Shown here: piece after piece, positions 1 to 36,350 of the stretch
Layout of the letters: every line of letters starts with the position of its first letter
Position numbering within the stretch: position 1 is the first letter of the stretch
Assembly (NCBI GenBank): GCA_016185465.1
Contig: JACPNO010000047.1
Span: forward strand, 32,972 to 69,321
From: Candidatus Solibacter usitatus
GTDB lineage: Bacteria; Acidobacteriota; Terriglobia; Bryobacterales; Bryobacteraceae
Direction: 5' to 3'
DNA length: 36,350 nt
Program-made: the position numbers and the translations under genes
The notes under the pieces: generated by a model
What the model was told of the DNA's origin: nothing
Seen by the model: the letters and a program-made list of their open reading frames with translations, nothing else
Database searches by the model: none

Positions 1-2
1 AC

Positions 3-1133
3 GGCGGCCTGTACACGGTCTATCGCGATCCCGACGCGGGCAATCGTGAAATATACGGCGAAGGCCAATGGACATTGCTCAAGAAGCTGATCACGGAACG
101 CAACCCCGCGACGATCGCAGTCAACATCTCGCAGACACACGCTTTTTCCGACGGGCTGTCTTCGGGCGAGCGGGAGAAGTTGGAGGCGACGCTCGGTCCC
201 GATCTATTGCGCCGCGTAGTGCGCGCCGAGAACCTGGCGCTGGAATATCAGGAGCTGCGGATTCCCGAAATGCTACCCACTTACCGACAGATGATGGAGA
301 CCGTGCACTGGCTGATTGGCCGCGCGTTTTCCAATGAAGTGATCACGCCGGGGAAAACTACCAATCAGGACGTGGTGTGGTGGCTGCGCCAGCGCGTGAA
401 CGACGCGGGACTGGGCACGTGGTTTCAGCCGTCGGTACGAGTGCAGAAGCCGGGCAAAACCGGCGTGAGCATGTTGAGCGAGGATGATGCGGTGGTGATC
501 GAGCGTGGCGACGTGCTGCATGTGGATTTCGGAATTACCGCGCTGCGCCTGAACACCGACACCCAGCACATGGGCTACGTGCTGCGCGAAGGCGAGCGTG
601 AGCCGCCGGCTGGAATTCAGCAAGCGCTGAAGAATGGCAACCGGCTACAGGATTTGTTGCTGGAACGCATGCGTCCCGGCAAGACGGGCAACCAAGTGCT
701 GGCGGAAGCGCTCGAAGCGATGCAGTCGGCGGGAATCAAGGGCTCGATCTACACACACCCGATTGGCGATCGCGGCCACGCCGCCGGGCCGCTGATCGGC
801 TTGTGGGATCGCCAGCAGGGCGTGCCGGGCCGAGGCGATGTGACGCTGCTGCCGGGAACGTGGTTCTCCATCGAGCTGGCCGCGAACACACCGGTGCCTG
901 AGTGGGGCGGCAAGGAATTGTTCGTAGGACAGGAGGAGGACGCGCAGTTGGATGAGTCACATCCGAGGCCCCAGCGCCATGCCGTGCTTGCGCGCCTCTC
1001 GGCTGCGGTGCCACACGCCGCCGCGAACCCGCCCTCGCGCCAATCACTGACGTCCCAGCACCATGCCGTGCTTGCGCGCCTCTCGGCTAGGGCTCACACG
1101 CCGCCGCGAACCCGCCCTCGCGCCAATCACTGA
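3..1133 (+). CDS. M24 family metallopeptidase (Xaa-Pro peptidase-like), 5' partial
   Basis: The reading frame is open from the left edge, so the N-terminus lies outside the window. The pita-bread metallopeptidase core is visible with all five expected dinuclear metal ligands: Asp in HVDFG, Asp in NTDTQ, His in GHAAGP, Glu in SIELAAN and Glu in QEEDA. Family members cleave peptide bonds next to proline; the substrate here is unknown. About five residues after the last ligand the protein runs into the low-complexity tandem repeat at 969-1250, so the last ~65 residues (HAVLARLS repeated twice) look like translated repeat and not like a family C-terminus. The native 3' end has probably been replaced or truncated. 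It is convergent with the cupin gene downstream. Family call is confident; activity of this copy is uncertain. Confidence 0.85.
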   Translation, partial: GGLYTVYRDPDAGNREIYGEGQWTLLKKLITERNPATIAVNISQTHAFSDGLSSGEREKLEATLGPDLLRRVVRAENLALEYQELRIPEMLPTYRQMMETVHWLIGRAFSNEVITPGKTTNQDVVWWLRQRVNDAGLGTWFQPSVRVQKPGKTGVSMLSEDDAVVIERGDVLHVDFGITALRLNTDTQHMGYVLREGEREPPAGIQQALKNGNRLQDLLLERMRPGKTGNQVLAEALEAMQSAGIKGSIYTHPIGDRGHAAGPLIGLWDRQQGVPGRGDVTLLPGTWFSIELAANTPVPEWGGKELFVGQEEDAQLDESHPRPQRHAVLARLSAAVPHAAANPPSRQSLTSQHHAVLARLSARAHTPPRTRPRANH

Positions 1134-1256
1134 CGTCTCAGCACCATGCCGTGCTTGCGCGCCTTTCGGCTAGGTTCCACACGCCGCCGCGACCGGACGT
1201 TGTAGGGGCGGGTTTCAAACCCGCCCGCGCGAATCATTGACGTCCCAGCACCATGC
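969..1256. repeat. Degenerate tandem repeat derived from the 3' end of the cupin gene
   Basis: Four copies of a block containing ATGCCGTGCTTGCGCGC start near 979, 1063, 1146 and 1253, with spacings of 84, 83 and 107 bp. The last copy is the true 3' end of the minus-strand cupin gene (reverse of its final KHGMVLGRQ codons). The other three share the TGACGTCCCAGCACC lead-in but have lost ~12 bp between GCGCGC and TTTCGGCT, and carry extra sequence before the next copy. The third unit is longer because it contains a palindrome (1206-1226). The array runs through the end of the M24 frame. Confidence 0.85.
1206..1226. repeat. Palindromic REP-like element
   Basis: GGGCGGGTTT and AAACCCGCCC form 10-bp perfect arms around a single C. 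It sits between the convergent M24 and cupin genes, so a transcript from either strand could fold into a strong hairpin, and it could work as a terminator. No T-run follows, so a dispersed REP-type repeat is equally likely. Confidence 0.6.
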
Positions 1257-1749
1257 CGTGCTTGCGCGCGATGTCCTGCATTTCGGCTGGCGTCAACTGT
1301 TTCGCCGAAACATCGCGGAAGAATCCTTCGAGTCCCGGCGGCGAGACCACCCACAAAACCTGGCTCTCCTGTTTGACCGGCTCGACGCCGTGCCAAACGC
1401 CGCGCGGAATGAAAACGGTCGATCCCGGTCCGGCGAGCTTGCGCGTATCGCCCAGAATGGCCATGGCCGCGCCCTTCTGCACCACCAGCATTTCGTCGGT
1501 GTGGTCATGTTTGTGGAGCGGGATGCCCGCGCCGGCGCCCAGGTCCTGCGTGCCGGCGGCCATGCTGCGCGATCCGGTTTTCGGGTCCGCTTTCACAATG
1601 ACTTTCGTATTGCGAACCAGCAGGACTTCGCCTTCGTCAGGACCGAGGACGTAGCCGCTGGCTGCGGGCGGTGCGCCGTCGAGCGCGGTCCACAGGAATA
1701 GAGTCACACCGGCGAAGGCAACTCTCAGAAGTAATGCGTGGTTGTGCAC
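1234..1749 (-). CDS. Exported single-domain cupin protein
   Basis: 171 residues. An N-terminal hydrophobic segment (about residues 5-22) looks like a signal peptide or membrane anchor. The cupin core follows: HKHDHTDE matches the first cupin motif with the usual His/His/Glu metal ligands, and FIPRGVWHGV supplies the second-motif His. The substrate cannot be told; exported cupins of this kind bind a metal and may be enzymes or sensors. It is the last gene of a minus-strand trio and begins 9 bp after the DUF1772-like gene stop. Its final codons are the parent sequence of the tandem repeat downstream. Confidence 0.85.
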   Translation of the reverse strand: MHNHALLLRVAFAGVTLFLWTALDGAPPAASGYVLGPDEGEVLLVRNTKVIVKADPKTGSRSMAAGTQDLGAGAGIPLHKHDHTDEMLVVQKGAAMAILGDTRKLAGPGSTVFIPRGVWHGVEPVKQESQVLWVVSPPGLEGFFRDVSAKQLTPAEMQDIARKHGMVLGRQ

Positions 1750-1758
1750 AGATCCTCC

Positions 1759-2196
1759 TCAGGGCCAAATGAGCGTGGACAGAAAGATGACCGAGGCCGC
1801 GAAGGCGAGAATGCTCCGGACTGCGTGTAATTTTCCCCAGTCCTGCATGAGCCGGCGCGCCAACGGAGAGCTGCGGTCGAGCGCCGGATCGAGGAGCTGC
1901 TTATTCGTGGGCATGATCGCAATCAACGTGAATGGGATCACGGCGAAGATCAGCACGGCGCCGACGAACCACAGACGCGGCCCACCCATAAACCACGCGC
2001 CGAGTCCCGCGATCGTGGAGGCTAGAGCCAGGATCGCCTGCATCACCGCGGCCCGCCGGTAACTTGGACCAAATTCGGTCGCAGCCAAGGAGGTCCCGCA
2101 CTCCATTCGTGCCGGATGCTCCACGAGGTTGATGTAAATGGCAGCGCCGCTGAAAAGCATTGCCGTAAGCACCGCCGTAAACTGAAGGATCAGCAT
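1759..2196 (-). CDS. DUF1772-like (anthrone oxygenase family) membrane protein
   Basis: 145 residues with four predicted membrane segments (about 5-22, 50-67, 73-92 and 126-143). The pattern of an N-terminal NLVEHPAR motif, a central YRRAAVMQ stretch and IMPTNKQLLDP between helices 3 and 4 matches DUF1772 proteins, some of which are described as anthrone-oxygenase-like; the function of most bacterial members is unknown. A GGAGG ribosome-binding site precedes the ATG. It lies 15 bp after the upstream membrane-protein gene and 9 bp before the cupin, so the three are probably one transcript. Confidence 0.8.
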   Translation of the reverse strand: MLILQFTAVLTAMLFSGAAIYINLVEHPARMECGTSLAATEFGPSYRRAAVMQAILALASTIAGLGAWFMGGPRLWFVGAVLIFAVIPFTLIAIMPTNKQLLDPALDRSSPLARRLMQDWGKLHAVRSILAFAASVIFLSTLIWP

Positions 2197-2211
2197 TCCG
2201 ACCTCCGAGGC

Positions 2212-2613
2212 CTACCTGTTCAACCTCGCCACCGCGATTCCTTTAAGCACATCGCCCATCACGTCGAAAGCAATCTGCTTGGCTACCGTAATTCCGGGAA
2301 TCGGCTGCACCGCGTAGTAGATCAGGAATTTCGGAATCGTCATAATGGCCGTGATGGCCAGACCGTAACAAATGCCTTGCGTCAGAAATGGCTTGTCGTC
2401 CTTGATGCGGACATAAATCCACACGACAGCAAACGCGGCAAATAAATCCGCGACCGGCATGAACACGACGAAATTCATCTGATCCTGTGCCGAGCGAAAC
2501 AGGTTTGGCAGTTGCTTGTAATCGGCTTGGAGCAGGAAGCCATGCACGAAAAATCCGATGCCCATGAACATCACGAACATCACTGCGACCGAGACCCAAA
2601 AACGCTTATTCAT
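2212..2613 (-). CDS. Small multi-pass membrane protein of unknown function
   Basis: 133 residues with about four hydrophobic segments (7-28, 45-67, 78-98 and a weaker one near 110-125). I do not recognise a named family. It is the first gene of the operon with the DUF1772-like protein and the cupin, and is divergent from the barrel-protein gene at 2749. Size and topology are similar to its DUF1772-like neighbour but no clear sequence similarity is visible by eye. Confidence 0.75.
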   Translation of the reverse strand: MNKRFWVSVAVMFVMFMGIGFFVHGFLLQADYKQLPNLFRSAQDQMNFVVFMPVADLFAAFAVVWIYVRIKDDKPFLTQGICYGLAITAIMTIPKFLIYYAVQPIPGITVAKQIAFDVMGDVLKGIAVARLNR

Positions 2614-2748
2614 AGACTCACTCCTATCAGGGTGCCTGACATTCTAGTACCGCCACACCCGTGCCCGCCAGTCACGGCGCGGATGCAGTGATCATCAACG
2701 AAATAATCAGCACCACCGGTGGAATGGCGCGTGCTGTGCACTCTCACC
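2614..2748. other. Divergent intergenic region
   Basis: This 135-bp gap must hold the promoters of the minus-strand membrane-protein operon and the plus-strand barrel gene. It contains a perfect 10-bp palindrome, CCACCGGTGG, at 2713-2722. I see no convincing -35/-10 pair on either strand. Confidence 0.4.
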
Positions 2749-3402
2749 ATGAGACAACGCATTTTATATTTCGGCTTATTGATCCTGATGGGGGTGTGCG
2801 GCGCTTCGGCGCAGGTGGTGTCGCTCGGAGTGAAGGGCGGCATCCGCTTCACGGATGCGAGCGGCGGGCAGGACGAATCACGGCCCTACATCGTTGGACC
2901 GTCGATCGAATTCCGCTTGCCCGCGCACTTCGCCATTGAAATTGACGCGCTCTACCAACGCCTGGGAAATACTGCGCAGTACCATTTTTTCAGTGGGATT
3001 ACCTCGCCGGGGAACAACGGTCCGTTTCCGTATCCTGTTGCCGCCATCTATCGCGTGCGCGCCAATTCCTGGGAGTTCCCCGTCCTTGGGAAATATTATT
3101 TGCGCCCGCGCACGGCGGCGTGGCAGCCGTTCATCGGCACGGGCTGGGCCTTGCGCACCAGCGGCGTCCACACCAGCGGCAGTGTGACCACGGTGGATTC
3201 GGCGGGCGCCAAGAGCACGTCTTCCTACCACAGTCACTACCAAAGCGGCGTGGACGTAGGCGCGGTCTTCGCTGCCGGCGTCAAGTATCGCGTGGGGCGC
3301 GTGGCTTTCGCGCCCGAAGCCCGCTACACGCGCTGGGGCGGCTCGGACAGCACATTCAATCGCAAGAACGAAGCCGCGGTGCTGCTGGGCATCACGTTCT
3401 GA
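2749..3402 (+). CDS. Outer-membrane beta-barrel protein
   Basis: 217 residues. The ATG at 2749 gives a clean signal peptide (MRQRILYFGLLILMGVCGASAQ), which decides the start; an in-frame GTG ten codons upstream would precede it with charged sequence. The mature part is a series of alternating strands (IEFRLPAHFAIEIDALYQRL, SWEFPVLGKYYLR, DVGAVFAAGVKYRV, VAFAPEARYTRWG) and ends in Phe (LLGITF), typical of small 8-stranded barrels recognised by the Bam complex. The specific role is unknown. It is followed by an intradiol-dioxygenase-like gene after 33 bp. Confidence 0.8.
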   Translation: MRQRILYFGLLILMGVCGASAQVVSLGVKGGIRFTDASGGQDESRPYIVGPSIEFRLPAHFAIEIDALYQRLGNTAQYHFFSGITSPGNNGPFPYPVAAIYRVRANSWEFPVLGKYYLRPRTAAWQPFIGTGWALRTSGVHTSGSVTTVDSAGAKSTSSYHSHYQSGVDVGAVFAAGVKYRVGRVAFAPEARYTRWGGSDSTFNRKNEAAVLLGITF

Positions 3403-3435
3403 AACAGCGGGTATATACTCTCACAGGAGGCGTTC

Positions 3436-4074
3436 ATGAGAGTGAAACCGCTGACGCGACGCGAGATTCTGGAGAACTGCATTGTACGCGGGCTTTTAGT
3501 GGCGAGTATCCCGTTATCGCAATCGAAGCTGCTCGCGTTCTGGCAGCAAGCGGAAGCGCGGCCGCCAAAGTTGACGCCGGAAAATGAAATGGGGCCTTTC
3601 TTCAAGAAAGGCGCGCCGGAAGCAGCGATGCTGCGGGTGCCGGGCGATGCCGGTTTTCCCCTGCGCGTGTCGGGCAATATTCTGGACGCTCGTGGAGAAC
3701 CGATCGAAGGCGCCCGCGCCGAAGTCTGGCAAGCCGACCATCACGGGCTCTACGATTTGAAGGGATACCGGTACCGCGCGCGGCTCGCGCCCTCCGCGAA
3801 AGGCGCGTATGCTTTTGAAACCGTGATGCCGGGGCACTATCCGGACCGGGTCTGCCAGCACATCCACTTCATGGTTACGGCGCCCGGGCACAAAACGCTG
3901 GTGACGCAGCTGTATTTTGCAACCGACTCTGTGTTCGCAGGCGATCCGGACAAGAACTACACCCGCGATCCGCTGATCGAAAACCGCGAACTGGTTCGGC
4001 CGGTGACATTGGTCGAACACGCGGAATCGGCTCATGCCGATGTGGTGTTCGAGCTGAGTCTGCAGAAGGCGTGA
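3436..4074 (+). CDS. Intradiol ring-cleavage dioxygenase-like protein
   Basis: 212 residues. The classic family opens catechol-type rings between the two hydroxyls using non-haem Fe(III) bound by two Tyr and two His. Candidates for all four are visible: Tyr106 (GLYD), Tyr135 (GHYPDR), His142 and His144 (CQHIHF). The segment between Tyr135 and His142 is shorter than in protocatechuate dioxygenase, as in the many exported 'dioxygenase-like' proteins. Residues 1-35 include RRE and a hydrophobic stretch, suggesting a Tat- or Sec-type export signal. A strong AGGAGG precedes the ATG. The stop lies one base before the next ATG, so it is probably co-translated with the WD40 protein. Substrate unknown; a bound-aromatic or polymer-related role is inference. 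Confidence 0.85.
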   Translation: MRVKPLTRREILENCIVRGLLVASIPLSQSKLLAFWQQAEARPPKLTPENEMGPFFKKGAPEAAMLRVPGDAGFPLRVSGNILDARGEPIEGARAEVWQADHHGLYDLKGYRYRARLAPSAKGAYAFETVMPGHYPDRVCQHIHFMVTAPGHKTLVTQLYFATDSVFAGDPDKNYTRDPLIENRELVRPVTLVEHAESAHADVVFELSLQKA

Positions 4075-4075
4075 C

Positions 4076-4681
4076 ATGGGAAAACTTCTGCTGGTGCTGC
4101 TGGCGGCGTCGGCCGCCGCGCAAACTCTCCCCGGCGACCGCGTGATTCACCTGAACGCCAATGTTTCGATTGTGGCGTTTTCATCGGATGGAAAATTGCT
4201 GGCGGGCGCATGCGACGATGGCACGGTTAAGTTTTGGGATGCGCAATCCGGCGCCTTGAGCCGGACGGTGACCTGGAGCAAGGGCCAGCGCAGCGCGGCG
4301 TTCTCGCCCGGCGCGAGCATGGTGGCGTCGGCGGGTCAGGAAAAAGTGATCAACTTGTGGGATCTCAAATCCGGAGAGCTCACGCGGCAGATGACGGGCA
4401 ACAAGAAGAAATCCGGACCGCTGGCGTTTTCCCGCGATGGCAAACGGCTGGTAAGCGGCGGCTTCGATAAGACGGTCCGTCTCTGGGATGTGGCGAGCGG
4501 AGGCCTGCAGCTCGAGCTGGAAGATGGCAATGGCGAGCCCAGCAGCGTGGCCTTTTCGCCGGATGGGGAAACGCTGGTTACCGCCAATGCCGATACTACT
4601 CTGAGAATCTGGAACGCGCGCACCGGGCAACTGCAGCGCACGCTCGATGAACTATCGCTGGTGACGTTCACCATGGCTTGA
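4076..4681 (+). CDS. WD40 beta-propeller protein, N-terminal part (frame-broken)
   Basis: 201 residues starting with a short signal peptide (MGKLLLVLLAASAAAQ), so the product is exported. Four complete WD40 blades follow (ending KFWD, NLWD, RLWD, RIWN) and the start of a fifth. The frame then stops at 4679-4681 in the middle of blade 5, just where a FSPDGK-type turn is expected. The remaining two and a half blades continue in another frame from 4678. Together the two frames make exactly seven blades, the size of a closed propeller, so this is best read as one gene broken by a small deletion or a sequencing error. WD40 propellers are protein-interaction scaffolds; the partner is unknown. Confidence 0.85.
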   Translation: MGKLLLVLLAASAAAQTLPGDRVIHLNANVSIVAFSSDGKLLAGACDDGTVKFWDAQSGALSRTVTWSKGQRSAAFSPGASMVASAGQEKVINLWDLKSGELTRQMTGNKKKSGPLAFSRDGKRLVSGGFDKTVRLWDVASGGLQLELEDGNGEPSSVAFSPDGETLVTANADTTLRIWNARTGQLQRTLDELSLVTFTMA

Positions 4682-5004
4682 TGGCGTCGTCCGGGGCCGA
4701 CCGGACCATTCGTCTGTGGGATACGAAAACCTGGAAAGTCGCCCGCACGGTGAACGGGCAGGCGGAGATGGTTAGTCATCTGGCTTTTTCGCCGGACGGC
4801 AAGACGCTCATGAGCGGGGGCTCGAGCGAGTTCACAGGCGCGCGGCCGGTGGAAGTGCGTCTGTGGGACGTGGCGTCGGGAAAGACCAAGCGAGCCCTGC
4901 CATCGCCGCATCGCGTGGTCTCGGTAGCGTTCGCCCCGGATGGCAAGACCGTGGCAGTGTCGGATCGCGACAAGGAAATCAATATCTGGGCAGTCCCGGA
5001 CTGA
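4678..5004 (+). CDS. WD40 beta-propeller protein, C-terminal part (frame-broken)
   Basis: 108 residues carrying the end of blade 5 (IRLWD) and blades 6 (VRLWD) and 7 (INIWA). It overlaps the end of the preceding frame by four bases. It has no signal peptide of its own, and on its own could not close a propeller in the periplasm, which argues that it is the displaced C-terminal half of the preceding gene and not an independent protein. Restoring about six residues (a missing segment whose length is not a multiple of three) would rejoin the frames. Confidence 0.75.
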   Translation: MMASSGADRTIRLWDTKTWKVARTVNGQAEMVSHLAFSPDGKTLMSGGSSEFTGARPVEVRLWDVASGKTKRALPSPHRVVSVAFAPDGKTVAVSDRDKEINIWAVPD

Positions 5005-5005
5005 A

Positions 5006-5045
5006 ACTATCCGGTTGATGCGCCAGGACTATCCATTTGGATAGT
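5006..5045. promoter_or_regulatory. ACTATCC dyad with an extra upstream half-site (candidate activator site)
   Basis: ACTATCC-ATTT-GGATAGT at 5028-5045 is a perfect 7-bp inverted repeat with a 4-bp centre. A third ACTATCC in direct orientation lies at 5006-5012, 22 bp upstream, about two helical turns away. The dyad centre is ~85 bp before the predicted start from the sigma-54 site, a usual position for an enhancer-binding activator. It could alternatively be a weak terminator hairpin for the WD40 gene, but there is no T-run. Confidence 0.6.
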
Positions 5046-5059
5046 TTGAGCTGCCTGGC

Positions 5060-5089
5060 AAGTGCATCCCCGATGAATTCATTGCACTT
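5060..5089. repeat. Inverted repeat AAGTGCA / TGCACTT
   Basis: Seven-base perfect arms at 5060-5066 and 5083-5089, with a 16-bp centre, lie between the ACTATCC dyad and the -24 element. The spacing of the two arms (23 bp) is close to two helical turns, as in protein-binding sites. It may be a second regulatory site or chance. Confidence 0.4.
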
Positions 5090-5096
5090 TTCAACA

Positions 5097-5112
5097 TGGC
5101 ACACCGTTTGCT
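5097..5112 (+). promoter_or_regulatory. Sigma-54 (-24/-12) promoter
   Basis: TGGCACACCGTTTGCT fits the RpoN consensus TGGCACG-N4-TTGCW with one mismatch, and has the required GG-N10-GC spacing (5098-5099 and 5110-5111). Transcription would start near 5123, leaving a short leader with an AAAGGAG ribosome-binding site before the ATG at 5140. Sigma-54 promoters need a AAA+ activator; none is in the window. Confidence 0.75.
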
Positions 5113-5139
5113 CTATGCAATGGGCAAAGGAGCCAGACG

Positions 5140-5238
5140 ATGAAAACCAAGACCAACGTAAAAGCCGGAAAAGCGGATCCAGGGATGATCACCTTCACGC
5201 ACCTCTACGACAAGGCTAGCCCTGTAATAGCGAAGTAA
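5140..5238 (+). CDS. Small 32-residue peptide (MKTKTNVKAG-type)
   Basis: The frame runs ATG to TAA: it begins MKTKTNVKAGKADPGM and ends YDKASPVIAK. It is preceded by AAAGGAG at 5126-5132, seven bases from the ATG, and by the sigma-54 site, which together support it as a real gene despite its size. The N-terminus is basic and without a hydrophobic stretch, so there is no signal peptide or membrane helix. I associate KTNVKAG openings with short uncharacterised proteins in related genomes, from memory and unverified. The shell-protein gene starts 70 bp downstream on the same strand, so the two may share a transcript. Function unknown. Confidence 0.6.
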   Translation: MKTKTNVKAGKADPGMITFTHLYDKASPVIAK

Positions 5239-5308
5239 CCATCGCCGTCTCCCCGCCGCGAACTGCCTTGTGTTACCGTGAAGTGTTCAACGAAATTTTG
5301 GAGGCGGC

Positions 5309-5602
5309 ATGGAAGCTCTCGGCCTGATTGAGACGAAAGGTTTGGTTGGCGCGATCGAAGCCGCCGACGCCATGGTGAAGACGGCCAACGTCGTGCTCAC
5401 TGGCAAGGAATATATCGGCGCCGGATACGTCACGGTCACGGTTCGGGGAGACGTGGGAGCCGTTAAAGCCGCCACGGAAGCTGGTGCGGCAGCGGCCAGG
5501 CGGGTTGGGGAGCTGGTGAGCGTGCACGTGATCCCGCGCGTGCATGAAGAGGCGGAAAAAGTTCTTCCCGGCGCGGGCCCCATCAAAAAAGCGCTCGGGT
5601 AA
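5309..5602 (+). CDS. Bacterial microcompartment shell protein, hexameric BMC-H (EutM/PduA/CcmK type)
   Basis: 97 residues, a single BMC domain of standard length. Typical features are the [24 protein letters not shown] opening region, a [28 protein letters not shown] central part and the [14 protein letters not shown] strand. Such proteins form hexamers that tile the facets of a protein-walled organelle and have a central pore for metabolites. A GGAGG ribosome-binding site precedes the ATG. The aldehyde dehydrogenase gene starts at the very next base after the stop, so the two are translationally coupled. No second hexamer, trimer or pentamer (vertex) gene occurs in this window. Confidence 0.95.
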
Positions 5603-7363
5603 ATGCAATCGGATAAGGACCGCATCTCGATCGAAGAGGTGCAAAGCAAGGTCGAAAAAGCCTACGCCGCCTGGCAGAAGTACCGCACTTTTAGCCAGGA
5701 GCAGATCGACGCCATCGTCGAGCGCATGGCCGAGGCGGGGCGCACGCACGCGCGCCGTCTGGCTGAATTGGCCGTGGAAGAAACCGGCTACGGCAACGCC
5801 CAAGACAAACTTGCTAAGAATCTGTTGTGCGCCGATGTGCTGCCGCGCAAGATGCGCGGCCTGAAAACTGTCGGCGTGCTGCGCGAAATTCCGGACGAGC
5901 GGGTGGTCGAAATTGGCGTGCCCGTGGGCGTCGTGGCCGCTATTCTGCCGACCACCAATCCCACTTCGACGGCAATTTTCAAATCCCTTATAGCGCTGAA
6001 AGCCGGCAACAGCATTGTGTTGAGCCCGCATCCGCACGCGGTGCGCTGCACCTGCGAAACAGCCAGCGTGCTGTATAAGGCGGCGCGCGAAGCCGGCGCT
6101 CCCGAAGACATTATCGGCTGCATCACCACGCCGACGCTTGAGGCCACCAACGCCTTGATGCGCCATGAACGGACGGGGATTATTCTCTCGACCGGCGGCC
6201 ATGGCATTGTGAAAGCAGCTTATTCGAGCGGCAAACCGGCGCTGGGCGTGGGCCCGGGCAATGTGCCGGCCCTGATTGAGCGCTCCGCCGACGTTGCCGA
6301 TGCCGTCGCCAAGATTGTGGAGGGAAAATCGTTCGACTACGGAACCGTGTGTTCGAGCGAACAAGCTATCATCGCCGAAGAATCGCTGCGGGATCGCATC
6401 GTGAGCGAGCTCAAGAAACGCAAAGTGTTTTTCTGCAACGCAGCGCAGAAAGACGCCCTGTCGCGCCTGCTGGTGACGCCGCAGTTCACCATCAACCCCA
6501 AGTGCGTGGGCCAGGCGGCTCCGAAAATCGCGAAGATGGCCGGGTTCGAAGTGCCCGCGGACACGCCGGTGATCGTGGTGGAATTGGACGGCGTCGGCCG
6601 GGAGCATCCGCTCTCCGCCGAAAAACTCTCCCCCGTGCTGGCGCTGTATTTCGTCAAGGATTTCGCCGCGGCTTTGAAAGTCAGCGCCGGCCTGCTGCGC
6701 TTTGGCGGCCTGGGGCACACGTGCGTGATTCATTCCCAGGACGACGCGCGCATCCGCGAATTTGCGCTGGCCATGCCCGCCTTTCGCGTGCTGGTGAATA
6801 CGCCCGCGCCGCAAGGTTCTACCGGCATCACCACCAACGTGTGGCCGTCGATGACGCTGGGCTGCGGAGCCATTGCCGGCAACGTTACCAGCGACAACAT
6901 CGGGCCGCTGCATCTGATCAACATCAAACGGCTGGCTTATGCGGTGCGCCGTCCGGAAGAAGCCTTTACGGCGGTAAAGCCGGCAGTCGCCAGCAAACCT
7001 GACGACAAAAAGGTCGAGCGCGAAACTCTGGTAGCGGCGGTTGAGCGGTATCTGAGCGGGCGCGGAATCAACGCGCGCGGCGCATCATCTGGCGCGGCTA
7101 GCGACGTGGTGGATCGCTTTCTGCAGAAGCGGCAGGCAGGCGGGCGCGTGTCTACGGGAAGTCCGGCGCCTAGCTGCTCTGCACCCGCGGCGGCGCCGGC
7201 GCCCCAAATCACCGTGGTCGATTTCGTCTGCGAGGAAGATGTCCGGCAAGCCGTGCAAGCCGGACGGAAAATTTACATCGGCCCGCGCACGATCGTTACG
7301 CCTCTGGCCCGCGAGTTGGGGGAGCGCTCTGATATTCTTGTGATGGCCGAGCGCAGGGGCTGA
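5603..7363 (+). CDS. CoA-acylating aldehyde dehydrogenase of the EutE/PduP type with a C-terminal extension
   Basis: 586 residues; usual EutE/PduP enzymes are about 460. They convert an aldehyde, NAD+ and CoA to acyl-CoA inside a microcompartment. The core spans about 10-455: PTTNPTSTA (116-124) and GVGPGN (215-220) line the cofactor site, and the catalytic Cys is Cys250 in [10 protein letters not shown]. After it come two predicted amphipathic helices (471-488 and 499-511), a Pro/Ala linker (512-534) and a compact end module (535-586) with [20 protein letters not shown] and IVTPLAREL. The helices resemble encapsulation peptides that dock cargo to shell proteins; the end module recalls a short motif of EutQ-like proteins. 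Both of these readings are inference. Directly adjacent to the BMC-H gene. Confidence 0.9.
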
Positions 7364-7366
7364 ATC

Positions 7367-7867
7367 GTGGACCTGGATCTAGGAACTCTCAAACGCGAAA
7401 TCCTCGAATATCTGGACGCCTCCGGATTCGCTGTCTTCCGCAGCCAGCCGGGTAGTCTCGAAGGGCTGCCCAAAGTGCTTTGGGATTGCGAACGCTTTCC
7501 CGATTACCAGATGTTTCTGGACGCGGCGCGCAAAGTGGGCGTCACGCTCATCCTGTTCGCTTCCCGCGATTTCGAAGTGGACGAAATTGAAGACGCCATG
7601 GGGCAGCTCGAGGAATGCGACATGACGCGCGAAGAACGCCGCGATTACGAGCGCCGTCTGCGCGAAACCAAAGTCCATGAAGGCGCGGCCTGTTCGCTCG
7701 AACTGGCTTTCGATCATCACGCGCGCATGTACGTTTACGAGCTTCACCCCGACTGGTACGAGGAATTCCTGGCCACCTGCGATGAGATCGTAGCGCAATT
7801 GCCGGAATCCGGACACGATGACGATTCCTCCAGCTCCGGTTTCTATCCTGACTATTCGAACAATTGA
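7367..7867 (+). CDS. Small acidic protein of unknown function
   Basis: 166 residues from a GTG three bases after the dehydrogenase stop; the close spacing supports this start. The sequence is strongly acidic (DFEVDEIEDAMGQLEECDMTREERRDY) and ends in a low-complexity Asp/Ser tail (DDDSSSSGFYPDYSNN). It has no signal peptide or membrane segment. I do not recognise the family. Its stop overlaps the RecJ start by one base (TGATG), so it is translated with RecJ. Co-transcription with the microcompartment genes is likely from spacing, but need not mean a shared function. Confidence 0.8.
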   Translation: MDLDLGTLKREILEYLDASGFAVFRSQPGSLEGLPKVLWDCERFPDYQMFLDAARKVGVTLILFASRDFEVDEIEDAMGQLEECDMTREERRDYERRLRETKVHEGAACSLELAFDHHARMYVYELHPDWYEEFLATCDEIVAQLPESGHDDDSSSSGFYPDYSNN

Positions 7868-9651
7868 TGGCCGCCCGCTGGCTGGTAAAAGATTCTGATG
7901 CGCAAGCCGTAGACGCGTTGGCCGCGGCGCTCTCGATCCGGCGGCCGGCGGCGGCTGTGCTGTGCGCACGCGGCTTCCAGGATGCGGAAAGCGCGCGCCG
8001 TTTTCTCGATCCCTCGCTCGAGGATCTTTACGACCCCGCCGGGCTCGCGGGCATAGACCTCGCCCTCGACCGCCTCAGGCGCGCTATCGCGGGCGGCGAA
8101 AAAATTCTGATCTACGGCGATTACGACGTGGACGGAACCACGTCGGTGGTGATTCTGAAACGCGCCATAGAACTCGCCGGCGGCACTCCCGAATTCCACG
8201 TCCCCAACCGCCTCAAAGACGGTTATGGCATGCGCGCTGAAGTGGTGGAAGACGCCGCCGCCAAAGGCGTTTCCCTCATCATCAGCGTGGATACCGGCAT
8301 TCGCGCGGCGGCGGTCGTGCGGCGGGCGGCGGAGCTGGGCATCGATGTCATCATTACCGATCATCACCTGCCTGAAGCGGAGCTGCCGCCGGCGCTTGCG
8401 GTGTTGAATCCTAACCGTCCCGATTGCGCGTACCCGGAGAAAAATCTCTGCGGCGTGGGCGTGGCTTTCAAGCTGGTGCAGGGTTTGTTGGGCGGCCTGA
8501 ATTGGCCGCCGGCCAAGCTGCGCCACGTGCTGGAATCTTTTCTCAAGCTGGTGGCAATCGGCACCGTGGCCGACGTCGTGCCGCTCACCGGCGAGAACCG
8601 GATCATCGTCAAACATGGCCTGGCGGGCCTGCGCGACGTGCGCAATCCCGGGCTGCGCGCGCTGCTGGACGTAGCCGGATTTACCGGCGCCAGTGTTCCC
8701 ACCGCCGGGCAAGTGGCATTCCGAATCGCGCCGCGCATGAACGCCGCCGGACGCATGGCTACCGCCAACGACGTTATCGAGCTATTTCTGACGGAGGACC
8801 CGGACCGCGCCCGCACGCTCGCCGGACAGCTGGATGCGCTGAATGCCGAGCGGCAAAAAGCCGAAGCCGAAATCCTGGCAGCCATCCTCGACGAATGCGG
8901 TCGCGTGCCGGTTGACGACAAGAATGCCGCGCTGGTGTTTGCAGGCGAAGGGTGGCACCGGGGCGTGCTGGGCATCGTCGCCAGCCGCATTGTCGAGCGA
9001 TTTCATCGGCCCGTGTTTGTGCTCAGCCAGAGCGCGGAAGAGGGCCTCGCGCAGGGGTCGGGACGCAGTATTCACGGATTTCATCTGCTCGAAGCACTGG
9101 AGGCCATGCCGGAGCTGTTCCTGAAATTCGGCGGGCACATGTACGCCGCCGGACTCACCATGGGCTCTGCCAGCCTGGAACAATTTCGCGGGCGCTTTCA
9201 GGAATTCGCGGCGGCGCGCCTCACGCCCGCGGATTTTGTGGCGCGGCTCGAAATCGATGCATCCATTTCGCTCGACGAAATTTCTGAGCAGAGCGTGAGC
9301 GAAATTGCGTCGCTCGGTCCATTTGGCTGCGGCAATCCACTGCCGGTTTTCGCGGCGCTGGACGTGGAAGTGGCCGGACCCGCCGTCGTCTGGAAGGAAA
9401 AGCATTTGCGCGTGCCCCTTCGCCAGGGCCGCCGGACGGTGTGGATGAAGGCCTGGAATTTCGCCGCGCGCGCGGCTGAGTTTCAGCAGGGGGCGCACGT
9501 CGACGCCGCGTTCACGCTGGAGGAAGACGACTATTCGGCGGCTAACGGCTATCCGAATTGGGCGGCGACGCTGCGCGATGTGCGGCCGGCCGGCTACAGT
9601 AATTCCTTGAGCGCCGATTCAAAGCACACTAAATCCGCTTCGTCGTTGTAG
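7867..9651 (+). CDS. recJ: Single-stranded-DNA-specific exonuclease RecJ
   Basis: 594 residues, close to the usual ~580. RecJ degrades single-stranded DNA 5' to 3' in recombination and mismatch repair. The DHH-family motifs are in order: YGDYDVDG (83-90), ISVDTG (139-144), ITDHH (163-167), then GVGVAFKLVQGL, and in the DHHA1 domain GIVASRIVERF and FGGHMYAAG. The ATG at 7867 overlaps the preceding stop and is preferred to the TTG one codon upstream. The last ~19 codons lie over the 3' end of the minus-strand aminotransferase-like gene, an antiparallel overlap of 58 bp. Confidence 0.95.
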   Translation: MAARWLVKDSDAQAVDALAAALSIRRPAAAVLCARGFQDAESARRFLDPSLEDLYDPAGLAGIDLALDRLRRAIAGGEKILIYGDYDVDGTTSVVILKRAIELAGGTPEFHVPNRLKDGYGMRAEVVEDAAAKGVSLIISVDTGIRAAAVVRRAAELGIDVIITDHHLPEAELPPALAVLNPNRPDCAYPEKNLCGVGVAFKLVQGLLGGLNWPPAKLRHVLESFLKLVAIGTVADVVPLTGENRIIVKHGLAGLRDVRNPGLRALLDVAGFTGASVPTAGQVAFRIAPRMNAAGRMATANDVIELFLTEDPDRARTLAGQLDALNAERQKAEAEILAAILDECGRVPVDDKNAALVFAGEGWHRGVLGIVASRIVERFHRPVFVLSQSAEEGLAQGSGRSIHGFHLLEALEAMPELFLKFGGHMYAAGLTMGSASLEQFRGRFQEFAAARLTPADFVARLEIDASISLDEISEQSVSEIASLGPFGCGNPLPVFAALDVEVAGPAVVWKEKHLRVPLRQGRRTVWMKAWNFAARAAEFQQGAHVDAAFTLEEDDYSAANGYPNWAATLRDVRPAGYSNSLSADSKHTKSASSL

Positions 9652-10715
9652 AAGTGCGGCGACACGCGCAGATTGCCGCAGCGCGCGGCCACCAGCACGC
9701 GGCGCGAGCGCAAGTCGTTGGCCAGTTCCGAGGAATCGCGTCCCTCAAACCGCGCAGTGACAATGGGCGAATCGTAATGCGGGCGCTCGTCGAAAATCAG
9801 ACGGCCGCCGGCGCGCCGCAGAATATCGCGAGTGGCGCCGGCCAGCTGCAGAACGCGCTTCTCGATCGCCGCCGGAACGATCTCGAGCATCAATTCCACC
9901 GATGCCTGCATGGCATAGAGCAGCGCAAAGCTAAGCATGCCGCCTTCGTATTGCTCGGCTTCGGTTTGGAACTCGGGCATTCCGTTGAATAACGAATCGG
10001 TGCCGCGCCAGCCCTTGTGGCTGCGCCACCCGATCACATTGGGCTTCAGGCGGCGGCGCAAATCGGCATCGACATAAATAAATCCCGCGCCGTTGGGCGC
10101 GAGCAGCCACTGGTAGCCGTGACAGATGAACATGTCCGGGCGGATTTTAGAAGCGTCAAATTCAAGCGCGCCCAGGCCCTGCGTGCCGTCGACACAAAGC
10201 AGAATGCCTCTTTCGCGCAGGCGCGGCGCCAGTTCAGCCAGCGGCGCGCGAAAACCGGTCGAGTAGCTCAGCATGCCGAATGCGACCAGGCGCGTGCGCG
10301 GCGTGAGTGCCTCGTAGAAGCCGTCCCAGCGGGTCTCGACGAACTCAACGCCGCGATTGGCCAGCACCGAAGGGTAGTAGTAGTGATGTGGGAATTCGTT
10401 CTCCAGCGTGACGATGCGGTCGCCGGGTTTCCAATCGATGCCGCCCAACAGCAGTGAAAGGCCGGTGGCCGCGTTAGGGACGAAGGCGATGTCGGTGGGC
10501 GCGGCGTGAATCAGCCGTGCGATCGAAGCGCGCACCCCGTCCGCATCGTCGAACCATTTCATGAAATCCGAACATGCCAGCTCATCGCGGCGCGCGAAGT
10601 GCTTCTGCACGGCTTCGACGCCGCTCCGCGGCATCTGGCCGAACGTCGCCGAATTGAGGAAGGTCCAGTTGGCAAGCGCGGGGAATTGCGCGCGGACGGC
10701 TTTCCAATCGGTCAT
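9594..10715 (-). CDS. Class V aminotransferase-fold protein lacking the PLP lysine
   Basis: 373 residues, fold-type I PLP enzyme family (cysteine desulfurase/isopenicillin-N epimerase-like). Recognisable parts are NSATFGQMP (21-29), [13 protein letters not shown] (78-90), [11 protein letters not shown] (105-115) and [14 protein letters not shown] (174-187) with the pyridine-binding Asp176. The lysine that should form the Schiff base, in the motif GYKWLLAP, is Gln202 (GYQWLLAP; codon CAG at 10110-10112). So it may be inactive, bind PLP noncovalently or do different chemistry. The ATG overlaps the ProS stop in an ATGA, so it is translated with proS. Everything else in the fold looks intact, arguing against random decay. 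Confidence 0.88.
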
Positions 10716-12406
10716 AGCCGGCTCTTCACGGCCTCCGCCACCTCGCCCACAGCGACGTCGGATGTCTTCTTGCCGCGGCGCTCGACCAATTCCACCATGC
10801 CCTGCGCCAGCTTCTTGCCGACCGTGATGCGGAACGGCACGCCGATCAGGTCGGCATCCTTGAACTTCACGCCCGGCCGCTCGTCGCGATCGTCGTAGAG
10901 CGTGTCCATCCCCAAGGCGAGGCACTGCCCGTAAATCTGCTCGGCGGCAGTGCGCTGCTCTTCGTCGGCGCGATTCACCGGCGTCACCACCACCGTGAAA
11001 GGCGCGATCGTCGGCCCCAGCGCCATGCCGTCGTTGTCGTGCGATTGCTCAACGGCCGCGCACAGAATGCGTTCGATGCCGATGCCGTACGATCCCATGA
11101 TGACGGGGATTTCTTCGCCGGCGGCGTTGAGCACGCGCAGCCCCATGGAATCGGAATACTTGTAGCCAAGCTTAAAAATGTGGCCGATCTCGATCGATTT
11201 CTTCAGCTCCACCGGCTCTCCGCACGTCATGCAGGCATCGCCCGCGGCCACTTGCCGCAAATCGTGAAACTCACCTTTGAAATCCTCGCCCGGTGTGACG
11301 TGGCGCAGGTGGTGGCCGTCGCGGTTGGCGCCGGCAATGAGATTGCGGCGGCCGCGCAGCGCTTCGTCGATCAGAATCGGCATGTTCTTCACGCCCACCG
11401 GCCCAAGCGAGCCAGCGTCGGCACCAAACCACTGGCGAATTTCTTCCGGATGCGCGGCGCGAATCTCGGCAGCGGTGACAGCCGAGCCAAATTTGGTTTC
11501 GCTCAACTGATGGTCGCCGCGAAGTAATGCCAGCACCGGCTCGCCATCGGCTACCATCACCAGGCTTTTCATCTGCGACGTTTCCGGCAGGCCCGTGAAC
11601 TCGCTGAGGTCGGCGATGGTTTTACGGCCGGGAGTCGGGAATTCTTCCGGCGTCAGATCGCCTTCCGGATCGGGCAGCCGAGGCGCCGTAGCCTTGGCGA
11701 CGGCTTTCTCCAGATTGGCCGAATACCCGCATTTGCAGATGACCACGAAGTCTTCACCGGCATCGGAGGCCACCATGAACTCGTGCGACTGGCTGCCGCC
11801 CATGGCGCCGGAATGAGCTTCGACGACGATGTATTCCAATCCGCAGCGATCGAAAATTTTGCAGTAGGCGTCGTAGTGCTTCTGGTAGCCGATATCCAGG
11901 CCAGCGGCGTCGATGTCGAAGGTATACGAATCCTTCATGGTGAACTGGCGCGTGCGCAGCAGCCCGGATTTCGGGCGGGCTTCGTCGCGAAATTTGTTTT
12001 GAATCTGATACCAGATTTGGGGAAGCTGCTTGTAGCTGCGCAGCTCGCCGCGCGCGATGGAGGTCATCACTTCCTCGTGCGTCATGCCCAGGCACAAATC
12101 GCGCTGCCAGCGATCTTTCAGGCGGAACATGTTGTCGCCCATCACCTGGTAGCGGCCCGATTCCTGCCACAGCTCAACCGGATGCAGCGCGGCGAGCAGC
12201 ATTTCCTGGCCGCCGATTCGGTCCATCTCTTCTCTCACGATTTGGGTGATCTTGAGCAGCGATCGCTGCGCCAGAAAAAGATAGTTGTACAAGCCCGCGG
12301 AAAGCTGGCGGACGTATCCGGCGCGCAGCAAAAGCTGGTGGCTGATGACTTCGGCCTCGGCGGGGTTCTCGCGCAAGGTAGGAATGAAGAGCTGGCTCCA
12401 ACGCAT
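10712..12406 (-). CDS. proS: Prolyl-tRNA synthetase (bacterial type, with editing domain)
   Basis: 564 residues, the length of the bacterial ProS form. It charges tRNA-Pro with proline. Class II motifs are visible: the N-terminal [13 protein letters not shown] region, motif 2 in [23 protein letters not shown] and motif 3 in [11 protein letters not shown]. Between motifs 2 and 3 lies the ~180-residue INS editing domain, with [28 protein letters not shown], which clears mischarged Ala-tRNA. Cys pairs (CKCG, CMTCG) flank the insertion. The anticodon-binding domain ends the protein. It is divergent from glyA across a symmetric 53-bp region and followed by the lysine-less aminotransferase. Confidence 0.97.
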
Positions 12407-12462
12407 AAAGGGATTGTCGGGAAGCCTTCATTTTAGCATGCTAAAATTGAGTTCCCTTTATG
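12404..12462. promoter_or_regulatory. Symmetric divergent promoter region of proS and glyA
   Basis: The centre is an 18-bp perfect palindrome, ATTTTAGCATGCTAAAAT (12430-12447). Read on either strand it gives an extended -10, TGCTAAAAT, so RNA polymerase could start both ways from one site. An outer 10-bp inverted repeat, CATAAAGGGA (12404-12413) and TCCCTTTATG (12453-12462), includes both start codons. Neither gene has an evident ribosome-binding site; the predicted glyA leader would be only about five bases. Confidence 0.65.
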
Positions 12463-13740
12463 GACCCACAGATGTCGCGGCCGCTGGCCGAAGTCGATCC
12501 CGAAATTTACCAGGCGCTGCAGCATGAAACGGAGCGCCAGCACGGACAGCTCGAGCTGATCGCGAGCGAGAATTTCACCTCCCAGGCCATCCTCGAAGCG
12601 GTGGGCAGCATCTTTACCAACAAGTACGCGGAGGGTTACCCGGGCAAGCGCTACTACGGCGGCTGCGAGTACGCCGACATCGTCGAAAACCTGGCGCGCG
12701 ACCGCGCCAAGAAACTTTTCGGCGCCGAGTATGTCAATGTGCAGCCGCATTCCGGCTCGCAAGCCAACCAGGCCGCGTATGCCGCGGTCCTGCAGCCGGG
12801 CGATACCGTTCTCGGGCTGAATCTGGCGCACGGCGGCCATCTCACCCACGGCCATCACCTGAATTTTTCCGGCAAGACTTACAAGATTGTTCCCTACAGC
12901 GTGCAGCGCGAGAGCGAGACTATCGACTACGACGAATTGGACCGCCTCGCTCTCGAGCACAAACCGAAGATGATCATTGCCGGCGGCAGCGCCTATCCGC
13001 GCACGCTCGATTTCGCCCGCTTCCGGCAGGCGGCTGACGCGGTGGGCGCGCTGCTGCTGGTGGACATGGCGCACTTTTCCGGATTGGTGGCCGCGGGCCT
13101 GCATCCCAACCCGTGCCACTACGCCGATATCGTCACTTCGACCACCCACAAGACGCTGCGCGGGCCGCGCGGGGGGCTGATCCTGGCGCGCGCTCAGTAT
13201 GGCGCAGCCATCGACAAAACCGTGTTTCCCGGCACGCAAGGCGGGCCGTTGATGCACGTGGTTGCCGCCAAAGCCGTGTGCTTTTTAGAAGCCGCCAAGC
13301 CAGAGTTCATCGCTTATCAGAAACAAGTGCTGGCCAACGCCAAGACCCTGGCGGAGGGCATGGCGGAAGAGGGCTATCGCGTAGTCTCCGGCGGCACCGA
13401 CACGCACGTCATGCTAATCGACGTTTATTCCAAGGGCGTGCGCGGCAAGGAGGCCGAAGCGGCGCTCGATCGCGCGCGCATTACGGTCAACAAGAACGCT
13501 ATCCCCTTCGATGTGAACCCGCCGCTCAATCCGAGTGGCATCCGCCTGGGCAGCCCGGCCGTCACCACGCGCGGGTTTGGCAAAGCGGAGATGCGCGAGA
13601 CCGCCACGCTGATCGCCGAGGTGCTGCGCCACATCGATTCGGAAGAAACCATCGCCGCCGTGCGCAAGCGGGTGGAAGCGCTGACCGTGAAATTTCCGCT
13701 GTACAGTTGGAAACTGGAGCGCGCCCCGGCCGCCGGTTAA
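12460..13740 (+). CDS. glyA: Serine hydroxymethyltransferase
   Basis: 426 residues, standard length. It interconverts serine and glycine with tetrahydrofolate, using PLP, and supplies one-carbon units. Typical sequence is present throughout: [15 protein letters not shown] (33-47), [16 protein letters not shown] (56-71), [13 protein letters not shown] (95-107), [10 protein letters not shown] (202-211) and the PLP lysine Lys231 in [13 protein letters not shown]. The ATG at 12460 is fixed by the short upstream region; there is no clear ribosome-binding site. A glycosyltransferase gene follows after 21 bp. Confidence 0.97.
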
Positions 13741-13761
13741 GCCGCGGCGTCAGCCCGGCCT

Positions 13762-14922
13762 ATGCTCAAGATTGTCATCGATGTCCGCCGCATCCGGGAT
13801 TTCGGAATCGGCACGTACATCCGCAATCTGGTGCATGCGCTGGCCCATGTCGACAGCACCAACCGCTACGTACTGGTGACTTCCCCCGGTGAAGCGCGCG
13901 TGTTTGCCGGCCTGCCGGCCCACTTCGAAGTGGCGCCTTACGCGGGAAACGATCAGCGGCCCTTGGACAACCTGGCCTTCCCCTGGTTTCTACGGCGATT
14001 CTCAGCAGACCTGTACCATATCCCGTTGAACCGCGTGCCGGCATGTATGCCCAGACCGTACATCGTGACCATTCACGACATGTCCAGCCTGTTATTCGCC
14101 GAGCAAACCGGACTCCGCGCCGATCTCCACCGCTGGCGTTTCCGGCGGGGTCTGCAGCGGGCCGCTTGCGTGATCGCCGTTTCGGCCTCCACCAGGCGGG
14201 ACGTGCAGAACTATCTGGGAATTCCGGCCGAGCGGGTCCGCCTGGTTTACAGCGCGCCGGATCCGGACTTCTTCCGCCACGGCCACGCCGCCGACGCGCG
14301 CGCCGCCGGCCCGCAGACCGAGGAGCGCGAGCGCCAGCGCGTGATGGAGCGCTACCAGATTCACTATCCGTTCCTGCTGTATGCGGGCAATATCCGGCCC
14401 CAGAAAAATATTCCGCGGCTGGTGGAAGCTTTTGCAGTGGCGCAGAACGAGCTGGCCACCCATCCGGTGTACAAGGATTTGCGGCTGATCATTATCGGCG
14501 ATGAGATCGCGCGTAACCCCGCCGTGCGCCGCGCCATGCTGCACAGCCGCGTTGAGAACCGGGCGCGCTTCCTGGGCTTTGTGCCCTTCGATACGCTGCG
14601 CGTCTTTTACGAATCGGCCGCGGCCTTCGTGTTTCCGTCGCTCTATGAAGGATTCGGCTTGCCACCGCTCGAAGCCATGGCCGCCGGCACGCCGGTGATT
14701 ACCTCCAATGTCGGATCGCTGCCGGAGGCGGTGGGCGACGCCGCCATGCTGGTGAATCCGGAAAATGTCTTCGACATCGCGCGCGGAATTCGCGAAGTGC
14801 TGCTGGATGCAGAACTGCGGGCGACGCTGGTGCGCCGCGGCCGCGAACGCGTGGCGCGCTTTAGCTGGGAGAGAACCGCGCGCGAAGTACTGGAAATTTA
14901 TCAGGATGCGGGCGGCAGGTAG
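13762..14922 (+). CDS. Glycosyltransferase family 4 (GT-B fold)
   Basis: 386 residues. The N-terminal acceptor domain begins LKIVIDVRRIRDFGIGTYIRNLVHAL; the C-terminal donor domain has LYAGNIRPQKNIPRLVEAF and the E-x7-E signature EGFGLPPLEAMAAGTPVI. These retaining enzymes move a sugar from a nucleotide-sugar donor to a cell-surface glycan or lipid; acceptor and donor cannot be told. Central residues 180-195 hold a charged linker (TEERERQRVMERY). It lies 21 bp after glyA and may be co-transcribed, though the functions are not obviously linked. Confidence 0.9.
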   Translation: MLKIVIDVRRIRDFGIGTYIRNLVHALAHVDSTNRYVLVTSPGEARVFAGLPAHFEVAPYAGNDQRPLDNLAFPWFLRRFSADLYHIPLNRVPACMPRPYIVTIHDMSSLLFAEQTGLRADLHRWRFRRGLQRAACVIAVSASTRRDVQNYLGIPAERVRLVYSAPDPDFFRHGHAADARAAGPQTEERERQRVMERYQIHYPFLLYAGNIRPQKNIPRLVEAFAVAQNELATHPVYKDLRLIIIGDEIARNPAVRRAMLHSRVENRARFLGFVPFDTLRVFYESAAAFVFPSLYEGFGLPPLEAMAAGTPVITSNVGSLPEAVGDAAMLVNPENVFDIARGIREVLLDAELRATLVRRGRERVARFSWERTAREVLEIYQDAGGR

Positions 14923-14985
14923 CCGCTGGGGCTATGCTCTTTATCGTCGCAACCGCCAGCGGGTGGCGCCGGCTTTAAGGTAAAA

Positions 14986-15120
14986 CCGCTCCCTTTGGGC
15001 GCGGCTCTGTAATCCGCTGTGATCGTCACAGGAATCCGAGCCGTGACCAGAGGGAGCGTTGTTGAATTAGGGACGGACGTCGAAGTAACGCGGAAAGCGA
15101 GCCGTGACCGAAGGGAGCGG
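14986..15120. repeat. REP-like elements (GAGCCGTGACC...GGGAGCG)
   Basis: Three copies of a ~22-bp element are visible: one inverted at 14986-15007 (CCGCTCCCTTTGGGCGCGG core) and two direct at 15038-15058 and 15099-15120 (GAGCCGTGACC plus GGGAGCG). The first and second form an inverted pair ~30 bp apart. They fill the 207-bp gap between convergent genes, 14923-15129, in which I see no coding sequence. Confidence 0.7.
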
Positions 15121-15129
15121 TTTCCCCTC

Positions 15130-15645
15130 TTACAACAATTGCTCCATCAACGAAATCAGATAATCTTCGTCGAACGGCCCGGAGCGATACGTACGCGCGT
15201 CGAAGTAGCGCCATTGATTATGCCGTTTCTCCAGGCAATAGAAGACGTATTGCTCTTCAATCACTGCCTGCTCCAGCAAGTCCTGATTGAAGCAGCGCAC
15301 TGCGCCTTCCAGAATATGCGGCACGCGGAAATTTTCCGTCGACACCAGCAGATCGGTCGAAGAGAACTCGATTTGCAGTATCCGGCCGCGGGCGTTGATC
15401 TGAAACAGATTGGCGCCCGGGTCCTGAAAAGACTCGGGCGGATACGCCAGCGGATCGAAAGACAATTCCGTCTGCGTCAGGTACCGGTTCAGCTCACCCA
15501 CGAAACTGCGGCAGATGGCGTGCAACTCGGTGGCGGCGCGGCGGCGCAGGGCCTCGATCCGATGGGTCTTTTCAATCAGGGCGGCGTCCTTTACCGCCAG
15601 TGCGTCGATGGTCTCGGCTAACTTCTTCAACCGGTTATTCTGCAA
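15130..15645 (-). CDS. Hypothetical cytosolic protein paired with the XRE regulator
   Basis: 171 residues from a TTG at 15645, chosen because GGAG lies ten bases upstream and because the start then overlaps the end of the regulator gene by 11 bp; upstream in-frame codons would run deep into the regulator. The N-terminal ~45 residues (LKKLAETIDALAVKDAALIEKTHRIEALRRR) look helical and could form a coiled coil. The rest is mixed alpha/beta with an aromatic-rich end (QYVFYCLEKRHNQWRYFD). No family recognised. The overlap with an HTH gene suggests the two proteins act together. Confidence 0.7.
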   Translation of the reverse strand: MQNNRLKKLAETIDALAVKDAALIEKTHRIEALRRRAATELHAICRSFVGELNRYLTQTELSFDPLAYPPESFQDPGANLFQINARGRILQIEFSSTDLLVSTENFRVPHILEGAVRCFNQDLLEQAVIEEQYVFYCLEKRHNQWRYFDARTYRSGPFDEDYLISLMEQLL

Positions 15646-16333
15646 TAGGAAGCGGCTCCAGGCGCCGGCCAATCCAGATGGCTTCAGCCTGCACCACATC
15701 CAGAATATTCTTATCGGAGAGAGAAATCGAGTCCCACGACGCAGAATCCTCTGCGCCACCGGCTGGAATCAACTTTAACTTCCAGCCTTCGCGCTTCACG
15801 TAACGCAGCAGCCCCTGCCCGCGCCAGTTCAAAGCGTATATGCCGCCGGTGACCAGGTGTGCGCGCCTGGCTCCGGAGCGATCGAGCAAAACGCGGCTGC
15901 CGGCGTCGAAAAGCCCCTTCATTTGCGGATCGGCGGCCAGGCTGCCCACCACCGGACTCTCGAGGCCCACGATTTCGGCTTCGTCGATCGGGTACATCTC
16001 GCCGCGAACCACGTGGCTGGGAAACGGATGCCCGGGCCCGAGCAATCCGTCCAGCACCGGAACCCCCCGAAAGATCGTGCTCCCCGCCGCTGACGGGAGT
16101 ACGGGCCGGTCCAATTCGTGGGATTCAAAAAGATCAAAAATGGTGATGCCCAGATGCCGGAGTATGCGATCGGCGGATCTCGGAGAGAGGGCCTTAGCGC
16201 CTTTCAGCACGTGATGAATATGTGGTTGTGAGATGCCGGTTTGGCGCGCCAAACCCCGCTCGGTGACCTCGCCACACCGTACCCGCTCTTGCAGGATGGT
16301 GACCAACCGTATCTGGAGGATGCTAAACAGCAT
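15635..16333 (-). CDS. XRE-type regulator with S24/LexA-like C-terminal domain
   Basis: 232 residues. Residues ~12-60 form a helix-turn-helix (GLARQTGISQPHIHHVLKGAKALSPRSADRILRHLGI). The C-terminal part (VLLDRSGARRAHLVTGGIYALNWRGQGLLRYVKREGWKL...ISLSDKNILDVVQAEAIWIGR) resembles the S24/LexA-like fold of phage-repressor-type regulators. I cannot point to a convincing Ser-Lys catalytic dyad, so self-cleavage is uncertain. The ATG is preferred to the TTG one codon before it. It is divergent from the Cys-rich protein at 16626 and overlaps its downstream partner. Confidence 0.8.
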   Translation of the reverse strand: MLFSILQIRLVTILQERVRCGEVTERGLARQTGISQPHIHHVLKGAKALSPRSADRILRHLGITIFDLFESHELDRPVLPSAAGSTIFRGVPVLDGLLGPGHPFPSHVVRGEMYPIDEAEIVGLESPVVGSLAADPQMKGLFDAGSRVLLDRSGARRAHLVTGGIYALNWRGQGLLRYVKREGWKLKLIPAGGAEDSASWDSISLSDKNILDVVQAEAIWIGRRLEPLPIAE

Positions 16334-16625
16334 CAATATCCGTGGCGCTTATTCCTTCTAGAAATAGGGTAGTTCTGTTTGGGTTATAGGCGTAAAATCG
16401 GGGGTTTAAAATGAGAATTCATTTCTTATAGGCTTATTGGTGTAAGTGGTGTTTCATAAACTTCTTACACCCCATGAATCCGCGGATCGTAAAAAGATAA
16501 ATAACAAAAAATAACAGCGAGTCTTGACGCTTTTCCATTGCGCTCTACAGTTGAAGGAGGTTGATTCGCGCGGCGGCGCTCTCTTCGCAAGTCGAGGGCT
16601 TTCCGCGCGGAGGACATGGAGCGAA
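16334..16625. promoter_or_regulatory. Divergent regulatory region with inverted repeat and sigma-70 promoter
   Basis: Locally AT-rich. An inverted repeat GGTGTAAG/CTTACACC (16439-16446 and 16464-16471) and two copies of TTATAGGC (near 16385 and 16427) may be operator sites for the adjacent HTH regulator. On the plus strand TTGACG (16524-16529), a 16-bp spacer and TACAGT (16546-16551) make a plausible promoter with a start near 16558. A free-standing GAAGGAGG at 16553-16560 lies near that start and is not next to the predicted ATG. Confidence 0.5.
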
Positions 16626-17192
16626 ATGGAGTGGAACCGATCGGAAACCTTGGCCCTGGCCAAGACCGGCTGCACGCAGTGCCACGGTGATGGACTGCGC
16701 CGAGGGCGGCAGGGAAAGTCCGGTGCGTGCAACTGCGTCTTACGAGCGATTTTTCGCGCCTGCTACGCGCGTTTTCGCTACTGCGCCAGCAAGGAAAAGT
16801 ACATGAGTAAAGTGACGCTGACGTTCTGCGCCGGAAAGGACCGCCGGCTCACCTGGGTGCGGCGGGACGAGGATTATGTCGCCGACTTCTGTCTGGTAAG
16901 CCGGCGAACGCTGGACGAATTCGAGCACAAAGTATTCCGTTTTCACTTCCTATTGGGAGCCGATTGGAAGTTGTGTTGCCGCCAGATGAAGATCGATCGC
17001 GGCACTTTTTTTCACGCTGTCTACCGGATACAGCAAAAATTAGGCCGGATTTTTCGCGAACTGGAACCCTATAGCCTTTACCCGCTGGATGAATATTTCG
17101 GCGGCAAGGTTCGCCGGTTCGAAGTATCGGCCGCGCCCACGGCGGAGCCTGGGCGAAGAGCGCTCGCGCCGCCGCTGCGCAAGATCGCCTGA
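16626..17192 (+). CDS. Cys-rich HTH protein (zinc-ribbon plus sigma-region-4-like)
   Basis: 188 residues from the ATG at 16626, preceded by GGAG; the longer frame from 16524 would place its start codon in the predicted -35 box. Residues 14-50 hold CTQCHGDG, CNC and further Cys, compatible with a zinc-binding ribbon. Residues ~85-150 (FEHKVFRFHFLLGADWKLCCRQMKIDRGTFFHAVYRIQQKLGRIF) look like a helix-turn-helix of the sigma region 4 type, followed by the motif ELEPYSLYPLDEYF. I associate this architecture with Acidobacteriota, from memory. A DNA-binding role is inferred; it is divergent from the XRE regulator. Confidence 0.7.
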   Translation: MEWNRSETLALAKTGCTQCHGDGLRRGRQGKSGACNCVLRAIFRACYARFRYCASKEKYMSKVTLTFCAGKDRRLTWVRRDEDYVADFCLVSRRTLDEFEHKVFRFHFLLGADWKLCCRQMKIDRGTFFHAVYRIQQKLGRIFRELEPYSLYPLDEYFGGKVRRFEVSAAPTAEPGRRALAPPLRKIA

Positions 17193-17205
17193 AAGGAGGG
17201 ATCGC

Positions 17206-17245
17206 GCTCCGTCGTGTGATAAAATCCACAGTCACACGACGGAGC
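17206..17245. promoter_or_regulatory. 14-bp perfect dyad spanning a -10 and the ribosome-binding site
   Basis: GCTCCGTCGTGTGA (17206-17219) and TCACACGACGGAGC (17232-17245) are exact inverted complements around a 12-bp centre. The centre holds TAAAAT (17220-17225), making an extended -10 (TGATAAAAT) with the left arm. The right arm contains the GGAG ribosome-binding site (17241-17244) of the bicupin gene. It could be a repressor operator over the promoter, or an RNA hairpin hiding the ribosome-binding site in read-through transcripts. Confidence 0.75.
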
Positions 17246-17249
17246 AGCC

Positions 17250-18155
17250 ATGAAATCCCTTTCGATTGCGGCCATTCCTTTGATCCTGGCATCCGGCTGT
17301 TACGCCCAACAGGAAGAATTCTCCTGGGCGCTCAAGCCGCTGACCCTGACCAAATATGCGCCGCCCCACAAGCCGGTGACGCGGCTGGCGGACTTGAAGG
17401 CCCGCCACGCCGGGCAGACCGAATGGCGGGAAGTGATCGTCGATGACGACCATCTGCACACCGAGTACATTCTCTCGGCTCCGGGATCGAAAGTCTCCCG
17501 GCGTTTTCACCCCGATACGCGCGCCTGGTGGGTGGTGATGGATGGCGAGCTGCGGTTTGAAATCGAGGGCCAGCAGCCGGTGACCGCGACCAAAGGCTCG
17601 ATGGTGCAGGTTCCCATGCAGACGCTGTATTCGATCGAGACCGTCGGCGCCAAACCGGCGCTGCGCTACGAGGTGAACATCGCCAAGGCCAAGACTTTTT
17701 ATCCCAAGGACATCCAGCCACCCAAAATGGAGGGGTTCGACTGGATTCGCGTGACTTTGAATCGCAAAGCCGGGCCTTATGATCACGGCAATCAGCCGCA
17801 CATCAATCTCTACGAGCTGAGCAAGGACTCGAAATATCGCGGCAGCCGTTTTGTCCATGACGACCGGGGGGTGAGCAACGTAATTTACGGTTACGAGAAA
17901 GAGTTGGGCCCCATCGACCCCGCCAATCGCGGACACTACCATCCGGAATGCGCCGAATCCTGGCTGATCATGACCGGCCAGATTCGCTATGCCATCGAAG
18001 GGCAGGGCGTGATTATCGCGAGCGAAGGCGACGTGGTTTATGTACCGCCGTTCACATTCCACGCCCCGCGGTTTTACGGCGAAGGGCCTTCTTGCCGGCT
18101 GGCCATGAACGGCTATACCAACATCGCCCACCTGTTCGACGCCAAGCCGCACTAG
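17250..18155 (+). CDS. Exported bicupin protein
   Basis: 301 residues with a signal peptide (MKSLSIAAIPLILASGCYAQ; the LASGC stretch could also be a lipobox, making it a lipoprotein). Two cupin domains follow. The first (about 70-145) has a degenerate metal motif (RRFHPDTRAWWVVMDGE). The second (about 220-290) keeps the ligands: HYHPECAESWLIMTGQ and VPPFTFHAPRFY. Only the second domain is therefore likely to bind a metal. Substrate unknown. The start is fixed by the GGAG in the dyad just upstream. The next gene begins 14 bp downstream. Confidence 0.85.
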   Translation: MKSLSIAAIPLILASGCYAQQEEFSWALKPLTLTKYAPPHKPVTRLADLKARHAGQTEWREVIVDDDHLHTEYILSAPGSKVSRRFHPDTRAWWVVMDGELRFEIEGQQPVTATKGSMVQVPMQTLYSIETVGAKPALRYEVNIAKAKTFYPKDIQPPKMEGFDWIRVTLNRKAGPYDHGNQPHINLYELSKDSKYRGSRFVHDDRGVSNVIYGYEKELGPIDPANRGHYHPECAESWLIMTGQIRYAIEGQGVIIASEGDVVYVPPFTFHAPRFYGEGPSCRLAMNGYTNIAHLFDAKPH

Positions 18156-18169
18156 GCCCTGCCGGACGC

Positions 18170-19159
18170 GTGGATAATATCACTCATACGCTGACCGGCC
18201 TGATGCTCAGCCGGGCCGGACTGAACCGCGTCTCACCGGAGGCCACCTGGGTGCTGCTGCTGGCCGCCAACGCGCCCGACATTGACGTCTCCAGCGCCCT
18301 GGGAGGCTCACTAACGTACTTGCATTACCACCGCCACCTGACCCATTCCCTGCTCCTGCTGCCGGTGCTGGCGGCGGCCTGCGTGCTGGCCGTGCGGGTG
18401 CTGGCGAGGCGGCCGATGGCGTGGAAGCCGGCTTACCTGGCGGCCCTGGCTGGCGTGGCGAGCCACCTGATCTTGGATTCGACCAATGTCTACGGCGTGC
18501 GCCTGCTGCTGCCCTTCTCCGAGCGATGGTTCCGCCTGGATATCACCAACGTGGTCGATGTATGGATTTGGTGCGCGCTGTTTCTGGCGGTGCTAGCGCC
18601 GTTGCTGGCGAAACTGGTGCAGAGTGAGATGGGAGGCGCCCAAAAACGCTACCCTGGCCAGGCGTCGGCTGTGGCTGCCCTGGTCTTTCTGCTGCTCTAT
18701 GACGGCAGCCGCTACTTCCTTCACGAGCGCGCCGTGGCCACGCTCGAATCACGCATCTATGGGGGCGCCCAGCCGCGGCGCGTCGCGGCCGCTCCCGGCC
18801 CATTTTCCGTGCTGCGCTGGCGAGGGATCGTTGAAACCGCCAGCACTTACCGGATTATGGAAATCAACCTACTAGAGGAATTCGACGCCGCCGGCGGACG
18901 CGAATTCTTCAAAGCCGAGCCTAGCGACGCCATCGAAGCCGCCAACCGTACCGAGGCTTTCCGGGAATTTCTGCGGTTTTCGTCGTATCCGCTGTGGCAA
19001 GTCTCTGCCGGCGAAGGCGAGAATTCGATCCGGGTGGAAGCGATGGATCTGCGCTTCGGAGACCCGTCCGCACCCGGTTTCGCGGCGGTTGCCGACATGG
19101 ACCGCCGGTTGCAAGTGTCGCGCGCATGGTTCACCTTCGGCCCGCCGCGGCCCCGCTAG
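18170..19159 (+). CDS. YdjM-type membrane-bound metal-dependent hydrolase
   Basis: 329 residues from a GTG at 18170; VDNITHTLTGLMLSRAG is the usual opening of this family and decides the start. Conserved features are NITHTLTG, ANAPDID (30-36), the HYHRHLTHS cluster (47-55) and SHLILDSTNVYGVRLLLPF, which give the His/Asp ligands of a membrane metal site. About four or five membrane segments occupy the first 200 residues; a soluble C-terminal domain of ~120 residues follows. Family members are predicted hydrolases of unknown substrate. It follows the bicupin closely on the same strand. Confidence 0.85.
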   Translation: MDNITHTLTGLMLSRAGLNRVSPEATWVLLLAANAPDIDVSSALGGSLTYLHYHRHLTHSLLLLPVLAAACVLAVRVLARRPMAWKPAYLAALAGVASHLILDSTNVYGVRLLLPFSERWFRLDITNVVDVWIWCALFLAVLAPLLAKLVQSEMGGAQKRYPGQASAVAALVFLLLYDGSRYFLHERAVATLESRIYGGAQPRRVAAAPGPFSVLRWRGIVETASTYRIMEINLLEEFDAAGGREFFKAEPSDAIEAANRTEAFREFLRFSSYPLWQVSAGEGENSIRVEAMDLRFGDPSAPGFAAVADMDRRLQVSRAWFTFGPPRPR

Positions 19160-19174
19160 CTAAGGTTTCCTACG

Positions 19175-19191
19175 GATGGGCTTTGCCCGTC
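19175..19191 (+). terminator. Weak terminator-like hairpin
   Basis: GATGGGC-TTT-GCCCGTC forms a seven-pair stem (one G-U) 15 bp after the hydrolase stop, followed by a short T-rich stretch (ATTTCTGTCATT). Intrinsic termination is possible but the T-run is poor. Confidence 0.35.
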
Positions 19192-19228
19192 ATTTCTGTC
19201 ATTATCGCGGTAACGAACCGGCTTGGCG

Positions 19229-19576
19229 ATGCGACAGTCTCACGCGACCGCGGTCCTCGATCACGAACAGTTGAGCGATGCTTGCATGGATGACCAGGCC
19301 TTGATGCGCGAGTTAGTCGGGAGCCTGATCGACGACAGCACAGTACAGTTGATCACCCTGCGGGCTGCCATCGACCGCGACGATTGCGGCGAATGCCAGC
19401 GGGTGGCGCACTATATCAAGGGGGCTTGCGCCAACCTGGGCGCGGCTTCCATGGCCGCCGCTCTGCTGAGCATCGAGCGGCAGGCGGCCCAAGGCGATTT
19501 TTCGGCATGCCGCGCGACGCTCGCCGAATTGTCTTCTGAATTGCAGAAGCTGCGCTCCGAAGCTACGTCCATTTAG
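19229..19576 (+). CDS. Histidine phosphotransfer (HPt) domain protein
   Basis: 115 residues, a lone HPt four-helix domain. The phosphorylated His is His61 in RVAHYIKGACANLGA, matching the family pattern AHxLKGxxxNLG. HPt proteins relay phosphate between receiver domains of hybrid histidine kinases and response regulators. No kinase or regulator is nearby, so it is an orphan. ATG 19229 is used; a TTG two codons upstream is possible, and no ribosome-binding site separates them. Confidence 0.85.
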   Translation: MRQSHATAVLDHEQLSDACMDDQALMRELVGSLIDDSTVQLITLRAAIDRDDCGECQRVAHYIKGACANLGAASMAAALLSIERQAAQGDFSACRATLAELSSELQKLRSEATSI

Positions 19577-19607
19577 GCCATTCCGGCCGTGTTAAGGTGG
19601 ACGTATC

Positions 19608-20132
19608 ATGCGTGCACTCTGGAGTGTTTTGTTATCCGCTGTGTCCCTGTTTGCCGCCGGCGAATTGTCCAACCGGCGCGCGCCGGGGTTCTCCCTTCCC
19701 GATTTGAATCTCAAGCAGCACGATACGCAGGATTACCGCGGCAAGATTCTGATCGTCGAGATCATGCAGACTACTTGCCCGCATTGTGCCGCGTTTTCCG
19801 CCATTCTGGAGGAGGCGGTCGCCAAGTACGGCGGGCGCGTGGCGGTGCTTTCCCTCGTGCTGCCGCCCGATAACCAGGACACGGTTAGGCGGTACATCGC
19901 GAAGAACAAGATCACAGTGCCGATCCTTTTCGATAGCGGGCAGGCGGCGGCATCGTACCTGAAGGCCGGACCGCAGAGCGGAGCCATCAGCGTGCCGCAC
20001 GTATTTCTAATCGATCCGCAAGGCATGATCCGCAACGATTACGCTTACTCGCCGCTGAGCAAAGACATTTTCGAAGGGCGGGGCTTATTTGCGGAGCTGG
20101 ACCGCATGCTGGCGGCGGCAAAATCCAAATAA
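19608..20132 (+). CDS. Exported thioredoxin-fold protein (TlpA/ResA/AhpC-like)
   Basis: 174 residues: a signal peptide (MRALWSVLLSAVSLFAAG), then a redoxin domain. The active site is Cys57-Pro-His-Cys60 in QTTCPHCAAF, and the cis-proline lies in SVPHVFLID. CPHC is typical of oxidising or disulfide-exchanging members. The likely place is the periplasm or outer face of the inner membrane, acting in disulfide reduction or peroxide defence; the exact partner is unknown. It is convergent with the methyltransferase gene across a palindromic element. Confidence 0.85.
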   Translation: MRALWSVLLSAVSLFAAGELSNRRAPGFSLPDLNLKQHDTQDYRGKILIVEIMQTTCPHCAAFSAILEEAVAKYGGRVAVLSLVLPPDNQDTVRRYIAKNKITVPILFDSGQAAASYLKAGPQSGAISVPHVFLIDPQGMIRNDYAYSPLSKDIFEGRGLFAELDRMLAAAKSK

Positions 20133-20133
20133 A

Positions 20134-20271
20134 GTGGGGCAGGTCACCGACCTGCCAAAAAAGGCCGAAAAGGCCGGGGACAGCCTGCGTGTTTCCCAAC
20201 GTAGATTTCTGGTAACTTCCCCGGTTATTTTGCGCTTCACCGGAAATGGGCAGGTCGGGGACCTGCCCCAC
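20134..20271. mobile_element. 138-bp REPIN/MITE-like palindromic element
   Basis: The ends are 12-bp perfect inverted repeats, GTGGGGCAGGTC (20134-20145) and GACCTGCCCCAC (20260-20271), and each end is itself part of a small palindrome (GGCAGGTC-ACC-GACCTGCC; GGGCAGGTC-GGG-GACCTGCCC). It occupies all but one base of the gap between two convergent stop codons. There is no coding sequence. A non-autonomous element spread in trans, like REPINs, fits best; it could also end transcription from both sides. Confidence 0.7.
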
Positions 20272-20820
20272 TTAACTCAGAGCTTTCCAGACTAGCAGCG
20301 CACAACCCGCCAGAAACCCGGCCAGGGCTTGATACTCCTGATTCTTCATGTAAAGAGCCCAGCGGAATCGCCCCGATCCCGGCAAACTGAGGCGTGGTAT
20401 TAGCAGCGGAACCTGGGCCGCATAATCGCTGTACCCCGGAAATAGCGAGCTCAAGTGTTGTTCCTCAAGCGAGATCACCGGGAGGTATACCAGCACGAAG
20501 ACGGCAGCGAACAACAATCCCAGCGCTACGCTGCGCGACGCCACGGCCAGTCCGGCTGCCACCAGCAGCGTTCCCGCATACAGCGGGTTGCGCGAATAGG
20601 CGTACGGCCCGCCGGTAGCCAATTGCTGGTTCTTGGCCAGATGGCCTGCGGCCCAGGCACGCCACGCCAGCCCGCACAACGAGAGCGGCAAGCCCACCGC
20701 GAGCGACGCCGTCGTGGGCGCGGAGAACCACGCGAATGCCGCCACCAGCAGAAATCCGGTGGGCACACGCAATCGCGCCACCGCGTCGGCATAGGGTTTC
20801 GGAAAGAGGGGCTTGGTCAT
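20272..20820 (-). CDS. Isoprenylcysteine carboxyl methyltransferase-family membrane protein
   Basis: 182 residues with about four or five membrane segments. The signature is GPYAYSRNPLYAGTLL (about 71-86), the cofactor-binding motif of the ICMT/PEMT group, followed by LEEQHLSSLFPGYSDYAAQVP near 118-138. These enzymes methylate a lipid or an isoprenoid-linked substrate with S-adenosylmethionine; the bacterial substrates are mostly unknown. The ATG overlaps the stop of the heptosyltransferase gene (ATGA), so it is the last gene of the LPS-linked run. Confidence 0.88.
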   Translation of the reverse strand: MTKPLFPKPYADAVARLRVPTGFLLVAAFAWFSAPTTASLAVGLPLSLCGLAWRAWAAGHLAKNQQLATGGPYAYSRNPLYAGTLLVAAGLAVASRSVALGLLFAAVFVLVYLPVISLEEQHLSSLFPGYSDYAAQVPLLIPRLSLPGSGRFRWALYMKNQEYQALAGFLAGCALLVWKALS

Positions 20821-21818
20821 TCCACCGCGCAGCCCGCGGTCCGGCGCATAAGCTGGGTCTTCAACGTTTCGAAGACGCTGTCCGGATCGATTTCGCGCAT
20901 GCTGGCGTCGATTTCGCGCGCGCGTTTGTAGCTGGTGACGGCGCGCGGGCTGCGCAGGACGGCCAAGGAGCCGCCATAGGGACCGTTGCGCGCCGGGTCG
21001 GTTGGGCCGAATATCGCAACACCCGGTTTGCTGAGCGCCGCGGCCAAATGCAACGGCCCGCTATCGACGCCGATTACGGCCGCCGCGCGGCGGGTAGCGT
21101 CGATCAATCCCGCGAGCGAGGAAACATGCAGGCGCGTGCCGTCAATTCCGGAGGCGCTCCGCTCCATGCCCGGCGGCACGTTGAGGACCAGGGGAGCGCC
21201 GAGCTCGCGATCCAGCCGCCGTCCTATCTGGCCATAATATTCGAGCGGCCACTGCTTGGAAGGCCATCCAGCGAGCGGGCTGGCCAGCACAAAGGCCGAT
21301 TCGGGAAGCGCTCCCTCGGCGCGGCCAGCGGGCACGGCGAACGCCCGCAGAAGGCTTGACGCTCCCGCTGCAGCCGCCAGCTCGAGATTCTTTTCGACCA
21401 CATGAGGAAGCCGGCTGGCGACGCGGTTGGAATAAAACCAAGCCGCCGGCCGCTCGCGCAGCTCCGCCGAGCGAAAGCCGAAGAGCCGGTCGGCATGGCT
21501 TACCGACGCCGCGATCGCCGACTTCATGAGCCCCTGAAAATCCACCGCGAGATCGAACCGTTCGGCGCGCAGCATGCGCCAGTTCCGCATCCATTCCTGC
21601 AAGCTGCCGCGGTGAAACAGGAGCACGCGATCGACGAACGGATTTCCCTCCAGCAGCGCAGCCCACTTGGGCTCGACCAGCCAGGTGACGCGCGATCCGG
21701 GAAAACTGCTCTTGAGCGAAGCCACCGCCGGCAGAGCGTGCAGGATATCGCCCATGGCGCCTAAGCGCACCGCCAGGATGCGCGGCCCGGAATTACCGTG
21801 AGTGACGTCGCTGGACAT
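20817..21818 (-). CDS. LPS heptosyltransferase (glycosyltransferase family 9, WaaC-like)
   Basis: 333 residues, GT-B fold. The N-terminus RILAVRLGAMGDILHALPAVASLKSSFP is diagnostic of family 9, and the C-terminal half holds GVDSGPLHLAAALSKPGVAIFGPTDPARNGPYG, the nucleotide-binding region. Such enzymes transfer L-glycero-D-manno-heptose from ADP-heptose onto the Kdo of lipid A core. Assignment as the first (WaaC-like) enzyme rests on the LGAMGDILHALPA wording and is tentative. The gene overlaps the preceding adenylyltransferase-like gene by 26 bp and the following methyltransferase by 4 bp. Confidence 0.9.
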   Translation of the reverse strand: MSSDVTHGNSGPRILAVRLGAMGDILHALPAVASLKSSFPGSRVTWLVEPKWAALLEGNPFVDRVLLFHRGSLQEWMRNWRMLRAERFDLAVDFQGLMKSAIAASVSHADRLFGFRSAELRERPAAWFYSNRVASRLPHVVEKNLELAAAAGASSLLRAFAVPAGRAEGALPESAFVLASPLAGWPSKQWPLEYYGQIGRRLDRELGAPLVLNVPPGMERSASGIDGTRLHVSSLAGLIDATRRAAAVIGVDSGPLHLAAALSKPGVAIFGPTDPARNGPYGGSLAVLRSPRAVTSYKRAREIDASMREIDPDSVFETLKTQLMRRTAGCAVE

Positions 21819-22173
21819 GCGCGGTCAGTTCCTGAGTTCGCGGCAGGTCTGAGACCTCTTCGCGCGCGATGGCATCGGCCGGAAACGCGTTCAACAGATC
21901 ATGCAGGCCGTCCTGCCCGGCGGGCACAACGTAGTCTACCATGGCGAGCGCAGCCACTAGCTCGGCGCGGGCGCGCCGCGACAGAATCGGCTGGGGAGGA
22001 TCGAGCACCACGACCATAAGCCCTTTGCCTGCCTCGGCCAGCTGCCGGAGGCGCTGAATATGGCTGGTTCGTAAGACATCGAAGTAACCTGTGACCAGGG
22101 TCAGGCGAGAACTCTGCTCACGGGCGATTTCGCGGGCGCGTGCAGGCTCGATGATTTTTTCACGTGTGTCCAT
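21793..22173 (-). CDS. Degenerate HldE/RfaE C-domain-like nucleotidyltransferase
   Basis: 126 residues. The fold is that of the cytidylyltransferase superfamily and the closest relative in this window is the HldE-type enzyme at 29802-30269. Aligned residue by residue, TNGCYDLLHPGH there becomes VTGYFDVLRTSH here (to His38 in both). The HxGH nucleotide-binding motif has therefore lost its first His (Arg35) and Gly (Ser37). The C-terminal YSTTGIV motif is also absent. Catalysis is unlikely by the standard mechanism. It overlaps a heptosyltransferase gene on each side (14 and 26 bp), which suggests a role in heptose transfer, perhaps as scaffold or sensor. Confidence 0.75.
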   Translation of the reverse strand: MDTREKIIEPARAREIAREQSSRLTLVTGYFDVLRTSHIQRLRQLAEAGKGLMVVVLDPPQPILSRRARAELVAALAMVDYVVPAGQDGLHDLLNAFPADAIAREEVSDLPRTQELTAHVQRRHSR

Positions 22174-23212
22174 AGCGGCTTCGCAATAAGACCAGACTTT
22201 CTTCGGCCACGCGCTCGACGGTAACGCCGGTCATGCAGCGGTGGTCGATGGGGCACTCGCGCAGCAGACACGGGCTGCATTCGACCGGCTGGCGAACGAC
22301 GCGGGCATACTCGCCGGTGGGGCCGGTGGTGGAATCGTCGGTTGCGCCGAACACGGCGACGGTCGGGACTCCTAGCGCGGAGGCGATGTGCATCGCCCCG
22401 GAATCGTTGGTAAGAAACACGCGGCAAGCGGCGGCGAGCTGGATAAATTCACCGAGCGACGTCTGTCCGGCGAGATTCCATACATCGCTGCCAGCGGCGC
22501 GAATAGACTCGGCTACTGTTTCGCAAAGCGGGAGTTCATCCACCGAGCCAAACAGCACCACCGATCCACCCTGCGCTTCTTGCAGGCGGCGCGCCGTCTG
22601 CGCGAACCGCTCGCTGAGCCAACGCTTGGCGCCGCCATAGGCCGCGCCGGGGCTGACGCCGATTGCCCGCGGCGGAATGCCGAGGCGCTCGAATCGTTGC
22701 GCGCCTTCGCGCGCCGCGGCATCCGCCCCTTCCAGCTGAATAGCGGGAACCGGCGGAATTTCATCCACGATGCCGGCGCGGCGCAGCAGCTCCAGATAAT
22801 AGAAGCGCTCATGGCGCGGAATTTCGCCCGCTCGCGGCACGGGAATGGCATGAGTAAGCAGCCAGCCGCGGCCGTCGCGCGCATAGCCGATACGGCACGG
22901 AATGCCTGCCAGGCGCGCGACTGCGGCGGCTTCAAACGCATTCTGCAAGAGAATGGCGCAGTCAAACTGCTCACGCCGCAGGGTGGCTGCCAGACGCCAT
23001 TTCGCGGCGAAATCCTTCGCTCCGCCGGCGGGAAGATACGGGATGACGCGATTGATGCAGGTCTCGCGCGAATACAAATCGCCCACCCAGGGCCGGGCCA
23101 GGATGGCGATGTGGGCTTGGGGATAACGGGCGCGGATGGCGCGAATCGCCGCCAGCGACATCACGGCGTCACCGATCCAGTTGGTCGCGCGGATGAGAAT
23201 TTTGGAATACAA
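22160..23212 (-). CDS. waaF: LPS heptosyltransferase II (WaaF-like)
   Basis: 350 residues. The opening KILIRATNWIGDAVMSLAAIRAIRARYP is typical of heptosyltransferase II, and FLTNDSGAMHIASALGVPTVAVFGATDDSTTGP is the donor-binding region. A late Cys motif (ECSPCLLRECPIDHRCMTGV) matches the C-terminal part of this subfamily. It adds the second heptose to the LPS inner core at the cytoplasmic face of the inner membrane. It starts 11 bp after the BlaI-type gene and overlaps the next gene by 14 bp. Confidence 0.93.
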   Translation of the reverse strand: MYSKILIRATNWIGDAVMSLAAIRAIRARYPQAHIAILARPWVGDLYSRETCINRVIPYLPAGGAKDFAAKWRLAATLRREQFDCAILLQNAFEAAAVARLAGIPCRIGYARDGRGWLLTHAIPVPRAGEIPRHERFYYLELLRRAGIVDEIPPVPAIQLEGADAAAREGAQRFERLGIPPRAIGVSPGAAYGGAKRWLSERFAQTARRLQEAQGGSVVLFGSVDELPLCETVAESIRAAGSDVWNLAGQTSLGEFIQLAAACRVFLTNDSGAMHIASALGVPTVAVFGATDDSTTGPTGEYARVVRQPVECSPCLLRECPIDHRCMTGVTVERVAEESLVLLRSRYGHT

Positions 23213-23223
23213 AGCTGCGTGGA

Positions 23224-23634
23224 TCAGAGCAGCGCCGTGTCCAGGCGCTCAACGGCGGAAGCAGCAGCAGCCGCGGCGGCCGGCGCAGCCATGACGTTTA
23301 CTTCCGACGGCTGGTGCCCCACCCACTCGAACAATTTTTCCTCGGAGCCCTCAAAGAAGGAATTCACAAACTCCCGGTACGCGCACCTCCGCACCAATTC
23401 GCAGGAAAGTTCCGGAGTATACACAAAGGCGCGGCCGGCTTTACGGCGGCTCACCATACCTTTGCGGGCCAGCCGCTCGAGCAGAGTCATCACCGTAGTG
23501 TAGGCCAGGGGTTTGGTCTGGGCGGTGATGCGGCGCACATCGTTCACATTGCCTTCACCGGCCGACCACAGCGCCTGCAGGCACAACAATTCCAGCGGAG
23601 GAGGAATCTCGCGGGCTGCGGCGGCTCTGGGCAT
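23224..23634 (-). CDS. BlaI/MecI/CopY family transcriptional regulator
   Basis: 136 residues. The winged helix spans about 10-80: PPPLELLCLQALWSAGEGNVNDVRRI, AYTTVMTLLERLARKGMVSRRKAGRAFVYTP. Such regulators usually repress beta-lactamase or copper genes and are inactivated by a BlaR1-type membrane protease; no BlaR1 gene is present here. The C-terminus ends in an Ala-rich tail (VMAAPAAAAAAASAVERL). The ATG at 23634 matches the domain start. Its first 91 bases overlap the end of the YhaM-like gene in another frame. Confidence 0.88.
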   Translation of the reverse strand: MPRAAAAREIPPPLELLCLQALWSAGEGNVNDVRRITAQTKPLAYTTVMTLLERLARKGMVSRRKAGRAFVYTPELSCELVRRCAYREFVNSFFEGSEEKLFEWVGHQPSEVNVMAAPAAAAAAASAVERLDTALL

Positions 23635-24626
23635 TTCAGTTTTCCTGATTCTGTTTGGCCTGGAACAGCGGATGCGCCGTTCGCTTTCTTTAAGACTACT
23701 CTTTCCAGCGATCCGTTGAAAACCGTGAAGTGGCCATCCACCAGCTTGTCGTTCTCCACCAGGGCCCGCATGCATTCCATCTTGGAATCCATATCATCGA
23801 GGTAATGCAGCATCAGCGCTTCCGGAAATTGCGGCAGTTTGGGGGAGCCAAACTCCAGGCGGCCGTGATGACTGACAATCATGTGCTCGAGCAGCGTGCG
23901 CAAACGGGGCGGAAAATCCGGCAGCGCGCGCAACGCATCGGCAATAATCCGCAAACCGATTACCATGTGCCCCAGCAGCTGTCCCTCGGTTGAATAGCCA
24001 AAGCTGCGGTCGTAGCTGAGCTCGTAGATCTTGCCGATGTCGTGCAGAATGACTCCGGCCATCAGCAGATCCGGATCGACGCTCGGATAGTGGACGGACA
24101 CCATCCGCGCCAGATGGCACAACGAGAGAACATGCTCTACTAATCCGCCCAGATAGGCGTGATGAATCTGTTTGGCGGCGGGGGCGAGGGCATAACGCCG
24201 CGCGATTTCAGGATCGTTCAGAATCGTTTGCACCAGGGCTTGTAAGTGCGGGTCGTGGATGCCGCGAACGAATTGCAGCAGTTCGGCGAACATTTCCTCG
24301 CGATTGCGCGTGGAAGCGGGAAAGTAATCCGCGAAATCCACTTCACCATCTTCCATGCGCCGCATTTTATGGATGGTGAGCTGCTGGCGATTGTGATAGA
24401 CCTGAATCAGACCTTTGACTTTGACGAAGTCGTCGCGCTCGAAGGTCTCCATGACGTCGACGACGTTGTCCCACATCTTGGCTTCGATCTCACCGGTGCG
24501 ATCGCCCAGCGACATGGAAAGATACGGCTCGCCGGTTTTTTTTTCGCGAATCTCCTTTGCGCGGACCAGAAAAGAAGTGGTGACGGTTTGATTGGGCTCG
24601 AGTTCCCGGACGTAAGGCGATTTCAT
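23544..24626 (-). CDS. YhaM-type 3'-5' exoribonuclease (OB fold plus HD domain)
   Basis: 360 residues; typical YhaM is ~314. An N-terminal OB-fold (about 15-90, SFLVRAKEIREKKTGEPYLSMSLGDRTGEIEAKMWD) binds nucleic acid. The HD phosphohydrolase domain follows with His165, the HD pair (195-196, ILHDIGKIYE) and SHHGRLEFGSP. The last ~50 residues, after FNGSLERVVLKK, are out of character (CCACRRCGRPVKAM) and lie over the start of the BlaI gene in another frame, so the stop has probably been shifted. The ATG overlaps the SurA-like stop by four bases. Confidence 0.88.
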   Translation of the reverse strand: MKSPYVRELEPNQTVTTSFLVRAKEIREKKTGEPYLSMSLGDRTGEIEAKMWDNVVDVMETFERDDFVKVKGLIQVYHNRQQLTIHKMRRMEDGEVDFADYFPASTRNREEMFAELLQFVRGIHDPHLQALVQTILNDPEIARRYALAPAAKQIHHAYLGGLVEHVLSLCHLARMVSVHYPSVDPDLLMAGVILHDIGKIYELSYDRSFGYSTEGQLLGHMVIGLRIIADALRALPDFPPRLRTLLEHMIVSHHGRLEFGSPKLPQFPEALMLHYLDDMDSKMECMRALVENDKLVDGHFTVFNGSLERVVLKKANGASAVPGQTESGKLKCPEPPQPARFLLRWNCCACRRCGRPVKAM

Positions 24627-25819
24627 TGGGGAGCGGCCGGAGGCGGCGGAATAGGCGTTACGGCCGGCGTCGCGGGCCCCGGCTTGCTCTCCGCGCTTGC
24701 GGCTTTGGTTTTGCCTGGCATCGGCACACCCAGAAACTTTCTCTTCTTGCGCGCCGCCACTTCTTCTTTGGTGGTGGTCTCCGGCTTGAGCTGCGCCGGA
24801 TCTTTCCACGAGGTATCTTTGCCCGGGGCGGCGCCGCTATCCACAAAACCGGCGCGGATTTCCAGAAACGCTTCCGTGCGCAGCCTGGTGAGATAATCGC
24901 GCAGCTTCGGCATCATGCGCGGATTGTAGAGCTGCTCGGTGATCTCGTTTTCGACATCCGAGATGCTGGCCTGGCCGGCTTCGTAGCGATCCTCCACTTT
25001 CAGAATCAGGAAGCCGTTGGCCATGCGAATGGGATCGGTTACAAACCCTCGCTTGGCCTTAAAAACCACGTCCTCGATTTCTTTGCGCAGCTGCCCCTTT
25101 TTGAAAGCCGGCATCTCGCCGCCGCCCTTGGCGGTTTCCGGATCGTCGGAGTAATCGCGCGCCAGCTCGGCGAATTTTTCACCTTTGCGAGCCCGCGCCA
25201 CGATCTCCTTGGCCTTCTTCTCGGCGGCAACCGTTTGGTCGGCCGACTTGCCTTCGGTTGAAATCAGGATTTGACGAAGGAAGATTTGCTCGTCGCGCAC
25301 AAATTCCTTCTTGTGCTCTTCGTAATATTTCTCGACTTCGGCCCGCGGCACCGCGATCTTGGAGCCCACTTCCTGGCCAATCACGCGCTGGGTCATGATC
25401 TGATTGCGGATTTGCGCCCGGATATCCTCGAACGACATGCCATCGGACTGCTCGCGCAGCCATTCATGAAACTTATCGGGATCGGTGATCTTGCTTTGCA
25501 GCTGGATCTGGGCAAGGCGTTTGGTGACTTCCGAATCCACGTTGATGTTGAGATCCTTGCCGCGTTGCACCAGCAGCAGCTGGTCGATTTGGTCGCGCAG
25601 GGCGTCTTTCTCTTTTTCCGCGAGCGCCTTCTCCAGCTGAGCGCCCTTCAGCCCCTGCTGGCGCAGCTCCGCTTCAATCGATTGCCGCCGGCGGGCCAGT
25701 TCGGTCTGAGTGATGATGTCGTTATTCACCTTCACGACGATCTGTTCCACCAGACGGACCTCGGCGTACAGAGCGCTGCTTACAAGAGCCAGCAGCCCGG
25801 CGCAACACCTATGCAGCAT
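24623..25819 (-). CDS. SurA-like periplasmic chaperone / peptidyl-prolyl isomerase
   Basis: 398 residues. The ATG at 25819 gives a signal peptide (MLHRCCAGLLALVSSALYAE), which decides the start. Then come the SurA N-domain (VEQIVVKVNNDIITQTELARRRQ), a helical region, and one parvulin rotamase domain (about 190-290, IFLRQILIS...FAELARDYSDDPETAKGGGEMPAFKKGQL). The C-terminus is a Pro/Ala/Lys tail (KPGPATPAVTPIPPPPAAPQ). It escorts outer-membrane proteins to the Bam complex. E. coli SurA has two parvulin domains; this has one, as in many other phyla. It lies in the same run as the LPS genes. Confidence 0.88.
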   Translation of the reverse strand: MLHRCCAGLLALVSSALYAEVRLVEQIVVKVNNDIITQTELARRRQSIEAELRQQGLKGAQLEKALAEKEKDALRDQIDQLLLVQRGKDLNINVDSEVTKRLAQIQLQSKITDPDKFHEWLREQSDGMSFEDIRAQIRNQIMTQRVIGQEVGSKIAVPRAEVEKYYEEHKKEFVRDEQIFLRQILISTEGKSADQTVAAEKKAKEIVARARKGEKFAELARDYSDDPETAKGGGEMPAFKKGQLRKEIEDVVFKAKRGFVTDPIRMANGFLILKVEDRYEAGQASISDVENEITEQLYNPRMMPKLRDYLTRLRTEAFLEIRAGFVDSGAAPGKDTSWKDPAQLKPETTTKEEVAARKKRKFLGVPMPGKTKAASAESKPGPATPAVTPIPPPPAAPQ

Positions 25820-25866
25820 ATGAATATTATCGCACGCGGAATGGGCGGCAAGGCTGCTGGCGTCCG

Positions 25867-26244
25867 CTAGATGTTGGTTGATGGGATTGAAGCCTTTGGA
25901 CTTTTTTGGGTCTTCGTCAGGATTGTCCATCCGAACTCTTTGGCCAACCTGCGGACGTATGCTTTTTCGTATTTTCTCGCGTCCCGAGGAGCTTTTTGCA
26001 ATACCTCGAACTTGTCCGCTGATTTGGTCTCCACAATCGTGATTTGGACACGGTCATTCATCCGCAACGAACGCTGCTGCCATCGGACCGTTTCCTGCGT
26101 TGTAGAGCTGCCGGTCATGCCCAAACCGATTCCCCCTCTGCCTTGCTTATTTTCGCCACAAGATACGCTGAAAAGTAAATTGCCCTGCTCCATGCCGGCA
26201 ACGCAGAGTCTCTTGCCGTTGAGATAAATCTTGAAAGCCCGCAT
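25867..26244 (-). CDS. Small basic protein of unknown function
   Basis: 125 residues, no signal peptide or membrane segment. The N-terminal half is predicted beta-rich (MRAFKIYLNGKRLCVAGMEQGNLLFSVSCGEN) and the C-terminal half helical and basic (QKAPRDARKYEKAYVRRLAKEFG). No family recognised. It lies between mfd and surA on the same strand, 109 bp after mfd, so it may have its own promoter. The centre (GENKQGRGGIGLGMTGSSTTQETVRW) is Gly-rich. Confidence 0.7.
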   Translation of the reverse strand: MRAFKIYLNGKRLCVAGMEQGNLLFSVSCGENKQGRGGIGLGMTGSSTTQETVRWQQRSLRMNDRVQITIVETKSADKFEVLQKAPRDARKYEKAYVRRLAKEFGWTILTKTQKSPKASIPSTNI

Positions 26245-26279
26245 GTATGGATAATCTTACCCTGTCTGCGAATAGGCAA

Positions 26280-26298
26280 GGCCCTTTTCCTCAGGGCC
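26280..26298 (-). terminator. Hairpin in the mfd-downstream gap
   Basis: GGCCCT and AGGGCC make a six-pair stem around seven bases, 56 bp after the mfd stop. On the transcribed strand it is followed by TTGCC rather than a T-run, so termination would be inefficient at best. Confidence 0.3.
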
Positions 26299-26353
26299 AG
26301 TGCATCACGCCTGGATGGCCTTCAGCTTGGCGGACTACCAGCCGCTCATGCGC

Positions 26354-29300
26354 CTATCCCTGCAACTCGTTCAGCCGGTCGCGGACGTGGGCCAGTACCG
26401 CCGCGGGTCCAAGCTTTCCATCGAGAGGCAGCCGCAGCAAACCGGCCGGTGTAAACTGCGACTCGCGGTCGCGGCTCACCAGATTCATCAGGCGGGTGGC
26501 GTCGACGCGGGTCTCGGGATGAAACTTGATTTGCAGCGCGCCGTTGCGCCGGTCGATGCGCTCGATGCCGAGATTCTCGGCGATGGTTTTCAGGCTGGAA
26601 TATTCCAGCAAGTTGCGCACGGCTTCGGGCAGAGGGCCGTAGCGATCGGCCAATTCCTTTTCGATCTGTTCGCGATCGGCGGCGTCCTTAGCGCTGGCGA
26701 TGCGGCGATAGGCCCGCAGGCGCTGATTCTCGTCGGCGATGTAATCGGTGGGAATGCGAATATCGAGCGCCAGATTTAGCGCCGAGTGAATCTCGAGCGG
26801 CACATCCTCGCCCTTGAGCTCGCGCACGGTCTCTTCCAGCATGCGCGTGTACATATCGAAGCCGACGGCGGCGATGTGCCCGTGCTGCTCACCGCCCAGC
26901 AAGTTGCCGGCGCCGCGCAGCTCGAGATCGAGCGCGGCGATCTTGAATCCTGCGCCTAAATCGCTAAATTCCTTGAGCGCGGCCAGGCGTTTGCGGGCGG
27001 TTTCGGATAGCTCCTTATCGGGCGGAACCAGCAAATACGCGTACGCGCGCCGGTTGGAACGTCCCACGCGCCCGCGCAGTTGATACAGCTCCGAGAGGCC
27101 GTAGCGCTCGGCGTTCTCGATGATCATGGTGTTGGCGAGCGGAATATCCAGGCCGTTTTCGACGATCGTGGTGCACACCAGAATGTCGTACTCGTGGCGC
27201 ATGAAGCGCAGCATGGTGCGCTCGAGCTCGACGGCGCCCATCTGCCCGTGGCCCACGCCGATGCGCGCCTGCGGAGCGAGCTCCTGCAGCATGGCGGCGC
27301 GCGCCCAGATGGAATCCACGCGGTTGTAGACGTAATAAACTTGCCCGCCGCGATTCAATTCCAGCTCAAGCGCCGATTTGATCAGCTCAGGCTGGGAGAC
27401 CGACACCAGCGTCTGAATAGATAAACGGTCCTTTGGCGGAGTCTCAATCACCGACATGTCGCGCAAGCCGAGCAGAGACATGTGCAGGGTCCGCGGAATG
27501 GGCGTGGCACTCATGGCGATCACGTCCACCGTATTCTTCATCTGCTTGAGGCGCTCTTTATGCTTGACGCCGAAGCGCTGCTCTTCATCGACGATCACCA
27601 GGCCGAGATCCTTGAACTGCACATCTTGAGAAAGCAGACGGTGCGTGCCGATGGCGATATCCAATTTGCCCTCGGCCAGTTCAACCAATGCGGCCTTGAT
27701 TTCTTTGGCTTGGCGGAAACGGCTGAAGAGTTCGATTTTCACTGGAAACGGCTGGAAGCGGCGGCGGAAAGTTTCGTAATGCTGAAAGCTGAGCACGGTA
27801 GTCGGCGCGAGCACGGCGATCTGCTTGCCATCGCCCAGCGCCTTGAACGCGGCGCGCATCACGACCTCCGTCTTGCCGAAGCCGACGTCGCCGCAGAGCA
27901 GGCGGTCCATGGGCTGCGAGCTTTCCATGTCGCGCTTGATGTCGGTGATGGCGCTGCGCTGATCTTTGGTTTCGGTGAACTCGAAGGCGTCTTCGAACTC
28001 GCGCTGCCAATTGCTGTCCGGAGAAAACGAGAATCCCTCGGCCATTTTGCGCGACGCGTAGAGTTTTAGCAGCTCTTCGGCCATGTCGCGCATTTTGGCT
28101 TTGACGCGGGTCTTGGTGCGCGTCCAAGTGGCGCCGCCCATGCGGTCGAGCACCGGCGCCGCGTCGCCTCCGGTGCTGTAGCGCTGCACCAGGTCCATGC
28201 GGGTGAGCGGCACGTACAGCTTGCTCGAATCGGCATATTCGAGCAGCATGTAATCGCCTTTGGCTTCGCCTTGCTCGATTTCGCGAATGCCCAGGAAGCG
28301 GCCCACGCCATGCTCGACATGGACTACGTAATCGCCGGGCTTGAGGTCGAAAGTGTCGGACGAAAATGTCGCCAGGTGCGATTTTACGCCTGAGGGGCGC
28401 GCCACCAATTCCGACGTTTCAAATAAATCCTCGGAGCCGAAGACGGTCAATCCGGCGTCGGGAAATACCGCGCCGCGCTCGACTGCGCCGCGAACCAGAT
28501 ACACGCTGGCCACTGATCCGGCGAGATACGCGCGCTCCGCCAGGTACGCCGGCGTGGGGTCGGATTGATCCACGCCGAGCTGATACAGCAAGCCGTATTC
28601 GTGGAAAATATCGGCCAGCCGTTCGACTTCGCCCGTCGACGCAGCGAAAAAAGCCACGCGCCCGCCCGCTTCCACCAGATTGCGCGCTTCGGCGACAGCC
28701 ACCGACATGTTGCCGTGAAAGGCCAGCGACGGCCGGGTGGGAATGTGCAGGCGGCCGGAATCGGCGCTCTCCAAATCCAACTCACGCAGCTCTACCGCCG
28801 CGGGATTCAAATCCTCGTAGCGAAAAAATACCTGCTCCGGCGGGCACAGCGAGGGCCGCTCGGGATCTTCCAGCCGCTTCCACAGCCGCTCGGCCGCGGT
28901 GCGAATCTGCTCAGGCTCGTCCCACACGACCACCGGCTTTTCCAGCAGTCCAAAAATCGAGCCGACGCGCGGACGCACCAGCGGCGCAGCCAGTTCCCAG
29001 CCGGGGAAGATGCTTTCGCCGTCGGCCATATCCAGACGCTCATTCAACTCGCGCAGCAGCTCGGGCGAGCGCTGATATTCACTCAACGGCAGCAGCGTGC
29101 ATTCCTCGATCTTCATCACCGAGCGCTGCGATTCCACTTCAAACCGACGTATGGATTCCACGCGGTCGCCAAACAGCTCGATGCGGACGGGCTTGGCGGA
29201 TTCGGGCGAGAACACGTCCAGAATTCCGCCGCGCACGGAATATTCGCCCACCATTTCGACCGGATCGCGCTTCTCGTAGCCGATGCTCTCCAGATGCGCA

Positions 29301-29797
29301 ATCAAATCTTCCAGCGGAATTTCATCGCCCACGCGCAGCGTTTGCGCCAGACGCCCGTAGAACTCGGCGGGCTCGATACGCAGCAGCGCGCCGGCGATCG
29401 AAGTCACTGTGATTGAAACGGGACGCCGGGCCATGCGCCACAGGGCAATGGCGCGCTCCGCCAGAATTTCCGCGTGCGGCGACATGGCCTGGGAAGGCAC
29501 CACATCGAGCGCCGGCAGAAGTTGGGGCGGCATGCGATCGCGCCCGCCGGAGAGCAGTTCAAAAAATGTCTCGATGGCGGTGAAGAGGGATTCCGCTTGC
29601 TTGTTGCCGTCGGCAACGATGAGCAGCGGGCGATCGGTCGATTGCCACAGCAGCACGGAGTAGAGCGCTTTGGCGGTGGTAGTGAGCCCGGCGAGTGAAA
29701 TCGGCTGGCGCGATGCGGGCAGGCGCTGCAGTAATTCCTGGAAAGCCGGATGCCGGCCCAGCGCGGAAAACAAATCGCGAATCGCGGGGTGAACCAA
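26354..29797 (-). CDS. mfd: Transcription-repair coupling factor Mfd
   Basis: 1147 residues from a TTG at 29797, five bases after the upstream stop; frames starting earlier would overlap the adenylyltransferase gene. Mfd removes RNA polymerase stalled at DNA damage and recruits UvrA. In order: a UvrB-like N-terminal region with AALYSVLL-type start and LPALDVVPSQAMSPHAEILAERA, the RNA-polymerase-interaction region (FKPGDYVVHVEHGVGRFLGI), the helicase with Walker A near residue 635 (LLCGDVGFGKTEVV), DEEQRFGV near 739, MSATPIPRTLHMSLLG, TTIVENGLDIP and QLRGRVGRS, then the C-terminal TRCF domain. No obvious ribosome-binding site, so the exact start is uncertain. Confidence 0.95.
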   Translation of the reverse strand: MVHPAIRDLFSALGRHPAFQELLQRLPASRQPISLAGLTTTAKALYSVLLWQSTDRPLLIVADGNKQAESLFTAIETFFELLSGGRDRMPPQLLPALDVVPSQAMSPHAEILAERAIALWRMARRPVSITVTSIAGALLRIEPAEFYGRLAQTLRVGDEIPLEDLIAHLESIGYEKRDPVEMVGEYSVRGGILDVFSPESAKPVRIELFGDRVESIRRFEVESQRSVMKIEECTLLPLSEYQRSPELLRELNERLDMADGESIFPGWELAAPLVRPRVGSIFGLLEKPVVVWDEPEQIRTAAERLWKRLEDPERPSLCPPEQVFFRYEDLNPAAVELRELDLESADSGRLHIPTRPSLAFHGNMSVAVAEARNLVEAGGRVAFFAASTGEVERLADIFHEYGLLYQLGVDQSDPTPAYLAERAYLAGSVASVYLVRGAVERGAVFPDAGLTVFGSEDLFETSELVARPSGVKSHLATFSSDTFDLKPGDYVVHVEHGVGRFLGIREIEQGEAKGDYMLLEYADSSKLYVPLTRMDLVQRYSTGGDAAPVLDRMGGATWTRTKTRVKAKMRDMAEELLKLYASRKMAEGFSFSPDSNWQREFEDAFEFTETKDQRSAITDIKRDMESSQPMDRLLCGDVGFGKTEVVMRAAFKALGDGKQIAVLAPTTVLSFQHYETFRRRFQPFPVKIELFSRFRQAKEIKAALVELAEGKLDIAIGTHRLLSQDVQFKDLGLVIVDEEQRFGVKHKERLKQMKNTVDVIAMSATPIPRTLHMSLLGLRDMSVIETPPKDRLSIQTLVSVSQPELIKSALELELNRGGQVYYVYNRVDSIWARAAMLQELAPQARIGVGHGQMGAVELERTMLRFMRHEYDILVCTTIVENGLDIPLANTMIIENAERYGLSELYQLRGRVGRSNRRAYAYLLVPPDKELSETARKRLAALKEFSDLGAGFKIAALDLELRGAGNLLGGEQHGHIAAVGFDMYTRMLEETVRELKGEDVPLEIHSALNLALDIRIPTDYIADENQRLRAYRRIASAKDAADREQIEKELADRYGPLPEAVRNLLEYSSLKTIAENLGIERIDRRNGALQIKFHPETRVDATRLMNLVSRDRESQFTPAGLLRLPLDGKLGPAAVLAHVRDRLNELQG

Positions 29798-29801
29798 GGT
29801 T

Positions 29802-30269
29802 TTAGCGGGCCAGAATGGTTTCGACAATCCCGGTGGTCGAGTAACCGGGCTCGAGAGCAATCGCAATCACTTTTCCGCCGGCGGCTTCCACTTCTTCGCG
29901 GCCAGCGATCCAGTGCGCCCAATCGGCGCCCTTCACCAGGATATCCGGGAGCACTTCCGCAATCAGCTCCTGCGGCGTGTCTTCGTGAAACAGAGTGACG
30001 GCATCGACAGCCGCCAGACTTGCCGCGACAGCGGCGCGATCGGCTTCGGCGATCATCGGGCGCGATGGCCCTTTCAGGCGCTGGACACTTTCATCGGAAT
30101 TGAGAGCAAGGATGAGGAGATCGCCGAGCGAGCGGGCCTGCTCCAGCAGGCGGATGTGGCCGGGATGCAGCAGATCGTAGCAGCCATTGGTAAGGACGAC
30201 AACTTTGCCGTCGGCTTTCCATTGCGCGCGCGCCCGGACGAGGTCGGTGCGGCTGTAGAATTCTCCCAT
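29802..30269 (-). CDS. hldE: D-glycero-beta-D-manno-heptose 1-phosphate adenylyltransferase
   Basis: 155 residues, equal to the C-terminal domain of bifunctional HldE (also called RfaE2 or HldC when separate). It transfers AMP from ATP to heptose 1-phosphate, giving ADP-heptose for the heptosyltransferases downstream. The HxGH motif is His35-Pro-Gly-His38 in TNGCYDLLHPGH; VKGADWAHW and EPGYSTTGIV are the other conserved parts. The sugar-kinase half is not here and must be a separate gene. It is the first gene of the minus-strand run. Confidence 0.92.
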   Translation of the reverse strand: MGEFYSRTDLVRARAQWKADGKVVVLTNGCYDLLHPGHIRLLEQARSLGDLLILALNSDESVQRLKGPSRPMIAEADRAAVAASLAAVDAVTLFHEDTPQELIAEVLPDILVKGADWAHWIAGREEVEAAGGKVIAIALEPGYSTTGIVETILAR

Positions 30270-30295
30270 CCAATTTCAGTCTAGCTGAAAAGCTA

Positions 30296-30324
30296 TTGAC
30301 ACCGCTGTTATTACGTTATACGAT
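30296..30324 (+). promoter_or_regulatory. Sigma-70 promoter of the PadR operon
   Basis: A perfect -35 TTGACA (30296-30301), 17-bp spacer and -10 TACGAT (30319-30324). The start would be near 30331, 15 bp before the ATG. The PadR-site palindrome overlaps the -10. Confidence 0.65.
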
Positions 30325-30344
30325 ACTACGTAGTACGTAATAAC
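30307..30344. promoter_or_regulatory. Nested palindromic operator, probably for PadR
   Basis: Outer arms GTTATTACGT (30307-30316) and ACGTAATAAC (30335-30344) are perfect 10-bp inverted repeats. Inside lies a perfect 12-bp palindrome TACTACGTAGTA (30324-30335). The site covers the -10 and the start of transcription and ends two bases before the PadR ATG, so binding would block transcription: autorepression is the natural reading. Confidence 0.75.
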
Positions 30345-30345
30345 A

Positions 30346-30633
30346 ATGTCTGATCCGGTTCTTCTCGTGCTCGCCAGCCTGGCTGAAGGCGACAAGCACG
30401 GCTACGCAATGCTGGAAGATATTCAGCGCTTCGCCAACGTCCGCCTGGGGCCTGGAACGCTCTATGGAGCCATCACCCGTTTGGAACAGCGTGGGTGGAT
30501 TCGTCCCTTGAGGACGCGCGACCGCCGTCAGCCCTACTGCATTACGGGTGCCGGACGACAGTACCTCGCCGCGCAGTTGGCCAGCCTCCATCAAGTTGTC
30601 AAGACCGGATTAGCCCGGCTGAAACCGGTATGA
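30346..30633 (+). CDS. PadR family transcriptional regulator
   Basis: 95 residues, the short (vinculin-like helix reduced) form. The winged helix is clear: LLVLASLAEGDKHGYAMLEDIQRF, LGPGTLYGAITRLEQRGWI, RQPYCITGAGRQYL. PadR proteins repress transcription in response to small ligands or to a partner protein. The ATG lies right after the palindromic operator. The stop overlaps the next gene's start (ATGA), the usual arrangement of a PadR with its membrane partner. Confidence 0.92.
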   Translation: MSDPVLLVLASLAEGDKHGYAMLEDIQRFANVRLGPGTLYGAITRLEQRGWIRPLRTRDRRQPYCITGAGRQYLAAQLASLHQVVKTGLARLKPV

Positions 30634-31331
30634 AACGGCTCATCCGGTCGATCGTCCGACTTTATCCGGCACGCTGGCGTGATCGCTATCGGACCGAGTT
30701 CGATGCCTTGCTCGACGACATGAGTCTTAGTTGGCGGGACTTGTTCGATGTCCTGAAAGGAGCGCTCACAATGCGGATGTCGATGGCGACACTCGGAAAA
30801 AGTGTAGCCGCGTTTGGAGTGGCCGGTGCGTTACTGGCCGGGGCGTTGTCCTTCACGCTGCGGGACAGGTATCGCTCGGAGGCCTTTTTGGTCGCTGGAC
30901 GAAAAGTGGAACCCCCGGAACTCGCGCAGTTCGTTCGCATGTCGCTTAGTAGGGACTCCCTCATCGGCATTATGGAGAAGCAACACTTGTACGCGCGTGA
31001 GCGGGCGAAGGAATCGATGGACGACATAATCGTCAAGATGCGTCGGGACATTAGCATTGCTATCCAGGGCCCGAGCTCTTTCGAAGTTTCGTTTGATTAT
31101 CCGGATCCCGCCCAGGCGCAACAGACCAACGCCGCTCTAATTGGCAGACTGATGGATGAGAGTGTTACCGCGGGCTTTGCGGGGTTGCGGGCCATTGAGA
31201 AGCCAAGCACACCGCAATCCCCTAATTGGCCCAACCGCACCGTAATCACCGGACTCGGACTGAACGCTGGGATCTTGATGGGTGCCATCGTGGCGTGGGC
31301 TCGGCGCCCGAAAACCAAGCCAGTAGTTTGA
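30630..31331 (+). CDS. PadR-linked membrane protein with Wzz-like (chain-length determinant) domain
   Basis: 233 residues. Residues 1-50 (IVRLYPARWRDRYRTEFDALLDDMSLSWRDLFDVLKGAL) form an N-terminal cytoplasmic segment of a type often found next to PadR genes. One membrane helix follows (about 58-75), then an extracytoplasmic part (RYRSEAFLVAGR ... SFEVSFDYPDPAQAQQTNAALIGRLMDE) resembling the Wzz/GNVR domain, and a second helix near 205-222. This topology fits a polysaccharide co-polymerase-like protein or a sensor derived from one. The ATG overlaps the PadR stop. Function is inference. Confidence 0.75.
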   Translation: MKRLIRSIVRLYPARWRDRYRTEFDALLDDMSLSWRDLFDVLKGALTMRMSMATLGKSVAAFGVAGALLAGALSFTLRDRYRSEAFLVAGRKVEPPELAQFVRMSLSRDSLIGIMEKQHLYARERAKESMDDIIVKMRRDISIAIQGPSSFEVSFDYPDPAQAQQTNAALIGRLMDESVTAGFAGLRAIEKPSTPQSPNWPNRTVITGLGLNAGILMGAIVAWARRPKTKPVV

Positions 31332-31369
31332 AACCGCGTTACGCTGCGTTGGAAACCCCCACTTTGCGC

Positions 31370-32227
31370 TTAGCCGCAGTGGACGACGTATTCATAAACC
31401 CGGAATTCGGTTAGCTTTCCATCTGGCGTAAATGTCAGGAGAGACAAAGCGCGGCCCTCAGTGGTGCCGGTTTCTAAGAGCAGAACGGGATAAACGAATC
31501 CGGGCAGCTCAAACATGTTTAACGGCAAATATGTTCCGCTGCTCGCGTCGACGTAGCTCGGAATGGCGCAGCCGTCACAGAGTCGAGCCGGATCAAAGGC
31601 GGTGAGGCTATGCGCGAGGATTTCCCCATCTTTTCGATGCAGAACGATCGCTTCCTGGCTAAGCAAGCCAGTTTTCGTGTTGTAGAGTTTGTGCAGCGAG
31701 TAATAGAAAGACTGGGTGCGAACGCCGATCGCTTCGTCCCGGCGAAGTGTGCCTTCGCTCGGCCATTTCAAAAGGCGGTTGACCCTTGCCATGAGCGTTC
31801 CATCAAGCGGTATGGTTACGATGCCAGCGTGCGTCTCGCCCAGTATCTTTCTTGTCGTGTAGAGTGCCCTTTCAGCCCCGGTCTCGCCACCCACGTCAAA
31901 GGCTGTTAGATGATCTGTCTCCTCAATTTCGCAGGCTATCCTGTACATTTTTCGAAGCAACATGATTTCGCTCCGTGCGACTCGTTCCTTTTTTCGGCCG
32001 ATCGAGGGCAGGCCGACTGGCGCAAAAAGGTTAACCTCTTTGGCGGCCCCCTCCTCGGCCAGGAAACCGTGCGTCGGAGCAAACCATCCCATCCGTGGCA
32101 ATTCACCAATTCGCGTCTCGAAGATCTTTTCGATGTACCCTTCCGGCGAGGGTTCCGGTACTTGGGCGATGCTGAGTGGGGCGAATAGAAATATCGCAAC
32201 GTGAAAGAACCGGCGACTGGCAGGCAC
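31370..32227 (-). CDS. Exported protein of unknown function
   Basis: 285 residues from a GTG at 32227, chosen because it directly precedes a signal peptide (VPASRRFFHVAIFLFAPLSIAQ); the longer frame has no other reason to be coding and runs into the divergent OPT gene's promoter region. The mature protein has no membrane segment; it contains one Cys pair (LCDGCAIPSY). No family recognised. It is convergent with the Wzz-like gene (38 bp apart) and divergent from the OPT transporter (43 bp). Confidence 0.7.
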   Translation of the reverse strand: MPASRRFFHVAIFLFAPLSIAQVPEPSPEGYIEKIFETRIGELPRMGWFAPTHGFLAEEGAAKEVNLFAPVGLPSIGRKKERVARSEIMLLRKMYRIACEIEETDHLTAFDVGGETGAERALYTTRKILGETHAGIVTIPLDGTLMARVNRLLKWPSEGTLRRDEAIGVRTQSFYYSLHKLYNTKTGLLSQEAIVLHRKDGEILAHSLTAFDPARLCDGCAIPSYVDASSGTYLPLNMFELPGFVYPVLLLETGTTEGRALSLLTFTPDGKLTEFRVYEYVVHCG

Positions 32228-32270
32228 TATAGCCGCAGTGTAACTGAAAACGGGATTACTATCTAAGACT

Positions 32271-34268
32271 ATGCCTGAATCCCGACCACCGGCCGAGATG
32301 ACGTTCAAGGCCGTGGCCCTTGGGCTGCTTTTGTCGCTGATCTTCGGCGCGGCCAACGCCTATCTCGGCATGAAGGCCGGGCAAACCATCGCCGCTACCA
32401 TTCCCGCGGCGGTGATTGCGATCGCGCTGTTCCGTCTGCCGGCGTTTCGCGGCACGGTGCTCGAGCAGAACATCGTCCGCACGGCGGCTTCAGTCGGTGA
32501 GGCGCTAGTCGCCGCGGCCATCTTCACGATCCCGGCATTCGTGCTGGTGGAGATCGACGGCATGCGTCTGTGGACCGACCTGCGCCATCACTACTGGGAA
32601 GCGACGATGATCCTGCTGGTGGGCGGGCTGATCGGCGTGCTGTTCATCATCGTGCTGCGGCGGCCGCTGTGCGTGGATTCCGACCTGCCGTTCCCCGAAA
32701 GCGTCGCCAGCGCGGAAATCGTCAAGGCCAGCGAGCAGGGCAGCGATGCTCCAAAATATGTTTTTGGCGCCATGGCCTTCGCCGGCCTGCTGCAAATTCT
32801 CAAAAGCGACAAAGGCTTGCAGATTTTTCGCGAATACACCGAGGGCTTTTTTGCTTTCCCGCGCTCCGTGGTCCACCACTTCAACTTTCGCAAGGAGCCG
32901 ATTGGCGACGTGGTGCACGGCGGTGGAATCTATTGGACCACGCCCAATCTTTCGCCGGCGCTGATGGGGATCGGTTATATCATCGGCCCGCAACTTTCGG
33001 CGATCAACTTCGCCGGCGGCGTGCTGGCGTGGTGGGTGCTCATTCCGCTGCTGCTTTTTTTCGATCCCGATCTCGCCCGGCGCTTAGGCGCCAGCGCCAA
33101 TCCGCAGTGGGACGTGGCGGCTTACACGGTTTGGTTCAACATTGTCCGGCCCATCGCGGTGGGCATGATGCTGGTGGGCGCTGCCAACGCGCTGCTTTCC
33201 ATGCGCGGGTCGATTGCGGAATCCATTCGCGGCGCGCTGGCGGTTTCGCGAGCCGCTGGACGCGAAGGCGGCGACACGCGCGCGGCTATCGATCGCGATA
33301 TTCCGTTCCGGTGGCTGGTGACCGGCACAGTGGCGCTTACCGCCGCCATCACGGGCATCTATTACCATTTCACGCAGAGTTGGACCGCGGCGCTGGTCGC
33401 CGCCGCAGTGATGAGCGTCACCGGATTCCTGCTTTCGGCAGTGGGCGGATATCTTACCGGCCTGGTGGGCAGTTCCAATCAGCCGCTCTCCGGGCTCACG
33501 CTGGTGGCGCTGATGCTGGCGGCGGCGGTGATGCTGGCTATCGGCGCGCGCGGCATGTCCGGCGTGGCGGCGGTGCTGGCCGTGGCGTCGGTGGTGGCGT
33601 GCGCGTGCTCGGTCTCCGGCACGCTCATTCAGGATCTGAAAGCCGGATATCTGCTGGGTGGAACGCCGTGGAAAATGCAGGTGGTCGAGATACTGGCGGT
33701 GGTACTGCTGTCGGCGTTTCTGCTGCTGCCGATCATTGCGCTCCACCAGGCGAATCTTGCGACCGGCGGCATTGGCGGGCGCGCGCTGCCGGCGCCGCAA
33801 GCCGGGCTAATGGCGCAACTGGCGAAAGGCATCATGGGCGGCCAGATGGCGTGGGGGCTGATTGCCATCGGCGTGGCCTTTGGCATTGCGCTCACTCTCT
33901 GCGGGTCGCGCGCGCCCATGCTGGTGGCCCTTGGCATGTATTTGCCATTCGACACGGTGAGCGCGATCTTTGCGGGCGGCGCGATCAGGTGGGTTGCCGA
34001 CCGGCTGATGGCTAATTATTCCGCCAGCGAGCGCTCGGCGGGAGAGGAGCGCGGCACGCTGCTGGCGTCGGGGCTGATTGCCGGAGAAGCGATTGTCGGC
34101 ATTCTCACCGCCGTGACATTTTTGGCCGGGATCAGCTCGCTCACGCACGTGTTTACAGGCCGCGATGAGCTGAGCGTCTATCCGGCGTGGGGCGGGTGGC
34201 TGTCGCTCGCCGGCTTCGCCGCCGTAGCGTGGGTACTAATCCGAATTCCGGCGCGAAGGCGCGCCTGA
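32271..34268 (+). CDS. OPT family oligopeptide transporter
   Basis: 665 residues with about fifteen membrane segments, in the range for bacterial OPT proteins. The opening MTFKAVALGLLLSLIFGAANAYLGMKAGQTIAATIPAAVIAI is typical, as are LEQNIVRTAASVGEALVAAAIFTIPA, LPFPESVASAEIVKA, YIIGPQLSAINFAGGVLAWW and GSSNQPLSGLTL. These are proton-coupled importers of peptides or metal chelates; the substrate is not predictable. It stands alone, convergent with the barrel protein at 34272 with only three bases between stops. Confidence 0.93.
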   Translation: MPESRPPAEMTFKAVALGLLLSLIFGAANAYLGMKAGQTIAATIPAAVIAIALFRLPAFRGTVLEQNIVRTAASVGEALVAAAIFTIPAFVLVEIDGMRLWTDLRHHYWEATMILLVGGLIGVLFIIVLRRPLCVDSDLPFPESVASAEIVKASEQGSDAPKYVFGAMAFAGLLQILKSDKGLQIFREYTEGFFAFPRSVVHHFNFRKEPIGDVVHGGGIYWTTPNLSPALMGIGYIIGPQLSAINFAGGVLAWWVLIPLLLFFDPDLARRLGASANPQWDVAAYTVWFNIVRPIAVGMMLVGAANALLSMRGSIAESIRGALAVSRAAGREGGDTRAAIDRDIPFRWLVTGTVALTAAITGIYYHFTQSWTAALVAAAVMSVTGFLLSAVGGYLTGLVGSSNQPLSGLTLVALMLAAAVMLAIGARGMSGVAAVLAVASVVACACSVSGTLIQDLKAGYLLGGTPWKMQVVEILAVVLLSAFLLLPIIALHQANLATGGIGGRALPAPQAGLMAQLAKGIMGGQMAWGLIAIGVAFGIALTLCGSRAPMLVALGMYLPFDTVSAIFAGGAIRWVADRLMANYSASERSAGEERGTLLASGLIAGEAIVGILTAVTFLAGISSLTHVFTGRDELSVYPAWGGWLSLAGFAAVAWVLIRIPARRRA

Positions 34269-34271
34269 AAA

Positions 34272-34850
34272 TCAGAACAGCAGGCCCACGCCCACCGAGA
34301 CTTGGATCTGATTCAGCCGGCCGCTGACATTATCGAAATTGAAGGGCTTGCCGGTGTTGTAATCGCGCACATCGAGACGGACGTTGAACCGGTCGTTCAC
34401 TTTCACCTTGATACCGGCGCCGAGGTTGAGTCCGAACTTGGTTTGCCCGCCGCCATAGACGCTGGCCCCGGGGGGATAGAAACTGCTGAAGTTGACGCCG
34501 GCCGCGCCGAACGGGCGGATGCGCGACCCCTCGGGCGTGGCGTACACCAGAAAATCGTAAAACCCCTGATGGATCGAGGTGGAGTTATCCTGCACCGGGA
34601 CGCTATGAATCTGGATATTGCTATGGCTGTACCCGTAGCCGAACTCGTGGCCGAAGAACTTGTAAGTATTCAGCGTGAAGCGCAGCGCCATGTGGAAGCC
34701 GTCATGAAGATCGACGAGCGCTCCGGCGGATTCGCCCAAGCTGGCCGAGCCAAAGTGCGACCCGCCGCCGCTGACGGAAAACTCGCCGACCTGCGCCGAG
34801 GCTACAGCCGCCGACGCGCACAACAAGACACCGAATGCCCAGCCACGCAT
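34272..34850 (-). CDS. Small outer-membrane beta-barrel protein
   Basis: 192 residues with a signal peptide (MRGWAFGVLLCASAAVASAQ). The remainder alternates short beta strands (FHMALRFTLNTYKFFGHEFGYGYSH, FYDFLVYATP, TKFGLNLGAGIKVKVNDRFNVRLDVRDY) and ends VGVGLLF, a C-terminal Phe signal for Bam-dependent insertion. Similar in style to the barrel at 2749 but not clearly homologous by eye. Role unknown. Next upstream on the same strand is the YHS/TRASH-like gene, 22 bp away. Confidence 0.8.
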   Translation of the reverse strand: MRGWAFGVLLCASAAVASAQVGEFSVSGGGSHFGSASLGESAGALVDLHDGFHMALRFTLNTYKFFGHEFGYGYSHSNIQIHSVPVQDNSTSIHQGFYDFLVYATPEGSRIRPFGAAGVNFSSFYPPGASVYGGGQTKFGLNLGAGIKVKVNDRFNVRLDVRDYNTGKPFNFDNVSGRLNQIQVSVGVGLLF

Positions 34851-34872
34851 TCTGTTCTTCTCCTGTTCGAGT

Positions 34873-35145
34873 TTAGGCCGCGTGGAATTTGTCGCGGCAG
34901 GTGGTGGAGCAAAAATGCATCAGCTCGCCGTTCACCATCTGTTTAACGGACGAACCGGTGGAAACGAAGGTTCCACATACCGGATCTTTTTTGAGCTCTC
35001 CGCGAGCCGCGGTTGCGCCGGCGGGTGAATCGGGGGGCGCGTCCGAACTCATGGCCTGCGAGAAAAATCGCGCGACGGTTACGATCACATAGCGGATCAC
35101 CGCAATAAACACTAACAGAGCGATGAATCGAAACAGTCCGCGCAT
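34873..35145 (-). CDS. Membrane-anchored YHS/TRASH-like metal-binding protein
   Basis: 90 residues. An N-terminal membrane helix (about 5-27, FRFIALLVFIAVIRYVIVTVARFF) is followed by a Ser/Pro/Ala linker and a small domain (about 52-88) DPVCGTFV...HFCSTTCRDKF. The C-x22-C-x3-C spacing is that of YHS/TRASH zinc- or copper-binding modules. The opening of such proteins is found in bacteria as 'PP0621-like' proteins. It may deliver or sense a metal at the membrane. Same strand as the TPR and barrel genes around it. Confidence 0.8.
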   Translation of the reverse strand: MRGLFRFIALLVFIAVIRYVIVTVARFFSQAMSSDAPPDSPAGATAARGELKKDPVCGTFVSTGSSVKQMVNGELMHFCSTTCRDKFHAA

Positions 35146-35181
35146 CTGAGACCCGCCTCCGGGCCAGTCACCTTCGGGCGA

Positions 35182-36333
35182 CTACTTCTTTTTGGCGGCT
35201 TTCTTTTTCGCGGCCGCCGCGGCGGCTTCCGGGCTCACGTATTGCGTATCGACGGTGGCTTCCATGCTGGCGAGCATGCCTTTGGACGCTTCGGCGAACT
35301 GGCCGGTCGGCTGGAGCTCCAGGTACTTTGAAAACTCCTCGCGCGTGCCGGGGACCGGAGTCACCTTGCCACTGGCATCGGTGGAAGCCTTCGACAGCAG
35401 ATAGATTCCGTATTGATAATGGGCGTCGGCGTAGTTGGGGTCGACTTCGATCACCTTCTTGAAGGCCTCAGCTGCCGCCTCCATCTGGCCGGAATTCACC
35501 AACAGCGCTCCCAGGTTGTAGTAGTAGCGGCCGGCGCCTGGCGGGTCAATCTCCGCTGCCTTTTTGAGCTCGGCTTGCGCTTCGGGAATTTTCTTGGCGC
35601 GCGCCAGCGCCAAACCATAGTTGTTGTGATACGCCGGATCGTCGCCCTTTAGCTCGATGGCCTTCGCGTAGCTTTCCAGGCCCTTGTTCAACATGGCGGC
35701 TTGATCCGCGCCGGTCTTGGTGGCCGAACCTTCGACGTACGCCGCAGCCAGTTGCGCCCACACCACATTCTGCGTCGGATCCAGTTCGGTGCCCTTGCTG
35801 AGTTGGGTGACCGCCTCGTCGTACTGCTTGGCGGTCAGCGCTGTCATGCCAGCGGTGAAGGCATCGTTAAGCGCTTTATTCTTGGCCATCGCCTGCTCGC
35901 GTTCCTTAATGGCCTTCTCTCTGGCAGCCTTCGCCTCGGCCGTTTCGGCGCGTCCGGACTCGTTGGGTGCAGCGGCTTCGGCGGCGGCGCCGCCCTTTTC
36001 TTGCAGATTGATGTTGGACGTGCCGTCCATCTTGGTCTTAACGCCTGCCACCTGGTCCACCGGTTTGCCATTCAAGACGAGGGTGATGGTGAAACTACCT
36101 CCGAGCGGAAGGCCAGCGTGAAACCATTTGCCTTTCTTGTCGGTTTTCACCTGATAATTACCCTTAACGTCGGTGCGCTCGATTTTGACTATCGCACCAA
36201 CTGCGGGCTTGCCGTCCAGAGTGGCGGCATTTCCTTCCAGAAACGACGTCCCGCTCTGCGCCCAGGCAAATGCTGCCAGCGCGAGCCAACCCAGAACCGC
36301 CAAAACCCGACATCTAATAATCCTGGTGGCCAT
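35182..36333 (-). CDS. Exported TPR protein with carboxypeptidase-regulatory-like N-domain
   Basis: 383 residues: a signal peptide (to about residue 25, FAWAQ), then an immunoglobulin-like carboxypeptidase-regulatory domain (about 30-105, SFLEGNAATLDGKPAVGAIVKIERTDVKGNYQVKTDKKGKW), a charged helical linker (AEAKAAREKAIKEREQAMAKNK), and about four TPR repeats (AFTAGMTALTAKQYDEAVTQL; YHNNYGLALARAKKIPEAQAEL; YYNLGALLVNSGQMEAAAEAF). The C-terminus is Ala/Lys-rich (AAAAAAKKKAAKKK). TPRs bind other proteins; this one would act in the periplasm. It begins near the right edge, and its start at 36333 is supported by the signal peptide. Confidence 0.85.
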   Translation of the reverse strand: MATRIIRCRVLAVLGWLALAAFAWAQSGTSFLEGNAATLDGKPAVGAIVKIERTDVKGNYQVKTDKKGKWFHAGLPLGGSFTITLVLNGKPVDQVAGVKTKMDGTSNINLQEKGGAAAEAAAPNESGRAETAEAKAAREKAIKEREQAMAKNKALNDAFTAGMTALTAKQYDEAVTQLSKGTELDPTQNVVWAQLAAAYVEGSATKTGADQAAMLNKGLESYAKAIELKGDDPAYHNNYGLALARAKKIPEAQAELKKAAEIDPPGAGRYYYNLGALLVNSGQMEAAAEAFKKVIEVDPNYADAHYQYGIYLLSKASTDASGKVTPVPGTREEFSKYLELQPTGQFAEASKGMLASMEATVDTQYVSPEAAAAAAKKKAAKKK

Positions 36334-36350
36334 TAAAATAAGCCCCCCCT

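What the first reader, a model, noticed from the sequence alone, without database searches (positions are those of the whole stretch)
5097..5238. Sigma-54 promoter directly in front of a 32-residue peptide gene next to a microcompartment shell gene
TGGCACACCGTTTGCT has the exact GG-N10-GC spacing of an RpoN promoter and one consensus mismatch. Start site, AAAGGAG and ATG then follow at normal distances for the short frame at 5140-5238. Sigma-54 control implies an activator and a specific signal. The downstream genes (BMC-H and aldehyde dehydrogenase) are within 70 bp and may be in the same transcript. A tiny peptide heading a sigma-54-controlled microcompartment unit would be a novel arrangement: the peptide might be a signal, a leader controlling the operon, or a small shell/cargo component.
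Basis: partly seen in the sequence, partly recalled or inferred. Interest (0 to 1): 0.8.

Follow-up and report, generated by a model that had tools for sequence, protein, structure and literature searches.

The report
Sigma-54-controlled family of small leader-tagged peptides
A soil bacterium switches on a set of tiny peptide genes that share one ten-residue start but have different tails, each through the same upstream activator site and sigma-54 promoter; the copy in this window carries a tail matching a piece of a toxin-injection tube protein, and it has nothing demonstrable to do with the microcompartment gene beside it.

Summary
TGGCACACCGTTTGCT (5097-5112) matches TGGCAC-N5-TTGCW perfectly, and AAAGGAG plus the 32-codon frame follow. 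The site alone would not convince: such sites are not enriched genome-wide.

What convinces is recurrence. The peptide is a leader (MKTKTNVKAG) plus a tail. The leader marks a small-peptide family in this bacterial family, varying mainly at synonymous positions. In the window's own genome all four leader-peptide genes found have a -24/-12 site 25-38 nt before ATG. Upstream of each lies a palindrome, CTATC-N6-GATAG (5029-5044 here). None of the other 43 near-consensus sites has the palindrome. Three relatives carry paired palindromes 21 bp apart between a divergent FHA-GAF-AAA+-Fis activator gene and sigma-54-type promoters of 16-residue leader peptides. One further relative has perfect sites before a 38-residue peptide and a 16-repeat precursor, beside a C39-peptidase ABC exporter.

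The microcompartment reading fails. BMC-H relatives lack site and peptide but share an extended -10 element, present here at 5271-5279.

The 23-residue C-terminus matches Hcp, the type VI secretion tube protein (74% identity).

Best reading: an orphan member of a sigma-54/enhancer-controlled family of probably exported peptides, with an Hcp-derived tail. Export and tail function are inferred.

The parts
5006..5012 (+). upstream half-site ACTATCC, 22 bp before the full palindrome; probable degenerate second activator site
   Evidence: paired palindromes 21 bp apart in relatives
5028..5045 (.). palindrome ACTATCCATTTGGATAGT (core CTATC-N6-GATAG, 5029-5044): probable enhancer for the sigma-54 activator, core starting 68 nt upstream of the -24 element
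   Evidence: both perfect copies in 241 kb of own sequence lie at leader-peptide promoters; 0 perfect in 835 kb of other loci. It lies just after the WD40 stop codon, so it may also act as an RNA hairpin
5097..5112 (+). -24/-12 promoter TGGCACACCGTTTGCT
5122..5123 (+). predicted transcription start (inferred from -12 position)
   Evidence: inference from the usual spacing of sigma-54 promoters; not measured
5126..5132 (+). ribosome-binding site AAAGGAG
   Evidence: same GCA(A)GGAGCCA context before the C14 and C33 paralogues
5140..5238 (+). 32-aa peptide gene MKTKTNVKAGKADPGMITFTHLYDKASPVIAK
5140..5169 (+). conserved leader MKTKTNVKAG of the small-peptide family
5167..5235 (+). Hcp-like tail GKADPGMITFTHLYDKASPVIAK, equivalent to residues 50-72 of Caballeronia Hcp
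5271..5279 (+). extended -10 element TGTTACCGT of a separate promoter for BMC-H (neighbour, not part of the peptide unit)
5309..5602 (+). BMC-H shell protein gene (neighbour, judged an independent unit)

Best explanation
The locus is a one-gene sigma-54 transcription unit. An enhancer-binding activator binds the CTATC-N6-GATAG palindrome, contacts RpoN polymerase at the -24/-12 site and starts a short mRNA that encodes a 32-residue peptide. The peptide belongs to a family with a common leader (MK-x-K-T-x-V/I-K-A-G) and exchangeable tails; this copy's tail comes from, or copies, part of the type VI tube protein Hcp. The peptides are probably made on a specific signal and exported, with the leader acting as recognition sequence for processing or export. 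Shown by sequence: promoter, palindrome, leader family, recurrence, Hcp homology. Inferred: activator binding, export, tail activity.
For: In own genome 3 of 5 perfect -24/-12 sites, plus one TGGCAT site, sit 25-38 nt before leader-peptide ATGs. All four have the palindrome (at most 1 mismatch) within 160 nt; the other 43 sites have none (p about 6e-6). The combined promoter+leader pattern hits 7 loci in 4 genomes, reversed control 0. Leader codons vary mainly synonymously: 1220 synonymous against 833 nonsynonymous pairwise codon differences. In G139, G151 and G120 paired palindromes lie between a divergent activator gene and the peptide promoter; domains FHA-GAF-AAA+-Fis shown by Pfam in G139, G120 and G073. 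RpoN present. G073 has a C39-peptidase ABC exporter, HlyD and TPR protein beside the peptides. Hcp tail: all 11 plasmid hits are Hcp/TssD, best 74% identity, E=2e-4.
Against: No transcript or peptide data. No FHA-type activator was found in the own genome, which is 73% complete. No exporter was found near the window copy or in the own-genome stretches read. G073 promoters lack the palindrome. Leader peptides in G058, G030, G067 and G028 lack the sigma-54 site. No other genome searched has leader plus Hcp tail.
Confidence: 0.72

Rival explanations
1. Sigma-54-controlled microcompartment operon: the peptide is a leader or small shell/cargo part for the BMC-H and aldehyde dehydrogenase genes.
For: Same strand, 70 bp gap, and no terminator-like site found on + strand between peptide and BMC-H.
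Against: BMC-H relatives lack site and peptide. A conserved extended -10 element sits between peptide and BMC-H. The peptide's paralogues are next to unrelated genes.
Confidence: 0.06
2. Decayed hcp gene: the frame is a chance remnant of a formerly sigma-54-driven type VI hcp gene, with no function.
For: Tail is homologous to Hcp residues 50-72 only, with no other Hcp trace nearby. Own assembly has no intact hcp. Type VI clusters are sigma-54 controlled in other bacteria (e.g. PMC8855297).
Against: The first ten residues, ribosome site, promoter and palindrome recur before peptides with unrelated tails. The tail is in frame with the leader and its DNA differences to Caballeronia hcp are largely synonymous.
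Confidence: 0.15
3. Regulatory upstream ORF: only translation of the short frame matters, controlling a downstream gene on the same transcript.
For: Position 70 bp upstream of BMC-H, and upstream of other genes in the paralogous loci.
Against: Downstream genes differ from locus to locus; the leader is conserved as protein; multi-repeat members of 367 and 186 residues are not upstream ORFs in any usual sense.
Confidence: 0.07

Closest known systems
C39-peptidase (PCAT/AMS) exported double-glycine peptides, e.g. bacteriocins (PMC6363468)
   Same: Small genes with a shared leader and variable tails; in G073 (and by sequence likeness G030) next to a C39-ABC exporter and HlyD-type fusion protein; leader ends in AG
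   Different: Leader is only about 10 residues, shorter than known double-glycine leaders (own knowledge); the unit is repeated inside long precursors at a 23-residue period; control by sigma-54; no exporter seen near the window copy
Sigma-54 / enhancer-binding-protein regulons (reviewed comparatively in PMC3162934)
   Same: -24/-12 promoter, upstream palindromes at about 70-160 bp, divergent AAA+ Fis-type activator gene in relatives
   Different: The target is a set of orphan 16-43 residue peptides rather than transport, nitrogen or surface operons; activators carry FHA and GAF domains
Hcp (TssD), type VI secretion tube protein
   Same: Residues 10-32 align to Hcp residues 50-72 at 74% identity
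   Different: Only 23 of about 160 residues; no type VI genes nearby; N-terminus belongs to the leader family
Microcompartment loci with BMC-H and acylating aldehyde dehydrogenase (EutM/EutE type)
   Same: Genes at 5309-7363 belong here
   Different: The peptide unit is not part of this locus type in relatives

Membership tests
Sigma-54-dependent promoter | GG-N10-GC with TGGCAC/TTGC elements | tested here: met
Sigma-54-dependent promoter | RpoN encoded in the genome | tested here: met
Sigma-54-dependent promoter | Upstream activator-type site at about 60-200 bp | tested here: met
   (sequence only; binding not tested)
Sigma-54-dependent promoter | Cognate activator gene identified in the same genome | tested here: inconclusive
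   seven activator-type proteins, none with an FHA-GAF match; assembly 73% complete. FHA-GAF activator adjacent in G139, G120 and G073
Sigma-54-dependent promoter | RpoN-dependent transcription start | not testable with these tools
   needs 5'-end mapping and an rpoN deletion
KTxVKAG small-peptide family | N-terminal M-K/R-x-K/Q-T-x-V/I-K-A-G conserved as protein | tested here: met
C39/double-glycine exported peptides | C39-ABC exporter encoded with the precursor | tested here: not met
   absent near the window and in the own-genome stretches read; present in G073
C39/double-glycine exported peptides | Cleavage at the leader's GG/GA/GS-type motif | not testable with these tools
   needs peptidomics
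Hcp (TssD) | Full Hcp domain (PF05638 above cut-off) | tested here: not met
   16.1 bits against a cut-off of 23.5, 29 residues matched; no further Hcp remnant
Microcompartment operon member | Conserved position before BMC-H in relatives | tested here: not met

The most novel reading that the evidence does not exclude
A sigma-54 enhancer regulon devoted to leader-tagged small peptides whose tails are taken from pieces of secretion and surface machines (Hcp tube segment in the window copy; a Flp-pilin-like helix in the C14 copy), working as exported or internal decoys that interfere with assembly of those machines, in rivals or in the cell itself.
Probability: 0.15. Interest if true: 0.9.

Novelty: new variant of a known kind. 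Interest (0 to 1): 0.7.

Why it matters
It defines, from sequence, a whole control circuit (activator, paired palindrome, -24/-12, tiny peptide) in Acidobacteriota, abundant soil bacteria whose peptide signalling and competition are little known. The peptide family had no informative match in Pfam, NCBIfam or the papers searched. The exchangeable tails, one of them from a type VI tube protein, make the question 'what are these peptides for' testable with a few constructs.

Tried and rejected
(1) Microcompartment link: rejected after comparing 27 acidobacterial BMC-H loci. (2) Plain hcp remnant: only the tail is Hcp; leader, ribosome site, promoter and palindrome recur with other tails. (3) Chance -24/-12 site: the site class is not enriched genome-wide, so recurrence and the palindrome were needed. 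(4) Palindrome as only a terminator of the WD40 gene: it does fold (z -3.4) but lacks a T run and recurs upstream of the other peptide promoters. (5) A first promoter+leader pattern had one base too few and found nothing; the corrected pattern is. (8) Flp-pilin likeness of the C14 tail: E=0.072; nine shuffled tails gave no hit and no plasmid match was found, so it stays a weak lead. (9) Literature searches for the peptide motif or an FHA/sigma-54/peptide system found nothing on point.

Full report
Observation. The window is bases 32972-69321 of contig C90 of a 2.34 Mb, 73% complete assembly; its closest relatives in the collections are Bryobacterales-type Acidobacteriota. The -24/-12 site TGGCACACCGTTTGCT (5097-5112), AAAGGAG (5126-5132) and the 32-codon frame (5140-5238, MKTKTNVKAGKADPGMITFTHLYDKASPVIAK) are as described. 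The site is the only perfect TGGCAC-N5-TTGCW match in the window; 0.05 is expected. Genome-wide, however, sites with at most one mismatch are no more frequent than for the reversed pattern (47 against 62). The site therefore needs other support.

The peptide has two parts. Its last 23 residues are Hcp, the tube protein of type VI secretion: T6SS_HCP is the only Pfam match (E=0.015, below cut-off). All 11 plasmid records hit by the peptide are annotated Hcp/TssD, the best at 74% identity and E=2e-4. DNA identity to that hcp is 80% over 50 bases, with largely synonymous differences. Nothing else of Hcp is present on either side, and the assembly has no intact hcp, although 139 of 200 relatives do.

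The first ten residues, MKTKTNVKAG, are a family leader. The pattern M-K-x-K/Q-T-x-V/I-K-A-G at a start codon hits 12 of 150 genomes of the same bacterial family, with zero hits for the reversed pattern. It is nearly absent elsewhere in the phylum (2 genomes besides the own one of 396). Twenty-six distinct leader sequences show mainly synonymous variation, so the conservation is at protein level. Members range from 16-mers (MKTKTKIKAGIAVWGT) through 21-mers (MKVQTSVKAGFNPQPDPPGRR) to a 367-residue precursor in which the motif recurs 16 times, almost exactly every 23 residues, with 16 NHN/NHS motifs.

The sigma-54 arrangement recurs. In the own genome, three of the five perfect sites and one TGGCAT site lie 25-38 nt before a leader-peptide start: C90 (the window), C33 (MKTKTNCKAGTPSIPIPPPIRWR), C65 (tandem MTTKINLNAEMENLSRRETLVRDSKNLKVKSAVRAG... 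peptides, a divergent form of the leader, then a TPR protein homologous to the one in G073) and C14 (MRTKTNVKAGSAMREYGLLLALIAVCF). A promoter+leader pattern gives 7 loci in 4 genomes and zero for the control; weaker-consensus copies are seen in G139, G151 and G120.

There is an enhancer-like site. A palindrome CTATC-N6-GATAG lies upstream of all four own-genome promoters (perfect at -68 in the window and -159 in C14; one mismatch in C33 and, twice, in C65), and upstream of six promoters in G139, G151 and G120, where it is usually paired with 21 bp spacing. Both perfect copies in 241 kb of own sequence, and all 12 in 120 kb of relatives' sequence, are at these promoters; 835 kb of other loci have none. 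None of the other 43 near-consensus sites of the own genome has one; the chance of that coincidence is about 6e-6. In G139, G151 and G120 the palindromes lie between the peptide promoter and a divergent gene whose product is an FHA-GAF-AAA+-Fis sigma-54 activator (Pfam in G139 and G120; the G151 protein has the same length and an identical C-terminus). G073 has a related activator and perfect promoters but not this palindrome. RpoN is present in the own genome. No FHA-type activator was found there, which may reflect the missing quarter of the genome.

The neighbouring microcompartment gene is a separate matter. In 27 acidobacterial BMC-H loci no comparable site and no leader peptide precede BMC-H. 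Instead an extended -10 element TGnTAnnnT is aligned in the window (5271-5279) and in 7 of 8 close relatives. BMC-H thus most likely has its own promoter. Read-through from the peptide promoter cannot be excluded, since no terminator-like site was found between them on the + strand.

How it probably works (inference): a signal sensed by a GAF and/or FHA input activates the enhancer-binding protein; RpoN polymerase transcribes a short mRNA; the peptide is recognised through its leader and, as suggested by the C39-peptidase ABC exporter, HlyD and TPR genes beside the G073 peptides (G030 has similar-looking genes by sequence), cut and exported. The tail would then be the active part. In this genome one tail is a piece of Hcp; another resembles a Flp pilin helix (E=0.072; shuffles give no hit), which is only a lead.

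Novelty. Sigma-54 promoters, enhancer-binding proteins and C39-exported peptides are each known (PMC3162934, PMC6363468). A sigma-54 regulon of tiny leader-tagged peptides in Acidobacteriota, with an Hcp-derived tail, was not found in the libraries or papers searched, which do not include most subscription journals.

Noticed in passing
4076-5004: The WD40-repeat gene upstream is split by a frameshift near 4680 (frames 4076-4681 and 4678-5004), either an assembly error or decay.
   Followed up: no
5603-7363: The acylating aldehyde dehydrogenase is 586 residues long; the match to the acetaldehyde dehydrogenase model ends at residue 454, leaving an extension of about 130 residues, perhaps for encapsulation.
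   Followed up: no
L198:6387-7490 (G073:C7): A 367-residue precursor with 16 leader-like repeats at a 23-residue period and 16 NHN/NHS motifs, next to TPR, HlyD and C39-ABC exporter genes.
   Followed up: partly
L204:7757-13952 (G030:C163), L203 (G058), L205 (G067): Leader-repeat peptides without a sigma-54 site lie near what look, by sequence only, like a Ser/Thr kinase and, in G030, an ECF-type sigma factor and a C39-ABC exporter, which would be a different control of the same peptide family.
   Followed up: partly
L208:8146-8577 (G028:C39): Three tandem 21-residue peptides MKVQTxVKAGFNPQPxPPGR(R/H) with a conserved FNPQPxPPG tail.
   Followed up: no
L202:8162-8245 (G000:C14): Paralogue MRTKTNVKAGSAMREYGLLLALIAVCF whose tail resembles the Flp/Fap pilin helix (weak).
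   Followed up: partly
L229:4865-5572 (G000:C36): A perfect -24/-12 site without the palindrome precedes a 222-residue protein with a signal-peptide-like start, probably a different sigma-54 target.
   Followed up: no
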